This document shows positions 1-64,000 of a stretch of 64,000 nucleotides of DNA, in pieces; the first letter of the stretch is position 1, and every line of letters begins with the position of its first letter. Where the stretch lies: positions 577,467 through 641,466 of the forward strand of contig NZ_BBRD01000001.1 of NCBI RefSeq assembly GCF_000975095.1. The letters are read 5' to 3'. The notes below the pieces were generated by a model. It saw only the letters and a list, made by a program, of their open reading frames with translations, searched no databases and was not told the origin of the DNA. A program made the position numbers and the translations under genes. The DNA comes from Demequina aestuarii (lineage in GTDB: Bacteria; Actinomycetota; Actinomycetes; Actinomycetales; Demequinaceae).

Positions 1-395
1 TTCCTGAGAACCGTCACGGTGCGAGTCTCTGCATCGGTGGCGACGGCCCCGTAGGTCACTGGCAGGTCCTCGATCGCCGCATCCCCGGCGACTGTCCGCA
101 CCGTCTCACGGAGCGCATCGGCGGTCAGCAGGCCCAGTCCGGGCCTAGGGGTGAAGGTGCCGAACGTGCTCCACGAGGCATTCACGACGTGGTCCTCGAG
201 GGCGTACGGATCGAGCCCCACGGCGTAGGCGGCACCCACGACCGCTCCGGCTGAGGTCCCTGCGACGATGCTGGGTGCGATGCCGCGTTCGCGGAGCACC
301 TGCAGCACCCCCACGTGCGCTGCCCCGAGGGCTCCGCCGCCTCCGAGAGCGAGCCCAAGCCGCGGCACGCGGGTGAGGTCCTGCACGGCTGTCAT
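1..395 (-). CDS. Patatin-like phospholipase, 5' part (runs off left edge)
   Basis: The first 131 codons are present; the 3' end lies outside the window. The protein begins MTAVQDLTRVPRLGLALGGG and shows the two patatin hallmarks: a glycine-rich oxyanion loop (GGGGALG, about residues 18-24) and the nucleophile elbow GTSAG (about residues 46-50, Ser catalytic in the family's Ser-Asp dyad). The Asp half of the dyad would be beyond the edge. Patatins are lipid acyl hydrolases; RssA-type bacterial members are cytoplasmic or membrane-associated, and no signal peptide is visible here. The ATG at 395 is chosen because a TACGAT -10 box lies exactly 6 nt upstream, as for many leaderless genes in this window. 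It diverges from the gene at 418 with 22 bp between the two start codons. Confidence 0.85.
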   Translation of the reverse strand, partial: MTAVQDLTRVPRLGLALGGGGALGAAHVGVLQVLRERGIAPSIVAGTSAGAVVGAAYAVGLDPYALEDHVVNASWSTFGTFTPRPGLGLLTADALRETVRTVAGDAAIEDLPVTYGAVATDAETRTVTVLR

Positions 396-401
396 GGCGC
401 C

Positions 402-407
402 ATCGTA
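402..407 (-). promoter_or_regulatory. -10 box TACGAT of leaderless patatin gene
   Basis: TACGAT on the minus strand ends 6 nt before the ATG at 395. It shares two bases with the oppositely oriented -10 box at 406-411. No clear -35 hexamer was seen. Confidence 0.5.
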
Positions 408-411
408 GGCT
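406..411 (+). promoter_or_regulatory. -10 box TAGGCT of leaderless gene at 418
   Basis: TAGGCT lies 6 nt before the ATG at 418, the spacing expected if transcription starts at the start codon. It overlaps the opposite-strand -10 box at 402-407. Confidence 0.5.
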
Positions 412-417
412 GGCGGG

Positions 418-894
418 ATGTCACACGAGCCCGACGATCGCCCACGCACCTGGGTTCCCCTGGCGGCGGCCGCGGCAGTGGCCGCTGTGGTCGTGGCTGT
501 CGCGGTCGTCTCCTTCGCGCTCGGTGGAGGGCCCGACGAGACCGAAGCCGCCGTGATCGCCGCATGTGAGGCGGAGTACGCCGACACTGGCGGCCCCGCG
601 ATCGTCTCTGGCGAGATCTACGACCCCACTGAGTGGCGCGAGCACTACGCCGTCGTGGAGGAACAGGCGGACGTGCCGACGCCTCTGGGTGACCTGTCCG
701 ATGACGCAGTCGCGGCGTGGGAGGCGCGGGCGGAGTCCTTCGTCGACAGCGGCGTGGGCACGATGGTGATCGTGTGGCTGCTCGAGGACGATGCGCTCGC
801 GCAGTGCGCCGTTCCCGTCGAGGACGGTGCCGTCGACGCGCAGCGTGCGGTGGTGGGGTCCCTCGAAGTCGAGCCCGCAGGAGCGGCCGCATAG
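418..894 (+). CDS. Hypothetical single-pass membrane/secreted protein
   Basis: 158 residues that I do not recognise. A short charged N-terminus is followed by one hydrophobic helix (about residues 12-35, Ala/Val-rich), with no lipobox and no clear signal-peptidase site, so an N-terminally anchored extracytoplasmic protein is likely. The rest is acidic and contains two cysteines (about residues 50 and 123) that could form a disulfide outside the cell. It ends in an Ala-rich tail. The start codon follows a leaderless -10 box. It stands alone, diverging from the patatin gene and followed by the aldo/keto reductase after about 95 bp. The function cannot be assigned. Confidence 0.7.
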   Translation: MSHEPDDRPRTWVPLAAAAAVAAVVVAVAVVSFALGGGPDETEAAVIAACEAEYADTGGPAIVSGEIYDPTEWREHYAVVEEQADVPTPLGDLSDDAVAAWEARAESFVDSGVGTMVIVWLLEDDALAQCAVPVEDGAVDAQRAVVGSLEVEPAGAAA

Positions 895-989
895 CGCGAC
901 GGTGGGGAAGCACGCACGCGTGAGTTGCGTTGTCCGCCACAGCCGCTACGTTCGATTGTGGACCAGGACCTTCAGACATAGGGAGACGC

Positions 990-1865
990 ATGGAGCAGCG
1001 CAAGCTCGGAGACCGTACCGTCGGCGCGATCGGCCTGGGCGGCATGCCCATGTCGATCGAGGGACGGCCTGACGAGGCGAGGGCGATCGCAACGATCCAC
1101 GCGGCGCTGGACGCCGGCGTCACTCTCATCGACACCGCGGACGCCTACCATCTCAATCCCGGCGAGACCGGGCACAACGAGGCGCTCATCGCGCGCGCCC
1201 TGATGGTGTACTCGGGTCCGGCCGACACGTCCCAGGTGCTCGTCGCCACCAAGTCGGGCTCGCTCCGCCCCGGCGACGGCACGTGGCATCAGAACGGCGA
1301 CCCCGACTACCTGAAGTCCGCCGCCAAGGCCTCCGCCCAGCGGCTCGGCGTCGAGGCGATCGGCCTGCATCAGTTCCACCGCCCGGACCCTCGCGTGCCG
1401 TTCGCGGACTCCGTGGGGGCCTTCGCCGAACTGCTCGACGAGGGCGTGATCCAGATGGCGGGCATCTCCAACGCCGACACGGCGCAGATCCGCGAGGCTC
1501 ACGAGGTGCTGGGTGGCCGGCTCGTGAGCGTGCAGAACCAGTTCTCGCCGCGGTTCGTGTCGAGTTACCCGGAGCTCGAGCTGTGTGCTGAACTCGGCAT
1601 CGCGTTCCTCCCGTGGAGCCCTCTTGGCGGCATCGGTCGCGCGGGGGATGTGGGCACCGAGCACGTGCCCTTCCAGGAGGTCGCCGATGCGCGGGGCATC
1701 TCCCCGCAGCAGGCGGTGCTCGCGTGGGAGCTTGCGCTCTCCGACGTCGTGATTCCCATTCCCGGGGCATCGCGGCCGAGCTCGATCCTCGACTCCGCCG
1801 GTGCGGCGGAGATCGATCTGACCGAGGATGAGATGGCCGCACTGGCGGTCGTCCTCGGGGACTGA
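990..1865 (+). CDS. Aldo/keto reductase family oxidoreductase
   Basis: 291 residues, close to the usual length of the shorter AKR members. Family features visible: the N-terminal strand GAIGLGGMPMS, the DTADAY segment carrying the catalytic Asp and Tyr (about residues 48-53), the conserved Lys in LVATKSG (about residue 85), a His in LHQFHRPDP, and the C-terminal cofactor-binding segment VVIPIPGASR typical of NADPH-binding AKRs. The likely role is NADPH-dependent reduction of an aldehyde or ketone in the cytoplasm; the substrate is unknown. ATG 990 is preferred over upstream in-frame codons because a GGGAGA ribosome-binding site precedes it. The gene at 1890 follows after 24 bp and may be co-transcribed. 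Confidence 0.9.
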   Translation: MEQRKLGDRTVGAIGLGGMPMSIEGRPDEARAIATIHAALDAGVTLIDTADAYHLNPGETGHNEALIARALMVYSGPADTSQVLVATKSGSLRPGDGTWHQNGDPDYLKSAAKASAQRLGVEAIGLHQFHRPDPRVPFADSVGAFAELLDEGVIQMAGISNADTAQIREAHEVLGGRLVSVQNQFSPRFVSSYPELELCAELGIAFLPWSPLGGIGRAGDVGTEHVPFQEVADARGISPQQAVLAWELALSDVVIPIPGASRPSSILDSAGAAEIDLTEDEMAALAVVLGD

Positions 1866-1889
1866 CCCCTACGACGTCGGGAGGACATC

Positions 1890-2132
1890 ATGGGTCGCAA
1901 GATTGCAGTGAGAGTCGGCGAGACGGTCGGGATCGGTCTCATCGGCGACGGCGTGATCGGGCTGTTGCAGCCCGATCAGCACATCGCGCGGTGGGAGTCC
2001 GGACCGGCGTGGTGGCAGCGGGCGCTGAAGCCCTTTGTCGGCAACGCACGCAACACCCGCACGTTCGCCGCAGCCGAGGTGGTGGCGGGCGTCGCCATCG
2101 TGTGGCTCCTGCCGCCGGGTCGCAAGGACTAG
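1890..2132 (+). CDS. Hypothetical 80-residue protein
   Basis: A small basic protein with two moderately hydrophobic stretches (about residues 10-25 and 59-74) and a Trp-rich middle (ARWESGPAWWQRAL). A GGGAGGA ribosome-binding site precedes the ATG, and the gene sits 24 bp after the aldo/keto reductase and just before a strong terminator, which supports real expression as the last gene of a two-gene unit. I recognise no domain. It could be a small peripheral membrane protein. Confidence 0.6.
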   Translation: MGRKIAVRVGETVGIGLIGDGVIGLLQPDQHIARWESGPAWWQRALKPFVGNARNTRTFAAAEVVAGVAIVWLLPPGRKD

Positions 2133-2139
2133 ACGCGAC

Positions 2140-2182
2140 GAAGCCGGAGGGACCCACGCCTTTCAGCGTGCCCTCCGGCTTC
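2140..2182 (+). terminator. Intrinsic-type hairpin terminator
   Basis: A perfect 12-bp stem (GAAGCCGGAGGG at 2140-2151 with its complement at 2171-2182) has a 19-nt loop and follows the stop of the small gene at 1890. There is no long T tract, as is common in high-GC actinobacteria. It also lies just beyond the 3' end of the tRNA on the opposite strand and could serve both. Confidence 0.75.
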
Positions 2183-2202
2183 TGTGTCGCGAGCATGCGA
2201 CG

Positions 2203-2275
2203 CGCCCTCGACAGGAATCGAACCTGCGACCTTCGGTACCGGAAACCGGTGCTCTATCCGCTGAGCTACGAGGGC
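2203..2275 (-). tRNA. tRNA-Arg (anticodon CCG)
   Basis: The minus strand folds as a complete cloverleaf: acceptor GCCCTCG/CGAGGGC, D arm with GCTC/GAGC, anticodon loop TTCCGGT with anticodon CCG, T arm GCAGG-TTCGAAT-CCTGT. The anticodon stem has one C-A mismatch at its base (27-43). The discriminator base is G and no CCA is encoded. It decodes CGG arginine codons, which are common in this GC-rich genome. A TAACCT hexamer on the minus strand at 2302-2307 is a possible -10 box. Confidence 0.93.
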
Positions 2276-2384
2276 AAGACGGGATCAACCCGCGAGGATC
2301 AAGGTTACCAGCAGGACCGGTGCCCGCTGAGTCCGCCCGGCGAAGCACGTGGTCGTGCCACCCTCCCCGGCGGGGGACCCGGCA

Positions 2385-2390
2385 TAGTCT
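2385..2390 (+). promoter_or_regulatory. -10 box TAGTCT of leaderless gene at 2397
   Basis: TAGTCT lies 6 nt before the ATG at 2397. No Shine-Dalgarno sequence precedes that ATG. Confidence 0.5.
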
Positions 2391-2396
2391 GGAACC

Positions 2397-2768
2397 ATGG
2401 CCGCACCCGACATGTCCCAGCGCTTTCCCCGCCGTGTCTACAGCGTCGGTGACGAGCCGGACCCGCGGTTCAGTCTCGCGAACGAGCGCACGTATCTCGC
2501 GTGGACGCGCACCGCGCTCGCGTTCTTCGCCGCCGGGGTCGCTCTCGAGGCGCTCGATGTGCCCATCGACGCGGACCTGCGCATGTGGGCCGCCGCGCTG
2601 TTCGTCGTGCTGGGCATCCTTGCCGCCGTCGAGGGGCTGCTGGGGTGGTTCCGCACAGAGAAGGCGATGCGATTGCGTACTCCGCTTCGCGGTCCCTCCG
2701 TCGCACCCGTGCTGACGGTGGGCATGATCGTCGGCGTCGTGATGGTCGCGGTGGGTCTGCTCTGGTGA
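2397..2768 (+). CDS. YidH/DUF202 family membrane protein (first of a pair)
   Basis: 123 residues with the DUF202 signature DPRFSLANERTYLAWTRTAL (about residues 22-41) followed by three predicted membrane helices (about 39-58, 66-86, 100-122). The family is a small integral membrane protein of unknown biochemical role. The gene overlaps the next DUF202 gene by 4 bp (stop at 2766-2768, GTG at 2765), so the two are translationally coupled. It starts a tightly packed four-gene unit (DUF202, DUF202, lipoprotein, MBL-fold protein). Confidence 0.88.
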   Translation: MAAPDMSQRFPRRVYSVGDEPDPRFSLANERTYLAWTRTALAFFAAGVALEALDVPIDADLRMWAAALFVVLGILAAVEGLLGWFRTEKAMRLRTPLRGPSVAPVLTVGMIVGVVMVAVGLLW

Positions 2769-3100
2769 GCGAGCGCGGTCCCTTCGACGAGGGTCTCCAG
2801 GCTGAGCGCACGCTGCTCGCGTGGCGCCGCACCGCGCTGTCCTTCGCGGTCGCCTCGCTCATGGGCATCAAGGTGATGGCCGACGCGGGGGTGGCGGTCA
2901 TCGTGCTCGCTCTTGCGGGCGTCGCGCTGGGCGGCGTTGCGTACGTGGTCGCCTCGGCGCGGTATCGCACGGCGCATGCGCAGTTGGTCACCGACGGCAC
3001 CGCTCCGCGCCCGGGCCTGGCGCTCGCGGCGATGTCGGCGAGCGTGCTCGTGCTCGGTGTCGCGTGCGCGGCCTACGTCTTCGCCGGGGCGCTGTCGTGA
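2765..3100 (+). CDS. DUF202 family membrane protein (second of a pair)
   Basis: 111 residues from GTG 2765. It has the truncated DUF202 core QAERTLLAWRRTAL (about residues 12-25) and three membrane helices. It is diverged from its neighbour but shares the ER(T)-LAW-RTAL motif, so the pair is probably an ancient duplication; two adjacent DUF202 genes of this long/short type are common in actinobacteria and may form a heteromeric membrane complex (inference). It is coupled to the first gene by a 4-bp overlap and to the following lipoprotein by a 1-bp overlap. Confidence 0.85.
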   Translation: MSERGPFDEGLQAERTLLAWRRTALSFAVASLMGIKVMADAGVAVIVLALAGVALGGVAYVVASARYRTAHAQLVTDGTAPRPGLALAAMSASVLVLGVACAAYVFAGALS

Positions 3101-3450
3101 TGAGGCGCAGCGCCGCCTTGGTGGTGGCGGTCGTGGCGTGCGGTGGCGTGCTGTCCGCGTGCGGGTCCGGCTCGACGCCGGAGCGCGAGGCCGATGCGGT
3201 GGGTACGGCAGCGTCGGTCGGCCTGGAGGAGAGCGCCGTCCGGGTGAGCTTCGCGCACGACGCCGGATACGAGTACTTCGACGGCACGGTGTTCGTGCTG
3301 CACGACGGGGTGACGGTGGTCGGGGCCGCATCGGCGGCGAGCGACATCACGGCAGGAGATCGGCTGCGCGTATGGACGGGCGCATGTGCGGAGTCGTTCC
3401 CGGTGCAGTGCGAAGTCGAGGCCGTCGAGGTGCTTGACTTGTCTCCATGA
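3100..3450 (+). CDS. Putative lipoprotein
   Basis: 116 residues with a lipoprotein signal peptide: a basic start (MRRSA), a hydrophobic run, and the lipobox LSAC with Cys at about residue 21, so it should be anchored to the outer face of the membrane. The mature part is a small beta-rich domain with no recognised motif and two further cysteines (about residues 98 and 105). Start ATG overlaps the previous stop by one base and its own stop overlaps the next ATG by 4 bp, placing it inside the DUF202 operon. The function is unknown. Confidence 0.75.
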   Translation: MRRSAALVVAVVACGGVLSACGSGSTPEREADAVGTAASVGLEESAVRVSFAHDAGYEYFDGTVFVLHDGVTVVGAASAASDITAGDRLRVWTGACAESFPVQCEVEAVEVLDLSP

Positions 3451-4226
3451 CCGGCACCCCCCAGGCCACGCTCGTCGGCGGCCCCACCGTAGTCCTCGAG
3501 TACGCGGGACTGACCTTCCTCACCGACCCGACCTTCGACCCTCCCGGTCAGGTGGGCAACCTCACCAAGCTCGAGGGGCCGGCGCTCTCTCACGGCGACA
3601 TTGGGCACATCGATGTGGTGCTGCTCTCGCACGATGAGCACGAGGACAACCTCGACGTCTCAGGACGCACCGTGCTGGACCTCGTGCCGCACGTGCTCAC
3701 CACGCCCTCAGGCGGGACGCGCATCGGCCGCGCTCAGGGCATGCGGCGCTGGGATCAGGCCATCATCCCCGGTGGTGCGTCGCCGGTGACGATCACCGCA
3801 GTGCCGGCCCGTCACGGTCCAAGCGTCATCAAGCACCTCACTGGCCAAGTCACCGGGTTCGTCCTCGAGGCCGAGGGCTGGCCCACGGTGTACATCTCGG
3901 GAGACAACTCCTCGGTGAAGAAGGTCGCCCGAGTGGCCGAGCGTTTCCCGGACGTCAGCGTCGCGTTCGTCTTCGCGGGTGGGGCGCGGGTCGAGCGGCT
4001 GGGGGACATGCTGCTGACTCTCGATGCCGAGCGAGTGGCCCAGATCGCCGGACTGTGGCCTGACGCGGCTGTGTGCCCCGTGCACATCGACGACTGGGCT
4101 CACTTCGCACAGCCGCGCGCCGACCTCGTCGCCTGGTTCGAGGAAGCGGGGCAGCTCGACACCATCACGCTCCTCGAGCGCGGAGTGCGCACCGCGCTGC
4201 CTGCCGAGGCGGCATCGGCGTCCTGA
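3447..4226 (+). CDS. MBL-fold metallo-hydrolase (UlaG-like)
   Basis: 259 residues of the metallo-beta-lactamase superfamily in the UlaG/L-ascorbate-6-phosphate-lactonase-like branch. Visible: an N-terminal TDPTFD strand-loop (about residues 26-31), a metal-binding region LSHDEHEDNLD (about 53-63) corresponding to the family HxHxDH motif in variant form, a further His in RHGPSVIKH, the Asp of YISGDNS, and PVHIDDWAHF near the C-terminus. A hydrolase of unknown substrate, cytoplasmic. It overlaps the lipoprotein stop by 4 bp, so it is the last gene of the operon starting at 2397. The next gene has its own leaderless promoter. Confidence 0.85.
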   Translation: MTGTPQATLVGGPTVVLEYAGLTFLTDPTFDPPGQVGNLTKLEGPALSHGDIGHIDVVLLSHDEHEDNLDVSGRTVLDLVPHVLTTPSGGTRIGRAQGMRRWDQAIIPGGASPVTITAVPARHGPSVIKHLTGQVTGFVLEAEGWPTVYISGDNSSVKKVARVAERFPDVSVAFVFAGGARVERLGDMLLTLDAERVAQIAGLWPDAAVCPVHIDDWAHFAQPRADLVAWFEEAGQLDTITLLERGVRTALPAEAASAS

Positions 4227-4250
4227 CGCGCGTGTGTCAGAGGGGGCGCC

Positions 4251-4256
4251 TAGCGT
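4251..4256 (+). promoter_or_regulatory. -10 box TAGCGT of leaderless gene at 4264
   Basis: TAGCGT lies 7 nt before the ATG at 4264. No Shine-Dalgarno sequence is present in between. Confidence 0.45.
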
Positions 4257-4263
4257 GGCCGGC

Positions 4264-4644
4264 ATGAGCGAGCCCTCCGACCTGCCCACCGTCGACCAGT
4301 GGATGCTGGAGGTGCTGGCGCGACTGCCGGGATCCCAGGTGGTGCCGTACGCCGCGTGGGGGTCGCAGACCTTTCAGGTGGGAGGCAAGCACTTTGGGCG
4401 CTTCGGTGTGCATCCCAGCGGCGCGCGCATCGTCACCGTGAAGGGTGATCCGGACGTCAATGCGGCGCTCGTGGCGCAGTTCGAGGCCGTGACTCCCGGG
4501 TACTACGCGGACAAGCGGCGGTGGATCTCGATCGAGGTGGACGATCCCGCGCTGCCGCGCGACGTGGCGATCGAGGCGCTGGAGACCGCCTACGCCTTGG
4601 TCAGGCAAGGACTGCCCAAGCGAGTGCAGGCCTCGCTCGGGTGA
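4264..4644 (+). CDS. MmcQ/YjbR-like protein
   Basis: 126 residues. The layout matches the YjbR/MmcQ (CyaY-like fold) family: an N-terminal helix with [13 protein letters not shown], a beta-sheet core with [11 protein letters not shown], a KGDP turn, a [13 protein letters not shown] strand in the region where the family usually has a conserved W/I pattern, and a C-terminal helix [15 protein letters not shown]. The fold is often annotated as DNA-binding, but the biochemical role is not established. It appears monocistronic with a leaderless promoter. The 71-bp gap before argS holds one CGCATCGGCC 10-mer (4669-4678) and a 12-bp palindrome (4681-4692). Confidence 0.78.
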
Positions 4645-4703
4645 CGCCGCGAGCGGCCCGGTGCGCCTCGCATCGGCCGCGCGCCCGGGCGCTGTCGCGC
4701 CGA

Positions 4704-4709
4704 TACACT
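4704..4709 (+). promoter_or_regulatory. -10 box TACACT of leaderless argS
   Basis: TACACT lies 6 nt before the GTG start of argS at 4716. This fixes the start codon, since longer in-frame extensions upstream would read through the promoter. Confidence 0.55.
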
Positions 4710-4715
4710 CGAGAA

Positions 4716-6392
4716 GTGACCCCTGACGAGCTCTCCCAGACGATCCGTGCCGCCCTGCTTCAGGGCATCGACGACAGCGACTTCCAGTTGTCGCCGTTCG
4801 ACGTGCCAGAGGACGTGCGCGTGGAACGACCCCGCCAGCGCGAGCACGGCGACTGGTCGACCAACGTCGCGATGCAGCTCGCCAAGCGCGCGGGAACGAG
4901 CCCGCGCGATTTCGCGCAGACCCTCGCCGAGCGGCTCGGAGAGCTGGAAGGCATCGACAGCGCGGAGGTCGCCGGCCCGGGCTTCCTCAACATTCGCCTG
5001 GCGGCCTCCGCCGCAGGCGAGCTGGCGCGCGGGATCGTCGAGTACGGCGCGGACTACGGGCGCGGTGAGTCCCTGACCGGCAAGACGGTCAACGTCGAGT
5101 TCGTCTCGGCGAACCCCACTGGGCCGATTCACCTGGGCGGCACCCGCTGGGCCGCAGTCGGCGACTCGATCGCACGCCTGCTCGAGTTCCACGGCGCGCA
5201 GGTGGTGCGCGAGTACTACTTCAACGATCACGGCAGCCAGATCGACAGATTCGCCGCCTCACTGTTCGCAGTGGTGTCTGGCGAGCCCGCACCCGAGGAC
5301 GGTTACAGCGGCCAGTACATCCAGGACATCGCGGATCAGGTGATGGTCGAGGCGATGGCGGCGGGGGACAAGGACCCGCTCGAGATGCCGCGCGAGCAGG
5401 CACTCGAGTTCTTCCGCGACCGCGGGGTGACGCTGATGTTCGGCGAGATCAAGCAGTCGTTGCACGACTTCGGCGTCGAGTTCGACGTGTACTTCCATGA
5501 GGACTCGCTGCACCATTCGGGCAAGGTCGAGCGTGCGCTCGCGGAGCTCAAGGCCTCCGGCGCGCTGTACGAATCGGACGGTGCGTGGTGGCTGCGCAGC
5601 TCCGAGTACGGCGACGAGAAGGACCGCGTGGTCATCAAGTCGGACGGACATGCGGCGTACATCGCCGGCGACATCGCGTACATTCGCGACAAGGCCGAGC
5701 GCGGGGCGGACCTGTGCGTGTACCTGCTCGGCGCCGACCATCACGGATACATCGCGCGGCTCAAGGCGGGCGCGGCGGCGCTCGGCTACGCCCCCGAGAT
5801 CGTCGAGGTCATCATCGGGCAGATGGTCAACCTGGTGAAGGACGGCGAGCCGGTGCGGATGTCCAAGCGCGCGGGAAATGTCGTGACCATGGAGGATCTC
5901 GTGGAGGCCGTCGGCGTGGACGCCGCCCGCTACGCGCTCGCGCGCTCCAGCGCCGACCAGTCGATCGACATCGACCTCGACCTGCTGGCCTCGCAGTCCA
6001 ACGCCAACCCCGTGTTCTACGTCCAGTACGCACACGCGCGCACTTCGGGCGTGTCCCGCAACGCGGCCGAGTACGGCATCCGTCGCGAGGACGGCTTCGA
6101 CGCCTCGCTCCTGGAGCACGAGTGGGAGGCCAAGCTGCTGGGCGTCCTCGGTGAGTTCCCGCGCGTGGTCACCATGGCCGCGCAGCACCGCGAGCAGCAC
6201 CGGGTGGCGCGCTATCTCGAGGAGGTGGCCTCGGTGTATCACGGCTGGTACGACCGCACCCGTGTGACGCCTCAGGGCGACGAGGAGATCACCGACCTGC
6301 ACCGCACCCGCCTGTGGCTCAACGACGCTACGCGGCAGGTGCTGGCGAACGGCCTGCACCTGCTCGGCGTGTCCGCGCCGGAGCGGATGTAG
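4716..6392 (+). CDS. argS: Arginyl-tRNA synthetase
   Basis: 558 residues, normal ArgS length. It charges tRNA-Arg with arginine in the cytoplasm. Domains in order: N-terminal Add-1/tRNA D-loop-binding domain (about 1-110), class I Rossmann catalytic domain with [13 protein letters not shown] (HIGH signature as HLGG, about residues 130-142), the KMSKS-equivalent VRMSKRAGN (about 379-387), and a C-terminal DALR anticodon-binding helical domain starting near YAHARTSG. The GTG start follows a leaderless -10 box. lysA follows after 2 bp, so argS-lysA form one transcript, the usual actinobacterial arrangement preceding the threonine genes. Confidence 0.98.
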
Positions 6393-6394
6393 CC

Positions 6395-7729
6395 GTGTCG
6401 GTGTGGTCGAGCACCGTTCAGCGCGGTGAGGACGGAGCGCTGGCCGTCGGCGGCGTCGACGTGCGCGAACTCGTCGGCGAGCACGGCACGCCGCTGTACG
6501 TGGTGGACGAGACTGACTTCCGCGCCCGCGCATCGGCCTTCCGGGACCACTTCGGAGCGGCATTTGCCCGTCACGGCGCTGAGGTCGACGTCTACTACGC
6601 CGGCAAGGCCTTCCTGTGCTCGCAGGTCTCGGCGTGGATGCACGACGAGGGGCTGCACCTCGACGTGGCGTCCCTCGGCGAGCTGGAGATCGCACTGCGG
6701 GGCGGCATGCCCGCCGAGCGCATCGGCCTGCACGGCAACAACAAGGCGGATGACGAACTGAGGCGTGCGCTCATCGCGGGCGTGGGCCGGATCATCGTCG
6801 ACTCGTTCACCGAGATCGAGATCCTCGACGCCCTCGCGCGCGAGCTTGGAGTCGTGGCTCCCGTGATGGTGCGCGTCACGACCGGTGTGCACGCGGGCGG
6901 CCACGAGTACATCGCGACGGCTCACGAGGACCAGAAGTTCGGGCTGTCGCTCGCGTCGGGTGCCGCGCTGCGCGCGCTCCGTGCGTGCCACGAGGCTCCC
7001 CACCTGAGCCTGTCGGGCATCCACACGCACATCGGCAGCCAGATCATGTCGATCGAGGCGTTTCGCGAGTCGGCGGAGCGGATGCTCGGCCTTCGCGGTG
7101 CGTTCACGGCCTCGACCGGCGCCGAGCTGCCCGAGGTCGATCTCGGCGGCGGCTACGCGATCCAGTACACCGAGGACGCGGAGGCGCTGGATCCCGCAGA
7201 GGCCGCCTACGCGATCGCCGATGCGGTGGCTGCGGTCATGGAGACGGTCGGCGGCACGTGGCCGCGCTTAAGCATCGAGCCGGGGCGCGCCATCGCCGGA
7301 CCGGCTGGCCTCACCCTGTACCGCGTGGGCGTGGTGAAGTCGGTGGACCTCGACGACGGCGGTCGTCGTGCCTACGTCGCGGTCGATGGCGGGATGAGCG
7401 ACAACATGCGTCCGGTGACGTACGGCGCGCACTACACGGCCGCGATCGCGTCACGCGTGTCGGTGGCGGACCGCGTCGCCTCGCGCGTGGTGGGCAAGCA
7501 TTGCGAGTCGGGAGACATCGTGGTGCGCGACGTGCAGCTTCCGAACGATGTGGCTCGGGGCGACCTCCTGGCCGTGCCCGCGACCGGCGCATACGGGCGC
7601 TCCATGGCGTCGAACTACAACGCCGCGCTGCGGCCCGCCGTCGTGGCGGTCCGCGACGGCCGGTCTCGCGTGCTCGTGCGCCGCGACACCATCGACGACC
7701 TCCTGGCACTGGACGTCGCCCCCGAGTGA
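6395..7729 (+). CDS. lysA: Diaminopimelate decarboxylase
   Basis: 444 residues. A PLP-dependent fold-type III decarboxylase that makes L-lysine from meso-diaminopimelate, the last step of lysine synthesis. Visible: the PLP-lysine segment VYYAGKAFL (about residues 68-76), the His-containing GIHTHIGSQ (about 208-216), the phosphate-binding DLGGGYAI (about 249-256), the IEPGRAI segment, and a C-terminal GAYGRSMASNYN carrying substrate-binding residues. GTG 6395 is two bases after the argS stop; an in-frame GTG also occurs slightly downstream. Translation is probably coupled to argS. Confidence 0.97.
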   Translation: MSVWSSTVQRGEDGALAVGGVDVRELVGEHGTPLYVVDETDFRARASAFRDHFGAAFARHGAEVDVYYAGKAFLCSQVSAWMHDEGLHLDVASLGELEIALRGGMPAERIGLHGNNKADDELRRALIAGVGRIIVDSFTEIEILDALARELGVVAPVMVRVTTGVHAGGHEYIATAHEDQKFGLSLASGAALRALRACHEAPHLSLSGIHTHIGSQIMSIEAFRESAERMLGLRGAFTASTGAELPEVDLGGGYAIQYTEDAEALDPAEAAYAIADAVAAVMETVGGTWPRLSIEPGRAIAGPAGLTLYRVGVVKSVDLDDGGRRAYVAVDGGMSDNMRPVTYGAHYTAAIASRVSVADRVASRVVGKHCESGDIVVRDVQLPNDVARGDLLAVPATGAYGRSMASNYNAALRPAVVAVRDGRSRVLVRRDTIDDLLALDVAPE

Positions 7730-7736
7730 GGCGCGC

Positions 7737-7763
7737 CCGCCCGCCGCGAGCAGCGACGGGCGG
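7737..7763 (+). terminator. Hairpin terminator after lysA
   Basis: A 7-bp stem (CCGCCCG at 7737-7743, CGGGCGG at 7757-7763) has a 13-nt loop, between the convergent lysA and reductase genes. No T tract is present. Confidence 0.5.
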
Positions 7764-7781
7764 ACGCGAGGGGGCCTTCGG

Positions 7782-8636
7782 TCAGAGCGCGGCGCGCACT
7801 GCGGACTCGAGCGAGGCAGGCGCGCGTCCGATCAGGCGCTCGAGGTCGGTCGACTCGGTGAAGAGGTCTCCCTTCGCGATCGACGCGTCCACGGACGCCC
7901 AGAAGCCCGCCGTGCCTGGATCCATGCCTGCGGCCTCCTGCAGGGTCGACGACAGCTCGTCGACGCTGACGTCGCGGTGAGTGACGGTGGTGCCGGTGAC
8001 GGCGGTCACCGTGCTCGCCAGCTCGTCGAACGTGAAGGTGACGCCGCCGATCTCGTACGTGACGCCCTCCTCGTCCTGGATCGCGGCGACGGCCGCAGCA
8101 TCGGCGAAGTCCGACCGCGTGCCCGCCGTGAGCGGTGCACCGCCGGTCGCGCCGAGGATGGTGCCCGAGGCCAAGTACTGGCCGATCTGCCCGGTGTAGT
8201 TCTCGAGGTACCAGGAGTTGCGCAGGACGGTCGCCGGGATGGCCGAGGCGTCCAGCGCCGTCTCTGTCTCGACGTGTTCGGGTGCGAGGCCGAGGGTCGA
8301 CGTGTCCGCCTTCAGGATCGAGGTGTAGACGATGCGCGAGACCCCGGCACGCTCTGCGGCGCCGATCACCGCGGCGTGCTGGGCGCTGCGCTTGCCTACC
8401 TCGGAGGACGAGACCAGCACGAGTCGTGTCACCCCGTCGAGGGCGGCGTCGAGTGACGCAGCGTCCTCATAGTCGCCGAACCGGACCTGGACGCCGCGCT
8501 CCGCGAGGTCCTTCACCTTGGCGGTGGTGCGGGCGATGGCGACGATGTCGGCGGCGGGGACGCCACGCGCGAGCAGGCTCTCGACAATGAGGCGGCCCAG
8601 GTGTCCGCTGGTCCCGGTGACGGCGAAAGTAGTCAT
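7782..8636 (-). CDS. NAD(P)-binding (NmrA/QorB-like) reductase
   Basis: 284 residues from ATG 8636, chosen because AGAAGGACA lies upstream and an NAD-binding motif starts directly after it: FAVTGTSGHLG (GxxGxxG, about residues 4-14). The atypical short-chain dehydrogenase fold follows, with VLVSSSEVG, YTSILKAD, a VLRNSWYLENY segment typical of QorB/NmrA-like quinone or NADPH-sensing proteins, and a C-terminal substrate domain. It diverges from an HxlR-family regulator with about 110 bp between them, a common pairing in which the HxlR protein responds to electrophiles or quinones and controls the reductase. The role is inferred from that context. Confidence 0.88.
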   Translation of the reverse strand: MTTFAVTGTSGHLGRLIVESLLARGVPAADIVAIARTTAKVKDLAERGVQVRFGDYEDAASLDAALDGVTRLVLVSSSEVGKRSAQHAAVIGAAERAGVSRIVYTSILKADTSTLGLAPEHVETETALDASAIPATVLRNSWYLENYTGQIGQYLASGTILGATGGAPLTAGTRSDFADAAAVAAIQDEEGVTYEIGGVTFTFDELASTVTAVTGTTVTHRDVSVDELSSTLQEAAGMDPGTAGFWASVDASIAKGDLFTESTDLERLIGRAPASLESAVRAAL

Positions 8637-8693
8637 GAGTCGTGTCCTTCTGCTTGGATCGATGAGGTGAGCATCGACGCTAACCACAAGAAA

Positions 8694-8714
8694 GCACTAT
8701 CCATTCCGCAGTGC
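8694..8714. promoter_or_regulatory. Candidate HxlR operator (inverted repeat GCACT-N11-AGTGC)
   Basis: An inverted repeat with 5-bp arms lies in the intergenic region between the divergent reductase and HxlR genes, just upstream of the HxlR -10 box. HxlR-family dimers bind inverted repeats; that this is the site is inference. Confidence 0.4.
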
Positions 8715-8735
8715 CTCATCGAGAGTGGTCGAGGC

Positions 8736-8741
8736 TAGTCT
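8736..8741 (+). promoter_or_regulatory. -10 box TAGTCT of leaderless HxlR gene
   Basis: TAGTCT lies 6 nt before the GTG at 8748. Confidence 0.5.
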
Positions 8742-8747
8742 GGAGCA

Positions 8748-9107
8748 GTGGCAGACAACGGTCCTGACCCGACGCTCGTGGTCAGCGTCTTCGCGCGTGA
8801 GTGCACCTCGCGCGCCCTCTTCGAGGACGTCACCGGCAAGTGGGCGTCGCTCGTGCTGCTCGCTCTCGACGAGGGGCCCCGGCGGTTCGGTGAGCTCCGA
8901 CGGCGCGTCGAAGGGGTGAGCGAGAAGATGCTCTCCCAGGCGCTCAAGACGCTCGAGGGTGGCGGCATGGTCGCGCGGACCGCTCACCCGCAATCGCCGC
9001 CGCGGGTGGACTACGAGTTGACCGAGCTTGGCGCCCAGGTGGCGGCCCGGCTGCGCGGCCTCGCGTTGCTGCTGGAGGACACGGCCGCGGCGCGGCTCTC
9101 CGACTGA
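8748..9107 (+). CDS. HxlR-family winged-helix transcriptional regulator
   Basis: 119 residues of the DUF24/HxlR family. A Cys sits near the N-terminus in FARECTSRALFEDVTGKWA (about residues 15-33), the position used for thiol sensing in redox-type members; the winged helix follows with RRFGELRRRVEGVSEKMLSQ (about 45-64) as the recognition region and PPRVDYELTELG as the wing. Likely a homodimeric repressor of the divergent reductase gene and of itself. The GTG start follows a leaderless -10 box. Confidence 0.9.
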   Translation: MADNGPDPTLVVSVFARECTSRALFEDVTGKWASLVLLALDEGPRRFGELRRRVEGVSEKMLSQALKTLEGGGMVARTAHPQSPPRVDYELTELGAQVAARLRGLALLLEDTAAARLSD

Positions 9108-9187
9108 CGCGCGGTCCCGTCTCCACTGCTAGAACGCCGATCGTGCGAGGCATGGAAGCGCCCAAGGGAAGGAATTGTTCTCCCCAC

Positions 9188-9208
9188 TGGACGGCAAAGT
9201 GCCGTCCA
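9188..9208 (+). other. Hairpin in the leader of the small acidic gene at 9229
   Basis: A perfect 9-bp stem (TGGACGGCA / TGCCGTCCA) has a 3-nt AAG loop, ending about 20 nt before the start codon and just upstream of the GGAGGGAGA ribosome-binding site. It could affect mRNA stability or be a dimeric regulator site; I cannot decide which. Confidence 0.5.
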
Positions 9209-9228
9209 ATGACGGAGGGAGAGACACC

Positions 9229-9450
9229 ATGCCAGACCCCACCGACCAGAGCAAGGAAGAGTTCCGCGAGGGTACCGAGACCCTGCAGAGCATCGCCGAC
9301 GATGTCGAGGCCGAGCGCGAGCGCACAGGGGGCGGGACCGACCTGCCGAGCGACGACGCCGGATCCGAGGGTGCTGCCGAGACTCGAGAGGACCATCTCG
9401 AGCCCGACGTGGACACCCCGCTCGATCCCCGGCTCGACGACCAGAAGTAG
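9229..9450 (+). CDS. Small acidic hypothetical protein (paralogue A)
   Basis: 73 residues, strongly acidic, hydrophilic and probably disordered. It begins MPDPTDQSKEEFREGTETLQ and contains EGTETLQSIADDVEAERE, which matches EGTEDLQHLADEVEKERE in the neighbouring gene at 9598, so the two are tandem paralogues. A strong GGAGGGAGA site precedes the ATG, and the same leader pattern is repeated before the second gene. No known domain. Small acidic paralogues like this may be stress-induced, but there is no direct evidence here. Confidence 0.65.
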   Translation: MPDPTDQSKEEFREGTETLQSIADDVEAERERTGGGTDLPSDDAGSEGAAETREDHLEPDVDTPLDPRLDDQK

Positions 9451-9597
9451 ACCGACGCACCTGCGAGGCACCGCTTCTGCGGCACCTGTGAAAGGTCTGA
9501 GAACGCCGCCGGCGTTGCCCGAGGTGAGCGGGCGGCCTCACCGTCGTCCGGTCCAGGGCACCAGAGCGGTGCCTGCAGTGGACGGAGGGAGACCATC

Positions 9598-9834
9598 ATG
9601 GCGAAGTTCGCCGACGAGGGCACTGAAGATCTGCAGCACCTCGCTGACGAGGTGGAGAAGGAGCGTGAGGCCACGGGTCATACGCCCTTCGACGACGTCC
9701 CTGAGTCCGATGAGCCGGACCGCACCACCCGCGAGGACCACGAGGGCGTCGACGACGGCCTGGGCGATGCGAGCGACCCCGCACGGGCCGGAATCGTCGG
9801 CGCTGCGGGCCGCGTGCAACGGCCTGGCATCTGA
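9598..9834 (+). CDS. Small acidic hypothetical protein (paralogue B)
   Basis: 78 residues, starting MAKFADEGTEDLQHLADEVE. The N-terminal helix (about residues 6-25) is the part shared with the 9229 protein; the C-terminal half diverges but stays Asp/Glu-rich and includes REDHE, similar to REDHLE in paralogue A. The ribosome-binding site GGACGGAGGGAGA repeats that of paralogue A, showing that the duplication included the translation start. A strong hairpin terminator follows. The 147-bp gap between the two paralogues contains nothing else I can identify. Confidence 0.65.
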   Translation: MAKFADEGTEDLQHLADEVEKEREATGHTPFDDVPESDEPDRTTREDHEGVDDGLGDASDPARAGIVGAAGRVQRPGI

Positions 9835-9850
9835 TCCGCCCTCACCGTTG

Positions 9851-9885
9851 CGAATGCCCGGGTGCCGACAGGCCCCGGGCATTCG
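9851..9885. terminator. Bidirectional hairpin terminator
   Basis: A perfect 12-bp GC-rich stem (CGAATGCCCGGG / CCCGGGCATTCG) has an 11-nt loop, between the convergent gene at 9598 and the phosphatase gene. Confidence 0.75.
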
Positions 9886-9926
9886 TGCCTCACCCGTGAA
9901 GGCGGTGGCGCCGCCGAACCGAGCGG

Positions 9927-10484
9927 TCAGCCGTCGGCCAGCCTCGCCCACGCGGTGATCGCCACCAGCGACTCCGCGATCTCGTCCATGACCCGGTCGT
10001 AGGTCTCCTGGTCGAGCGACCACGGATCGTCGAGGCTTCTCAGCGGTGCGGCCTGCTCCTTGCGGGCCGTGTGCAGCGCGGCTGCGGTGTTCATGAGCCG
10101 CTCCCGAGGCGAGGCGCCCATGGGCGGCTCCGCCCGCTCGGTGAGTTCGTGGGCCTCCTTGATACCGAAGGAGTGCGCCGGCACGCCGTTCCACTCCTCC
10201 TCGATCCACGTCGCATGCTGCTGGGTGGCGACGAGCACCAAGTCCGCGTTCTCGATGATGCGGTGGTCGAGCTGGGTGGGGCGATGGCGGGGGATGTCCA
10301 GCCCATGCCTGCGTGCTGACATGCGCATCGGTGTCGGGACATCCATCCCGATCTCTGCGTGGATGCCGGCACTGGTGACCTCTGCCGCGTCACCCCATTC
10401 GTTCTGTGCGAAGTAGTGCATCGCGGGGGAGCGGCAGATGTTTCCGGTGCAGACCATGACGACTCGTGCGGGGCGTTCATTCAT
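9927..10484 (-). CDS. Low-molecular-weight protein tyrosine phosphatase family
   Basis: 185 residues. The P-loop VCTGNICRSP (about residues 11-20, nucleophile Cys12 and Arg18) is the LMW-PTP signature, and DDPW near the C-terminus matches the DP(Y/W) general-acid loop. The protein is longer than the usual 150 residues because of an insertion in the middle (about residues 95-130). Family members dephosphorylate tyrosine-phosphorylated proteins; some relatives act as arsenate reductases, but there is no arsenic gene nearby. A TAGGGT box lies 7 nt before the ATG, so the gene may be transcribed leaderless even though the DUF817 gene lies only 15 bp upstream. Confidence 0.9.
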   Translation of the reverse strand: MNERPARVVMVCTGNICRSPAMHYFAQNEWGDAAEVTSAGIHAEIGMDVPTPMRMSARRHGLDIPRHRPTQLDHRIIENADLVLVATQQHATWIEEEWNGVPAHSFGIKEAHELTERAEPPMGASPRERLMNTAAALHTARKEQAAPLRSLDDPWSLDQETYDRVMDEIAESLVAITAWARLADG

Positions 10485-10491
10485 GATGTCG

Positions 10492-10497
10492 ACCCTA
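10492..10497 (-). promoter_or_regulatory. -10 box TAGGGT of phosphatase gene
   Basis: TAGGGT on the minus strand lies 7 nt before the ATG at 10484, immediately before the end of the DUF817 gene. Confidence 0.4.
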
Positions 10498-10499
10498 CG

Positions 10500-11357
10500 T
10501 CAGCTGTCCGCGCCGCCCGGATCGTCCCTTTGCCGGACCGTGGGACCATCGCCAGGATGGCCGTAGAAGGTCCCCTCGTACTGCTTGAGGGTCGCGATGA
10601 TGACGAAGCTCAGCGTCACCAGCAGCGCCCACGATCCCAGCTTGCCCATGTGCACTGCCTGCCATAGGTCTGCCTGATCCGGGTACTGCCATGCGCCCAG
10701 GAACGTCCCCATGTTCTCCGCGCCCCAGAGGAAGAAGCCGATCAGCACGAACGCGATCGCGAGCGGCATGCGCAGACGACGATCCCCGATCGAGTAGTGC
10801 ACGGACGTGCCCCACATCGCGGCGAGGAACGCGGCAGCGGTCGCCCACCTCAGGTCCCAGATCCAATGATGGGTGAAGAAGTTCAGATACGCGGCGACCG
10901 CGAGGATCGCCATGGGCACGCTGCGGTAGCCCGTGATGCGCAGATCGAAGCGCCGCCACGCTTGGCACAGGTACGAGCCCACAGCGGCGTACATGAAGCC
11001 CGAGTACAGCGGCACGCCGGCGATCATCGTGACGCCCGCGTCGGGGTACGTCCAAGAGCCCTGCGCGACCTTGAAGATCTCGAGCCCGAGCCCCAGCAGA
11101 TGGAAGGCGGCGATCACACCGACCTCGCGGGCGGTCTCGTAGCCGGACCACCACAGGCCCACCGTGATGGCGAGCCCCGCGATCAGCAGCGCGTCGTACC
11201 TCGCGATCGGCAGCACGACCACGTCCGTGAACGCCATCGCCGCGAACAGCAGGATCGCGAACACGAGGCTCTGGAGCTGTGTGACGACGAAACGCCACAC
11301 CAGCCGCAGCTCCTCGCCCACGCGGGCGCGCACGCGGGTCTGAGGGCTCGCGGTCAT
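10500..11357 (-). CDS. DUF817 family integral membrane protein
   Basis: 285 residues with about eight membrane helices. DUF817-like segments: YETAREVGVIAAFHLLGLGLE (about residues 73-93, cited as YETAREVG...FHLLG), GSWTYPD, GVPLYSGFMYAAVGSY, the histidine-bearing FFTHHWIWDLRW and LWGAENMGTFLGAWQYP. The conserved His, Glu and Trp residues inside membrane segments suggest a metal or cofactor site, but no function is established. A CATGAT hexamer lies 6 nt before the ATG, a weak leaderless -10 match. It diverges from hom with 75 bp between start codons. Confidence 0.85.
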   Translation of the reverse strand: MTASPQTRVRARVGEELRLVWRFVVTQLQSLVFAILLFAAMAFTDVVVLPIARYDALLIAGLAITVGLWWSGYETAREVGVIAAFHLLGLGLEIFKVAQGSWTYPDAGVTMIAGVPLYSGFMYAAVGSYLCQAWRRFDLRITGYRSVPMAILAVAAYLNFFTHHWIWDLRWATAAAFLAAMWGTSVHYSIGDRRLRMPLAIAFVLIGFFLWGAENMGTFLGAWQYPDQADLWQAVHMGKLGSWALLVTLSFVIIATLKQYEGTFYGHPGDGPTVRQRDDPGGADS

Positions 11358-11419
11358 GGCCCCATCATGACTGACCCCCCGCCCGATGCGCGGACGTTCG
11401 TGAGCGCGTGCCCCTCCGA

Positions 11420-11425
11420 TAGAGT
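11420..11425 (+). promoter_or_regulatory. -10 box TAGAGT of leaderless hom
   Basis: TAGAGT lies 7 nt before GTG 11433. An alternative GTG at 11427 lies only 1 nt after the box, too close. Confidence 0.5.
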
Positions 11426-11432
11426 TGTGGCC

Positions 11433-12722
11433 GTGTCTCCCACCTCCGCTCCCGTGAAGATCGCCGTGCTCGGATGCGGCACCGTCGGCACCCAAGTGGT
11501 GCGACTGCTGCTCGAGCAGGCGGGTGACCTCGCTGCGCGCGTCGGCGCTCCGGTGGAGCTGGCGGGAATCTACGTGCGCGACACGAGCACACCCCGTGAA
11601 CCGGCGGTCCCTGTGGATGCGCTCACCTCCGATGCCGAGGCGCTTGTGGACTCTTCTGACGTCGTCGTCGAGGTCATGGGTGGCATCGAGCCGGCGCGCA
11701 CCCTCATCCTCCGTGCCCTCGAGCGCGGGTCGGCGGTCGTCACCGCCAACAAGGCCCTGCTCGCGCAGGGCGGGGCCGAGCTGTACGAGGCGGCCGATGC
11801 GGCGGGGGCCGACCTCTACTACGAGGCCGCCGTCGCCGGCGCCATCCCGATCGTGCGTCCCGTACGCGAATCCCTCGCCGGCGACCGCGTGACCCGCATC
11901 CTGGGAGTCGTCAACGGCACCACCAACTATGTGCTCGACGAGATGACGTCCAAGGGACTCGACTACGACGACGTCGTGGCGGAGGCGCAGCGCCTGGGCT
12001 ATGCGGAGGCGGACCCCACCGCCGATGTGGGCGGCCACGACGCCGCAGCGAAAGCCGCGATCCTTGCCTCGCTGGCCTTCCACCAGCGGGTCGGCATCGA
12101 CGACGTCTACTGCGAGGGCATCACGGAGGTCACCGCGGACGACATCGCCGCCGCCACGGAGACCGGCCGGGTCATCAAGCTGCTGGCCGTCGCCGAGCAG
12201 ACCGACGAGGGCGTCTCGGTTCGCGTCCACCCCACGCTGTTGCCCCGCGAGCACCCGCTGGCCGGCGTGCGCGGGGCCTTCAACGCCGTGTTCGTCGAGG
12301 CCGAGGCCGCCGGCGAGCTGATGTTCTACGGACAGGGCGCCGGCGGGGTGCCCACCGCATCGGCCGTGCTCGGTGACGTCGTCTCCGTCGCGCGCCACAA
12401 GGCGGGCGGAGGCAAGGGGCCGCGCGAGTCCAACTACGCGCTGCTCGACGTGCTGCCGATGTCCGCCGCGATGACCCGGTATGCGGTGCGCATGAGCGTG
12501 CCCGACCGCCCCGGCGTGCTCGCCGCCGTCGCGACCATCTTCGCTTCGCACGGCGTGGGCATCGAGTCCGTGCGGCAGATGCCGGGCAAAGGGCACGCTG
12601 GGCTGATCCTGTCCACCCACCGGGCCCAGGAGTCGGCGCTGAGCGCGACCGTCGAGGACCTGCGTGCGACCGACGCCGTCAACGAGGTGTGGTCGGTGCT
12701 GCGTATCGAGGGAGAGCTGTAG
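11433..12722 (+). CDS. hom: Homoserine dehydrogenase
   Basis: 429 residues. Reduces aspartate-semialdehyde to homoserine with NAD(P)H, the branch point to threonine and methionine. Domains: Rossmann NAD-binding domain starting [11 protein letters not shown] (about residues 8-18), catalytic domain with [12 protein letters not shown] (about 160-171), [18 protein letters not shown] with catalytic Asp and Lys (about 190-207), and a C-terminal ACT domain (about 350-429; [12 protein letters not shown]) that gives threonine feedback inhibition in relatives. GTG 11433 fits the leaderless spacing. thrC overlaps the stop by one base; hom-thrC-thrB form one operon. Confidence 0.98.
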
Positions 12723-13780
12723 TGGCACACGTGTGGCGCGGCATCATTCGCGAGTACCGGGACCGGCTGCCGTTCGACGAGTCCGATCAGGTGGTGACCC
12801 TGGGCGAGGGAGGGACACCGCTGGTGCATGCCCGGTCGATCTCCTCCGAGGTGGGCGCCGAGGTCTTCGTCAAGGTCGAGGGGATGAACCCCACCGGCTC
12901 CTTCAAGGACCGCGGCATGACCGCCGCGATGACCCAGGTGGTCAAGAGCGGGGACCACACCGTGGTGTGCGCCTCGACGGGCAACACCTCCGCATCGGCC
13001 GCCGCGTACGCCGCGCACGCCGGGCTCACCTGCGTGGTGATGATCCCGCAGGGCAAGATCGCGGCAGGCAAGATGGCCCAGGCCATCGTGCACGGCGCGC
13101 GCCTGGTGCAGGTGGATGGCAACTTCGACGAGTGCCTCGACATCGTGCGGGCCCTCAGCGAGGAGTACCCCGTCGCCCTGGTGAACTCCGTCAACCCCTT
13201 CCGCCTCCAGGGCCAGAAGACGGCGGCGTTCGAGATCGTCGACCAGTTGGGTGACGCCCCGGACATTCACATGCTGCCGGTCGGCAACGCCGGCAACATC
13301 TCCGCGTACTGGATGGGCTTCCGCGAGTACGCGGAGTCGGGCCCCGCGACTCGCACTCCCCGCATCTGGGGAGTGCAGGCCGAGGGCGCCGCGCCGTTCG
13401 TGGCGGGGCACCCCATCAAGGACCCCGAGACGGTCGCGACCGCGATCCGCATCGGCAAGCCCGCCTCGTGGGACCTGGCGATCGCCGCGCGCGACGACTC
13501 CGGCGGGTGGATTCGCGCCGTCTCCGACACCGAGATCCTTGCCGCCCAGCAGCGCCTGGCCGCCGACGTGGGAGTCTTCGTCGAACCCGCATCGGCCGCC
13601 CCGATCGCGGGACTTCTCGCTGCCGGCGCCAAGGGGGAGGTGCCGCGCGGAGCGACCATCACGTGCACCGTGACCGGCAATGGACTCAAGGACACGGCGA
13701 CCGCGCTCGCGGGCCACGAGGTCGAACCAGTCGTCATCCCCGTGGACGTCGAGGCCGCCGCGCAGGCGCTGGGGCTGTAG
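12722..13780 (+). CDS. thrC: Threonine synthase
   Basis: 352 residues. PLP-dependent conversion of O-phosphohomoserine to threonine. The PLP lysine is in [11 protein letters not shown] (about residues 53-63); the serine/asparagine phosphate loop is [13 protein letters not shown] (about 82-94), and a glycine-rich PLP phosphate loop [12 protein letters not shown] follows (about 186-197). The GTG start overlaps the hom stop by one base, indicating translational coupling; in-frame codons farther upstream lie within hom and are not preferred. Confidence 0.98.
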
Positions 13781-13782
13781 GC

Positions 13783-14709
13783 ATGAGGCTCGTCGCTGAT
13801 CGCGTGCGGGTGCAGGTGCCCGCCACCGCAGGCAACCTCGGACCGGGCTTCGACGCGCTCGGACTCGCCCTGGGTGTCGCGGACGAACTTGACGTGCGCG
13901 CCGTCGCGGCCTCAGACGTCGGCATCGAGATCGAGGGCGAGGGTGCCGATTCGCTGCCTCGGGACGACACTCACCTGGTGGTGCGCGCGCTGCGCGAGGC
14001 GCTCGACCACGTGGGCGCGTCGCAGGTGGGGCTCGCCATCCGTGCGACGAACCGCATTCCGCACGGGCGTGGGCTGGGGTCCTCTGCGGCAGCGGTCGTG
14101 GCGGGCATCTGGGCCGCGCGCGGCCTGATCGCCGAGCCGGACGCGCTGTCGGCCGAGGTGGCTCTCGAGCTCGCGACCCGTTTCGAAGGACACCCCGACA
14201 ACGCTGCACCCGCCATCCTGGGCGGCGCCACCGTCGCGTGGCAGGACTCGGAAGGCGCACACGCCCGGCCGCTCGTCATGGCGGACGAGATCGAGACTGC
14301 GGTGCTGATTCCGCGATCGGTGCTGCCCACGACGCAGGCCCGTTCCGTCTTGCCCGCTCAGGTCCCGCATGCGGACGCCGCCTTCAACGCCGGCCGCGCC
14401 GCGCTGCTGGTGAACGCGCTCGCGGGGCGCCCGGAGGATCTGTTCCCCGCCACCGAGGACCGTCTTCACCAGGGCTATCGCGCCGAGGTGATGGCGGCCG
14501 CAGCGGCCATGATCGCGCATCTGCGTGCGCAGGGCATCGCCGCCGTCGTGTCCGGGGCCGGGCCGTCGGTGCTGGTGCTCGGTACGGACCTGGCGTCCCA
14601 CGGCCTGTCCACCGGCCCGCTCTCGTGGGCAGAGGGCATCGGCGACGAGTCCTGGCGTTGCGTCCACACGGTGGAGCGCGTGCCTGGAGCGATGGTGGAG
14701 CGGCTCTAG
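13783..14709 (+). CDS. thrB: Homoserine kinase
   Basis: 308 residues, GHMP kinase family. Phosphorylates homoserine to supply threonine synthase. Visible: N-terminal VPATAGNLGPGFDALGLAL (substrate-binding strand, about residues 12-30), the ATP-binding GHMP motif IPHGRGLGSSAAA (about 91-103), and a C-terminal GAGPSVL (about 259-265). ATG 13783 follows the thrC stop after 2 bp. Usually rho follows in actinobacteria; here about 13.9 kb of accessory genes intervene. Confidence 0.97.
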   Translation: MRLVADRVRVQVPATAGNLGPGFDALGLALGVADELDVRAVAASDVGIEIEGEGADSLPRDDTHLVVRALREALDHVGASQVGLAIRATNRIPHGRGLGSSAAAVVAGIWAARGLIAEPDALSAEVALELATRFEGHPDNAAPAILGGATVAWQDSEGAHARPLVMADEIETAVLIPRSVLPTTQARSVLPAQVPHADAAFNAGRAALLVNALAGRPEDLFPATEDRLHQGYRAEVMAAAAAMIAHLRAQGIAAVVSGAGPSVLVLGTDLASHGLSTGPLSWAEGIGDESWRCVHTVERVPGAMVERL

Positions 14710-14731
14710 GCGTCGCGAGTCGTGCGGCCGA

Positions 14732-14737
14732 TAAGGT
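14732..14737 (+). promoter_or_regulatory. -10 box TAAGGT of leaderless GNAT gene
   Basis: TAAGGT lies 6 nt before ATG 14744. Confidence 0.45.
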
Positions 14738-14743
14738 CTCGGC

Positions 14744-15331
14744 ATGGGGATCCGACGGGCGCTGCCCAGCGACGAGGCGGCTATCGCGCGCATCTGTCTG
14801 CTGACGGGCGACCATGGTCACGACGCCACCGGCGTGTTCGGTGACGACCGAGCGATCGCGGATGTGTATGCCATCCCTTACCTGCACGGCCCAGACTGCG
14901 TGGCGCTGGTGTGGGACGAGGGCGAGGGTGCCATCGGGTACGTGGTCGGGACCACCGATACTCGCGCCTTCCAGCGGTGGTTCGTCGATCAGTGGTGGCC
15001 TTCGCGCCCCCCGCGCGAGGTCCAGACCGAGGCGGATCGTTGGCTCCTTCCCTCCGCGATCGACCCTGAGCGGATGCTCACCGACGCAGTCGCTGAGTAT
15101 CCGGCTCACCTGCACATCGACCTGCTCCCCGAGGCGCAGGGCAGGGGAGCGGGCCGTGCGCTCATCGAGACGATGGTGGAGCACCTCGCGCGCGCCGGGG
15201 CGCCGGGTGTGCACCTGGTCGCCCCCAAGGAGAACGCGGCCGCGCAGGCCTTCTACCCGAGGGTCGGCTTTGCTCCCCTCGCGGACGACCACAGTTCGGT
15301 GACCTTCGTGCGTCGGGCCGATGGTGACTGA
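14744..15331 (+). CDS. GNAT family N-acetyltransferase
   Basis: 195 residues. The acetyl-CoA-binding motif A is seen as LHIDLLPEAQGRGAGRALIETM (about residues 124-145; the key part is QGRGAGR), followed by GVHLVAPKENAAAQAFYPRVGF (motif B region, N-A-A-FY-R-GF). The N-terminal half (about 1-120) has the RRALPSDEAAIARIC start typical of the family and an inserted Trp-rich segment (about 66-86). The substrate is unknown. The stop overlaps the start of the next gene by 11 bp, so the two are co-transcribed. Confidence 0.85.
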   Translation: MGIRRALPSDEAAIARICLLTGDHGHDATGVFGDDRAIADVYAIPYLHGPDCVALVWDEGEGAIGYVVGTTDTRAFQRWFVDQWWPSRPPREVQTEADRWLLPSAIDPERMLTDAVAEYPAHLHIDLLPEAQGRGAGRALIETMVEHLARAGAPGVHLVAPKENAAAQAFYPRVGFAPLADDHSSVTFVRRADGD

Positions 15332-16283
15332 CGTGCGCGGTGCGCGCCGATGGGTGCCGCCGCGCCGCGCACTGGCTCTCGCGACGATGGTGGTCGGCGT
15401 CGTGCTGGTGATCGGCGCCGGTGCCTGGTGGCTCGGAGGCCGAGGGGCGGCGATGGCGAGTGTGCTCGGTGCGGTGTCGGTGATCGCGTTGGCGCTGCGC
15501 CGGCCCACCTGGTCGCACCTGTGGTGGTTCAGCGTCGTGCTCGCCGGCGGTGGCACGGGTGCGGTGTGGACGGGATCTGCGCTGGCGGTGGGGGTGCTCG
15601 TGGCCGTGTCCGTCCTCGGCGTCGCTCCGATCGCATTGCGGTATGGACCGGTGGTGGCCATCGTGCCCGTGGTGATCGCGGGCCTGGCCATGGGAGCCGA
15701 TGGCATCGAGCCCGCCGCCGCCGTCGCCGGGGTCTTCTTCGGTGTGCTCGCGTGCGCGGCAGCACTGCGGACGCTTCCGATCCCGACGGTCACGGCGACA
15801 CCGCTGTCACGTTCCCTCATCGTCGCGTACCTGGCGGTGCTCGCCCTCCTGTCGGGGCTCACGACCGCAACCGTGATCGCTCTCGAGATGCCGCATGGGC
15901 TGTGGATCGTGATCGCGCTCGCGATGGTGCTGGCGCCGCAGTCGCACGAGACGATGCCCCGCGCCCGCGCACGCATCGTCGGCACGGTGGCGGGAGCGGC
16001 CGGGGGTGCCGTGGCGGCGACGCTGCTGCCGCTGACGGCTCTGCTCGTCGCTGGCGGAGCCGCGCTGCTCATCAGCGTCGCTCTCGCCTTCGCGGGCAGG
16101 CAGAGCGAGTTCATCGCGTTCATGGCGTTCTCCGTGGTCGCGCTCGTGAGCGCGGGTGGTGTCGAGACCGCGTGGGCGGCGGGGCTGTCGCGCGTGTGGC
16201 TCACGGCGCTGGGCACGGCGGTGGCGATCGCTGCGGGCCTCCTGCTCGCGCGACGTGAGGCGGTGGCGTGGCAGGAGGATTGA
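15321..16283 (+). CDS. FUSC-like integral membrane protein
   Basis: 320 residues with about ten hydrophobic helices in two groups, resembling the membrane half of FUSC/aromatic-acid-exporter family proteins: the second half has MPHGLWIVIALAMVLAPQSHETMPRARARIVGTVAGA (about residues 190-226), whose polar R-A-R-IVGT-AGA stretch after a helix is the FUSC-type signature. Function may be export of small organic acids or aryl compounds; this is only a family-level inference. It overlaps the GNAT gene by 11 bp. An alternative start is GTG 15324. Confidence 0.7.
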   Translation: MVTDVRGARRWVPPRRALALATMVVGVVLVIGAGAWWLGGRGAAMASVLGAVSVIALALRRPTWSHLWWFSVVLAGGGTGAVWTGSALAVGVLVAVSVLGVAPIALRYGPVVAIVPVVIAGLAMGADGIEPAAAVAGVFFGVLACAAALRTLPIPTVTATPLSRSLIVAYLAVLALLSGLTTATVIALEMPHGLWIVIALAMVLAPQSHETMPRARARIVGTVAGAAGGAVAATLLPLTALLVAGGAALLISVALAFAGRQSEFIAFMAFSVVALVSAGGVETAWAAGLSRVWLTALGTAVAIAAGLLLARREAVAWQED

Positions 16284-16311
16284 GGCGCGCCTGCTGTCAG
16301 CATCAGGTTGC

Positions 16312-16330
16312 GGAGTGAGTGCTCACTCAC
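16312..16330. promoter_or_regulatory. TetR operator (AGTGAG-N2-CTCACT palindrome)
   Basis: An inverted repeat with 6-bp perfect arms at 16314-16319 and 16322-16327, in a GAGTGAGTGCTCACTCAC context, ends 1-2 nt before the -10 box of the TetR gene. The location directly over the promoter predicts autorepression together with the downstream ABC exporter genes. Confidence 0.75.
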
Positions 16331-16331
16331 T

Positions 16332-16337
16332 TAGAGT
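16332..16337 (+). promoter_or_regulatory. -10 box TAGAGT of leaderless TetR gene
   Basis: TAGAGT lies 6 nt before GTG 16344 and abuts the TetR palindrome. Confidence 0.55.
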
Positions 16338-16343
16338 GCTCGC

Positions 16344-16961
16344 GTGACCGCACCGTCGACCAATGCCGCAATCCCCCGGTCTGGTCGCGCCCGCCCCATG
16401 GCACCCGATGAGCGACGCGCGATGATCGTGGACGCCGCCATTCCGCTCATCCTCGAGCACGGTGCCGAGGTCACCACGCGTCAGATCGCGGATGCCGCAG
16501 GCATCGCCGAGGGCACCGTCTTTCGCGCCTTCGCGGACAAGACCGAACTGATCGATGCCGCGATCGCGCGCGTCATGGACCCCGCGGAGGCGCTTGAGGC
16601 GCTCAGCCGCATCGACCCTGGCGAGCCGCTGCCGGTCAAGCTCGACCACATCGTGACCATTCTGCATGCTCGCGTCAGCCGCGCCGCCGCAGTCATGGGC
16701 GCGCTCGGTCCGCGCGATCACGCCCGCCACCGCGCGGGCGACCACGCACGCCATCGCCCCATGCTGGGGGAGGCCACCGAGGTGGTCGGCGTCCTGCTGG
16801 AGCCCGACCGCAACCGTCTGCGTGTGCCGGTCGACACGGCGATCGACCTCATCCGGGTCCTCGTCTTCGGCGCCTCGATGCCGTTCCTTCGCGAAGTGGA
16901 CATCGACCCTGCCACTCTGGCCGACTTCATCCTGCGCGGCATCGCCGCCGAAAGCGAGTGA
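16344..16961 (+). CDS. TetR family transcriptional regulator
   Basis: 205 residues. The N-terminal helix-turn-helix is clear: EVTTRQIADAAGIAEGTVFRAFADKTELIDA (about residues 48-78; core ADAAGIAEGTVFRAF). The C-terminal ligand domain is divergent and contains a His/Arg-rich stretch (HARHRAGDHARHRP, about 125-138). The palindrome over its own promoter and the adjacent ABC exporter genes in the same direction indicate a local repressor of a drug/metabolite exporter. The ABC gene begins 4 bp after the stop. Confidence 0.92.
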   Translation: MTAPSTNAAIPRSGRARPMAPDERRAMIVDAAIPLILEHGAEVTTRQIADAAGIAEGTVFRAFADKTELIDAAIARVMDPAEALEALSRIDPGEPLPVKLDHIVTILHARVSRAAAVMGALGPRDHARHRAGDHARHRPMLGEATEVVGVLLEPDRNRLRVPVDTAIDLIRVLVFGASMPFLREVDIDPATLADFILRGIAAESE

Positions 16962-16965
16962 TGCT

Positions 16966-18700
16966 TTGCTCTGGTCCCTGCTCGTCACGTCTGTCAGGCC
17001 ATACTGGCGTCTGCTGGTGGCGGTCGTCGTCTTCCAGCTCGCCCAGTCCGTGGCGAACCTCTACCTGCCGGCCCTGAACGCCGACCTCATCGACAACGGC
17101 ATCGCGACGGGCAACGTGGCGTACATCTGGCGCATCGGCGCGGTGATGCTCGGCCTGTCGTTCGTGCAGATCATCTGCGCGGTCGTCGCGATCTACTTCG
17201 CCGCCAAGCTGGCGATGGCGGTGGGCCGAGACGTGCGTGCCCGCATCTTCCACCGCGTCGGCACATTCTCCGAGAGCGAGGTCCAGCACTTCGGTGCGCC
17301 CAGCCTCATCACGCGCAACACCAACGACGTGCAGCAGGTGCAGATGCTGGTGCTGATGAGCTGCACGCTGCTGGTGAGTGCGCCGTTCATGGCGATCGGC
17401 GGCGTGCTGATGGCGGTGCAGCAGGATGTGGCGCTGTCCTCGATCCTCGTGGTCGCGGTGCCGCTGCTCCTCATCGCCGTGACCCTCGTCATCTGGCGCA
17501 TGGTGCCGCACTTCAGGCGCATGCAGACGCGCATCGATGCCATCAACCGCGTGCTGCGGGAGCAACTCACCGGGATCCGCGTGGTCCGAGCATTCGTCCG
17601 GGAGGGTGCCGAGCGCGCGCGGTTCGGCCAGGCGAACGAGAACGTCACGGAGTCGGCGCTCAAGGCGGGCCGCCTCATGGCCGCCATGTTCCCGATCGTG
17701 ACCCTGATCCTCAACCTTTCGTCGGTGGCCGTGCTGTGGTTCGGCGCCGAGCGCGTCGACAATGGCGAGATGCAGGTCGGCGCGCTCACCGCCTTCCTGA
17801 CCTATCTGATCCAGATCCTCATGGCCGTCATGATGGCGACCTTCATGTTCGTGATGGTGCCGCGCGCCGCAGTGTCGGCGGACCGCATCGGCGAGGTGCT
17901 CGATACTCGCACCACCGTGACCCCGCCAGTCAACGGCGTCCGCGACATCGCCGATGCGGGCACGGTGGAGTTCGACGACGTCACCTTCGCCTACCCGGGG
18001 GCGGAGGAGCCGGTCCTCCACCACGTGACCTTCACGGCGAGACCCGGCACCACGACGGCCATCGTGGGCTCCACCGGAGCAGGCAAGTCGACGCTGATCA
18101 ATCTGATTCCGCGCCTCTACGACGCCACGTCCGGCACGGTGCGGGTGGGCGGCGTCGACGTCCGTGACATCGAGCTCGAGGCGCTGTGGTCGCACATGGG
18201 GCTCGTCCCCCAGCGGCCCTACCTGTTCTCGGGGACCGTGGGGTCGAACCTGCGCTACGGCCGCCGCGATGCCACCGAGGACGAGATCTGGGAGGCCCTG
18301 CGCGTGTCCCAGGGCGACGACTTCGTGAGCGCGATGCCCGGCGGCCTCGAGACGTCCATGGGCCAGGGGGGGTACGACGGTCTCGGGCGGGCAGCGTCAA
18401 CGCCTCGCCATCGCCCGCGCCCTCGTGCGCGAACCGCAGGTGCTGATCTTCGACGACTCGTTCAGCGCGCTCGACACCGCGACCGATGCGCGCCTGCGCG
18501 GAGCTCTCTCCGAGGCGGCGGCTGATGCGACCGTCATCGTGGTCGCGCAGCGCGTCTCGAGCATCGTCGGGGCGGACCAGATCCTGGTCCTCGACGACGG
18601 GGAGGTCGTGGCGCGTGGCACTCACGCCGAACTCCTCGCGACGTCGGAGACCTACCAGGAGATCGTGAGCACGCAGCTGCGAGCGGAGGACGCGTCATGA
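16966..18700 (+). pseudogene. ABC exporter subunit 1, frameshifted at a G7 tract
   Basis: A fused permease-ATPase subunit of the heterodimeric MsbA/LmrA-type exporter family. Start is probably TTG 16966 (4 nt after tetR): the protein reads LLWSLLVTSVRPYWRLL and has six helices (about residues 15-310), Walker A GSTGAGKST and D-loop region DDSFSALD. The reading frame is broken at about 18366-18372: a run of seven G shifts the frame after SMGQGG, just before the ABC signature. Removing one G restores the signature [14 protein letters not shown] and continues in frame to the stop at 18698-18700, giving 577 residues, normal for the family. So this is either an inactivating one-base insertion or a sequencing error in a homopolymer. 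The stop overlaps the next gene by 4 bp. Confidence 0.9.
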
Positions 18701-20685
18701 GCGCCGAGAGCAGGACGGCACCGCCCCGGCCCCGGCCCCGGCCCCGGCCTCACGGCGGACCGATGGGTGGCCCGCAGCTTCCTGCGGAGAAGGCCTCTGA
18801 CTTCACGGGCTCGTTGAAGCGACTCGCTGGACGGCTGAGGCCCGAGCGTGCCCTCGTTGCACTCGTGGTGCTGCTGGGGGCGGGCTCGGTGGCGCTCTCC
18901 GTGGTCGGGCCCAAGATCCTGGGTGAGGCCACGACGGTCATCTACGAGGGATTCATCACCGGCGAAGGCGTCGACTTCGACCGCCTTCATCGCGTGCTGA
19001 TCGCCGTCGTGGCCATCTACGCGGTGTCGTCCGTGCTCGCGCTGGTCCAGGGCTGGATCCTCAACGGCGTGACCCAGCGGACGGTGCTGCGCATGCGCAC
19101 GGAGGTCGAAGAGAAGATCCACCGTCTGCCGCTGCGCTATTTCGACCACCATCAGCGTGGCGACCTGCTCAGCCGCGTCACCAACGACATCGACAACGTG
19201 TCGCAGACCCTGCAGCAGACCCTCAGCCAGATGTTCACGTCGCTGCTGACCGTGCTGGGCGTGGTCACCATGATGATCGTGATCTCGCCGCAGCTGGCAC
19301 TCGTGGCGCTGGTGTCGATCCCGCTCACGGTGGTGATCGTGACGCAGGTCGCCAAGCGCTCGCAGTCGCGCTTCGCGGATCAGTGGCGTCACACCGGTGA
19401 GCTCAATGGTCAGATCGAGGAGACCTACACGGGACACGCGCTCGTCAAGGTGTTCGGCCGCCAGCGCGAGACGCAGGCGGAGTTCGACCGCAAGAACGAC
19501 GAGCTGTACGAGGCCAGCTTCGGCGCACAGTTCATCTCGGGGATCATCATGCCGGCGACCATGTTCGTGGGAAACCTCGTCTACGTCGCCATCGCGGTGC
19601 TGGGCGGCATCATGGTCGCGAACGGCTCGCTCCCGCTCGGCGACATCCAGGCCTTCATCCAGTACTCGCGGCAGTTCCAGCAGCCGCTCAGCCAGTTGGG
19701 GTCGATGGTCAACCTGCTGCAGTCCGGGACTGCCTCCGCCGAGCGCGTCTTCGAGTTCCTCGACGCGGAGGACCAGTCGCCGGATCGCGATCCAGCGGAG
19801 ACCCCCGAGCGGTTCCGCGGCCGACTGGAGTTCCACGATGTGCGCTTCAGCTATGACCAGGACTCGCCCCTCATCACCGGGCTGTCGCTCACGGCCGACC
19901 CCGGCAAGACCATTGCGATCGTGGGCCCCACCGGCGCGGGCAAGACCACGCTGGTGAACCTCATCATGCGGTTCTACGAGCTCGACGGGGGGCGGATCAC
20001 GCTTGACGGCACGGACATCGCTCACATGACCCGCGACGATCTGCGGTCCCGGACGGGCATGGTCCTGCAGGACGCGTGGCTGTTCGGCGGCACCATCCGG
20101 GACAACATCGCCTACGGCCGTCCCGGCGCCTCCGAGGAGGACATCCACGCTGCCGCGACGGCCGCGTACGTGGACCGGTTCGTGCACTCCCTGCCCGACG
20201 GCTACGACACCGTCCTCGACGACGACGCCACGAACGTCTCGGCCGGGGAGCGGCAGCTCATCACGATCGCGCGCGCCTTCGTGGCACAGCCCAGCGTGCT
20301 GATCCTTGACGAGGCCACGAGCTCCGTGGACACGCGCACGGAGCTGCTCGTGCAGCACGCCATGGCCGAGCTCCGCAAGGACCGCACCAGCTTCGTGATC
20401 GCGCATCGGCTCTCGACGATCCGCGACGCCGACGTGATCCTTGTGATGAAGGACGGAGACATCGTCGAGCAGGGCACCCACGACGAGCTCATCGCGGCGG
20501 ACGGCGCGTACGCGCAACTGTACGAGGCGCAGTTCGCGGCGCCCATCGAGGACGTCGACCCCCAGGCGGAGATCCTGGAGGTGCCCGCGTCGACCGATGC
20601 GCCGGTCGCCTTCGAGCACCCCGCCGTGCCCCACCCGCTCGACGGTGACGACACGACCGAACCGGAGCGGGGCTCGCGACACTAG
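18697..20685 (+). CDS. ABC exporter subunit 2 (permease-ATPase fusion)
   Basis: 662 residues. N-terminal Pro/Arg tract (about residues 9-18, PRPRPRPRP encoded by a CCCCGG hexamer repeated about four times), six-helix exporter domain (about 45-350), ATPase with Walker [10 protein letters not shown] (about 408-416), signature VSAGERQ (LSGGQ-like, about 510-516), Walker [13 protein letters not shown], and H-loop IAHRLST. The canonical Glu after Walker B is present (DEA), whereas subunit 1 has DDS, so the pair has the one-degenerate-site layout of heterodimeric exporters. A C-terminal acidic tail of about 60 residues follows. ATG 18697 overlaps the previous stop by 4 bp. Confidence 0.94.
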
Positions 20686-20736
20686 CGCGCGCATCGGCCG
20701 TCCCGGACGTGCCGCGCATGCGCCGTCCAGGAACAG

Positions 20737-20773
20737 CGACGGCCGCCGACCCCCGAAGGGGCGGCGGCCGTCG
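20737..20773. terminator. Bidirectional hairpin terminator
   Basis: A perfect 12-bp stem (CGACGGCCGCCG / CGGCGGCCGTCG), extended inwards by CCCC/GGGG, lies between the convergent ABC exporter and sugar permease genes. A CGCATCGGCC 10-mer lies at 20690-20699 just upstream. Confidence 0.75.
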
Positions 20774-20791
20774 TCCGTGGCAGTGCGCCGG

Positions 20792-21835
20792 TCAACCCGA
20801 GGAGGAGGCCTCCCGATTCGCGAGCCGCTGCTGCAGCATCACCGCCACCACGATGATGACGCCCTTGGCGACCAGCTGCCACGAGCTGGACAGGTTGTTC
20901 TGCGTGAAGACGTTGACGAGCACCGCGAACAGCATGACGCCCAGCACGGTGCCGCCGATGGTGCCGCGGCCGCCGATCAGCAGCGTGCCGCCGACGACCA
21001 CCGCGGCGATCACGTCCAGCTCGAGCAGCTGCCCGTGCGTGGAGGTTCCGGCCGTGGTGCGCGACAGGAGCATGGTGGCCGCGATCCCGGCGCAGGCTCC
21101 GGCGATCATGTACAGGTACACGGTGTGGCGCTTCACGTTGACGCCGGCGAGTCGAGCCGCGGTGGCGTTGCCGCCGATGGCGACAGTCCGGCGTCCGAAC
21201 GTGGTGCGGTTGAACAGGAACCAGCCGGCAATCGACACGAGCACGAAGATCCACACGACCCAGTCGATGCCGAGCAGCTCGGCACGGAAGAAGTCCAGGA
21301 AGCCGTCGTTGTTCACCACTTGCGTGGAACGTCCCGAGATCAGTTCTGCGAGTCCGCGTGCACCGACGAGCATGGCGAGCGTCGCGATGAACGCCACGAC
21401 CTTGCCGTAGGCGATGATCAGGCCGTTGGTGAGGCCGGCGAGCACACCGACCGCGATCGAGACGAACACCATCAGCGGCCAGAAGCCCTCGGCCGCGGTC
21501 TGGACCGCGCCGACCGACGCGACCACGGACGCGAGTCCGAGTACCGACCCGACCGACAGGTCGATGCCCCCCGCAGTGATGACGAACGTCATGCCGATCG
21601 CGATGACGCCGATGACCGAGGCGTACCGCACGATGACGAAGAAGTTGTCGATGTTCATGAAGTTCTCGCCGGCGGTGATGGCGCCCACGGCGACCAGCAG
21701 CAGCAGCGCGATCACGAGGCCGATGCTGCGCCCGGCCGGGCTCGCGAAGAACTGCTTCATGGGGTTCGTCTTTCCCACGGCCGATGCGCGGGTGGAGTCG
21801 GCGCTCGTGGCGGGGGAGGAGGTCGGCTCGCTCAC
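20792..21835 (-). CDS. Sugar/polyol ABC transporter permease (RbsC-like)
   Basis: 347 residues, BPD_transp_2 family, about ten membrane helices. Typical markers: ITAGGIDLSVGSVLGLA (about residues 88-104), FIATLAMLVGARGLA (about 149-163), the AIGGNATAARLAGVNV loop (EAA-like, about 222-237), and GGTLLIGGRGTIGGT (about 284-298). It forms the membrane channel for the substrate delivered by the binding protein at 23636. A long N-terminal Ser/Thr-rich tail precedes helix 1. The start is GTG 21835, overlapping the ATPase stop by 4 bp. Confidence 0.94.
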   Translation of the reverse strand: MSEPTSSPATSADSTRASAVGKTNPMKQFFASPAGRSIGLVIALLLLVAVGAITAGENFMNIDNFFVIVRYASVIGVIAIGMTFVITAGGIDLSVGSVLGLASVVASVGAVQTAAEGFWPLMVFVSIAVGVLAGLTNGLIIAYGKVVAFIATLAMLVGARGLAELISGRSTQVVNNDGFLDFFRAELLGIDWVVWIFVLVSIAGWFLFNRTTFGRRTVAIGGNATAARLAGVNVKRHTVYLYMIAGACAGIAATMLLSRTTAGTSTHGQLLELDVIAAVVVGGTLLIGGRGTIGGTVLGVMLFAVLVNVFTQNNLSSSWQLVAKGVIIVVAVMLQQRLANREASSSG

Positions 21836-23352
21836 GCGGCACTTCCCTTCATGATGAGGTCGAGCACTCCGTGCTCGTCGATGTCGTGTGCGGGGCGTTC
21901 GTCGAGCACGCGTCCGTCAGCGATGACGTTCACGCGGTCGGCGAGACCCAGAACCTCGTCGATCTCAGAGGAGACGATGAGGATGGCGGTCCCTTCGGAG
22001 GCGAGTCGCCGGATCAAGCGGTAGATCTCCATACGGGCGCCGACGTCGACGCCACGCGTGGGCTCGTCGAGCAGCAGGACCTTGGTGCCGTGGATGAGCC
22101 AGCGCGCCAGCATCACCTTCTGCTGGTTTCCTCCCGAGAGCGTGCGCGTGATGCGGTCGGGCTCCGCTGGGCGGAGTTCGAGCGCCTTCATCTGCTCCTC
22201 GGTCGCGCGGCGCTCGGCGGGCTCGTCGAGCAGCCAGCCCTTGGCGAACCGTGCGAACGTCGACAGCGTCGCATTCCGATAGATGGGCTCCTCCAGGAGC
22301 AGCCCCTGGCTCTTGCGCTCCTCAGGTGAGAGTCCCATCTGCGATCCCACCGCGTGGGTCACCGCGCCCGGCTTGAGCTCCTTGCCATTGACGCGCACCG
22401 TGCCCGCCGTGGCCTTGCGGTGACCGTAGATGGTCTCGAGAATCTCCGAGCGTCCCGACCCCACGAGGCCTGCCAGGCCGACGATCTCGCCGGCGCGCAC
22501 CGAGAGGCTGACGTCGGAGAAGTGCTTGCCGAGCGACAACCCCTCGACCTCGAGCACCACGGGTGCGTCGTCGGGCACCGGCACGTGCTCGGGGAAGGCG
22601 TGCTCCATGTCGGTGCCGGTCATGAGCGAGATCAGCTCGCGGGTGGAGGTGCCCTTGACCGGCAGGTTGGACGCCTGGCTTGCGCCGTCCTTGAGCACCG
22701 AGATGCGATCGCCGATGCGGTCGATCTCCTCCAGCCGGTGGGAGATGTAGATCACCGCGATGCCCTGGTTCGTGAGCTCCTTGATGACCCGGAAGAGGTT
22801 GTCGACCTCGCCGGAGTCGAGCACGGCGCTGGGCTCGTCCATGACCATCAGCTTGATGTCGTGCGACAGCGCGCGCGCCATCGAGACCAGTTGCTGATTG
22901 GCCGGTGACAGCGTGCCGACCTCGCGCGAGGGTGACAGGTCGGGGTGGCCGAGTCTCTTCATGAGCTCGCGCGTGCGCTGCGCCGCCTCGCGGCGGTTCA
23001 TCACACCACCGCGCGCGAGCTCGTGGCCAAGGAAGATGTTCTCCGCGATGGTCAGCCCATCGACGACGTCGAGCTCTTGATACATCGTGGCGATGCCGAG
23101 CTCGAGCGCCGCGACGGGGTCGGCGATGGTGACCGACTCTCCGTTCCAGCGGATCTCGCCTGCATCGGGCTGGTGCGCGCCCGAGAGGGTCTTGATCAGA
23201 GTCGACTTGCCGGCACCGTTCTGGCCGAGGACGCAATGGACCTCGCCCGCACGCACGTCAAGATCGACTCCTGTGAGCGCCTTCGCGCTCCCGAAACTCT
23301 TGGCGAGGCCCCGGACCTCGAGTAATGACACGGGGTGGTCGTCTTCGATCAC
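21832..23352 (-). CDS. Sugar/polyol ABC transporter ATP-binding protein (RbsA-like, double domain)
   Basis: 506 residues from GTG 23352, with two ABC domains as in RbsA/MglA. The first has Walker A GQNGAGKST (about residues 39-47), LSPANQQ signature and DEPSAVLD; the second has a degenerate Walker A GLVGSGRSE (about 292-300) and an intact LSGGNQQKVMLARWL signature and DEPTRGVD. The ATP sites are therefore asymmetric, normal for this family. The start is set by a TATGTT box exactly 6 nt upstream; longer in-frame extension would cross that promoter. A second candidate is GTG 23331. Coupled to the permease gene by a 4-bp overlap. Confidence 0.94.
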   Translation of the reverse strand: MIEDDHPVSLLEVRGLAKSFGSAKALTGVDLDVRAGEVHCVLGQNGAGKSTLIKTLSGAHQPDAGEIRWNGESVTIADPVAALELGIATMYQELDVVDGLTIAENIFLGHELARGGVMNRREAAQRTRELMKRLGHPDLSPSREVGTLSPANQQLVSMARALSHDIKLMVMDEPSAVLDSGEVDNLFRVIKELTNQGIAVIYISHRLEEIDRIGDRISVLKDGASQASNLPVKGTSTRELISLMTGTDMEHAFPEHVPVPDDAPVVLEVEGLSLGKHFSDVSLSVRAGEIVGLAGLVGSGRSEILETIYGHRKATAGTVRVNGKELKPGAVTHAVGSQMGLSPEERKSQGLLLEEPIYRNATLSTFARFAKGWLLDEPAERRATEEQMKALELRPAEPDRITRTLSGGNQQKVMLARWLIHGTKVLLLDEPTRGVDVGARMEIYRLIRRLASEGTAILIVSSEIDEVLGLADRVNVIADGRVLDERPAHDIDEHGVLDLIMKGSAA

Positions 23353-23358
23353 GCGATG

Positions 23359-23364
23359 AACATA
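23359..23364 (-). promoter_or_regulatory. -10 box TATGTT of the leaderless transporter ATPase gene
   Basis: TATGTT on the minus strand lies 6 nt before GTG 23352. TGTCGG, 17 nt farther upstream, is a weak -35 candidate. Confidence 0.5.
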
Positions 23365-23478
23365 ACACAGCCGCATCGCGGCCGACAGTAGGAGTGACAG
23401 ACCGATGTGGCACCGTGATTTCGGCACGATCCCCGTTCATGGGAGCGCCGCTGACGGAATGTTTCGTAGCCAAACCGT

Positions 23479-23500
23479 TATGACGATGAGGTGACATAAG
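23479..23500. promoter_or_regulatory. Candidate ROK repressor operator (TTAT-N14-ATAA)
   Basis: TTATG-N12-CATAA lies directly upstream of the binding-protein promoter -35 box. The same TTAT-N14-ATAA pattern with identical spacing occurs at 28343-28364 over the ROK gene's own promoter. Shared architecture suggests one repressor binds both. Confidence 0.5.
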
Positions 23501-23501
23501 T

Positions 23502-23531
23502 TGCCTACGTGGCGATCACTTCTGCTACGTT
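23502..23531 (+). promoter_or_regulatory. Promoter of the sugar-binding lipoprotein gene
   Basis: TTGCCT (23502-23507), 18-nt spacer, TACGTT (23526-23531). The predicted leader is about 100 nt before the ATG at 23636. The candidate ROK operator ends one base upstream of the -35 box. Confidence 0.5.
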
Positions 23532-23635
23532 GGCCTGGTCAGTGTGGACAAGCAGCCGCGTCGCATCGCGATCCCCGGCAGGCGTGCCCCCCTACTCACT
23601 GGCAATGACGACAGTGACCTATCGAGGAGGAACCC

Positions 23636-24694
23636 ATGTACGCATTCCGCTCCAAGCGACTGCGGATGATGGCCACCACCGGGGCGGCGCTCGCGGGCGT
23701 GGCACTGCTGGCTGGTTGCAGCTCTGACGCCGACAACGGCGACACCGAAGACGAGGCCGGCGGCGAAGAGACCACCGAGGCAGACGAGGGCGGCTCCGGC
23801 GAGACGGTCGTGATCGGCTTCTCTGGCCCCGCCGCCGACCACGGCTGGCTCGGTGCCATCAACTCCGCCGCCATCGCGCAGGCCGACGGGTACGACGACG
23901 TCGAGCTCCGTGTGGCCGAAGGCACCAACGACCCGAATCTGCAGATCAGCCAGGTCGAGACGTTCGTCAACGAGGGCGTTGACGTCATCGTCCTGCTCCC
24001 CACGGACGGCGCCGCACTCACCGAAGCCGCGATCAATGCGATGAACGCAGGCGTGCCGGTCGTCAACGTCGACCGCGAGTTCTCGTCCAACGATGCCGCC
24101 CGGGTCACGATCCTGGGTGACAACTACGGCATGGGCGTGAGCGCGGGCGAGTACATCTGCGGCGAGCTCGAGGGTCAGTCGGATGCAGTGATCGGCGAGA
24201 TCGCCGGCATCGACTCCCTGCAGCTGACCACTGACCGGTCGCAGGGGTTCAGCGACGCACTCGCCGATTGCGGCCTGAGCGTGGGGCCGCGCGTCGCGGC
24301 GGACTTCACGATCGCCGGCGGCCAGGAGGTCACGGCACAGCTGCTCTCGGCCAACCCGGAGATCGACGCGATCTGGAACCACGACGACGACCAGGGCATC
24401 GGCGTCCTCGCGGCGATCGATGAGGCTGGACGCGACGAGTTCTTCATGGTGGGCGGCGCCGGTTCGTCGAACGCCATGGAGGCGATCAAGTCGGGTGACA
24501 GCGTGCTCAAGGCGACGGTCATCTACCCGTCCACCCAGGCGGCTGACGGCATCGCGCTCGCCCGTCTCCTGGCCCAGAACGCCGACCTCGGCGACCTGGC
24601 CTCCCCCGGAGTTCCGCGCCGCATCGTTCTCGATGCGCCGGTCGTGACGGCGGAGAACGTGGACCAGTACATGGAGATCGGGTTCGAGTCCTGA
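23636..24694 (+). CDS. Sugar/polyol ABC transporter substrate-binding lipoprotein
   Basis: 352 residues. A lipoprotein signal (basic start, hydrophobic core, lipobox LLAGC, Cys about residue 29) is followed by an acidic Gly/Glu linker (about 30-57) and a periplasmic-binding-protein type I domain (RbsB/LacI-like): VVIGFSGPAADHGWLGAIN, VDVIVLLPTDGAAL, GVPVVNVDREF, GDNYGMGVSAGEYI, and IWNHDDDQGIGVLAAI. It captures the substrate outside the membrane for the divergently transcribed permease/ATPase. A GAGGAGGA ribosome-binding site precedes the ATG. An intergenic hairpin follows, probably limiting expression of the downstream enzymes. Confidence 0.94.
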   Translation: MYAFRSKRLRMMATTGAALAGVALLAGCSSDADNGDTEDEAGGEETTEADEGGSGETVVIGFSGPAADHGWLGAINSAAIAQADGYDDVELRVAEGTNDPNLQISQVETFVNEGVDVIVLLPTDGAALTEAAINAMNAGVPVVNVDREFSSNDAARVTILGDNYGMGVSAGEYICGELEGQSDAVIGEIAGIDSLQLTTDRSQGFSDALADCGLSVGPRVAADFTIAGGQEVTAQLLSANPEIDAIWNHDDDQGIGVLAAIDEAGRDEFFMVGGAGSSNAMEAIKSGDSVLKATVIYPSTQAADGIALARLLAQNADLGDLASPGVPRRIVLDAPVVTAENVDQYMEIGFES

Positions 24695-24706
24695 TCGCCT
24701 GAGGTG

Positions 24707-24736
24707 CGGTGGCCGCCCTCCCCGGGGCGGCCACCG
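24707..24736 (+). terminator. Attenuator-type hairpin after the binding-protein gene
   Basis: A perfect 12-bp stem (CGGTGGCCGCCC / GGGCGGCCACCG) with a 6-nt loop lies between the binding protein and the downstream dehydrogenase in the same direction. Such stems commonly raise binding-protein mRNA relative to downstream genes. Confidence 0.6.
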
Positions 24737-24783
24737 TGCCGACCGTCTCCGCCACCCACTTCACGAAAGAAAGCGAGAGCACA

Positions 24784-25950
24784 ATGCCCGCGCCGATGCG
24801 CGTCGCCATGATCGGCAATGGATTCATGGGCGCCGCACACTCCCAGGGGTGGAGGACCGCCCCCCGCTTCTTCGACCTGCCGGTCGATCCCCAGATGACC
24901 GTCATGGTGGGCCGGGATCCCGACAAGAACGCCGCCCTCGCCCAGAAGTGGGGGTGGGCGGAGGCGTCGCAGGACTTCGACGCCGTTCTCGAGCGAGACG
25001 ACATCGACATCGTCGACATCGTCACGCCGGGGCACCTGCATTGCGACATGGCGATCGCCGCCCTCGAGGCGGGAAAGCACGTGATCTGCGAGAAGCCGCT
25101 GGCCAACACCGTCGACGAGGCGCGTCGCATGGCCGACGCTGCCGCATCGGCCGCTGATCATGGCGTGCTTGCCATGGTGGGCTTCACGTACCGGCGCGTG
25201 CCGGCCGCGAGCTTTGCTCGCGACCTGGTGGCGCGCGGAGCCGTCGGCACCGTGCGCCAGGTGCGCGCGCAGTACCTCCAGGACTGGCTCTCCGACCCCG
25301 AGGCGCCGCTCACGTGGCGCATGGACAAGTCCAAGGCCGGATCGGGCGCGCTCGGAGACATCGGTGCCCACGCCGTCGACCTCGCGCAGTTCATCACCGG
25401 GCTGAGCCTCACCGAGGTCTCCGGCGTCATGGAGACCTTCGTCAAGGAGCGACCCGTCCTCGCGGAGGGCCACGGACTGTCCGGCTCGGCCGGCGCCGAG
25501 CGGGGACCCGTGACCGTCGACGACTACGCCGCCTTCTCGGGGCGCTTCGACTCAGGGGCCTTGGGCTCCTTCGAGGCGACCCGCTTCGCCACCGGCCGCA
25601 AGAACGCGCTGCGCGTCGAGGTGGCGGGAGACAAGGGCGCGGTGCTGTTCGACCTCGAGGATATGAACGCGGTGCAGTACTACGACGCCACGGCTCCCGG
25701 GACCGAGCAGGGTTTCACCCGCATCTACGTGACGGAGGCGGATCACCCGTACATGGAGGCGTGGTGGCCCCCGGGACACATGCTCGGCTATGAGCACGGC
25801 TTCTCCCACCAGGTGAAGGACCTCGTGGAGGCGCTCGCGTCGGGCTCACAGCCCACGCCGTCCTTCGCAGATGGCTATCAGGTCCAGCGGGTGCTCGGCG
25901 CAGTCGAGCGCAGCGCGAATGACGGCAGCGCATGGACCGCGACAGAGTAG
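24784..25950 (+). CDS. Gfo/Idh/MocA family oxidoreductase
   Basis: 388 residues. N-terminal Rossmann domain with GNGFMGAAH (about residues 11-19), and the family motif CEKPLANT (about 101-108, Lys essential for catalysis in relatives); the substrate domain has the GDIGAHAVDLAQF motif with catalytic Asp/His (about 196-208). The family oxidises hydroxyls of inositols and sugars, often to 3-keto derivatives. The C-terminal WWPPGHMLGYEHGF region is characteristic of a group found beside sugar-isomerase TIM barrels. ATG 24784 follows a purine-rich AAAGAAAGCGAG leader. The gene at 25984 follows after 33 bp. Confidence 0.92.
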   Translation: MPAPMRVAMIGNGFMGAAHSQGWRTAPRFFDLPVDPQMTVMVGRDPDKNAALAQKWGWAEASQDFDAVLERDDIDIVDIVTPGHLHCDMAIAALEAGKHVICEKPLANTVDEARRMADAAASAADHGVLAMVGFTYRRVPAASFARDLVARGAVGTVRQVRAQYLQDWLSDPEAPLTWRMDKSKAGSGALGDIGAHAVDLAQFITGLSLTEVSGVMETFVKERPVLAEGHGLSGSAGAERGPVTVDDYAAFSGRFDSGALGSFEATRFATGRKNALRVEVAGDKGAVLFDLEDMNAVQYYDATAPGTEQGFTRIYVTEADHPYMEAWWPPGHMLGYEHGFSHQVKDLVEALASGSQPTPSFADGYQVQRVLGAVERSANDGSAWTATE

Positions 25951-25983
25951 TCGTGCGTCTTCGAGTGATGAAAGGACAATGAC

Positions 25984-26985
25984 ATGGCACGACCGATCAG
26001 CCTGTTCACCGGCCAGTGGGCCGACCTTCCCCTCGATCAGGTCGCGGAGCTCGCGGCCGCGTGGGGCTATGACGGCCTCGAGCTGGCCTGCTGGGGCGAC
26101 CACGTCGACGTGACCCGGTGGGACGACGCGGAGTACGTCCAGGGTCGTCTCGACCTCATGGAGCGTCATGGACTGCGCATCGTCGCGATCTCGAACCACC
26201 TCACCGGCCAGGCGGTGTGCGACGACCCAATCGACCGCCGCCACCAGGAGATCCTGTCTCCGCAGGTGTGGGGCGACGGCGATCCTGAGGGTGTGCGTCA
26301 GCGCGCCGCTGAGGCGATGAAGGACACTGCTCGCATGGCCTCGCGACTCGGCGTCAGCACCGTCGTGGGGTTCACGGGCTCGTCGATATGGAAGACGGTC
26401 GCGATGTTCCCGCCGGTGCCGGCCGACATGGTCGAGGCCGGCTACCAGGACTTCGCGGACCGTTGGAACCCCATCATGGACGTGTTCGAGGAGGAGGGCG
26501 TGCGGTTCGCGCTCGAGGTCCACCCGAGCGAGATCGCCTACGACTACTGGACGGCCAAGCGCACCCTCGAGGCGATGGGTCACCGGGAGTCGTTCGGCCT
26601 CAACTGGGACCCGAGCCACATGGTGTGGCAGGACCTCGACCCGGTGGGCTTCCTGTGGGACTTCCAGGACCGCATCTATCACGTGCACTGCAAGGACACC
26701 AAGAAGCGACTCAACGGCCGCAACGGTCGGTTGTCCTCTCATCTCGCGTGGGCGGACCCGCGGCGCGGTTGGGACTTCATCTCCACCGGTCACGGCGACG
26801 TGCCGTGGGAGGACGCGTTCCGGATGCTCAACGCCATCGGCTACGACGGCCCGCTGTCGGTGGAGTGGGAGGACGCGGGCATGGACCGCCTCGTGGGCGC
26901 CCCCGAGGCGCTTGAGTTCGTGCGTCGCCTCGCCTTCGACGCGCCGGACGCCGCCTTCGATGCGGCGTTCAGCTCGAAGGACTGA
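25984..26985 (+). CDS. TIM-barrel sugar isomerase/epimerase (AP-endonuclease-2 superfamily)
   Basis: 333 residues of the xylose-isomerase-like superfamily (IolE/IolI relatives). Metal-ligand candidates on successive strands: [10 protein letters not shown] (about residues 35-44), FALEVHPSE (about 176-184), [13 protein letters not shown] (about 204-216), [11 protein letters not shown] (about 232-242), [11 protein letters not shown] and VEWEDAGMD (about 302-310). It likely acts on the keto-product of the adjacent dehydrogenase, in a pathway for an imported cyclitol or glycoside; substrate is an inference only. A GAAAGGA ribosome-binding site precedes the ATG. A strong terminator follows. Confidence 0.9.
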
Positions 26986-27000
26986 CGCTCCGTATTCTCA

Positions 27001-27034
27001 GCACGGCCCTCGCGCTCCGGCGCGGGGGCCGTGC
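27001..27034 (+). terminator. Hairpin terminator after the isomerase gene
   Basis: GCACGGCCC (27001-27009) pairs with GGGCCGTGC (27026-27034), closing a GC-rich loop that itself folds. It starts 16 nt after the stop codon. Confidence 0.75.
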
Positions 27035-27052
27035 TTCGTCAATGCCGGGTGT

Positions 27053-27103
27053 GGCCGATGCGAGGGGTGCGCCTCGGGCTCCGCCGTGCGGCGCGCATCG
27101 GCC
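27053..27103. repeat. Inverted pair of the GGCCGATGCG 10-mer
   Basis: GGCCGATGCG (27053-27062) and its exact complement CGCATCGGCC (27094-27103) lie 31 nt apart in an intergenic region between convergent genes and can form a 10-bp stem. The same 10-mer is abundant across the window and forms a second inverted pair at 47096-47115. Confidence 0.7.
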
Positions 27104-27109
27104 GGCTGA

Positions 27110-27126
27110 CATGTCCCTCCGAGCGC
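27110..27126. repeat. Half-copy (remnant) of the palindromic repeat family
   Basis: CATGTCCCTCC followed by GAGCGC matches the right arm of repeat copy 3 (33030-33047) except for one missing base. No matching left arm is nearby, so it appears to be a solitary half. Confidence 0.45.
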
Positions 27127-27145
27127 ACGGCGGCGGTCGTGCAGG

Positions 27146-28333
27146 TCAGCGGCCGCCGAGCATCGCGTCGACGCGTTCGGGAGAGAGGGCGTGGTGGATC
27201 GCGAGCATGCTCGCGCCCTGGATCGCGGCGTTCGCGCCTGACCGGGACTGCGCGATCTGCAGGTTGCCGGTCGCGAGTGGCATCGACCGTGTGTAGATCA
27301 CTTCGCGGGCGCCCGCGAGCAGGTGCTCTCCGGCGTGAGCGATCGAGCCGCCGAGCACGATCACTGCGGGATTGATGAGGCTGACGCACGTGGTGAGGAC
27401 CTCGCCGATGAGACGGCCGGCCTCTCGCACCGCCTGGATCGCAGTGGTGTTGCCCCCCTTGACCAGGGCGGCGACATCGGCGCTGGTCTCGACCTCGAGG
27501 CCGCTCTCGCGCAGCTGGCGCGCGATGGCGGGCCCCGCGGCGATCGCCTCGAGGCAGCCGAAGTTTCCGCATCGGCACACCACGTCCTTGCCGCTGGGAA
27601 CGTAGACGTGTCCGATGTCGCCGGCGATGCCCTGTGCTCCGCGCTGCAGGTAGCCGCCGGAGATCACGCCCGAGCCGATGCCGGTCGCGACCTTCACGAA
27701 GATGAAGTGGTCGACACCCGGCCACGACATGTCGCGTTCGCCGAGCGCCATGATGTTCACGTCGTTGTCCACCAGCACCGGGACGCCGAACCGTTGGCCC
27801 AGGTGCTGAGGCACGTCGTAGCGGTCCCAGCCGGGCATGATCGGCGGGTCGATGGGCAGCCCGCTCGAGTGCTCCACTGGCCCCGGGAGGCCGACGCCGA
27901 TCGCGAGCAGGCCGTCGGTGGCGCCATGGGCGGCGAGGAGCTCGGTGGCGGCGGTCGCGACCCAGCCCAGCACGGCTTCAGGCCCCTCGGCGACCTCCAT
28001 CGCGACCGAGTCCTGTCCCAGCAGGGCGCCGCTGAGGTCCGCGATGGCGATGCGGGCGTGTGACGCGCCGATGTCGACGCCGAGGACGACGCGGCCGGAC
28101 GAGTTGATGGCGAACTGGCTCGACGGCCGCCCACCGGTGGAGACGGCATCGCCGACCGGCGACACGAGCCCGAGCTTGACGAGCGAGTCGACTCGCGCAG
28201 CGACCGTGGAACGCGCCAGCCCCGTGATGCTCGCGAGCTCTGACCGAGTGCGCGCGCGACCGTCGCGAAGAATCTGGAAGAGGTCCGTCGTGGGGGAGTC
28301 GCCCAACGAGTCCTGTGCCTTTACGTCGACCAT
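27146..28333 (-). CDS. ROK family transcriptional repressor
   Basis: 395 residues. N-terminal winged helix-turn-helix (about residues 15-75; RTRSELASITGLARSTVAARVDSL), then a ROK sugar-kinase-like domain with the ATP/phosphate loop VLGVDIGASHARIAI (about 83-97), DNDVNIMALGE (about 190-200), the ROK zinc motif CRCGNFGCLEA (about 255-265, Cys-x-Cys-x4-Cys), and a His upstream in GDIGHVYV. As the protein has both a DNA-binding domain and a sugar-binding ROK domain it is a sugar-responsive repressor (Mlc/NagC-like). It is convergent with the dehydrogenase/isomerase genes and probably controls that locus, since its candidate operator recurs at 23479. Confidence 0.93.
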   Translation of the reverse strand: MVDVKAQDSLGDSPTTDLFQILRDGRARTRSELASITGLARSTVAARVDSLVKLGLVSPVGDAVSTGGRPSSQFAINSSGRVVLGVDIGASHARIAIADLSGALLGQDSVAMEVAEGPEAVLGWVATAATELLAAHGATDGLLAIGVGLPGPVEHSSGLPIDPPIMPGWDRYDVPQHLGQRFGVPVLVDNDVNIMALGERDMSWPGVDHFIFVKVATGIGSGVISGGYLQRGAQGIAGDIGHVYVPSGKDVVCRCGNFGCLEAIAAGPAIARQLRESGLEVETSADVAALVKGGNTTAIQAVREAGRLIGEVLTTCVSLINPAVIVLGGSIAHAGEHLLAGAREVIYTRSMPLATGNLQIAQSRSGANAAIQGASMLAIHHALSPERVDAMLGGR

Positions 28334-28339
28334 GGTCGT

Positions 28340-28345
28340 ATCTTA
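28340..28345 (-). promoter_or_regulatory. -10 box TAAGAT of leaderless ROK gene
   Basis: TAAGAT on the minus strand lies 6 nt before the ATG at 28333 and lies within the left arm of the candidate ROK operator at 28341-28366, which predicts autorepression. Confidence 0.55.
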
Positions 28346-28366
28346 TCGTGGCGTGACGGCATAAGA
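28341..28366. promoter_or_regulatory. Candidate ROK operator (TCTTAT-N14-ATAAGA)
   Basis: A perfect 6-bp inverted repeat overlaps the ROK gene's -10 box. It shares the TTAT-N14-ATAA core and spacing with the site at 23479-23500 upstream of the sugar-binding protein. Confidence 0.55.
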
Positions 28367-28454
28367 GTCGCGACTTTGGTCTTGGGCCGTCGTTACCTCG
28401 CCACTTGTGCGGTGGCGGCGTACGGGCCACGACCGATTCTCGGATACGAGATAT

Positions 28455-28483
28455 TTGAGACAGTGCCCCTGCGGTGGTAGCGT
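28455..28483 (+). promoter_or_regulatory. rho promoter
   Basis: TTGAGA (28455-28460), 17-nt spacer, TAGCGT (28478-28483): a good match to a principal-sigma promoter. The start of transcription is expected near 28490, leaving a leader of about 150 nt. Confidence 0.65.
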
Positions 28484-28640
28484 GGGCGTTGCTTCCCCCG
28501 GACGGCAACCGGCCCCGGCGGATAGCAATCCCATATCATTCAGGCGTTCGCGAACGATGGCGTATGCGCATCCCCGCCGCATGGGAGTATCTCGCACTGT
28601 TCAAGAGCCAGATGGGCTCGTGCGAGGGAAGGATTCTTCA
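28484..28640 (+). other. Long rho leader, no gene seen
   Basis: About 150 nt of C-rich then AT-richer sequence lies between the rho promoter and GTG. It contains a 12-bp perfect palindrome CGTTCGCGAACG (28545-28556). Rho is autoregulated by premature termination in several bacteria and long leaders are usual; a direct role here is inference. No coding signal was found. Confidence 0.45.
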
Positions 28641-30557
28641 GTGACAGACACCACCGTGGCCGGCCCCGATAAGGGCGCGGCCCTCAGCGCCATGAAACTC
28701 CCTCAGTTGCAGGCACTCGCCTCCGAGCTCGGAGTATCTGGCGTCAAGAAGATGCGAAAGAGCGACCTCGTGGAGGCGATCAACAACGGTGGAGCCGTGC
28801 CTTCCAAGGCCGACGCCCCCGCCCCGGATGCGCCCAAGAACGACACTGAACGCGGTCACGGCCGCGGTCAGCAGAAGTCCTCGGAGATCGACGTCCCTGC
28901 GGAGGGTCAGGGCAGCGACAGCTCTCAGTCCTCCGAGCGGTCCGCGTCCGACGGTCAGCGGTCGGGCGCCGATCAGCCCTCTGGCCAGCAGTCAGCCGGG
29001 CAGCGTCGCGGTCGAGGTGACCGCGGCTCGAAGAGCGAGACCGACGCGGAGCGCGACGAGCGCGCCCGTCGCGCCGCCGAGGCCGTGCAGTCCGCAGGCA
29101 ATGCCCGGTCCGAGGACGACTCGTCCAAGGGCGAGGGCCGTGGGGGTCGCAACAACGACCGCACCTCCAACGACAACCGCGACCGCAACGACCGCGGCAA
29201 CGACAACCGTGATCGCAATGACCGCGGCAACGACAACCGCCACAACAACGATGACGATGACGAGCGCGGTGGCCGTCGGCGCCGTGGCCGTGGCCGTGGG
29301 CGTGGCCGCAACCGCGACGAGCGCGGCGGCAGCACCACCGGAGGCGCCAGCAACGAGCCCCAGGGCCGCTTCGACGAGGACGACGCCCGTGACGACGAGG
29401 AGCTGAGCCCCGTGGGCGGCATCGTCGACGTGCTCGACTCGTACGCCTTCATCCGCACCACGGGGTACTTGGCAGGCAAGTCCGACGTGTATGTCTCCAT
29501 GAACCAGGTCCGCAAGTACGGCCTGCGCAAGGGTGACGCCATGACGGGCACTGTCCGCCCGCCCCGCCCGGGCGAGCGCGGCCAGCGACAGAAGTTCAAC
29601 GCGCTCGCGACGGTCGACACGGTCAACGGGGTCAGCCCCGAGGAGGCCAAGACCCGCAGGGAGTTCGGCGACCTCACTCCGCTGTACCCCCAGGAGCGTC
29701 TGCACCTCGAGACCGAGACCCGCAACCTCACCAACCGGGTGATCGACATCGTCGCGCCCATCGGTAAGGGCCAGCGTGGCCTCATCGTGTCGCCGCCCAA
29801 GGCGGGCAAGACGCTCGTGATGCAGTCCATCGCGAACGCGATCAGCGCGAACAACCCTGAGGTTCACCTGATGGTGGTGCTCGTGGACGAGCGTCCCGAG
29901 GAGGTCACCGACTTCCAGCGCTCCGTCAAGGGCGAGGTCATCGCCTCGACATTCGACCGCCCGGCGGTTGACCACACCCAGGTGGCGGAACTCGCGATCG
30001 AGCGGGCCAAGCGCCTGGTCGAGCTGGGTCAGGATGTCGTGGTGCTTCTCGACGGCATCACCCGCCTGGGCCGCGCCTACAACCTGGCCGCCCCCGCATC
30101 GGGCCGCATCCTCTCCGGTGGTGTGGACAGTGCCGCGCTGTACCCGCCCAAGAAGTTCTTCGGCGCCGCGCGCAACATCGAGCACGGCGGCTCGCTGACC
30201 ATTCTCGCCACGGCGCTGGTCGACACCGGTTCCAAGATGGACGAGGTGATCTTCGAGGAGTTCAAGGGCACCGGCAACATGGAGCTGCGCCTGTCGCGTC
30301 AGCTTGCCGACCGCCGCATCTTCCCGGCCGTGGACGTGAACTCGTCCGGCACGCGCCGCGAGGAGATCCTGGTCTCGACCGAGGAGCTCAAGGTCATGTG
30401 GAAGCTCCGCCGCGTGCTGTCCGGGCTGGAGTCCGTCGCCGCGACCGAGCTGCTGCTGGGCAGGCTCAGGGACCACAAGACGAACGCCGAGTTCCTGATG
30501 CAGGTCGCCAAGACCACGCCGGACAAGAATGGCGAGAACGAGCTCACCTCGAAGTAA
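28641..30557 (+). CDS. rho: Transcription termination factor Rho
   Basis: 638 residues, longer than the 419 of E. coli because of an actinobacterial insertion. Order: Rho_N helical domain (about residues 15-50; [20 protein letters not shown]), a low-complexity insertion (about 55-250) first Ser/Gln/Lys-rich, then with [10 protein letters not shown] repeated and an Arg-Gly run, then the RNA-binding CSD ([15 protein letters not shown], about 257-271), and the RecA-type ATPase with Walker A PPKAGKT (about 386-392) and Walker [17 protein letters not shown]. The hexameric helicase terminates transcripts. GTG 28641 follows a GGGAAGGA ribosome-binding site. The insertion is expected to bind RNA and may promote condensation. 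Confidence 0.97.
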
Positions 30558-30621
30558 GCGGTTCGCTCACGCACGAAGGCCCGGCATCGGCCGTCCGTCC
30601 CGCTCTGCCCCTGCGCGCTAC

Positions 30622-30668
30622 AGGGACTTGAGTGCAGTTCTTGCGCAGAATCCTGCACTCAAGTCCCT
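30622..30668. repeat. Palindromic repeat copy 1
   Basis: 16-bp perfect arms (AGGGACTTGAGTGCAG at 30622-30637 and its complement at 30653-30668) enclose a 15-nt partly self-complementary loop. It lies between the convergent rho and sigma-factor genes. It shares the GGGAC-TGAGTGC core with copies at 31943 and 32983. Confidence 0.85.
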
Positions 30669-30673
30669 CCAGG

Positions 30674-30696
30674 GTGCCCGGCTAGTACTAGGGCAC
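30674..30696. terminator. Imperfect hairpin containing CTAGTACTAG
   Basis: GTGCCC and GGGCAC arms flank CTAG-TA-CTAG, with a 2-nt bulge. It covers the stop codon of the sigma-factor gene. It probably terminates that gene; CTAG-rich sequence is unusual in this GC-rich DNA. Confidence 0.4.
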
Positions 30697-31185
30697 GCCG
30701 CCGATGGCCGATGCGAGCCTCGCTTCCAGTGCGTGCCTCGCTCTCGCGTACCGGCCGCGGGCGGTCGAAGCGTTGACGCCCACCACTGTCGCTGCGTCGG
30801 CGAGGGTCATGCTCTCCCAGTGAACGAGCTCCACGAGTTCGCGCTGATTGTCCGGAAGCGTTGCGACAGCTCGTCGGACGTCCATCGCTAGCGCGTCGTC
30901 TGGTTCCGACGGGATCGGGGCGTGCGCGGAGACCTTCTCGACGAGCCGCAGGCCGCGTCGCGTGTCGCGGCCGTAGCCTCGTAGGCTCATGCGTGCGATG
31001 CCGAAGAGCCAGGGGCGCAGTTCAGCTCGATCGGACGGCGCATCGTCGCGACGTCGCCAGGCGACCAGCATCGTCTCTCCCAGGAGGTCCGCGGCCTGAT
31101 CAGGCTCTCGCCTCTGGAGATAGCGGAGGATGTCTGCGCCGTGCTCGCTCAGCGCATCGGCAAGGGCGCCGTCGCCGGCGGTCAC
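30688..31185 (-). CDS. ECF-type sigma factor (sigma-70 family)
   Basis: 165 residues from GTG 31185. Region 2 (about residues 10-75): LSEHGADILRYLQRRE, DLLGETMLVAWRR, LRPWLFGIARMSLRGYGR. Region 4 (about 100-150): LPDNQRELVELVHWESMTLADAA followed by the recognition helix GVNASTARGRYARARHAL. It would direct RNA polymerase to specific promoters. The start overlaps the stop of the upstream membrane-protein gene by 4 bp (GTGA), with GAGGTGGG as ribosome-binding site, so the pair is translationally coupled; a sigma gene placed after its partner is the reverse of the usual order. Confidence 0.88.
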   Translation of the reverse strand: MTAGDGALADALSEHGADILRYLQRREPDQAADLLGETMLVAWRRRDDAPSDRAELRPWLFGIARMSLRGYGRDTRRGLRLVEKVSAHAPIPSEPDDALAMDVRRAVATLPDNQRELVELVHWESMTLADAATVVGVNASTARGRYARARHALEARLASAIGGVP

Positions 31186-31895
31186 TTGCCCACCTCGCAC
31201 GCGCTGTCGGGGACGAGATCACGGAACGGGTCCACGATGTCGGACTCGAGGCCGTCAAGGATCACGCGGGCGTAGGCGTGGTCGAAGGTCTCATTCGCGT
31301 GCGTCGACGTCATCGGGACGCCGTCGAGTTCGGCAGTGCCAGCGGCGAGGTCCAGACGTGCCACCTCGTCGTAGGCGGCGTCGATCCACGATTCCCACGT
31401 CGAGCGGTCCGCGATCTCCTGCTTGTTCTCGTTCTCGTCGTACTCGGTGAGGGACTCCTCGCGCACAGCGCCGCCATCGGCCGCCAGCAACGCCTCGGGT
31501 TCGCTGAGCCGTGACCGGATCTCCGCGGTTTGGCGTTCCGTGAGGTTGAAGCCCACCAGCCGCATCGCACAGCGATAGCCGTCAGCATCGGTGTAGACCC
31601 ACTCGATGTGCGCGGGCATCGCCTTCCACTGTTCAGCGGTGAGCATGTAGGGATCATCGGTGACGGGACGGTCGGGCAGCACGGCCACGGCACCGGCTCC
31701 ACCGAGGCCGATGACCGCAAGCGCACCCGCACCAAGTGCCGCGCGGCGCTTCCATGCAGAGCGTCGGGGCGCGGCCGTTCTTGCCTCGTGAACGAGAAGG
31801 GTGATCGCTGATTCGAGCCCGGGTCCGTCTGAGGTGGAGGGCGGAGCCGAGCGCGCGAGGATGTCGTCGAGGTCATTCATCGGTGATGTGTTCAT
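31182..31895 (-). CDS. Membrane protein paired with sigma factor (possible anti-sigma)
   Basis: 237 residues. Cytoplasmic N-terminus of about 50 residues (MNTSPMNDLDDILARSAPPS), one membrane helix (about 50-72; LGAGALAVIGLGGAGAVAVL) and an extracytoplasmic acidic domain of about 165 residues with no recognised fold and two cysteines (about residues 109 and 233). Topology and 4-bp coupling to an ECF sigma gene suggest an anti-sigma factor, but the N-terminal segment lacks the HxxxCxxC motif of zinc anti-sigma domains. It lies directly beside repeat copy 2. An alternative start is ATG 31877. Confidence 0.65.
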   Translation of the reverse strand: MNTSPMNDLDDILARSAPPSTSDGPGLESAITLLVHEARTAAPRRSAWKRRAALGAGALAVIGLGGAGAVAVLPDRPVTDDPYMLTAEQWKAMPAHIEWVYTDADGYRCAMRLVGFNLTERQTAEIRSRLSEPEALLAADGGAVREESLTEYDENENKQEIADRSTWESWIDAAYDEVARLDLAAGTAELDGVPMTSTHANETFDHAYARVILDGLESDIVDPFRDLVPDSACEVGK

Positions 31896-31942
31896 GCTCT
31901 CTCATGCCAGATCGGTTCCGAAGTGTCCGCGCCCCGTGCTCG

Positions 31943-31997
31943 CTGGAGGGACATGAGTGCAGGATCCGGCTGTATTCCGGCACTCATGTCCCTCCAG
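31943..31997. repeat. Palindromic repeat copy 2
   Basis: 18-bp perfect arms (CTGGAGGGACATGAGTGC at 31943-31960, complement at 31980-31997) enclose a 19-nt loop. The right arm supplies the stop codon of the DUF559 gene (31984-31986). Confidence 0.9.
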
Positions 31998-32982
31998 GAC
32001 GCGATAGGCGACCGGCGACGACGGCCAGGACCCGTTGGCGGCTTCTCTCAGGGCGGCGCACGATGTCGTCCCACCCAAGCCGGACGGTGAGGTAGCCCGC
32101 CTCCGCCAAGTCGTTCTGTCGGTCACGGTCGTGATCGCGCGCCTCACGCGCCGAGTGGTAAAGGTCGCCGTCGAGCTCGACCACCACCTTGGCCGCACGG
32201 TGGAGCATGTCGACGGTTGCACGCCGCGAAGCCAGGCGAAGGTCCGCTTGCCACTCGAAGTCGCGAAAACGCGCATCGGCGAACGTCTCGTGCTTGGCGC
32301 GCACCTCGAGGGGAGAGGTTGCTCCCTCCTTGAACCAGCGGAGGACTCTGTCGAGATCTCGCCTTCCAGCGACGCGCGGGGACCTGGCCGACTCGCGCGC
32401 CAGCGCCTGCCACGTGCAGACCCGCGCCCACAGCGCCTCGTAGAGGAGGTTGCGACGGTCAGCCGGGGCCGCGTACCGCCACGCGTCGAGGAGCGCTCGC
32501 TCGGGCACGGTGCACGAGACGCCTTGCGGAAGGCCGCGCGCCCGCATCGGCCCTCCTTGGAGGCACCGAACCCAGGGGGGAACGCGGGGACGAAAGCCAT
32601 CGATCACACGGACGTGGGCAAGCGGGGGAGCAGGCAGCACCTCCGCGTACAGGTGCAGAGCGAGTGGCCCGGAGACGAGCCCGGCGGGATGCCAGAGGTT
32701 CAAGGCCTCACCGCGCACCAGCGCGACGGTCTGATGAGCGGCGCCGCAATACACCCCGGGCAGAACGCGCCTTGCGTTGCCTTCCGCCACGGCGCGTTCG
32801 AGTGCCGTCCTCGTCCAGCGCCCAAGCAGATCCGCTCGGCTGAATGCGTGGACATTCGCGGAGAGGAAGACGGGGAGTTCGTCGCTGAGTCGGACGAGGT
32901 CTGGAATGGGACGCATGAAGGCATCTGAGCGGTGGTGTGTCGTTGAGGGAAGCGGGCAGCAGCGCCTTTGTGGATCGTCCAT
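31984..32982 (-). CDS. DUF559 (Vsr-like endonuclease fold) protein with AbiEi-like N-terminus
   Basis: 332 residues, or 310 if ATG 32916 is used. The C-terminal DUF559 domain (about residues 240-325) has [21 protein letters not shown] (ExD-G--H...R...D-R), then [18 protein letters not shown], the PD-(D/E)xK/Vsr-like pattern with a plausible catalytic Asp. The N-terminal two thirds (about 25-200; [28 protein letters not shown]) looks like the helix-turn-helix AbiEi-type domain commonly joined to DUF559 in actinobacteria. The gene is delimited exactly by two palindromic repeats: its stop is inside copy 2 and ATG 32982 touches copy 3. There is no clear ribosome-binding site, so the start is uncertain. 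The nuclease role is inferred. Confidence 0.75.
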
Positions 32983-33047
32983 GCGCTCTGGAGGGACATG
33001 GACGCCGGATCGCGGCCGGATCGTGCACTCATGTCCCTCCAGAGCGC
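32983..33047. repeat. Palindromic repeat copy 3
   Basis: 18-bp perfect arms (GCGCTCTGGAGGGACATG at 32983-33000, complement at 33030-33047) enclose a 29-nt loop containing two copies of GCCGGATCG. Its left edge abuts the DUF559 start codon. Compared with copy 2, the inner TGAGTGC part is intact only on the right side. Confidence 0.9.
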
Positions 33048-33197
33048 GTAGGGAGGGCGGGTGCGGCGGTTCGGCTCAGGGCGGACGGCAGGCAAGTGGC
33101 CTCGCGCGCACGGACGTGGCAGAATAGACCGCTGGCCGTCCGGTTCACCGACCGCGAAGTACGCGCGAGGACCCGGAGGCATCTCAAAGGGAGATTC

Positions 33198-33404
33198 ATG
33201 AAGAAGGATATTCACCCCGAGTACGTGGCCACCACTGTCACGTGCACCTGCGGTTCCACGTTCGAGACCATGTCCACCGTGAAGTCCGGCGCCATCAGCG
33301 TCGAGGTCTGCTCGGCGTGCCACCCGTTCTACACCGGCAAGCAGAAGATTCTCGACACCGGCGGCCGCGTGGCCCGCTTCGAGAAGCGCTACGGGAACAA
33401 GTAG
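33198..33404 (+). CDS. rpmE: Ribosomal protein bL31 (zinc-binding form)
   Basis: 68 residues, with [20 protein letters not shown] at the start. Two cysteines in TCTCGS (about residues 16-18) and two in [13 protein letters not shown] (about 36-39) form the zinc site of the Cys-containing type of L31; the C-terminus [11 protein letters not shown] is conserved. Part of the large ribosomal subunit. An AAAGGGAGA ribosome-binding site precedes the ATG. The 150 bp between repeat copy 3 and this gene holds no gene; CAGAAT near 33119 may be part of the promoter. prfA follows after 21 bp. Confidence 0.97.
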
Positions 33405-33425
33405 TCCGACAAGCTTCGAGACGAC

Positions 33426-34511
33426 GTGGCCGAAGCCTTCGCTGCCGTCCTGCCTCTGCTGGACGAGTACGCCGATATCGAGCATCAGCTCTCGCAACCT
33501 GACGTCCATGCGGACGCCGGGCGCGCGCGCAAACTCGGGCGTCGCTTTGCGGAGCTCGGCCGCGTCGTCGCTGCGCATCGGGCCTGGGAGTCCGCGCAGG
33601 AGGATCTCGAAGCCGCCCGCGGCATGGCCGATGCGGACCCCGAGTTCGCCGCCGAGGTGCCCGCTCTCGAGCAGGCAGCGGAGGACGCCACCGAGAAGCT
33701 CCGGCGCATCCTGATTCCGCGCGACCCCGACGACTCCCGCGACGTGATCCTCGAGATCAAGTCCGGCGAGGGCGGCGAGGAGTCGGCGCTGTTCGCGGGC
33801 GACCTACTCAAGATGTATCTCAAGTTCGCCGAGTCGCGCGGATGGCAGGCCGAGGTCCTCGAGGCCACCCCCACCGACATGGGCGGGTTCAAGGACATCT
33901 CAGTGGCGATCAAGGCCAAGGGCGCCGTCGACCCGGAGAACGGCGTGTGGGCTCACCTCAAGTACGAGGGCGGCGTCCACCGCGTGCAGCGCGTGCCCGC
34001 CACCGAGTCGCAGGGCCGCATCCACACCTCAGCCGCCGGCGTGCTGGTCTACCCCGAGGTGGAGACCGTCGAGGAGGTGCAGATCGACATGAACGACGTC
34101 CGCGTCGACGTGTACCGCTCCTCGGGCCCTGGAGGCCAGTCCGTCAACACCACCGACTCCGCCGTCCGGCTCACGCACGAGCCCACAGGAATCGTGGTGA
34201 GCTGCCAGAACGAGAAGAGCCAGCTCCAGAACAAGGAGTCAGCCATGCGGATCCTGCGCGCGCGGATTCTCGCCGCGCAGAAGGAGGCGGCCGATGCGGA
34301 GGCTCAGGACATCCGCAAGTCCCAGGTCCGCACGGTGGACCGCTCCGAGCGCATCCGCACCTACAACTACCCCGAGAACCGCATCGCGGATCACCGCACG
34401 GGGTACAAGGCCTACAACCTCGACCACGTGCTGTCCGGGGACCTCGGCCCCGTGGTGCAGTCCGCGATCGATGCAGACGAGGCCGCCCGACTCGAAGCCC
34501 ACGGAGACTGA
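33426..34511 (+). CDS. prfA: Peptide chain release factor 1
   Basis: 361 residues. Releases the finished peptide at UAA and UAG codons. The catalytic GGQ is in [18 protein letters not shown] (about residues 235-252); the stop-codon recognition segment [16 protein letters not shown] (about 187-202) carries the PxT motif typical of RF1 (PAT here), which distinguishes it from RF2. An N-terminal coiled coil occupies about 1-100. Start GTG 33426. The methyltransferase that modifies its GGQ glutamine, PrmC, is encoded 3 bp downstream. Confidence 0.98.
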
Positions 34512-34514
34512 CTG

Positions 34515-35411
34515 ATGCCCAGCGTTGGCGCGCGGTTGCGCGGTATTGCGTCGCGCCTCGCGGAGGCCGGGGTGCCTTCTCCTGAGGCCGATGCCGTCGC
34601 CCTGATCGCCCATACGTTCGGCTGGTCTCGCGGCGAGGTGCGCACCGCCGCCGCCCGCGACGATCACTGGCCCGAGGATCCGCTCGACTTCGATCTGCTC
34701 GAGGCGCGCGTGGAGCGTCGCATGGGCCGCGAGCCCCTGCAGCACATCACCGGCACGGCGTACTTCCGCGACCTCGAGCTGCAGGTGGGCGACGGCGTGT
34801 TCATCCCGCGCCCCGAGACGGAGACCGTCGCGCAGGCCGCCATCGACGCGGCGCGAGCTGCCAGGCCAAACCGCGACGGCCGCGTCCGCGTGACGGATCT
34901 GTGCTCAGGGTCCGGCGCCATCGGACTGTCGATCGCGAGCGAGGTCGAGCACGCCGAGGTGACCATGCTCGAGGCGAGCGAGGGTGCCCTCGTGTACCTG
35001 CGACTCAACGCCCGATTCATGCCGGCCGACGTGCGGCCGCGGGTGCGCACCGTGCTCGGCGACGCGAGGCGCTGTCTGCACCTGTTCGATGGCTGCGCCG
35101 ACGTCGTCGTCACGAACCCGCCGTACATCCCTCCGGACGGCGTCCCCCGAGACCCCGAGGTGCGCGACTACGACCCGCCCGAGGCGCTCTACGGGATGGG
35201 CAAGGACGGCCTGGACCTGCCGCGCGCCATCATCGACGAGGCGGCACGCCTGTTGCGCGTGGGTGGCACGCTGATCATGGAGCACGGTGACGACCAGGGT
35301 CCTGCGCTGCGCGCCTTCGTCCAGCGCTCCGAGTTCTGGGCCGATGCGCGTACGGAGCAGGACCTGAACGGACGCGATCGGATGCTCATCGCTACCCGTG
35401 TGGGCGTCTGA
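34515..35411 (+). CDS. prmC: Release factor glutamine methyltransferase
   Basis: 298 residues. Methylates the glutamine of the GGQ motif of release factors with S-adenosylmethionine. N-terminal helical domain (about 1-85), then the SAM-binding motif VTDLCSGSGAIGLSIA (about residues 124-139) and the active-site VVTNPPYIP (about 197-205, NPPY). The usual acidic motif between them is LEASEGALVYLRLN. It follows prfA directly in the same transcript. Confidence 0.95.
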   Translation: MPSVGARLRGIASRLAEAGVPSPEADAVALIAHTFGWSRGEVRTAAARDDHWPEDPLDFDLLEARVERRMGREPLQHITGTAYFRDLELQVGDGVFIPRPETETVAQAAIDAARAARPNRDGRVRVTDLCSGSGAIGLSIASEVEHAEVTMLEASEGALVYLRLNARFMPADVRPRVRTVLGDARRCLHLFDGCADVVVTNPPYIPPDGVPRDPEVRDYDPPEALYGMGKDGLDLPRAIIDEAARLLRVGGTLIMEHGDDQGPALRAFVQRSEFWADARTEQDLNGRDRMLIATRVGV

Positions 35412-35424
35412 CACACTGAATCCC

Positions 35425-36099
35425 GTGATCTACCCCTGCTTTGATCCCGCCACCTGGGGACCGAGCCTGGACGCCGCCGTCGACGCGGTGCAGCGCGGTG
35501 CCGTCGTCGTGCTGCCGACCGACACCGTCTACGGGGTCGGGGCGGATGCGTTCCAACCGACGGCAGTGGTGGCGGTTCTCGCGGCCAAGGGTCGAGGACG
35601 CCAGATGCCTCCTCCCGTCCTGATTCCCGACGTGCGCACGGTCGACGGCCTCGCACGCGACGTTCCCGCTCCTGCGCGAGCGCTCATGGAGCAGTTGTGG
35701 CCGGGGGCCCTCACGGTCATCGTCCACGCCCAGCCGTCGCTCGCCTGGGACCTTGGCGAGACCCACGGGACGGTCGCTCTCCGGCAGCCAGACCACGGCG
35801 CCGCGCTCGCGCTGCTGCGGCGTACTGGACCCCTGGCGGTGACGAGCGCCAACCTCACGGGTCAGCCCGCCGCCACCACGGCCGAAGGTGCGAGAGACCA
35901 GCTCGGAGACGCCGTCGCGGTGTATCTCGACGGTGGCGACAGTCCGCTTGGCACGGCCTCGACCATCGTCGACGCCACGGATCCGGCGGGACTCCGGGTG
36001 GTGCGCGACGGGGGCGTGCCACGCGCGCGGCTCATCGAGATCGCGGGTGCCGAGTCGTTCGCGCCCGAGCCGCAGGTCGAAGGCGAGCCCGACGGGTGA
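35425..36099 (+). CDS. Threonylcarbamoyl-AMP synthase (Sua5/YrdC family)
   Basis: 224 residues. Makes threonylcarbamoyl-AMP for t6A modification of ANN-decoding tRNAs. Visible: GAVVVLPTDTVYGVGADAF (about residues 25-43), the KGRGRQMPPPVLI loop (K-R-----P, about 53-66), WPGALTVIV (about 92-100), and PLAVTSANLTGQPA (SAN motif, about 135-148). It has the short form without a Sua5 C-terminal domain. GTG 35425 lies 7 nt after CACACT, a leaderless-like -10. wecA overlaps its stop by 4 bp. Confidence 0.93.
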   Translation: MIYPCFDPATWGPSLDAAVDAVQRGAVVVLPTDTVYGVGADAFQPTAVVAVLAAKGRGRQMPPPVLIPDVRTVDGLARDVPAPARALMEQLWPGALTVIVHAQPSLAWDLGETHGTVALRQPDHGAALALLRRTGPLAVTSANLTGQPAATTAEGARDQLGDAVAVYLDGGDSPLGTASTIVDATDPAGLRVVRDGGVPRARLIEIAGAESFAPEPQVEGEPDG

Positions 36100-37394
36100 A
36101 GGTCTATCTCACCCTGATGGCGATCGCCGCGATCGTCGCATATGCGGCGACCCCCGCCATGCGGCACTTGGCGTTCCGTGTGGGCGCGGTGACCGCCGTG
36201 CGAGCGCGGGACGTGCACGCCACGCCCACGGCGAGGCTCGGAGGACTCGCGATCTTCCTGGGGTTGGCGGCCGGCGTCGTGATCGCCCAGAACATCCCGT
36301 TCCTTCAGCCCGTCTTCGAGGCGTCGGGCGCCGCGTGGGGGGTGCTGGGCGGAGCCGCGCTCGTGTGCGCGCTCGGCATGGCCGACGACATCTGGGACCT
36401 GGACTGGATGGCCAAGCTCGCCGGCCAGGTGCTCGCGGCTCTGATCATGGCCTGGAGCGGCGTGCAGCTGGTCACCGTGCCGATCGCCGGCCTGACAATC
36501 GGCAGTTCCTACCTGTCGCTCGCGGCCACCGTGATCGTGGTGGTGGTCGCGATGAACGCCGTCAACTTCGTCGACGGCCTCGACGGGCTGGCGGCCGGAA
36601 TGGTCGCCATCGGTGGGGCCGCGTTCCTGACGTACACCTACGTGCTCGCGCGATCGGCCTCGCCGGGCGACTACTCGTCCCTCGCGACGCTGATCCTCGC
36701 CGTGCTCGTGGGCGCGTGTCTCGGCTTCCTGCCTCACAACCTCAACCCGGCGCGCATCTTCATGGGCGACTCGGGCTCGATGGTGCTGGGTCTCACGATC
36801 GCCGGCGCCGCCATCGTGGTGACCGGGCAGATCGACCCGGAGGTCGTCTCGGAGCGCGAGCGCATCCCGGCCTTCATCCCCATCGTGCTGCCACTCATGG
36901 TGATCGCGGTCCCGCTGGTGGACATGACTCTCGCGGTCGTGAGGCGCCTGCTCCGCGGTCAGTCGCCGTTCATGCCGGACGCGCACCACCTGCACCACGT
37001 GCTGCTGCGCACCGGCCACTCGCATCGATGGGCTGTGAGCGTGCTGTACCTCTGGACCGCAGTGCTGTCCTTCGGCACCGTGTCTCTGGTGTTCCTTCCC
37101 GCGCGAGGCGCGTTCGTGCTGATCGGCACCGCCTTCATCCTCTCGAGCCTGCTCACGTTCTCGCCGCCCCTGCGACGCGCGCTGTCACGCGTCTGGCGGG
37201 CGGCGGGGGAACGCGCCAAGCCTCTCCAGCGGCTCACCCCCGAAGGCCACCACGACCGGCACCGCGACCCTGACCGCGAGGGCGCCGAGGGAGACGAACC
37301 CGCCCCCGCATCGGCCGCTCGTCCCGACAGCGGCCAGGACGCCGTCCACCAGACCACTGACCGTCACTCCACCCCGACGAGGGAGACCCCATGA
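36096..37394 (+). CDS. wecA: Undecaprenyl-phosphate glycosyl-1-phosphate transferase (MraY/WecA family)
   Basis: 432 residues. Transfers a sugar-1-phosphate (GlcNAc-1-P in characterised actinobacterial relatives) to the lipid carrier to start cell-wall linker or polymer synthesis. Ten to eleven membrane helices; family motifs DDIWDLDW (about residues 97-104), NAVNFVDGLDGLAAG (about 151-165, catalytic Asp region), RIFMGDSGSM (about 218-227), and HHLHHVLLRTGHSH (about 296-309). The hydrophilic C-terminal tail (about 375-432) is unusually long, His/Asp-rich and probably disordered. The GTG start overlaps the previous stop and the atpI-like ATG overlaps its stop, each by 4 bp. Confidence 0.93.
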   Translation: MKVYLTLMAIAAIVAYAATPAMRHLAFRVGAVTAVRARDVHATPTARLGGLAIFLGLAAGVVIAQNIPFLQPVFEASGAAWGVLGGAALVCALGMADDIWDLDWMAKLAGQVLAALIMAWSGVQLVTVPIAGLTIGSSYLSLAATVIVVVVAMNAVNFVDGLDGLAAGMVAIGGAAFLTYTYVLARSASPGDYSSLATLILAVLVGACLGFLPHNLNPARIFMGDSGSMVLGLTIAGAAIVVTGQIDPEVVSERERIPAFIPIVLPLMVIAVPLVDMTLAVVRRLLRGQSPFMPDAHHLHHVLLRTGHSHRWAVSVLYLWTAVLSFGTVSLVFLPARGAFVLIGTAFILSSLLTFSPPLRRALSRVWRAAGERAKPLQRLTPEGHHDRHRDPDREGAEGDEPAPASAARPDSGQDAVHQTTDRHSTPTRETP

Positions 37395-37807
37395 ACGAAG
37401 AGACCGCCACCTACCGTCGCGCCCTGCGCGCGACGGCCGTCGCCGTTCTCGCGCTCGCGATCATCGCCGTCCCCGTGGGGCTGTGGGTCGACGGGGGTGC
37501 GGGGGTGCTCGCCGCGGAGGCCGGCGTCGCCGTGGCAGCGCTGTCGGGCATCACCACGCAGGTCGCGATGCTCCTCGGCCACCGTCAGGCGCCGCACATC
37601 ATGGCCGCGTACATCGGCGGCTCGTGGCTGCTGAAGATGCTCCTCATCGTGATCGCGCTCGTCGCTCTCGGCAGCATCGACAGCTTCCATCGGGGCCTGC
37701 TCGCGGGGTTCGCACTCGCGGGGGTGGTCGCCACTCTCGCGATCGACATGTGGGCGATGCGGGCGGGACGCATCCCGTATGTCGATCCGAGTTCGAATGC
37801 CGAGTGA
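37391..37807 (+). CDS. atpI: AtpI-like membrane protein upstream of ATP synthase genes
   Basis: 138 residues, four predicted helices (about residues 13-33, 38-60, 72-92, 99-118), the usual size and place of the poorly conserved actinobacterial AtpI-like protein, which may assist c-ring or Fo assembly. Polar residues in the second loop (LLGHRQAPH) and the ending VDPSSNAE are not diagnostic. The ATG overlaps wecA by 4 bp, linking the cell-wall and ATP synthase transcripts. The symbol rests mostly on position. Confidence 0.75.
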   Translation: MNEETATYRRALRATAVAVLALAIIAVPVGLWVDGGAGVLAAEAGVAVAALSGITTQVAMLLGHRQAPHIMAAYIGGSWLLKMLLIVIALVALGSIDSFHRGLLAGFALAGVVATLAIDMWAMRAGRIPYVDPSSNAE

Positions 37808-37821
37808 GGATGCGTTAGGAT
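37792..37821 (+). promoter_or_regulatory. Possible promoter of the atp operon
   Basis: TTCGAA (37792-37797), 18-nt spacer, TAGGAT (37816-37821), leaving a leader of about 66 nt before the GTG of atpB. The -35 box is weak. Confidence 0.4.
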
Positions 37822-37893
37822 TCTGGGGCATCACGGTCCCGGCTTACTCGGCGGCCAGCCCGCGCTTGCTTCACGACACCAGGAGATAATTCT

Positions 37894-38763
37894 GTGGCGA
37901 ATCTAGCCCTGGATGCGGCCACGGAGGCCGCTTCCGAGCTCGCTGCCGACGAGCCCGGCTCCGCCAGCGGCTTCTTCGGATGGCTGTTCTACTCTGACGG
38001 CTTCCACGCCCCGACGGTGGGCGAGTTCTTCCCCCCGGCGCTGTTCGGCGAGGGAACGTTCTTCGAGTTCAACCGGATCATGCTGGCGCGCGTCATCGCC
38101 GCTGCCGTCCTGATCCTGATCTTCTGGCTTGTGGCCCGTCGCGCCACCGTGATTCCCACGCGCGGCCAGTCCCTCGTGGAGATGCTGCTCGACTTCGTGC
38201 TCGTCCAGATCGTCGAGCAGGTGATGAGCAAGGAGAACGCCAAGCGGTTCCTGCCGTTCCTCGCCACCCTCTTCCTCGCGGTCTTCGCGTTCAACATCAC
38301 CGGCGTGATCCCGTTCATCAACATGCCGGGCACCGCCCTGATCGGCCTGCCGATCATCATGGCGCTGTGGGTCTACGTCCTGTACCTCACCGTGGGCATC
38401 AAGCAGCATGGCTTCGGCGGGTACCTGAAGACCAGCCTGTTCCCCGCGGGTGTTCCCAAGCCGATCTACATCCTCCTGACGCCCATCGAGTTCCTGCAGG
38501 TGTTCATCCTGCGGCCTGCCACGCTGGCGCTGCGACTCGCGGCGAACATGATGGCCGGCCACCTCCTGCTGGTGCTCTGCTTCGCGGCCACCCAGTACCT
38601 GTTCTTCGAGGCGGCGCTGGCGCTCAAGGCCGTGGGATCGGTCACGCTGATCGCGGGCCTCGCCTTCACCCTGTTCGAAGTATTCGTCTCGGCCCTCCAG
38701 GCCTACGTCTTCGTCATGCTGTCCTCGGTGTACATCACGATGGCTGTCGAGGAAGAGCACTAA
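37894..38763 (+). CDS. atpB: F1Fo ATP synthase subunit a
   Basis: 289 residues, integral membrane, forming the proton half-channels beside the c-ring. The essential Arg is in RPATLALRLAANMMAGH (about residues 208-224); the N-terminal FNITGVIPFINMPGTA and the C-terminal helix with ALQAYVFVMLSSVYI are typical. GTG 37894 is used because of the AGGAGATAATTCT ribosome-binding site. First of the Fo genes; the operon order a-c-b-delta-alpha-gamma-beta-epsilon is complete here. Confidence 0.97.
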   Translation: MANLALDAATEAASELAADEPGSASGFFGWLFYSDGFHAPTVGEFFPPALFGEGTFFEFNRIMLARVIAAAVLILIFWLVARRATVIPTRGQSLVEMLLDFVLVQIVEQVMSKENAKRFLPFLATLFLAVFAFNITGVIPFINMPGTALIGLPIIMALWVYVLYLTVGIKQHGFGGYLKTSLFPAGVPKPIYILLTPIEFLQVFILRPATLALRLAANMMAGHLLLVLCFAATQYLFFEAALALKAVGSVTLIAGLAFTLFEVFVSALQAYVFVMLSSVYITMAVEEEH

Positions 38764-39620
<857 letters not shown>

Positions 39621-39625
39621 CGCCG

Positions 39626-40438
39626 ATGCGTGGAACCAGTCAGGCCTCGCGTGCAGCGGTGCTCCGGGAGTTCGAGCCCGTGGCCACTGCGGCAGGCGAG
39701 GACGGCATCCTCATCGCGGAGCAGCTCTTCGCGGTGGTCGACACGCTGGACCGGTCGGGCTCGCTGCGGCGTGCGCTGACGGACCCGGCGCGCCCGGGTG
39801 CGGACAAGGCCACGCTGGTGAGGCGACTGTTCGGCTCGCTCGATGAGCGCGCGGTGACCGTGGTCGCTGACTTCGCCAACGCGCGGTGGTCCAACGAGCA
39901 CGATCTCGCGGAGTCGATCGACGATGCCGGCGAGGTCGCGGTGTTCTCCTACGCGGAGCACCAGGGCACCCTCGAGGCGGTCGAAGAGGAACTGTTCCGC
40001 GTGGAGCGCGCGCTCACGGCCGAGCGCGAGCTGCTGGTGGCGATGAGCAACCGGTCCGCGACCAAGGCGCAGCGGCTCGCTCTTCTCGAGGGCACCCTGG
40101 GCGGCAAGCTGCGCCCCACCACACAGGCGCTGCTGACCCGCGTGGTCGGCATGCCTCGTGGGCGGCGCCTGATCCCTGCGATCAACGCCCTGCTCGACAT
40201 CGCCGCGGCGCGGCGAGGGCGGTCGGTGGCGAACGTCACGGCCGCAGTCGAGCTGAGCGCCGCGCAGCGCTCCCGGCTGGGTGACATCCTCAAGCAGGCG
40301 TACGGTCGCGACATGCAGATCAACGTCGCCGTAGACCCCGAGGTCTTGGGCGGCATCCGAGTTCAGGTTGGTTCCGAGGTGGTGGACGGCACTGTGCTCA
40401 GCCGCCTTGACGAGGCACGACGACGACTCGTCGGCTAG
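39626..40438 (+). CDS. atpH: F1Fo ATP synthase subunit delta
   Basis: 270 residues, within the longer delta range seen in actinobacteria (E. coli 177). The N-terminal half is a helical bundle binding alpha; the conserved C-terminal part includes ITTAVELSAAQRSRLGDIL-type sequence (here NVTAAVELSAAQRSRLGDIL) and DPEVLGGIRVQVGSEVVDGTV. It attaches the peripheral stalk to F1. It begins 5 bp after atpF. Confidence 0.95.
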   Translation: MRGTSQASRAAVLREFEPVATAAGEDGILIAEQLFAVVDTLDRSGSLRRALTDPARPGADKATLVRRLFGSLDERAVTVVADFANARWSNEHDLAESIDDAGEVAVFSYAEHQGTLEAVEEELFRVERALTAERELLVAMSNRSATKAQRLALLEGTLGGKLRPTTQALLTRVVGMPRGRRLIPAINALLDIAAARRGRSVANVTAAVELSAAQRSRLGDILKQAYGRDMQINVAVDPEVLGGIRVQVGSEVVDGTVLSRLDEARRRLVG

Positions 40439-40483
40439 CGAAGACTACAGCCGCGAACGCGGTAGTGACAGGAGAGATGAGAC

Positions 40484-42118
<1,635 letters not shown>

Positions 42119-42124
42119 GGACCG

Positions 42125-44550
<2,426 letters not shown>

Positions 44551-44552
44551 CC

Positions 44553-44822
44553 ATGGCCGGCGCCCTCACCGTCGATATCGTCGGCCCGGACCGCATCTTG
44601 TGGTCCGGGACGGCGGAGCGCGTCATCGCCCCGTCCGTCGAGGGGGAGATCGGTCTGCTCGCGAACCACGAGCCCATCCTGTCGCTGCTGCGCTCCGGCA
44701 CGGTGCGGGTGCGCGGCGAGAGCGGGGACTGGAGCGAGTTCCCGATCAAGAGCGGCTTCGTCTCGTTCGACCACAACATCGTCAACATCGTCGCGGAGCC
44801 GGCCGACACGCACGAGGACTGA
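44553..44822 (+). CDS. atpC: F1Fo ATP synthase subunit epsilon (short form)
   Basis: 89 residues, only the N-terminal beta-sandwich (LTVDIVGPDRILWSG, EGEIGLLANHEPILSLLRSG); the C-terminal helical hairpin that inhibits ATP hydrolysis in other bacteria is absent. Short epsilons are usual in several actinobacteria. It begins 2 bp after atpD and is followed by nucS after 3 bp. Confidence 0.95.
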   Translation: MAGALTVDIVGPDRILWSGTAERVIAPSVEGEIGLLANHEPILSLLRSGTVRVRGESGDWSEFPIKSGFVSFDHNIVNIVAEPADTHED

Positions 44823-44825
44823 CCC

Positions 44826-45521
44826 ATGCGCGTCGTGATCGCGCGCTGCGCCGCCCGCTACTCGGGACGGCTCAGCGCGCATCTTCCTCTCGCCACCCGG
44901 GCCATCATGGTCAAGGCGGACGGCTCGGTGCTGCTGCACTCCGATGGTGGCTCGTACAAGCCGCTCAACTGGATGAGCCCGCCGTGCACCACGCGTGAGG
45001 TGGCCCCCGACGGAGCGCAGGCATCGGCCGGCGTGACGGCGGTCTGGACCGTTCAGCACGACAAGACGGACGACCGGCTCGAGATCGAGATCCACGAGGT
45101 GCTCGCGGACACTCAGCATGAGCTGGGGGTGGACCCAGGCCTCATCAAGGACGGCGTCGAGGCTCATCTCCAAGAGCTGCTCGCCGCGCAGATCTCGGTG
45201 CTGGGAGACGGACACACCCTTGTGAGGCGCGAGTACCCCACGGCGATCGGTCCCGTCGACATCCTGGCCCGCACGTCCGCTGGCGCTGCCGTGGCGGTCG
45301 AGATCAAGCGCCGTGGAGACATCGACGGCGTCGAACAGCTCACCCGCTACCTCGAACTGCTCAACCGAGACCCGCTGTTGAGCCCCGTCGAAGGGGTGTT
45401 CGCGGCGCAGGAGATCAAGCCCCAGGCCCGCGTGCTCGCGCAGGACCGCGGCATTCGGTGCCTGGTGCTCGACTACGACGCGATGCGCGGCGTCGACGAC
45501 TCCTCCACACGTCTGTTCTGA
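44826..45521 (+). CDS. nucS: Mismatch-specific endonuclease NucS/EndoMS
   Basis: 231 residues. It replaces MutS/MutL mismatch repair in most actinobacteria, cutting both strands at mismatches. N-terminal DNA-binding/dimerisation domain (about 1-115), C-terminal RecB-like nuclease with [21 protein letters not shown] (residues about 143-163): catalytic Asp145, Glu159 and Lys161, then [12 protein letters not shown]. The extreme C-terminus ends STRLF, matching the short hydrophobic tail that contacts the sliding clamp in relatives. It is the last gene of the atp transcript, the standard actinobacterial location. Confidence 0.96.
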
Positions 45522-45591
45522 CCGGTCTCACCCGCGTGGGGAGGGCGCGACGGGCGCCTACCACTCGGTAGAAATTGTCGAAACGGCTCGT

Positions 45592-45597
45592 TAGACT
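45592..45597 (+). promoter_or_regulatory. -10 box TAGACT of leaderless GH1 gene
   Basis: TAGACT lies 7 nt before ATG 45605. A small stem CTACC-N4-GGTAG lies just upstream. Confidence 0.45.
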
Positions 45598-45604
45598 TGA
45601 GCGC

Positions 45605-47071
45605 ATGACAACCACGCCTCAGACCTTCCCCGACGACTTCCTGTTCGGTGCCGCAACCGCCTCCTATCAGATCGAGGGCGGCGCCCACGAGGGCGGCCGC
45701 GGGCCCTCCATCTGGGACACCTTCTGCGCCACCCCCGGCAAGGTGGTGGGCGGCGACAACGGTGACGTCGCGTGCGACCACTTCCACCGGTGGGAGGAGG
45801 ACATCGACATGATGGCCGATCTCGGCTTGCAGGCCTACCGCTTCTCGATCGCGTGGCCGCGCGTGCAGCCGCTCGGCACCGGTGAGTTCAACGCGGAGGG
45901 CATCGCGTTCTACCGCGGCATCATCGACCGGCTGAAGTCCAAGGGCATCACGCCCATGGTGACGCTGTATCACTGGGACCTCCCGCAGGCTCTCGACGAC
46001 GACGGTGGCTGGCTGTCGCGCGACACCGTCGATGCCTTCGCCGCCTACGCGAAGCGGATGGCGGAGGAGTTCGGGGCCGACGTGGACATGTGGGCCACGA
46101 TCAACGAGCCCTGGGTGGCCGCGTTCGTCGGCTACGGCGCCGGCGCCCACGCCCCTGGTCACGCTGACGATGCCGAGGCGTTGCAGGTCGCGCACCACCT
46201 CAACCTCGCTCACGCCCGCGCCTACCGCGCCATGAAGGACGTCCGTGGCGACCTCCGCATCGGCCTCGTGAACAACTGCCACACCCCGCGTCCCTGGGAC
46301 CCCTCGAGCGAGGCCGACCGTGCCGCCGCCGACCACATCGACGCACTCGCCAACACCATGTTCCACGACCCGTTCGTGACCGGCGAGTACCCTGCGGTGC
46401 TGCTGCCCAACACCGCTCATCTGACGGACTGGTCGTTCCTCCAGGATGGCGACCTCGAGGAGATGCACGGCCAGGTCGACTGGTTCGGCGTCAACTACTA
46501 CGCCTCGCACGTGGTTCGCCACAACCCGAACAAGGGGACGGAGACCACCAAGCTCGCGACGCTCGCGGACGGCCACAAGGCGGGCGCCAACTCGCCGTGG
46601 CCGGGCGACGAGGAGATCGAGTTCATGCCACCCACCGGCAAGCTCACCGAGATGGGCTGGAACGTGGACCCCTCGGCCTTCCACGCGCACCTCATCAAGA
46701 TCCACCGCGAGACCGGCAAGCCCATCTACGTGACCGAGAACGGGTCCGCCTGGAACGACTCGATCGACGAGGACGGGCGCGTGCGCGACACTGATCGCGT
46801 CGAGTACTTCCACGGCCACATCGGCGCGGTGCTGAAGGCGATCGGCGAGGGCGCGGACGTCCGCGGCTACATGGCGTGGTCGCTCATGGATAACTTCGAG
46901 TGGGCCCAGGGCTACGCCAAGCGGTTCGGCATCGTGCACGTCGACTACGACTCGCTCGAGCGGCGCTGGAAGGACTCGGCGTACTGGTACCAGGAGGTGC
47001 TCCGCCAGCGCGCGGTCGTGCCGGTCGAGCAGGCCGATGCGCTCGCGGCCACCCCGCCGCGGGCCTTCTGA
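45605..47071 (+). CDS. GH1 beta-glucosidase
   Basis: 488 residues, cytoplasmic (no signal peptide), TIM barrel. FLFGAATASYQIEGG start (about residues 12-26), acid/base Glu168 in ATINEPW, nucleophile Glu (about 378) in YVTENGSAWND, and AWSLMDNFEWAQGY (about 425-440). It hydrolyses terminal beta-D-glucosides such as cellobiose (family-level assignment). ATG 45605 fits the leaderless box; an in-frame codon 30 bp upstream would include the promoter. It stands alone, followed by a 40-bp palindromic terminator. Confidence 0.96.
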   Translation: MTTTPQTFPDDFLFGAATASYQIEGGAHEGGRGPSIWDTFCATPGKVVGGDNGDVACDHFHRWEEDIDMMADLGLQAYRFSIAWPRVQPLGTGEFNAEGIAFYRGIIDRLKSKGITPMVTLYHWDLPQALDDDGGWLSRDTVDAFAAYAKRMAEEFGADVDMWATINEPWVAAFVGYGAGAHAPGHADDAEALQVAHHLNLAHARAYRAMKDVRGDLRIGLVNNCHTPRPWDPSSEADRAAADHIDALANTMFHDPFVTGEYPAVLLPNTAHLTDWSFLQDGDLEEMHGQVDWFGVNYYASHVVRHNPNKGTETTKLATLADGHKAGANSPWPGDEEIEFMPPTGKLTEMGWNVDPSAFHAHLIKIHRETGKPIYVTENGSAWNDSIDEDGRVRDTDRVEYFHGHIGAVLKAIGEGADVRGYMAWSLMDNFEWAQGYAKRFGIVHVDYDSLERRWKDSAYWYQEVLRQRAVVPVEQADALAATPPRAF

Positions 47072-47085
47072 CTCCCCAGCGCGAC

Positions 47086-47125
47086 ACCAGCGCCCGGCCG
47101 ATGCGCGCATCGGCCGGGCGCTGGT
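47086..47125. terminator. 40-bp perfect palindrome, terminator-like, made from two GGCCGATGCG 10-mers
   Basis: 20-bp perfect arms meet with no loop (ACCAGCGCCCGGCCGATGCG at 47086-47105 and its complement at 47106-47125), 15 bp after the GH1 stop. The centre is a back-to-back pair of the abundant 10-mer. Confidence 0.8.
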
Positions 47126-47136
47126 CGCTCCCCGCC

Positions 47137-47142
47137 TAGACT
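47137..47142 (+). promoter_or_regulatory. -10 box TAGACT of leaderless gene at 47150
   Basis: TAGACT lies 7 nt before ATG 47150, 12 bp beyond the palindrome. Confidence 0.45.
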
Positions 47143-47149
47143 GGTCCTC

Positions 47150-47461
47150 ATGCCCTCCAAGCGTCGGTCGTTCAAGCGCCCGTACGGAGAGCCGCACCCC
47201 GAGCTTGACGTCGACAGGGTCGCGAACGCGACCGGCGGACGACGCGAGCCGGGCCCGGGCGGCGAGGAGTTCATCGTCGTGACTCCCCGTCCCACCGACA
47301 AGACCTACGTGTGTCCCGCCTGCCGTCGGGACATCCCGCCGCGGACGGCTCACGTGGTCGCGTGGGCGGCGGACGGGCTGTTCGGCCCCGACGAGGCCGC
47401 CGCGCAGCGACGGCACTGGCACACGCACTGCTGGAACACCTTTGGGAGGAACCGTGGCTGA
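47150..47461 (+). CDS. Conserved actinobacterial small zinc-finger-like protein
   Basis: 103 residues. A basic start (MPSKRRSFKRPYGEPHPELD) is followed by FIVVTPRPTDKTYVCPACRRDIPPRTAHVV (about residues 41-70) and RHWHTHCWNTFGRNRG near the end. The CxxC (about 54-57) with the downstream His/Cys (HWHTHC, about 89-94) looks like a zinc-binding site of the kind seen in small HNH-like or ribosome-associated proteins; no catalytic HNH core is evident. It is sometimes annotated vaguely as an ATP/GTP-binding protein but no P-loop is visible. It overlaps the next gene by 8 bp. Confidence 0.75.
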   Translation: MPSKRRSFKRPYGEPHPELDVDRVANATGGRREPGPGGEEFIVVTPRPTDKTYVCPACRRDIPPRTAHVVAWAADGLFGPDEAAAQRRHWHTHCWNTFGRNRG

Positions 47462-48209
47462 GACCGACGACGTCCAGGGCGACAGCGCCGATATTCGGGC
47501 GATGACCGTCCTGCCGGCGATCCGCGAGGACATCGTGCTGCGCACGGAGGACGGCCTCGAGCTGGTGGGCGAGCTCGCGCTGCCCGCCTCCGGCGAGGTG
47601 CGCGCCACGCTGATCACACTTCATCCGCTGCCCACGCACGGCGGGTTCATGGACTCCCATGTGCTGCGCAAGGCCGCATGGCGCCTGCCGCACCTGGCCG
47701 ACATCGCCGTGATCCGATTCAACACCCGTGGGACGTCGTCGCCGCGAGGCACGAGCGAGGGCGAATTCGACGAGGGCGATGGCGAGGTCGCGGACGTGCG
47801 CGCCGCCGTGGAGTTCGCCGTGGCGCGGGGGCTGCCGCACCGGTGGCTCGTCGGCTGGAGCTTCGGGACGGAGCTGGCGCTGATGCACGGTGCGGACCTG
47901 GATGTCGAGGGCGCGATCCTGCTGTCGCCGCCGCTGCGCCGAGCGGAGACCACTCACCTCGAGCACTGGGCCGCCTCTGGCAAGCCCGTCACTGCGCTCG
48001 TCCCCGAGCACGACGATTTTCTCCAGCCCGCCGAGGCGCGCGAACGGTTCGCGCCGCTGACACAGCTCGACCTGATCGCGGTTGACGACGCCAAGCACCT
48101 GTGGGTGGGGGAGACGTACGTGCGCATCGTGCTGGACGCGATCGTCGCTCGAGTCGCGCCGGACCGCGCGCCTCTTCCGACGCAGGTCCCGGGTCGCGTG
48201 GTGCAATAG
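47454..48209 (+). CDS. Alpha/beta hydrolase
   Basis: 251 residues. An alpha/beta-hydrolase fold: HPLPTHGGFMDSHVL region near the oxyanion loop (about residues 46-60), nucleophile elbow VGWSFGTE (Ser about residue 139), and a C-terminal Asp/His pair likely in EHDDFLQPAEA and DDAKHLWVGE. The arrangement resembles serine-esterase/dienelactone-hydrolase-like proteins. GTG 47454 is chosen for the GGGAGGA site; the gene overlaps its upstream neighbour by 8 bp. Substrate unknown. Confidence 0.85.
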   Translation: MAETDDVQGDSADIRAMTVLPAIREDIVLRTEDGLELVGELALPASGEVRATLITLHPLPTHGGFMDSHVLRKAAWRLPHLADIAVIRFNTRGTSSPRGTSEGEFDEGDGEVADVRAAVEFAVARGLPHRWLVGWSFGTELALMHGADLDVEGAILLSPPLRRAETTHLEHWAASGKPVTALVPEHDDFLQPAEARERFAPLTQLDLIAVDDAKHLWVGETYVRIVLDAIVARVAPDRAPLPTQVPGRVVQ

Positions 48210-48242
48210 GGGAGACCGCCCGCCCTTCACGAGGGAGCCTCC

Positions 48243-48998
48243 ATGAGCCTGATCCCCGACGCCGCCCCCGTCGTTCTTCTCAATGCGTTCCCGCTGGACC
48301 GCCAGCAGTGGGAGCCGCTGATCTCCGTCCTCGGAGACCGCGTGCGCGGCGACCTCATCACCTTCGACATGCCTGGGATCGGCGAGATGCCGCTCACGGA
48401 CGAGGAGCCGGGACTCGACCTCATCGCCGACGCCGCGGTGCTGGCCATGCGAGAGGCCACTGGAGCGGACGCGGCCGTGTGGATCGGCTGTTCCATGGGC
48501 GGCTACGTGGCTCTCGCGGTCGCGCAGCGGTGGCCCGATGCCGTCGCGGGGATCGGCCTGGTCTGCACCAAGGCGACGGCGGACGACGACGAGGCACGCG
48601 CCAAGCGCGAACAGGTCGCCGTGGCAGTGGAGAACGCGGACGGCCACCCTGACCCGCACGGCGCGGCCGAGGGCATGGTCGGCACGGATGGCGCGGGTCG
48701 CGACGAGCTCGTGGAGTGGGTCGCGGACAACATCGCGAAGCAGCGCGGCGACGGGATCGCCTGGGGCCAGCGCGCGATGGCCGCGCGGCCCGACCGCACC
48801 GAGGTGCTGCGTGCGGTCGACGCACCCGTCGTCACCGTGATCGGCGGCGCCGACGGAATCGTGGACCGCGCCGATGCGGAGGCGATGGCTGCGGCGGCCG
48901 GAGTCGAGCCCGTCGTTCTCGATGGGGTGGGCCACCTCGCGGCGCTCGAGGCGCCCGCTGCGACGGCCGATGCGCTCGAGCCCCTGCTGCGGGCCTGA
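48243..48998 (+). CDS. Alpha/beta hydrolase
   Basis: 251 residues. LLNAFPLDRQQWEPL (oxyanion region, about 13-27), nucleophile elbow IGCSMGGYVALA (Ser about residue 83), GGADGIVD (Asp about 203), and GVGHLAALEAPAATA (His about 225). This is the classical small alpha/beta-hydrolase layout, similar to haloperoxidase- or 3-oxoadipate-lactonase-like enzymes; the substrate is unknown. It is separated from the preceding hydrolase by 33 bp and probably co-transcribed. Confidence 0.88.
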   Translation: MSLIPDAAPVVLLNAFPLDRQQWEPLISVLGDRVRGDLITFDMPGIGEMPLTDEEPGLDLIADAAVLAMREATGADAAVWIGCSMGGYVALAVAQRWPDAVAGIGLVCTKATADDDEARAKREQVAVAVENADGHPDPHGAAEGMVGTDGAGRDELVEWVADNIAKQRGDGIAWGQRAMAARPDRTEVLRAVDAPVVTVIGGADGIVDRADAEAMAAAAGVEPVVLDGVGHLAALEAPAATADALEPLLRA

Positions 48999-49052
48999 CG
49001 ACAGTCTGGGCCGGCACGCGACTCGCGGGCAGTCGGTGGAGTCCGGTGAGGC

Positions 49053-49469
49053 TCAGGTCGCCCAGTCGTTCCCGCCGGCAAGCCGCTTCGCGAGCGCCTC
49101 GGTGAGCGGCATGGACTCGCCATCTCGCGCCCCTTTGCCGAGTTCGAGCGGCGGCTCGCCCGGCTCGAGCGTCACTCCTCGCACCAGGCCGCGGAGGCTG
49201 CGCGGAGCCGACATCACGTAGAACTCTCCATCGGTGCCGACGGCGACGCTCCTGTCCCGCTTGAGGTACCAGCCCTCGAGAGTCGTGCGCAGGCGGGACC
49301 TGCCGTCGTAGGTGCGAGCCGTGAGCCGCTCCGGCGTCAGCCCGGCGGCCGTCGCGTCCGCGGCGAACTGGCGCACCAGCTCAGCGGCACGGCGAGTCTC
49401 GCCCTGCCGCTGCCGCTCGAGCGCCTGCGCACGCCTGAGGTGCGGCGAGACAGGGGAGTCGTCGGTCAC
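49053..49469 (-). CDS. Hypothetical protein downstream of DivIVA-like gene
   Basis: 138 residues from GTG 49469. I do not recognise it. The N-terminal half is a charged helix (SPHLRRAQALERQRQGETRRAAELVRQFA, about residues 6-34); the C-terminal half has beta-rich segments LRTTLEGWYLKRDRSVAVGTDGEFYVMSA (about 62-90) and RGVTLEPGEPPLELGKG. It lies 19 bp after the long coiled-coil gene in the same direction, so it is probably expressed with it. There is no strong ribosome-binding site. Confidence 0.6.
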   Translation of the reverse strand: MTDDSPVSPHLRRAQALERQRQGETRRAAELVRQFAADATAAGLTPERLTARTYDGRSRLRTTLEGWYLKRDRSVAVGTDGEFYVMSAPRSLRGLVRGVTLEPGEPPLELGKGARDGESMPLTEALAKRLAGGNDWAT

Positions 49470-49488
49470 GGTCGGCGCGCAGCCGTGG

Positions 49489-52101
49489 TCACCCGCGGTC
49501 CGCCGCCGGGGCGGTGTCCGCATCGGCGGTCTCGGCGGTCTCGTCTGCTGACGTGGCGGACGGGGCCGACTCGGCCGATGCCGCGGACTCGCTCGCCGTC
49601 CCGGCGCCCGCGGCCTTCTTGAGGCTCGCGACGGGATCCGCTCCGAGCAGGCCCCGCAGATCGTCGAGGTACCCGGTGATCGACTCACGCTGGCGGTTGA
49701 GCTCGTCCACCTCGTGCGAGGCGGCGTTGCGCTCACGCTCAGCATCGGAGACGGCTTCGGAGATGATCGACTCCGCGTGCTCGCGCGCCCCCGAGACGAT
49801 CTCGTCGGCGTTGTTGCGGGCGTTGGTGAGCAGAGTCTGCGAGTGGACCTCGGCCTCCCGGCGCACCGTCTCCGCACGCTCCAGAGAGGCGCTGAGACGC
49901 TCCTCGGCCTCGTCTGCGCGCCTGCGTGCGTCGGCAACCATCTCCGCGCCCTCGGCCTGCGCCTCGGCGAGCCGCCGACTGAGGTCCTGCTCGGCCTTCT
50001 CGCGACGCTGTGCGATCTCGACCTGCAGGTCCTCGCGGGTGCGGCGGGCCTCTTCGCGGGCGGCCTCGGCATCGGCGTGCGCGGCGGCGCGCTCCTCCTC
50101 GCCGTCCTTGCGGGCGACGGTGAGGATCTGCTTGGCCTCGGCTTCGCCATCGGCGACGCGCTGCTCCGCCTGCGCCTCGCCGGCCGCGATCGTCTTGGCG
50201 GCGTCTCGGTCGGCGGCGTCGCGCGTCTGCTGCGCGTAGGCGTCCGCCTCCCGGCGGGTGGTCTCGGCGTAGACGTCCGTCTCGTTGCGCAGGTGGGCGT
50301 CGTAGTTCTCGGCCTCTCGACGCACACGCGCGGCGTGATCGTCTGCCTCGCCACGCGTCGTCTGCGCATACTCATCGGCCGCATGACGCGTGGTGACGTC
50401 GTACCCGTCGGCGTCCTTGCGGACTCCTCGTGCATAGGTCTCGCCCGCCTCGCGGGTGGAGAGCGCGTAGGCATCGGCGCCCTGGCGAGTGTCGGCGTCG
50501 TACTGGTCCGCGGCTGCGCGGGTGTCGGCGTCGTACTGGTCCGCGGCTGCGCGGGTCGACTGGTCGTACTCGTCTGCGTCCGCGCGGGTCGACTGGTCGT
50601 ACTCGTCTGCGTCCGCGCGCCTCGCCGCGGCGTCCGTGTCAGCCGAGGCGATGGTGTCGTCGCGGTACTGGTCGGCGTCCGCGCGGGTCGTCTGGTCGTA
50701 CTCGTCCGCCGCCGCGCGGGTGGTTGCCGCATCGTCATCGGCGGACGTGCGCGTGTCGGTGGCGTACTGATCCGCCGCGGCGCGAGTGTCGTCGCGGTAC
50801 TGGTCGGCGTCTGCGCGGGTCGTCTGGTCGTACTGGTCTGCCGCCGAACGGATGCCGGCTGCATCATCGTCCGCCGTGGCGCGCGTGCTCTCGGAGTAGC
50901 GGTCCGCAGCGGAGCGGGTCTCGGCGTCGTAGTCGTCCGCGTCGGAGCGCAGGGCGGCGATCTCAACATCGGCCTGGGTGCGGATCTCGAGCGCGGCACG
51001 ATCAGCATCGCCCACGGTCGTGTCGCGATACGAGTCCGCTTCGGCGCGAGTGTCCGCGTCGTAGCGGTCCGCCTCCCGGCGGCTCGCGGTCGCGTAGTCC
51101 TCGGCATCGCCACGAGTCAGGTCGTCGTACTCGTCGGTCTCGGCACGCAGGGCGTCGGCCTCGCGCTGGGCCTGCTGACGCAGCTCACGAGCCGCGATCT
51201 CGGCATCCGCGCGGACTGCCTCGGCGTCGCGGTTGGCCTGAGTCAGGAACGTCTGCGCCTCGTTGCGCATGCTCGCTGCCTGAGAATCGGCGGTGGTGCG
51301 CACGTCGGAGGCCTCAGCCTCCGCAGCCGCAAGAGCATCCGCGGCCTCCGCCGCGATCGCCTTGGCCTCGTCTCGTGCTGTCGCGAGGGCCGCATCGGCT
51401 TCACCGTGCAGGCGCTCCGCGTCCTCCTGAGCGCCCTGAACGAGCGCGTCGGCCTCGCCGCGCGCGTTGTCGACCAACTCCGTGGCCTCGCGCTGGGACG
51501 TGACTCGCAGCTCCGTGGCCTCGCGTTCGGCGGTCGCGCGCAGGGTGTGGGCCTCGCGGTCCGCGGTCGCGCGACGCTCGGCGGCTTCCGCTTCCATGGC
51601 CGACGACAGCCGCTCGGCCTCCCGCCTGGCCTTCTCCACGATCTCCGCGGCCTGGCGTGATGCGGCGTCTCGGACGTTGGTGGAGTCGGACTCGGCAGCG
51701 GTGCGGATCTCCTCCGCTTCGCGGCGGCTCTGCGCGAGGATCTCAGCGACCTCGTTATCGGCGCGTGCGCGCAGCTGCTGAGCCGCGACGTTGGCACGCG
51801 CCACGGTGTCCTGCGCGTGCGTGTTCGCGCGCTGCACCACATCCGAGGACTGTTCCTCTGCGGAGCGCAGCAACTGCTCGACGCGCGCGCCCAACCCCTT
51901 GTAGGTGGGCTGCTCGGACTCTCGGAGACTGCGCTGCGCGTCATCGAACTGGGCGCGAATCTGAGCCGCGTCGTGCTGCGCCTGTTGCGCAGTGGACTGG
52001 GCTTCTCTGACCGAGTCCTCCAGTCGCGCGATGTGCGCAGCGACGGCCTCGCGGTCGTACCCGCGCATCGCTACTGGAAAGGGCAGGGTCTCATCAGGCA
52101 T
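49489..52101 (-). CDS. DivIVA/Wag31-like coiled-coil protein with a 27 x 11-residue array
   Basis: 870 residues. The N-terminus (about residues 5-35, LPFPVAMRGYDREAVAAHIA) has the DivIVA pattern F--V-RGYD---V. A very long Ala/Glu/Arg coiled coil follows. Residues about 341-637 are 27 consecutive repeats of exactly 11 residues with consensus R-A-ADxYDxxT (for example RADADQYRDDT); an 11-residue period fits a right-handed (hendecad) coiled coil. Flanking parts (about 150-340, 640-800) show looser hendecads. The C-terminus is Ser/Ala/Thr-rich and disordered. A polar-growth or cytoskeletal scaffold comparable in idea to Scy/FilP is inferred. ATG 52101 follows GAGGAGA. The promoter is at 52150-52178. 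Confidence 0.82.
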   Translation of the reverse strand: MPDETLPFPVAMRGYDREAVAAHIARLEDSVREAQSTAQQAQHDAAQIRAQFDDAQRSLRESEQPTYKGLGARVEQLLRSAEEQSSDVVQRANTHAQDTVARANVAAQQLRARADNEVAEILAQSRREAEEIRTAAESDSTNVRDAASRQAAEIVEKARREAERLSSAMEAEAAERRATADREAHTLRATAEREATELRVTSQREATELVDNARGEADALVQGAQEDAERLHGEADAALATARDEAKAIAAEAADALAAAEAEASDVRTTADSQAASMRNEAQTFLTQANRDAEAVRADAEIAARELRQQAQREADALRAETDEYDDLTRGDAEDYATASRREADRYDADTRAEADSYRDTTVGDADRAALEIRTQADVEIAALRSDADDYDAETRSAADRYSESTRATADDDAAGIRSAADQYDQTTRADADQYRDDTRAAADQYATDTRTSADDDAATTRAAADEYDQTTRADADQYRDDTIASADTDAAARRADADEYDQSTRADADEYDQSTRAAADQYDADTRAAADQYDADTRQGADAYALSTREAGETYARGVRKDADGYDVTTRHAADEYAQTTRGEADDHAARVRREAENYDAHLRNETDVYAETTRREADAYAQQTRDAADRDAAKTIAAGEAQAEQRVADGEAEAKQILTVARKDGEEERAAAHADAEAAREEARRTREDLQVEIAQRREKAEQDLSRRLAEAQAEGAEMVADARRRADEAEERLSASLERAETVRREAEVHSQTLLTNARNNADEIVSGAREHAESIISEAVSDAERERNAASHEVDELNRQRESITGYLDDLRGLLGADPVASLKKAAGAGTASESAASAESAPSATSADETAETADADTAPAADRG
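50191..51081 (-). repeat. 33-bp tandem coding repeats (27 units)
   Basis: 891 bp = 27 x 33 bp encode the 11-residue units. Units 15 and 16 (50554-50619) are identical and units 17 and 18 (50488-50553) differ at one base, showing recent unit duplication. A higher-order period of four units (8-11 versus 12-15) is visible. Confidence 0.85.
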
Positions 52102-52149
52102 GCTGGTCTCCTCTCGCGCGGTCGGAACTGGCCGCGCGGTCCGCTCCCC

Positions 52150-52178
52150 AGGGTAATGCGCGGCCTGAGGTGAGACAA
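52150..52178 (-). promoter_or_regulatory. Promoter of the DivIVA-like gene
   Basis: TTGTCT (52178-52173), 17-nt spacer, TACCCT (52155-52150) on the minus strand, leaving a leader of about 45 nt before the ATG. Confidence 0.5.
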
Positions 52179-52211
52179 AGCGGCGTCGTGCGACGTTACC
52201 CCGTTGTCTCC

Positions 52212-52217
52212 TAGAGT
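52212..52217 (+). promoter_or_regulatory. -10 box TAGAGT of the gene at 52242
   Basis: TAGAGT lies 24 nt before GTG 52242, with a TGGAGG ribosome-binding site in between, so this transcript has a short leader. Confidence 0.45.
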
Positions 52218-52241
52218 GGACGCGTACATCTGGAGGTTTGT

Positions 52242-53153
52242 GTGAGTTTGAGGACAACCGCGCTCGTGGCGGGCGTGATCGGCGTGCTGCTCCTGGCGGC
52301 GGGCCTGATCGCCGAGTCGCAGCGACCCCCGCGGGACGTCACCGCATCAGCGAGCGTCGACACCGCGGTGGTGGTCTACGAGGCGGAGATGATCGCTTTC
52401 GCAGGCGACTCCCGCATCGGCGTCTCTGGCGACGGCGTGATCGTCGCCGTGACGGCGCGCCCGGTCGACGCCGAAGCCTGGCTCGCTGAGCACAGCGCGG
52501 CGCGGGTGTCCGGTCTGCCGTCCTGGGAGTCGTTGTCCACCGAGGCGCTGGATCCCGTCGCGCCTTCGACGTCCCCGTCCCCGTCGCCGTCGACATCGGC
52601 GTCCGCCTCTCCGGAGCCGGAGGAGGAGCCCAGCCCGAGTGCGTCCCCGTCAGCGGGTGCGGAGGAGGCGGCAGCGGCCGACGCGGTCGACATCCTGGCC
52701 GCCACCTCGCAGGACCACTGGCGCGCCGACTGGCGCGGCGAGGGTCGGCTGTCGATCAAGGCATCCGATGTGCCGCCCGGAGAGACGCTGGTGATCGTCA
52801 GCGAGGATGGGTCGCCCCTCACGGACACTGACCTCGCTCTGACGCGCGACGTCGACGACGGCTGGATCACTCCGCTCATCTGGTGGGGCGCGTTCCTGAC
52901 CGCGGTCGGAGTGGTCGCCCTCGTGCTGCGGTTCATCGACCTGCGCCCGGCCCAGGCCAGGGGCGAGGAGTGGATGGCCAAGCGCCAGCGCGCCGGCGAT
53001 GACGAGGCCGACCGGAGCCCTGGAACGCGCCGCTCGCGCCGCGCCAAGGGAGAGCATCTGCCCGATGCGAGCCTCGAGGACGAGCCGCCGTCACCGACTG
53101 CACCATCACCGACTGCACCAGCGGACGATCACCCGGGAGAGGAGCGGCCATGA
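52242..53153 (+). CDS. Hypothetical two-helix membrane protein with Ser/Pro linker
   Basis: 303 residues. N-terminal membrane helix (about residues 5-24), an extracytoplasmic region with a Ser/Pro/Glu low-complexity linker (about 108-150), a small domain (WRADWRGEGRLSIKA), then a second membrane helix (about 208-230, WWGAFLTAVGVVALVLRFI) and a basic-acidic cytoplasmic tail (about 231-303). No known domain. GTG start with TGGAGG site. The stop overlaps the start of the lipoprotein gene by 4 bp, so they are coupled. Confidence 0.7.
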   Translation: MSLRTTALVAGVIGVLLLAAGLIAESQRPPRDVTASASVDTAVVVYEAEMIAFAGDSRIGVSGDGVIVAVTARPVDAEAWLAEHSAARVSGLPSWESLSTEALDPVAPSTSPSPSPSTSASASPEPEEEPSPSASPSAGAEEAAAADAVDILAATSQDHWRADWRGEGRLSIKASDVPPGETLVIVSEDGSPLTDTDLALTRDVDDGWITPLIWWGAFLTAVGVVALVLRFIDLRPAQARGEEWMAKRQRAGDDEADRSPGTRRSRRAKGEHLPDASLEDEPPSPTAPSPTAPADDHPGEERP

Positions 53154-54133
53154 GACGCCTCATGACCACCGGCGCCGTCGCCGTCGCAGGAGCCGCCGTG
53201 CTCACCGGATGCGTGGCCGAGGTGCCCGCGCCCGTCACGTCCGCGCCGCCCATGACGGAAGCCGCGGCGCTGCTCGAGCCTCAGAGCACCCAGATCATCG
53301 ACGAGACCCTTGCGGAGCTCGCCGCCGCCGATCGCGCGGGCGATGCTGATCTGCTCTCCGCGCGGGTGGGCGGCGATGCGAAGACCCTGCGCGAGATCGA
53401 ATACACGCTCGCGGAGGCGGAGGACGGCGCCGAGCCCGTCGCCATCCCGTCGACGATGCAGGCCGTCTACGTGTCCGGCGCCGACATCTGGCCGCGCACG
53501 CTCGTGTCAGTCACGGAGCAGGCATCAGAGGACGTCACCCCAGTGGTGCTGCTCTGGGTGCAGGACTCCATCGACGCCGAGTACCAGCTGCGCGGCTGGG
53601 CGCACATGATCCCGGGTGCCACCCTGCCCGCGATGCCAGGGACGTCGTCCGGCGCGGCGCAGCTCGAGATGACGACCGACACGCTCGACCCGACCCCGGA
53701 GGCCGTGCTGACGGACTACGCGGAACTGCTCCGCCAGGGCGAAGGGTCGGATCTGGCCGCCTCCTTCGGCGCCGACTCGTATCGCGAACGCCTGTTTGCG
53801 GCGCGCGAGACCCTGACGGAGGCCGCAGAGGACTCGGACGGCGAGTACCGGGACGCGGTCTCGGCCGACCTCGTGGGGTCCTACGTCATGGGCACGGCCG
53901 ACGGCGGCGCCCTGGTCTTCACTCCGCTCACGATCACGTCGTCTTTCACCGTCGAAGATGCGACCGTGTCGATTCCCGACGAGGACGAGCCGCTGTTGGA
54001 AGGCGAACTCGACGACACCGTGACGCACGAATACCTCGACATGATCGTCATGTACCTTCCCGGCCCGGACGTGGACGCGCTGCCCGCAGTCGTCGCGGCC
54101 GAGCACACGCTGATCAACGTCTCCGATAGTTAG
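53150..54133 (+). CDS. Putative lipoprotein, unknown function
   Basis: 327 residues. Lipoprotein signal with lipobox VLTGC (Cys about residue 22). The mature protein is acidic, has an NTF2-like or two-domain alpha/beta look with repeated aromatic strands (MQAVYVSGADIWPRTLVSV, VVLLWVQDS, YQLRGWAHMIPGATLPAM), and no catalytic motif that I recognise. It is coupled to the membrane protein upstream and followed 6 bp later by the thioredoxin-TPR gene, suggesting the three work together at the envelope (inference). Confidence 0.72.
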   Translation: MRRLMTTGAVAVAGAAVLTGCVAEVPAPVTSAPPMTEAAALLEPQSTQIIDETLAELAAADRAGDADLLSARVGGDAKTLREIEYTLAEAEDGAEPVAIPSTMQAVYVSGADIWPRTLVSVTEQASEDVTPVVLLWVQDSIDAEYQLRGWAHMIPGATLPAMPGTSSGAAQLEMTTDTLDPTPEAVLTDYAELLRQGEGSDLAASFGADSYRERLFAARETLTEAAEDSDGEYRDAVSADLVGSYVMGTADGGALVFTPLTITSSFTVEDATVSIPDEDEPLLEGELDDTVTHEYLDMIVMYLPGPDVDALPAVVAAEHTLINVSDS

Positions 54134-54139
54134 GCGAGC

Positions 54140-55075
54140 ATGACTGCTGACAACCCTGAGGTGCCGCTGCGCGGTTCCGTCGACCTGTCCCAACTGGTGA
54201 AGAAGGATGAGCCGCCCGCTCCGGCCGAACCCGTCGCTGGGTCCGCTCAGGGGACTGCGCCGGCGCCCATCGAGGTGACGGAGCAGAGCCTCCAGGAGCT
54301 GGCGCAGCTCTCGGCTCAGGTGCCGGTGGTGATCGTGTTCCTGTCGAGCGCCTCACCGGCGTCGAAGGAGCTCGTCGAGCGGATGCGCACCCTGCTGGTG
54401 CGCTACAACGGAGCGCTGGTGCTGGCGTCGTGCGATATCGACACGCAGATGTCCGTCGCCGGAGCCTTCCAGGTGCAGGCTGTCCCCACGGTGATGGGGC
54501 TGATCGCCGCACGTCCCGCGCCGCTGTTCCAGGGCAATGCCGAGGACGAGCAGATCATCAGCGTGCTCGACCAGGTGCTCGAGATTGCGCGCCAGAATGG
54601 GGTGACCGGCAGCGCAGGGGGAGCCCCCGAGCAGCCGCAGGGCCCGCCCGAGCCGCCGCCCCTCCCGCCGCTTCACCAGGAGGCGTACGACGCGATCGAG
54701 CGCGAGGACTACGTCGCGGCGATCGATGCCTACGACCGCGCTCTGCGCGAGAACCCCAAGGACGCCGATGCGCGGGCGGGCCGAGCGCAGGTCGCGCTGA
54801 TGGAGCGCAGCAGGCTCGCGGACGTCGACGCCGTGCGCAGTGCTGCGGCGGATGCTCCCCACGACGCGGAGGCGCAGATGGCCGTCGCGGACCTGGACGT
54901 GATGGGCGGACAGGTCGAGGACGCGTTCGCGCGCCTCATCGATGTGGTGCGCACCAGCGCGGGTCCGGAGCGCGAGCAGGTGAGGGTGCGGCTCGTCGAA
55001 CTGTTCGACGTGGTCGGCACCGACGACGCGCGGGTGGTCAAGGCACGTCAGGCGCTCGCGGCGGCACTCTTCTAG
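54140..55075 (+). CDS. Thioredoxin-fold/TPR protein (CnoX/YbbN-like)
   Basis: 311 residues. Thioredoxin-like domain (about residues 45-150): VPVVIVFLSSASPASKELVERM, where the usual CxxC is replaced by SASPAS so no redox activity is expected, and VQAVPTVMGLIAARP with the cis-Pro. The C-terminal half (about 175-311) has tetratricopeptide-like helices (AYDAIEREDYVAAIDAYDRALRENPKDADARAG). This is the layout of CnoX/YbbN, a chaperone/holdase-type protein. A Pro-rich linker joins the halves. Convergent with glgB after 25 bp. Confidence 0.9.
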   Translation: MTADNPEVPLRGSVDLSQLVKKDEPPAPAEPVAGSAQGTAPAPIEVTEQSLQELAQLSAQVPVVIVFLSSASPASKELVERMRTLLVRYNGALVLASCDIDTQMSVAGAFQVQAVPTVMGLIAARPAPLFQGNAEDEQIISVLDQVLEIARQNGVTGSAGGAPEQPQGPPEPPPLPPLHQEAYDAIEREDYVAAIDAYDRALRENPKDADARAGRAQVALMERSRLADVDAVRSAAADAPHDAEAQMAVADLDVMGGQVEDAFARLIDVVRTSAGPEREQVRVRLVELFDVVGTDDARVVKARQALAAALF

Positions 55076-55100
55076 CCGCCCTGAGCGTGGGCTCGTGCTG

Positions 55101-57269
55101 TCAGCGGCGCTGGCGGAGCACCACGGCGCCAAGCGGCGGGATCCGCAGTTCGGCGCAGTGCTCCCACGTGCCGTGCTGCTTGTCGGCAGCCTTCACGTCG
55201 CCGACGTTGACCACGCCGGAGCCCCCGTACGCCTCCGCGTCGGTGTTCAGCACCTCTTCCCAGACGCCGCCAGAGGGCAGGCCCAGTCGGTAGCGCTCGT
55301 GAGGGACGCCCGCAAAGTTGATGACCACGGCCACCGGCTCGCCGCGGCTGTCCCACCGCAGGAACGCGATCAGGTTTCGATCCGTGTCGTCCGCGTCGAT
55401 CCACGTGAAGCCCTGGGGGTCCGCGTCGCGCTCCCAGAGCGCCGGCACCTCCTTGTAGAGCCGGTTGAGGTCGCGCACCAGGTCCTTGAGGCCCGCGTGC
55501 AGGTGGTCGTCGAGGTGCCACCAGTCGAGCGAGCGGCCCTCGGACCACTCGGCCTCCTGACCGAACTCATCGCCCATGAAGATCAACTGCTTGCCGGGGT
55601 GCGTCCACTGGTACGCGAACAGCGCCCTGATGCCGGCCACCCGCTGCCAATGGTCGCCGGGCATGCGGGTCAGCAACGATCCCTTGCCGTGCACGACCTC
55701 GTCGTGACTCAGAGGCAGCATGAACTGCTCGGAGAAGGCATACATCAGCGAGAACGTGATGGTGTGGTGGTGGTACGAGCGATTCACGGTGTCCTCGCGC
55801 AGGTAGCGCAAGGTGTCGTTCATCCAGCCCATGTTCCACTTGAGGCCGAAGCCGAGCCCGCCGCCAGAGGTGGGCGCCGTGACACCCGGCCACGCGGTCG
55901 ACTCCTCGGCCACCATCACGATGCCGGGGCTTGACCGGTATGCGGTGGCGTTGGTCTCCTGCAGGAAGGCGATGGCGTCGAGGTTCTCGCGCCCGCCGTG
56001 GATGTTGGGTCGCCACTGCCCGGCACTGCGCGAGTAGTCGAGGTAGAGCATCGAGGCGACCGCGTCGACCCGCAGGCCGTCGGCATGGAACTCCTGCAGC
56101 CAGTACAGCGCGTTGGCGACCAGGAAGTTGCGCACCTCGCGCCGGCCGAAGTCGAAGATGAACGTCCCCCAGTCGGGCTGCTCTCCGCGCAGCGGGTCGG
56201 GGTGCTCGTAGAGCGGAGTGCCGTCGAACCGGCCCAGCGCCCATTCATCCTTGGGAAAGTGACCGGGAACCCAGTCCAGCAGCACCCCGATGCCCGCCTG
56301 GTGAAGCTCGTCGATGAGGTGGCGCAGCTCGTCTGGGGAGCCGAACCGCGACGTGGGCGCGTAGTACGACGTGACCTGGTAGCCCCAGGAGCCTCCGAAC
56401 GGATGCTCCATCACGGGCATCAGCTCGATGTGCGTGAAGCCCATGTCCGAGACGTACTCCACGAGTTCGCGGGCGAGTTCGCGGTATCCGAGCCCCTGGC
56501 GCCACGATCCGAGGTGGACCTCGTACACGCTCATCGGGGCGCGGTGCGGCTCCGAGTTCGCGCGCTTGGCCATCCAGTCGGCGTCTCGCCACTCGTACGA
56601 GGACTCGGTGACGACCGATGCGGTCTTGGGCGGCACTTCGGTGCACCGCGCCATCGGATCGGCCTTCTGCTTCCAGTGGCCGTCTCTGCCGAGGATCTCA
56701 AACTTGTACTTGGTGCCGTCGCCGACTCCGGGGATGAACAGCTCCCACAGACCAGTCGACCCCAACGAGCGCATCGCATGGGTGACACCGTTCCAGCTGT
56801 TGAACTCGCCGACGACGCGTACCGCACGCGCGTTGGGCGCCCACACCACGAAGGAGGTGCCGGTGACATCGCCGAGCACCGACGGGAATCGCTTGACGTT
56901 CGCGCCGAGCACGTCCCACAGGCGCTCGTGACGGCCCTCCCGGAACAGGTGCTGGTCGAGCTCTCCCGGAACAGGGAGGAATCGGTACGGGTCGTCCTGC
57001 ACCAGGGGCTCGTCGGCGTAGGTGACGTGCACGCGATAGTCGGGTGCCTCGTCTCCCGGGAGCTCCGCACACCACACGCCTTCGTACTCGTGCACCGCAT
57101 CGAAGGAGCCGTCGAGAGTCTCGATCGAAACCTTGCTGGCGAGCGGCCGGAGCACGCGGACCGTGACCCCCTCCGCACCGACGTGCGGGCCAAGCACCGC
57201 GTGGGGCTCGTGGTGGGTGCCTGCCGCGATCTCGGCGAGCGCGGCCCTATCGATGTCATGTGCAGCCAT
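55101..57269 (-). CDS. glgB: 1,4-alpha-glucan branching enzyme
   Basis: 722 residues, full length. Makes alpha-1,6 branches in glycogen. CBM48-type N-terminal domains (about 1-220), then the GH13 barrel: motif DWVPGHFP (about 316-323), [17 protein letters not shown] with nucleophile Asp (about 386-402), the acid/base Glu in [12 protein letters not shown] (about 441-452), and [13 protein letters not shown] with the third Asp (about 505-517). A C-terminal beta domain follows. ATG 57269 is preceded by GGTGATGAG. Downstream of glgE in the same direction but with a 132-bp gap; TAGGGT at 57362-57367 (minus) may be its own -10 box. Confidence 0.97.
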
Positions 57270-57361
57270 CGCTCATCACCAGCCTGTCATCTGTAGCCGC
57301 GCGGCGCCGGGTGGTCGCCGTCGCCCCGTGTAGCAGGGAAGAGTTCACACTCGTTCCACTC

Positions 57362-57367
57362 ACCCTA
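57362..57367 (-). promoter_or_regulatory. Possible -10 box for glgB
   Basis: TAGGGT on the minus strand lies in the 132-bp gap between glgE and glgB. No convincing -35 box was found. Confidence 0.3.
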
Positions 57368-57401
57368 GCGTCCTTGCGAGAACCGTCGTGGTGCATGCCC
57401 G

Positions 57402-59405
57402 TCACAGCCCGCGCACCCCGGCGACGTGAGCCATGGTGACCGCGGGGTCGAATCGCACGTAGAACTCCTTGCCCCAGGTGTAGGTGGCATCGGTCAGCGC
57501 GTCGTCGACCACCATCCGGGCATCGTCCGTGAGGTCGAGCGCCGCCATGTCGAGCGTGATGATCGCGTCGCGCACCACGTGCGGGTCGAGGCTGACGGCC
57601 ACGATCACCGTGTCGGCCTTGCCCGTGGGGGACTCGGCGGCGGGGACGTGCCGGGAGAAGCACAGGATGTCGCTGTTCGAACTCGAGTGCAGCGTCAGCC
57701 CGCGCAGTCGGCGCAGCGCCACGTGACGCGCACGCGCAGTGTTGAGGCGGGTCAGCACGTCCTGGACGCCGTAGCGGTCCGCAGCGGCCCAGTCTCGGGG
57801 CTTGTACTCGTACTTCTCGTTGTCGATCTGCTCCTCGACGCCGGGGCGCGGCACGTTCTCGACGAACTCGTATCCGGTGTAGATGCCGTAGCTCGGCGAC
57901 CCGGTGGCCGCGAGCACCGCCCTGGCCTTGAACAGCGGAGCGCCGCCGACCTGCATGTCGGAGGTGAGGATGTCATGCGTCGTGGGCCAGAAGTTGGGCC
58001 GCATGTAGAACGACGACTCGCGGTCAGACACCTCCTCGAGGTACTCGCCCATCTCCGTCGCGCTCTGGCGCCAGGTGAAGTACGTGTACGACTGATGGAA
58101 GCCGATGCGCGCGAGCGTGTGCATCATCGCCGGCCGTGTGAAGGCCTCCGACAGGAAGATGACCTCAGGATGCCTGCGTGCGATGTCCGTGAGCAGTCGT
58201 TCCCAGAAGGTCAGGGGCTTCGTGTGCGGGTTGTCGACGCGGAACAGCGTGACACCGGCATCGATCCAGACCTGGACCACGTCCCGCACGGCCTGGTAGA
58301 TGCCCTCGGGGTCGTTGTCGAAGTTGAGCGGGTAGATGTCCTGGTATTTCTTGGGAGGATTCTCCGCGTACGCGATCGTGCCGTCCGTGCGGGTGGTGAA
58401 CCACTCGGGGTGCTCCGTCACCCAGGGGTGGTCGGGCGAGCACTGAAGGGCGAGATCGAGGGCCACCTCGAGGCCGAGCTCCCGGGCGCGCGCCACGAAG
58501 GCCTTGAACGAGCGCATCGTCCCGAGGTCGGTGTGGATCGCGTCGTGGCCGCCGTCTGCGGAGCCGATCGCGTACGGGCTCCCGGGGTCTCCGGGCTCGG
58601 CCTTGAGCGAGTTGTTGCGGCCCTTGCGGTGGGTGTCGCCGATGGGGTGGATAGGGGTGAGGTAGACCACGTCGAAGCCCATGTCGGCGATGCCGGGCAG
58701 TCGCTTCGCGGCCGTGGCGAACGTGCCGGACCGCCATTCGCCCGTCTTCTTGACGTACCGTGCGCCCTCGGACCTGGGGAAGATCTCGTACCAGGCGGAG
58801 ATCAGCGCCTTCTCGCGCTGGATCAGCAGGGGGTAGACGGCGGAGGGCGTCACCCACTCGCGCAAGGGCCGAGCGGTGAGCTCATCCGTGACGTCCTCAC
58901 TGATCGCGGGGGCGAGCCGGTCCTCGGGCTCCAGCGAGTGGTCGTTCAAGGTGGCGATCGCAGCGGTCAGGAGCGCCTTGCCCGCGGCGGTGCGGCGCAC
59001 TTCCTTGAGGGCGCGGCTGAGGACGGTGACGCCGTCGTCGAGCATGAGCTGCACGTCGACGCCAGCCCTGACCTTGACTTCGGCAGCGTGCGCCCAGGTG
59101 GAGTACGGGTCTGACCACGCCTCGACATGGAAGGTGTGGTGTCCCTCGAGCTTGGGGATCCAGGCGGCCTCGTAGAGTGAGTTGCCCCAATCCGTGCACG
59201 GCATCGGGAGGACGTCGCGCTTGCCGTCCGGTCGCGTGACGACGACGGTCGCACCCTCAGCGTCGTGGCCCTCGCGGAAGATGGTCGCCCAGATGGGAAC
59301 CGCCTCCCCCACGACGGCGCGGGCCGGCCAACGACCCTCTTCGAGCGAGGGACCCACCCCGACAATCGGGATGCGTCCAACGGATTGCTCTCCATGGAAC
59401 GACAT
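57402..59405 (-). CDS. glgE: Alpha-1,4-glucan:maltose-1-phosphate maltosyltransferase
   Basis: 667 residues, normal GlgE length. Extends alpha-glucan from maltose-1-phosphate. Visible: N-terminal beta domain (about 1-110), a four-helix insert (about 115-220) and the GH13_3 barrel with FDVVYLTPIHPIG (about 244-256), nucleophile Asp in VTLFRVDNPHTKP (about 377-389), Glu in VIFLSEAFTRP (about 407-417), and FWPTTHDIL, the substrate loop with conserved HD. TAGGTT lies 6 nt before the ATG, so glgE is probably leaderless. treS and the maltokinase usually found nearby are not seen in this window. Confidence 0.97.
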   Translation of the reverse strand: MSFHGEQSVGRIPIVGVGPSLEEGRWPARAVVGEAVPIWATIFREGHDAEGATVVVTRPDGKRDVLPMPCTDWGNSLYEAAWIPKLEGHHTFHVEAWSDPYSTWAHAAEVKVRAGVDVQLMLDDGVTVLSRALKEVRRTAAGKALLTAAIATLNDHSLEPEDRLAPAISEDVTDELTARPLREWVTPSAVYPLLIQREKALISAWYEIFPRSEGARYVKKTGEWRSGTFATAAKRLPGIADMGFDVVYLTPIHPIGDTHRKGRNNSLKAEPGDPGSPYAIGSADGGHDAIHTDLGTMRSFKAFVARARELGLEVALDLALQCSPDHPWVTEHPEWFTTRTDGTIAYAENPPKKYQDIYPLNFDNDPEGIYQAVRDVVQVWIDAGVTLFRVDNPHTKPLTFWERLLTDIARRHPEVIFLSEAFTRPAMMHTLARIGFHQSYTYFTWRQSATEMGEYLEEVSDRESSFYMRPNFWPTTHDILTSDMQVGGAPLFKARAVLAATGSPSYGIYTGYEFVENVPRPGVEEQIDNEKYEYKPRDWAAADRYGVQDVLTRLNTARARHVALRRLRGLTLHSSSNSDILCFSRHVPAAESPTGKADTVIVAVSLDPHVVRDAIITLDMAALDLTDDARMVVDDALTDATYTWGKEFYVRFDPAVTMAHVAGVRGL

Positions 59406-59411
59406 GTATCG

Positions 59412-59417
59412 AACCTA
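59412..59417 (-). promoter_or_regulatory. -10 box TAGGTT of leaderless glgE
   Basis: TAGGTT on the minus strand lies 6 nt before the ATG at 59405. Confidence 0.5.
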
Positions 59418-59496
59418 CCGGCTGATGGCGGTGGCCGGTAGCGCCTCGCCCGGTTCGGCAGGGCGGGAGGCGGCCGATGCGGGGGGACCGGAACGC

Positions 59497-60516
59497 TTAG
59501 GCCGTGCCCCGAACGATCAGCTCGGTGGGCAGGGTCGCCGATTCCGCCGAGCGGCCCTCGACCAGCTCGAGAAGCAGTTCGACCATGGTCGAACTGATCT
59601 CGCCGAACGGTTGCCGCATGGTCGTGAGCGGGGGATCGAGCGTGGCCGCGAGGCCGGAGTCGTCGAACCCGACCACCGCGACGTCCTGAGGAACCGCGCG
59701 GCCCGCGGCACGAACAGTGGCGATCGCGCCCGCCGCCATACGGTCGGAGGCGGCGAAGACGGCGTCGATGTCGGGCGCACGCTCGAGCAGCCGGGCCATC
59801 GCATCGGCCCCTGACTGGCGGGAGTAGTCGCCCTCCTCGACGAGCGCAGGGTCGAACCCGTCTCCGAGCTCCTCCCGGAATCCCACCACACGGAACCGAC
59901 CACCCGGGGTGTCGGGCGGACCGGTGATCATGGCGACGCGGGTGCGGCCCAGGTCCATCAGGTGCCGCGTCGCAGTGCGGGCGGAGCCGACCTCGTCCAC
60001 CGACACCGTGGTGATCTCAGCCTGGTGCCCGAGCGGGATTCCGCAGGCGACCGTGGGCACGCCAGAGGCAAGCAGGGACTCGAGCAGGGGATCGCGCTCG
60101 TGGGAGGAGATCAGCAGCACCCCATCGACGTGACCCGCGCCTACGAACTGCGCGACGTTCTCCCGCTCCTCTGGCGTTCCCGCGACGAGCAGCACCAGCG
60201 TCTTGTGTCGCTGTGCCAGCGCCTCGGCGGCCCCGCGAAGGAGCAGCGGGAACGTGGGGTCGTCGAAGAGCAGCTGGTGCTCCTCGGTGAGGAGGAACGC
60301 GACCGAGTTGGCGCGACCGGTCGCGAGGGAGCGGGCGTGGTGGTTGGCGTAGTATCCGGTGCTCTGGATTGCCTGCTCGACGGCGGTGCGCGCCTCGGGG
60401 GACACCCAGTGCCCGCCGTTGAGGACCCGCGAGACAGTGCCGCGAGAGACCCCGGCAGCCGCGGCGACGTCACGGATGGTCGGCTTGCGCCGCCCCGTGT
60501 TCGTCATCTGCGTCAT
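59497..60516 (-). CDS. LacI family transcriptional regulator
   Basis: 339 residues from ATG 60516 (GGAGACCGAG upstream). N-terminal LacI helix-turn-helix with hinge: PTIRDVAAAAGVSRGTVSRVLNGG (about residues 12-35); the hinge helix is atypical in length but the LacI fold follows: VAFLLTEEHQLLFDDPTFP, VDGVLLISSHERD, VAVVGFDDSGLAATLDPPLTTMRQP (about 286-310). A sugar-responsive repressor. It diverges from the GH42 gene, and an operator-like sequence lies between them at 60653. A TAGGCT box near 60537 (minus) could be its own -10. Confidence 0.93.
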   Translation of the reverse strand: MTQMTNTGRRKPTIRDVAAAAGVSRGTVSRVLNGGHWVSPEARTAVEQAIQSTGYYANHHARSLATGRANSVAFLLTEEHQLLFDDPTFPLLLRGAAEALAQRHKTLVLLVAGTPEERENVAQFVGAGHVDGVLLISSHERDPLLESLLASGVPTVACGIPLGHQAEITTVSVDEVGSARTATRHLMDLGRTRVAMITGPPDTPGGRFRVVGFREELGDGFDPALVEEGDYSRQSGADAMARLLERAPDIDAVFAASDRMAAGAIATVRAAGRAVPQDVAVVGFDDSGLAATLDPPLTTMRQPFGEISSTMVELLLELVEGRSAESATLPTELIVRGTA

Positions 60517-60652
60517 CTCGGTCTCCACGACGCCTGAGCCTAGCCCTGTTGGGTGCGACGGCACCGACGGGCTCTCACGCATCTGTGCAAGCGGTGACGG
60601 TTCGGGACGACAACGGGCGGGGATTTGCGCCGGAGCGAGCGTGATCGCACAA

Positions 60653-60666
60653 TGTAAGCGTTTCCA
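60653..60666. promoter_or_regulatory. LacI-family operator-like palindrome
   Basis: TGTAAGCGTTTCCA is an imperfect palindrome around the central CG, very close to the common LacI/GalR-family operator pattern (T-G-AA-CG-TT-CA). It lies between the divergent LacI and GH42 genes, upstream of the GH42 promoter. Confidence 0.7.
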
Positions 60667-60716
60667 TCACCGGACGGATGGTCCGTCACAGTTGGGTCAC
60701 GATCGATCGTTGGAGT

Positions 60717-60745
60717 TTGCATTCCTGGCGGGCGGGGCGTAAGAC
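60717..60745 (+). promoter_or_regulatory. GH42 promoter
   Basis: TTGCAT (60717-60722), 17-nt spacer, TAAGAC (60740-60745). The leader of about 65 nt contains a small GCGGC-N4-GCCGC hairpin before the GGAG-containing ribosome-binding site. Confidence 0.45.
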
Positions 60746-60817
60746 TGGGACCGGTCACAGTTTCGTCAGGGGTGGCCATTCGCATGCGGCTCACGCCGCC
60801 TGACTCAACGGAGCGTC

Positions 60818-62839
60818 ATGTCGCAGTCTGCTTGGCCCGCACTCGAAGGCATTGCGTATGGGGGCGACTACAACCCCGAGCAGTGGCCCCGCGAGGTGTG
60901 GGACGAGGACGTCGCGCTCATGCGCGAGGCCGGAGTGAATCTGGTGAGCGTCGGCATCTTCTCGTGGGCTCTGCTCGAGCCCAAGGAGGGCCTCTACGAC
61001 TTCGCGTGGATGGACGAACTCCTGGACCTGCTCCACGCCAACGGGATCGCCGCCGACCTCGGTACGCCGAGCGTGTCGCCGCCCGCGTGGTTCTTCCACG
61101 CCTACCCCGACGCTCGCGTGGTCGCCGAGGACGGCACCGTCATGGGGTTCGGCTCTCGCGGGATGGCGTCTCACGCATCCCCGGAGTATCGCGCCGCGAT
61201 CGAGCGCCTGGCGACCCAGCTTGCGACGCGCTACGCCGACCATCCCGCCGTCGTGATGTGGCACGTCCACAACGAGTACGGCGTGCCCGTGGGCGAGGAC
61301 TTCTCGCCCCGCGCCGTCGCCTCGTGGCAACGCTGGCTGCAGCACCGCTACAGCACCCTCGAGGCACTCAACGGTGCCTGGGGCACCGCCTTCTGGGGTC
61401 AGCACTACGACGACTGGGAGCACGTGGTGGCACCGGCCGCGATGCCGTCCGTCGCCAACCCGGCGATGAAGCTGGACTGGGCGCGATTCACCGACGACCA
61501 GCTCCGCGAGTGCTTCCGCATCGAGCGGGACGCCATCCGGGCTCACGCCACCCAGCCGATCACGACCAACCTCATGGCCCACCAGTCCTGGAACACGGAC
61601 CTGTGGAAGTGGGCCGAGGAGATGGACGTCGTCTCCGACGACCACTACCTCTGGGCTCCGGACGAGGACTCGCACATCGGGCTCGCGCTCGCGGCTGACC
61701 TCACGCGCTCCGTGGGCCGGGGTCGCCCGTGGATCCTGATGGAGCACTCCACGTCGGCCGTCAACTGGCAGGGGCGCAACGTCGCCAAGCGCCCGGGAGA
61801 GATGCGTCGCAACGCGCTCACCCACCTGGGGCGCGGCGCGGACGCCATCATGTTCTTCCAGTGGCGGGCATCGCGCTCCGGCGCGGAGAAGTTCCACTCC
61901 GCGATGGTGCCGCACGCGGGCCCTGACTCTCGCGTCTTCCGCGAGGTGACGCAGCTCGGCGCCCACCTGAAGGGCCTCGCTGAACTCCGTGGCAGCACCG
62001 TCAAGGCCGATGTCGCGGTGCTGTACGACTGGGACTCGCTGTGGGCGCAGGACCTTGAGTGGCGCCCGTCGGACGACCTCCAGTTCCGGGAGCGCATGCG
62101 GGCCTACTACGAGAGGCTGTGGCGTGACAACGTCACCATCGACTTCGCGCACCCTGAGCACGATCTCAGCGGCTACAAGCTCGTGGTGGCGCCCGCGTCC
62201 TACCTGCTCACCGCATCCGCCGGGGAGAACCTCACACGCTATGTCGCGAACGGCGGCACGCTGCTAGTCTCGTGCTTCGCGGGCGTGGTCGACGAGCACG
62301 ATGCGGTCCACGAGGGCGGCTTCGGGGCGCCGCTGCGCGACGTGCTCGGGGTGGCGGTGGAGGAGTACCTGCCGCTGCGCGCCGGGCGAGAGATGACTGT
62401 GTCCTACGGGGAGCAGTCCCTGGCCGCCGACGTGTGGGCCGAGGACATGACGCTCGCGGGGGCAGACGTGCGTGCGACGTTCGTCGACGGACCCGGCGCG
62501 GGCCTGCCTGCGATCACCCGGCACTCGCACGGCGACGGTCACGGCTGGTACGTCGGCACCCGACTGAGCGCGGACGCGCTCGCGACCGTGATGGCAGATG
62601 TCTACGCGGACGCGGGCATCACCCCGCCTGGCACGCCGAACGATGTCGAGGTCGTCACGCGCCACGGCGACGCCTTCGACTACGTCATCGCGGTCAACCA
62701 CGGCGAGACGCACGCTGATCTACCGATCCGTGGCACCGACCTCATCACCGGTGCCAGGGTCGACGGAAGACTTGAGCTGCAGGCCGGCGACGTCGCCGTC
62801 GTGCGGACCTCGCACGCTCGAGAGGGGGGTGGTCGCTGA
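60818..62839 (+). CDS. GH42 beta-galactosidase
   Basis: 673 residues, no signal peptide, so cytoplasmic. Family features: start YGGDYNPEQWP (about residues 14-24), acid/base Glu153 in WHVHNEYGVP, nucleophile Glu309 in ILMEHSTSAVNWQ, and MFFQWRASRSGAEKFHSAMVPH (about 346-367). The barrel is followed by the trimerisation domain (about 395-600) and a C-terminal beta domain. It releases galactose from beta-galactosides imported by a transporter whose binding protein is the next gene. Controlled by the divergent LacI protein. Confidence 0.96.
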   Translation: MSQSAWPALEGIAYGGDYNPEQWPREVWDEDVALMREAGVNLVSVGIFSWALLEPKEGLYDFAWMDELLDLLHANGIAADLGTPSVSPPAWFFHAYPDARVVAEDGTVMGFGSRGMASHASPEYRAAIERLATQLATRYADHPAVVMWHVHNEYGVPVGEDFSPRAVASWQRWLQHRYSTLEALNGAWGTAFWGQHYDDWEHVVAPAAMPSVANPAMKLDWARFTDDQLRECFRIERDAIRAHATQPITTNLMAHQSWNTDLWKWAEEMDVVSDDHYLWAPDEDSHIGLALAADLTRSVGRGRPWILMEHSTSAVNWQGRNVAKRPGEMRRNALTHLGRGADAIMFFQWRASRSGAEKFHSAMVPHAGPDSRVFREVTQLGAHLKGLAELRGSTVKADVAVLYDWDSLWAQDLEWRPSDDLQFRERMRAYYERLWRDNVTIDFAHPEHDLSGYKLVVAPASYLLTASAGENLTRYVANGGTLLVSCFAGVVDEHDAVHEGGFGAPLRDVLGVAVEEYLPLRAGREMTVSYGEQSLAADVWAEDMTLAGADVRATFVDGPGAGLPAITRHSHGDGHGWYVGTRLSADALATVMADVYADAGITPPGTPNDVEVVTRHGDAFDYVIAVNHGETHADLPIRGTDLITGARVDGRLELQAGDVAVVRTSHAREGGGR

Positions 62840-62853
62840 CGTCCGCTCCCACC

Positions 62854-62873
62854 CGGCGGCACCTGCGCCGCCG
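62854..62873 (+). terminator. Hairpin after the GH42 gene
   Basis: A 7-bp stem (CGGCGGC / GCCGCCG) with a 6-nt loop lies 15 bp after the stop. The rest of the 165-bp gap to the binding-protein gene holds no gene that I can see. Confidence 0.45.
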
Positions 62874-63004
62874 ATCCACCTCAGAAACCTCCACACCATC
62901 GACGCGGCAGCGCCACTGACGGCGATGTCGCACCACACCAGCGGTCGCACCGACGCGATCTCGCCCGAGAGGCGCGATGCGGCCCACTTTCGGAAGGAAA
63001 CATC

Positions 63005-64000
63005 ATGCGCAAGCAGATTGCATGGGGAGCCGCATTCGCGGCGACCGCTGCGCTCGTCGCCGGTTGCAGTTCAGGAGACGCCGAGCCCGCCGAGACGTCG
63101 GCTGGTCCCGACGCCGCAGAGTCCGAGGCGCCCGCCATCGACGGCACCGGCGCTGAGCTCGTCATCTGGACGGACGCCGAGCGCGAAGAGGCGCTGGCGA
63201 CTGCGGCCGAGCAGTTCGAGGCCGACACGGGCGCCACGGTGACGCTGGTCCAGAAGAACTTCGAGGACCTCCGCAACGACTTCATCGCGCAGGTTCCCAC
63301 GGGCGAAGGCCCCGACATCACCGTCGGTGCCCACGACTGGCTGGGCGCGCTCGTGACCGCAGGCGTCGTGGACACCGTGGACATCGGCGACAAGGCGGCC
63401 GAATTCCAGCAGGTCGCTCTCGACGCGATGACCTACGACGGCCAGCTCTACGGCCTGCCGTACTCGACCGAGGCGATCGCGCTCATCCAGAATGCCGACC
63501 TGGTGGGCGACACGGCGCCGACCACCTGGGACGAGTTGATCGAGATGTCCAACGAGGCGGGCTTCGAGGACCGTCCGTTCATCCTGTTCACCAACGGCAC
63601 CGCCGGTGACGGCTACAGCGCCTACCCGCTGCAGACCTCTTTCGGTGCGCCTGTGTTCGTTCAGGACGAGTCGGGCTCGTACACCACCGAGGTCGGCATG
63701 GGCGGCGAGGCTGGAGAGGCCTTCGCGCAGTTCCTGTACGACAACGGCTCGGCCGGCACCGGCGTGTTCTCCGACACGATCGACTACGACACCTCGAACC
63801 AGCTGTTCGCGAGCGGCGAGTCGCCGTTCATCCTGCAGGGTCCGTGGATGCCGTTCTTCGATGAGGGCGACATGAACCTCGTCGTCTCGCCGATGGTCTC
63901 TGCCGGTGGCGAGACCGCCGCGCCCTTCGTGGGAGTACAGGGCTTCTACCTCAGTGCACAGAGTGAGAACGCGCTGCTGGCGAACGAGTTCCTGACCAAC
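63005..64000 (+). CDS. Carbohydrate ABC transporter substrate-binding lipoprotein, 5' part (runs off right edge)
   Basis: The first 332 codons are present, with no stop before the edge. Lipoprotein signal (MRKQIAWGAAFAATAALVAG then Cys at residue 21) and a bacterial extracellular solute-binding protein family 1 domain (MalE-like): ELVIWTDAEREEAL, VTLVQKNFEDLRNDFIAQVPTGEGPDITVGAHDWLG (in pieces), YGLPYSTEAIALIQNADL, and PFILQGPWM. The fold and MalE similarity suggest a maltose/galacto-oligosaccharide type ligand; with the adjacent GH42 a beta-galactoside is more likely (inference). Permease genes are expected just beyond the window. GGAAGGAAAC precedes the ATG. Confidence 0.93.
   Translation, partial: MRKQIAWGAAFAATAALVAGCSSGDAEPAETSAGPDAAESEAPAIDGTGAELVIWTDAEREEALATAAEQFEADTGATVTLVQKNFEDLRNDFIAQVPTGEGPDITVGAHDWLGALVTAGVVDTVDIGDKAAEFQQVALDAMTYDGQLYGLPYSTEAIALIQNADLVGDTAPTTWDELIEMSNEAGFEDRPFILFTNGTAGDGYSAYPLQTSFGAPVFVQDESGSYTTEVGMGGEAGEAFAQFLYDNGSAGTGVFSDTIDYDTSNQLFASGESPFILQGPWMPFFDEGDMNLVVSPMVSAGGETAAPFVGVQGFYLSAQSENALLANEFLTN

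Follow-up and report, generated by a model that had tools for sequence, protein, structure and literature searches.

A DUF559 nuclease gene bounded by palindromes in Demequina aestuarii suggests a possible small mobile-DNA system of a kind not yet described

The stretch of DNA analyzed here (the window) comprises 64,000 nucleotides of the Demequina aestuarii genome (contig NZ_BBRD01000001.1, positions 577,467 to 641,466). It carries a gene for a DUF559 protein, in a neighbourhood that includes the genes for rho, ribosomal protein L31, release factor 1 and an ECF sigma factor as well as one more gene. A palindrome is found at each end of the DUF559 gene, and the unit of palindrome, gene and palindrome occupies window positions 31938-33047. 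The features referred to throughout are listed below; the coordinates of the hairpins take in flanking bases, and bit scores refer to R1, a covariance model built on 11 copies of the palindrome type found here.

30610..30680, no strand assigned: palindrome copy 1 (solo), between the convergent rho and ECF sigma genes; 75.4 bits (R1)
31935..32005, no strand assigned: palindrome copy 2, at the 3' end of the DUF559 unit, holding the stop codon of the gene; 81.5 bits (R1)
31984..32916, reverse strand: gene for the DUF559 nuclease (PD-(D/E)XK, Vsr-like), encoding 310 aa from the start codon at 32916 that homologues conserve
32338..32892, reverse strand: predicted AbiEi-like two-domain DNA reader, residues ~9-193 (match to 6y8q)
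31984..32322, reverse strand: nuclease domain, residues ~199-310 (matches to 3r3p, 3hrl and 1cw0)
32980..33050, no strand assigned: palindrome copy 3, bounding the DUF559 unit on its 5' side, with the DUF559 start to one side and rpmE to the other; 77.3 bits (R1)

The palindromes are ~60-70 bp in size, with arms of ~22 nt; copies 1-3 measure ~65-70 bp. Whichever strand is folded, copies 1-3 are far more stable than their shuffled counterparts (z -5.7 to -7.4), and none of 200 shuffles reached the same stability. When up to 3 mismatches are allowed, the arm ACTCATGTCCCTCCAG is found seven times in the window, six of them within the three hairpins, as compared to 0.65 expected occurrences. Copy 1 has CTTGAGT/ACTCAAG where arms elsewhere are of the CATGAGT type, such that both arms are altered together; among the 11 aligned copies, 7 of 22 pairs are altered on both sides at least once with pairing kept. 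A search of positions 28000-36000 against Rfam (E<=1) gave no match at the palindromes, and a sigma-70/terminator scan found no terminators at them.

The original prediction described the gene as lying exactly between two palindromes, with its stop codon in the right arm of copy 2 and its first ATG touching copy 3. This geometry is confirmed by the coordinates, as the stop codon TGA (31984-31986) falls within the right arm of copy 2 and the most upstream in-frame ATG (32980-32982), which would give a protein of 332 aa, lies directly against the arm of copy 3 (first base 32983). The exact fit applies to the stop and to this upstream ATG but not to the start conserved among homologues, i.e., ATG 32914-32916, which is located ~65-66 nt inward of copy 3. 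Homologue starts were assigned by a script that took the start codon nearest the position of ATG 32914-32916; the start so chosen has an identical alignment offset in 27 of 61 homologues, 51 of the 61 are then 302-313 aa long, and the start column is M in all 16 alignment rows displayed. In the 14 of 24 close relatives that have a 5' hairpin, the median gap from hairpin to start codon is 64.5 nt. Of 24 loci of the clade examined, 19 have a 3' hairpin, and in 15 of these it extends over the end of the coding sequence.

Comparison with genome G034 sets 31942-33047 apart as a separate block with 78.3% identity, as compared to 90.3% and 91.7% in the two flanks (~5.8 kb each). The boundary of the unit is nevertheless approximate, since identity on the rpmE side stays at 0.80-0.85 per 20 nt up to ~33120 and since G034 lacks the neighbouring genes opposite. 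A Pfam scan of the two adjacent genes on that opposite side identified the ECF sigma gene and one gene without a Pfam family; the L31 gene lies on the other side. The ECF sigma gene and its partner (30688-31895) themselves sit between copies 1 and 2, and, because G034 lacks this pair while its flanks are 90-92% identical (~5.8 kb), the palindromes may bound the ECF sigma pair or promote its loss. Separately, a match to the L31-Actinobacteria leader RNA was seen at 33135-33180, just upstream of the L31 gene (33198-33404), with 25 bits against a gathering score of 35.

The combination of an AbiEi-like N-terminal region with a Vsr-like domain, proposed initially from the letters alone, is upheld as a prediction by an AlphaFold2 model (mean pLDDT 90.7) and its fold matches. 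The structure matched by residues 9-193 is that of AbiEi (6y8q; Z 8.6 with an rmsd of 5.8 over 182; E 4e-5 in Foldseek), and residues 199-305 match the Neisseria endonuclease-like protein 3hrl (Z 12.9); the nuclease part also matches I-Bth0305I (3r3p; Z 12.4, rmsd 2.2 over 95), Vsr (1cw0; Z 9.6) and, weakly, TnsA of Tn7 (1f1z; Z 6.2). In Pfam, the window protein scores above the curated threshold for PF04480 (DUF559; 31.5 bits vs. a cut-off of 20.6) and just under the one for PF18741 (MTES_1575; 37.7 vs. 38.2 bits), with a weak match to AbiEi_4 and to no other family. At E<=0.01, PF18741 was detected in 57 of 57 homologues, PF04480 in 53 and AbiEi_4 in 8; this alignment omits four of the 61 homologues (L130, L131, L162 and L166) that have an internal stop in the frame used, all of which were kept in the flank tests described below. 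Ten residues are invariant in the 57 homologues, among them E204, D236, E247, D249, G250, H254, D263 and R266; E204, D236, E247, D249, H254 and D263 are putative catalytic residues. Judging from the structural model, we predict a fusion protein in which an inverted-repeat reader of the AbiEi type is joined to a nuclease of the Vsr/I-Bth0305I type.

Within the D. aestuarii genome, R1 identified 17 places at E<=1, of which 16 remain at E<=0.01; 11 are strong copies, and 9 of these do not flank a DUF559 gene. According to our own reading of the ORF lists, the strong copies are located between five convergent, four tandem and two divergent gene pairs, with most of the convergent-site copies positioned shortly 3' of a stop codon. 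Across 59 genomes, R1 matched in 32, including 31 of the 37 genomes of the genus and one of 22 others (weakly). R1 found 0 copies in G022 even though this genome carries palindromes of another type; the model is blind to such types, and flanks were therefore compared without it. The D. aestuarii genome has a single close copy of the DUF559 gene and at least five other DUF559-like genes, all distant paralogues; the others listed are ~26-32% identical where an identity is given. The location of 5 of 11 strong copies between convergent genes, mostly just past a stop codon, the 9 of 11 strong copies without a flanked DUF559 gene and the stability of the hairpins as RNA (by folding) would fit ordinary dispersed palindromes, i.e., bidirectional terminators or REP-like elements, that happen to lie beside an unrelated DUF559 gene. 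We consider this explanation very improbable, as it does not account for palindrome types that are matched and genome-specific, or for matched flanks that recur, with unrelated sequences, in other families.

Besides those of the window gene, flanks were compared for 60 DUF559 loci drawn from 34 genomes of the genus (61 in total, two of the 60 being paralogues from the same genome as the window), with homologues taken nearly in score order among the matches listed. The flank score is that of a local alignment between the upstream and downstream flank of a gene; flanks with a score of at least 26 were classified as matched, and the 99th percentile of the score in 610 random placements was 26.0. 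Matched flanks were found for 40 of 61 DUF559 genes as compared to 7 of 338 other predicted genes at the same loci (one of the seven, a frame in L130, scoring 51); these control genes are our own ORF predictions (longest frames of at least 200 aa that are GC-rich at the third codon position) and do not come from an annotation. Hairpins are present on both sides of many DUF559 genes; their sequences are alike within such a pair but differ between genes. In a cognate-pairing test with 70 loci (the 61 plus nine more), a gene's own 3' flank was the best match of its 5' flank in 43 and among the top three in 61, as compared to a mean of 1.03 and a maximum of 7 in 2000 permutations. Distant paralogues often have inverted repeats that are not palindromic (e.g., the nearly perfect repeats of ~60 nt at L165), and a search for hairpins only missed distant members with non-palindromic inverted or direct repeats. 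A chance neighbourhood of ordinary repeats and a gene was rejected on the basis of the flank-matching results.

The view of gene and palindromes as one unit is borne out, and the pairing recurs across the genus and beyond it. With regard to the suggested check of whether one palindrome flanks other DUF559 genes too, matched repeats were found as described above, and homologues have palindrome types of their own. Two observations had been named in advance as speaking against the association, i.e., homologues without flanking repeats and repeats without association to DUF559 genes. Taken literally, both were made, as 21 of 61 homologues have flank scores below 26 and 9 of 11 strong palindromes here flank no DUF559 gene; the pairing stands despite this, since the two flanks of a DUF559 gene resemble each other far more closely than those of controls do.

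Matched flanks were also found outside the genus. A score of 26 was reached by 16 of the 28 DUF559 loci scored in other families of the order, as compared to 0 of 756 cross-locus pairs, and in a phylum-wide sample 5 of 21 loci did so, as compared to 0 of 420 cross-locus pairs; one of the scored phylum loci (L396) belongs to the same order. The scored sets leave out L299 from the 29 order loci and seven members of the 28 phylum loci (six without a matching frame and one with a short flank). Among the order loci, L322, L325 and L326 were picked by hand before their flanks were seen, L321, L323 and L324 are repeats of L315, L316 and L293 and were counted once, L308, first placed in a 696-codon frame, was rescored at 27.0, and L327, misplaced in a 1025-codon frame, was left without rescoring. 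Repeat sequences look unrelated between loci (e.g., L294, L311, L318, L325 and L384). For order and phylum combined, matched repeats were found for 20 of 37 loci with a profile match starting by residue 100 and for 1 of 12 starting at residue 165 or later (Fisher p 0.007), which is suggestive of late-starting matches having matched repeats less often, with the flank position of these 12 loci being extrapolated. In another lineage of the phylum, L389 is a DUF559 gene with very long inverted flanks (score 145.5) that resemble an insertion sequence.

A close orthologue of the window gene is located beside rpmE (the rho-rpmE home) in 21 of 37 genomes, with rho several kb away in G011 and G019; the rpmE query, shifted by one base from the reading frame, was used purely to mark the position. 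Among the 16 genomes without an orthologue there, 15 were examined. G015 and G020 have no such palindrome and spacers of 190 and 129 nt, respectively, and G027, G036, G016, G006, G021 and G007 have a solo hairpin in spacers of 261-479 nt; spacers of 2.9-3.4 kb are found in G004, G009, G023, G024 and G025, with such a hairpin in G023, while G018 has a spacer of 655 nt and G008 one of 304 nt without a clear hairpin. For five of the six genomes with a solo hairpin in a short spacer, the solo type was compared with that of a nuclease elsewhere in the same genome; the types are clearly the same in G006, G027 and G021 and not in G036 and G016. In G006, specifically, rho-rpmE holds no DUF559 gene and has a palindrome of the type of the nuclease at clpC-AKR. 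The latter spacer is a second home: nine genomes have a DUF559 gene there, while G000 and G034 have a solo palindrome. On the tree, the nine genomes require five label changes, at least three of them forced by well-supported branches. The DUF559 genes at clpC-AKR (L140, L142, L145, L149, L150, L155, L156, L138 and L141) come from several clades. The clpC-AKR spacer looks like a shared landing site for DUF559 genes.

Four members of the rho-rpmE clade are located elsewhere. After hemW, aligned flanks are 32 nt apart in G001 as compared to ~1.5 kb in G027, which has a unit there, and the next spacer is 16 nt in G001 as compared to ~320 nt, with a solo palindrome, in G027; G004 has neither this unit nor the solo palindrome of the next spacer. 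The same neighbour gene is present within ~730 nt of hemW in 19 of 29 other genomes read. No target-site duplication was noticed in an unsystematic look, no near-identical copies of the unit came to light, and the hemW spacers are too diverged for junctions to be read. A single-gene transposon that moves frequently, as might have been envisaged from the window, fits poorly with an orthologue kept at rho-rpmE in 21 of 37 genomes, others at clpC-AKR and solo palindromes that are dispersed. The related proposal of a classical insertion sequence, where the DUF559 protein would act by cut-and-paste transposition on terminal repeats formed by the palindromes or inverted repeats, would be in line with units present or absent at defined sites, with the long, mostly non-palindromic inverted repeats of the distant members L165, L164, L171 and L389, and with the (weak) similarity in fold to TnsA. 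A TnsA-type nuclease on its own is not known to join strands, however, and a whole palindrome at each end, common solo palindromes and diverged members that recur at few home sites argue in the opposite direction; we thus rate this proposal as improbable.

Genome-wide counts suggest a relationship between palindrome type and resident nuclease. The DUF559 gene of G006 (L156) is flanked by GTGGTACCAATC; this sequence occurs 22 times in G006, three times in G016, once in G005 and 0 times in the 34 other genomes, and its reversed control occurs 0 times in all 37. With up to 2 mismatches allowed, GCGAGGTGCTCAGTGC occurs 20-39 times per genome in the five genomes with DUF559 flanks of that type, as assigned by eye, as compared to a median of 10 in the 32 other genomes (reversed control 2-12, mean 6.1). 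G006, G016 and G019 nevertheless each have at least 20 GCGAGGTGCTCAGTGC arms, a type that, again by eye, was not seen beside any DUF559 gene fetched from these genomes; either these arms are relics or the rule is loose.

The leuB-ilvE spacer, read in 30 of 37 genomes, holds a palindrome in most of them, with the type varying. Scoring covered 25 of the 30 (G015, G007 and G004 have no flanks and G017 and G005 no hairpin), and the scored hairpin of G027 is a run of G and C. When the leuB-ilvE palindromes were scored against the DUF559 flanks of their own genome (n=25), the mean was 24.7 as compared to a permuted mean of 14.6 (maximum 19.9 in 5000 permutations), and the own type was the best in 8 of 25 genomes, as compared to 0.85 expected and a maximum of 5 in permutations. 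These sequence comparisons suggest that a solo copy at a fixed site is often of the type found beside the nuclease of the same genome. The leuB-ilvE palindromes of G034, G023, G014 and G016, however, match their own fetched DUF559 flanks poorly. G000 and G034 are 93.8% identical around leuB, yet their types differ at both leuB-ilvE and clpC-AKR. A strict rule linking type and nuclease is weakened by G034, since no well-matching nuclease is found among those fetched. The palindromes at leuB-ilvE and clpC-AKR in G034 (L232 and L330) are of the GTGCATGAG type, to which none of its fetched DUF559 genes matches well; they are possibly orphans of a lost nuclease.

Palindrome similarity tracks the AbiEi-like part of the protein (rho 0.37 and 0.50) more closely than the nuclease part (0.18) in 193 pairs of homologues with 45-70% identity. 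Such pairs are not independent, and over all pairs of 38 elements the contrast is small (0.27 and 0.28 vs. 0.20); the Mantel rho for these 38 elements has the modest value of 0.24, which was reached in 2 of 2000 permutations. At the sequence level, palindrome type thus appears to follow the AbiEi part more than the nuclease part, with a small contrast over all pairs. In the part of PMC7319586 that was available, AbiEi and Rv2827c each bind their own 23-bp inverted repeats, which are located in their own promoters, and do not bind those of the other protein. Together with the 5' palindrome at a median of 64.5 nt ahead of the start codon (14 of 24 loci), these observations would be compatible with autoregulation only, where the AbiEi-like part binds the palindromes as operators of its own gene and dispersed copies represent a regulon or sites spread by chance, without movement. 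We regard this as unlikely, though not to the degree of an insertion sequence, as one palindrome lies at the 3' end, over the stop codon, and 5 of 11 strong copies lie between convergent genes (own reading of ORF lists); autoregulation also provides no account of the hemW unit in G027, of the change of type at orthologous spacers or of the invariant nuclease site.

Overall, we favor, as probable, an explanation in which the unit is a nuclease gene bounded by its own recognition palindromes, with scattered solo palindromes representing non-autonomous copies of its ends that are spread by repair copying. This explanation builds on the matched flanks, the differing types, the genome-specific copies, the presence and absence of the unit and the hosting of several clades by one spacer, all of which were observed, and further draws on the invariant residues of active-site type and the predicted fold. 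The recognition, cutting and copying or overwriting of palindromes are inferred. Under the proposed mechanism, the AbiEi part would read both palindrome arms, or the hairpin once formed, and the nuclease part would nick or cut at the palindrome; recombination repair would then copy the palindrome into intergenic sites, and the whole palindrome-gene-palindrome unit would be copied only rarely. Copying would also target sites already occupied by a palindrome of another type, and would tend to keep nuclease and palindrome type in step, in the manner of REP/RAYT but with an unrelated enzyme. A more far-reaching version, which we advance tentatively and consider somewhat less likely to hold than not to, is that these units form an undescribed class of palindrome-copying elements in Actinomycetota, in which an AbiEi-guided Vsr-type nuclease overwrites the palindromes of rivals at fixed intergenic sites; if the resident nuclease does overwrite palindromes, the dispersed copies of each genome would therefore be continuously rebranded. 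The palindromes could instead serve in self-marking or defence, either by marking the host genome or by guiding the nuclease against DNA that lacks or carries the mark. AbiE systems are abortive-infection modules (PMC3985639, as far as the part available goes), and a PADLOC scan gave weak matches to the nuclease part of candidate defence proteins; as no methylase or partner gene was noticed between copies 2 and 3, and as the copies are few (11 strong) and unevenly placed, a role in defence seems remote.

An enzyme and a palindrome that change together across related species point to a kind of small mobile-DNA system that is undescribed, and the titles and abstract openings covered in the open-access literature held no description of DUF559 together with flanking repeats, palindromes or inverted repeats. 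Several known systems share parts of its architecture. Vsr-like (EDxHD) homing nucleases such as I-Bth0305I are alike in the predicted fold of the catalytic domain, but here the predicted reader is AbiEi-like, the gene has palindromes of its own at both ends, and no intron or intein was noticed. The mismatch-nicking enzymes Vsr and VsrA share the DUF559/Vsr nuclease domain, with TG mismatch repair as the role predicted in PMC12907096; they differ in that an AbiEi part and flanking palindromes go unmentioned in the portion of that source covered. AbiEi antitoxins of type IV toxin-antitoxin systems resemble residues 9-193 in their predicted two-domain fold and in repeat length (arms of ~22 nt here vs. 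23 bp in AbiEi; PMC7319586, available in part). Unlike these antitoxins, the protein described here is fused to a nuclease, its repeats are found on both sides of the gene and dispersed, and no AbiEii-type toxin gene was noticed beside the DUF559 gene. If the favored explanation is true, these elements would supply many natural enzyme/target pairs for AbiEi-type DNA reading; AbiEi-DUF559 proteins, whose nuclease family is listed by Pfam as one of unknown function, gain a testable role, and a class of intergenic palindromes in actinobacterial genomes would be accounted for.

REP-type palindromes are common across bacteria, and HUH-type RAYTs are the sole dedicated enzymes named for them in those parts of the literature that were covered. 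REP/RAYT or TnpA-REP systems (REPtrons and TIRtrons), as described in the available parts of PMC3733652 and PMC8266576, comprise an enzyme gene flanked by palindromes, dispersed non-autonomous intergenic copies and co-evolution of enzyme and repeat. The DUF559 system is not a member of this group since the HUH enzyme and the GTAG tag are absent; RAYTs are HUH/Y1 enzymes, while the protein described here is an AbiEi/PD-(D/E)XK fusion that lacks the HUH motif and catalytic Tyr of IS200/IS605 and matches other families (by Pfam and fold), and the GTAG that tags REPs is not common to the 11 aligned copies. The palindromes also differ in size (20-40 bp for REPs vs. ~60-70 bp here). The two systems are nevertheless alike in that the enzyme gene is flanked by palindromes that are also dispersed in the genome, and in that palindromes are found in some lineages and inverted repeats in others, a dichotomy also reported for RAYT-type genes (PMC3733652, available part). 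If our reading is true, a second, unrelated enzyme would show the same architecture and co-evolution, and systems of this kind would have arisen more than once.
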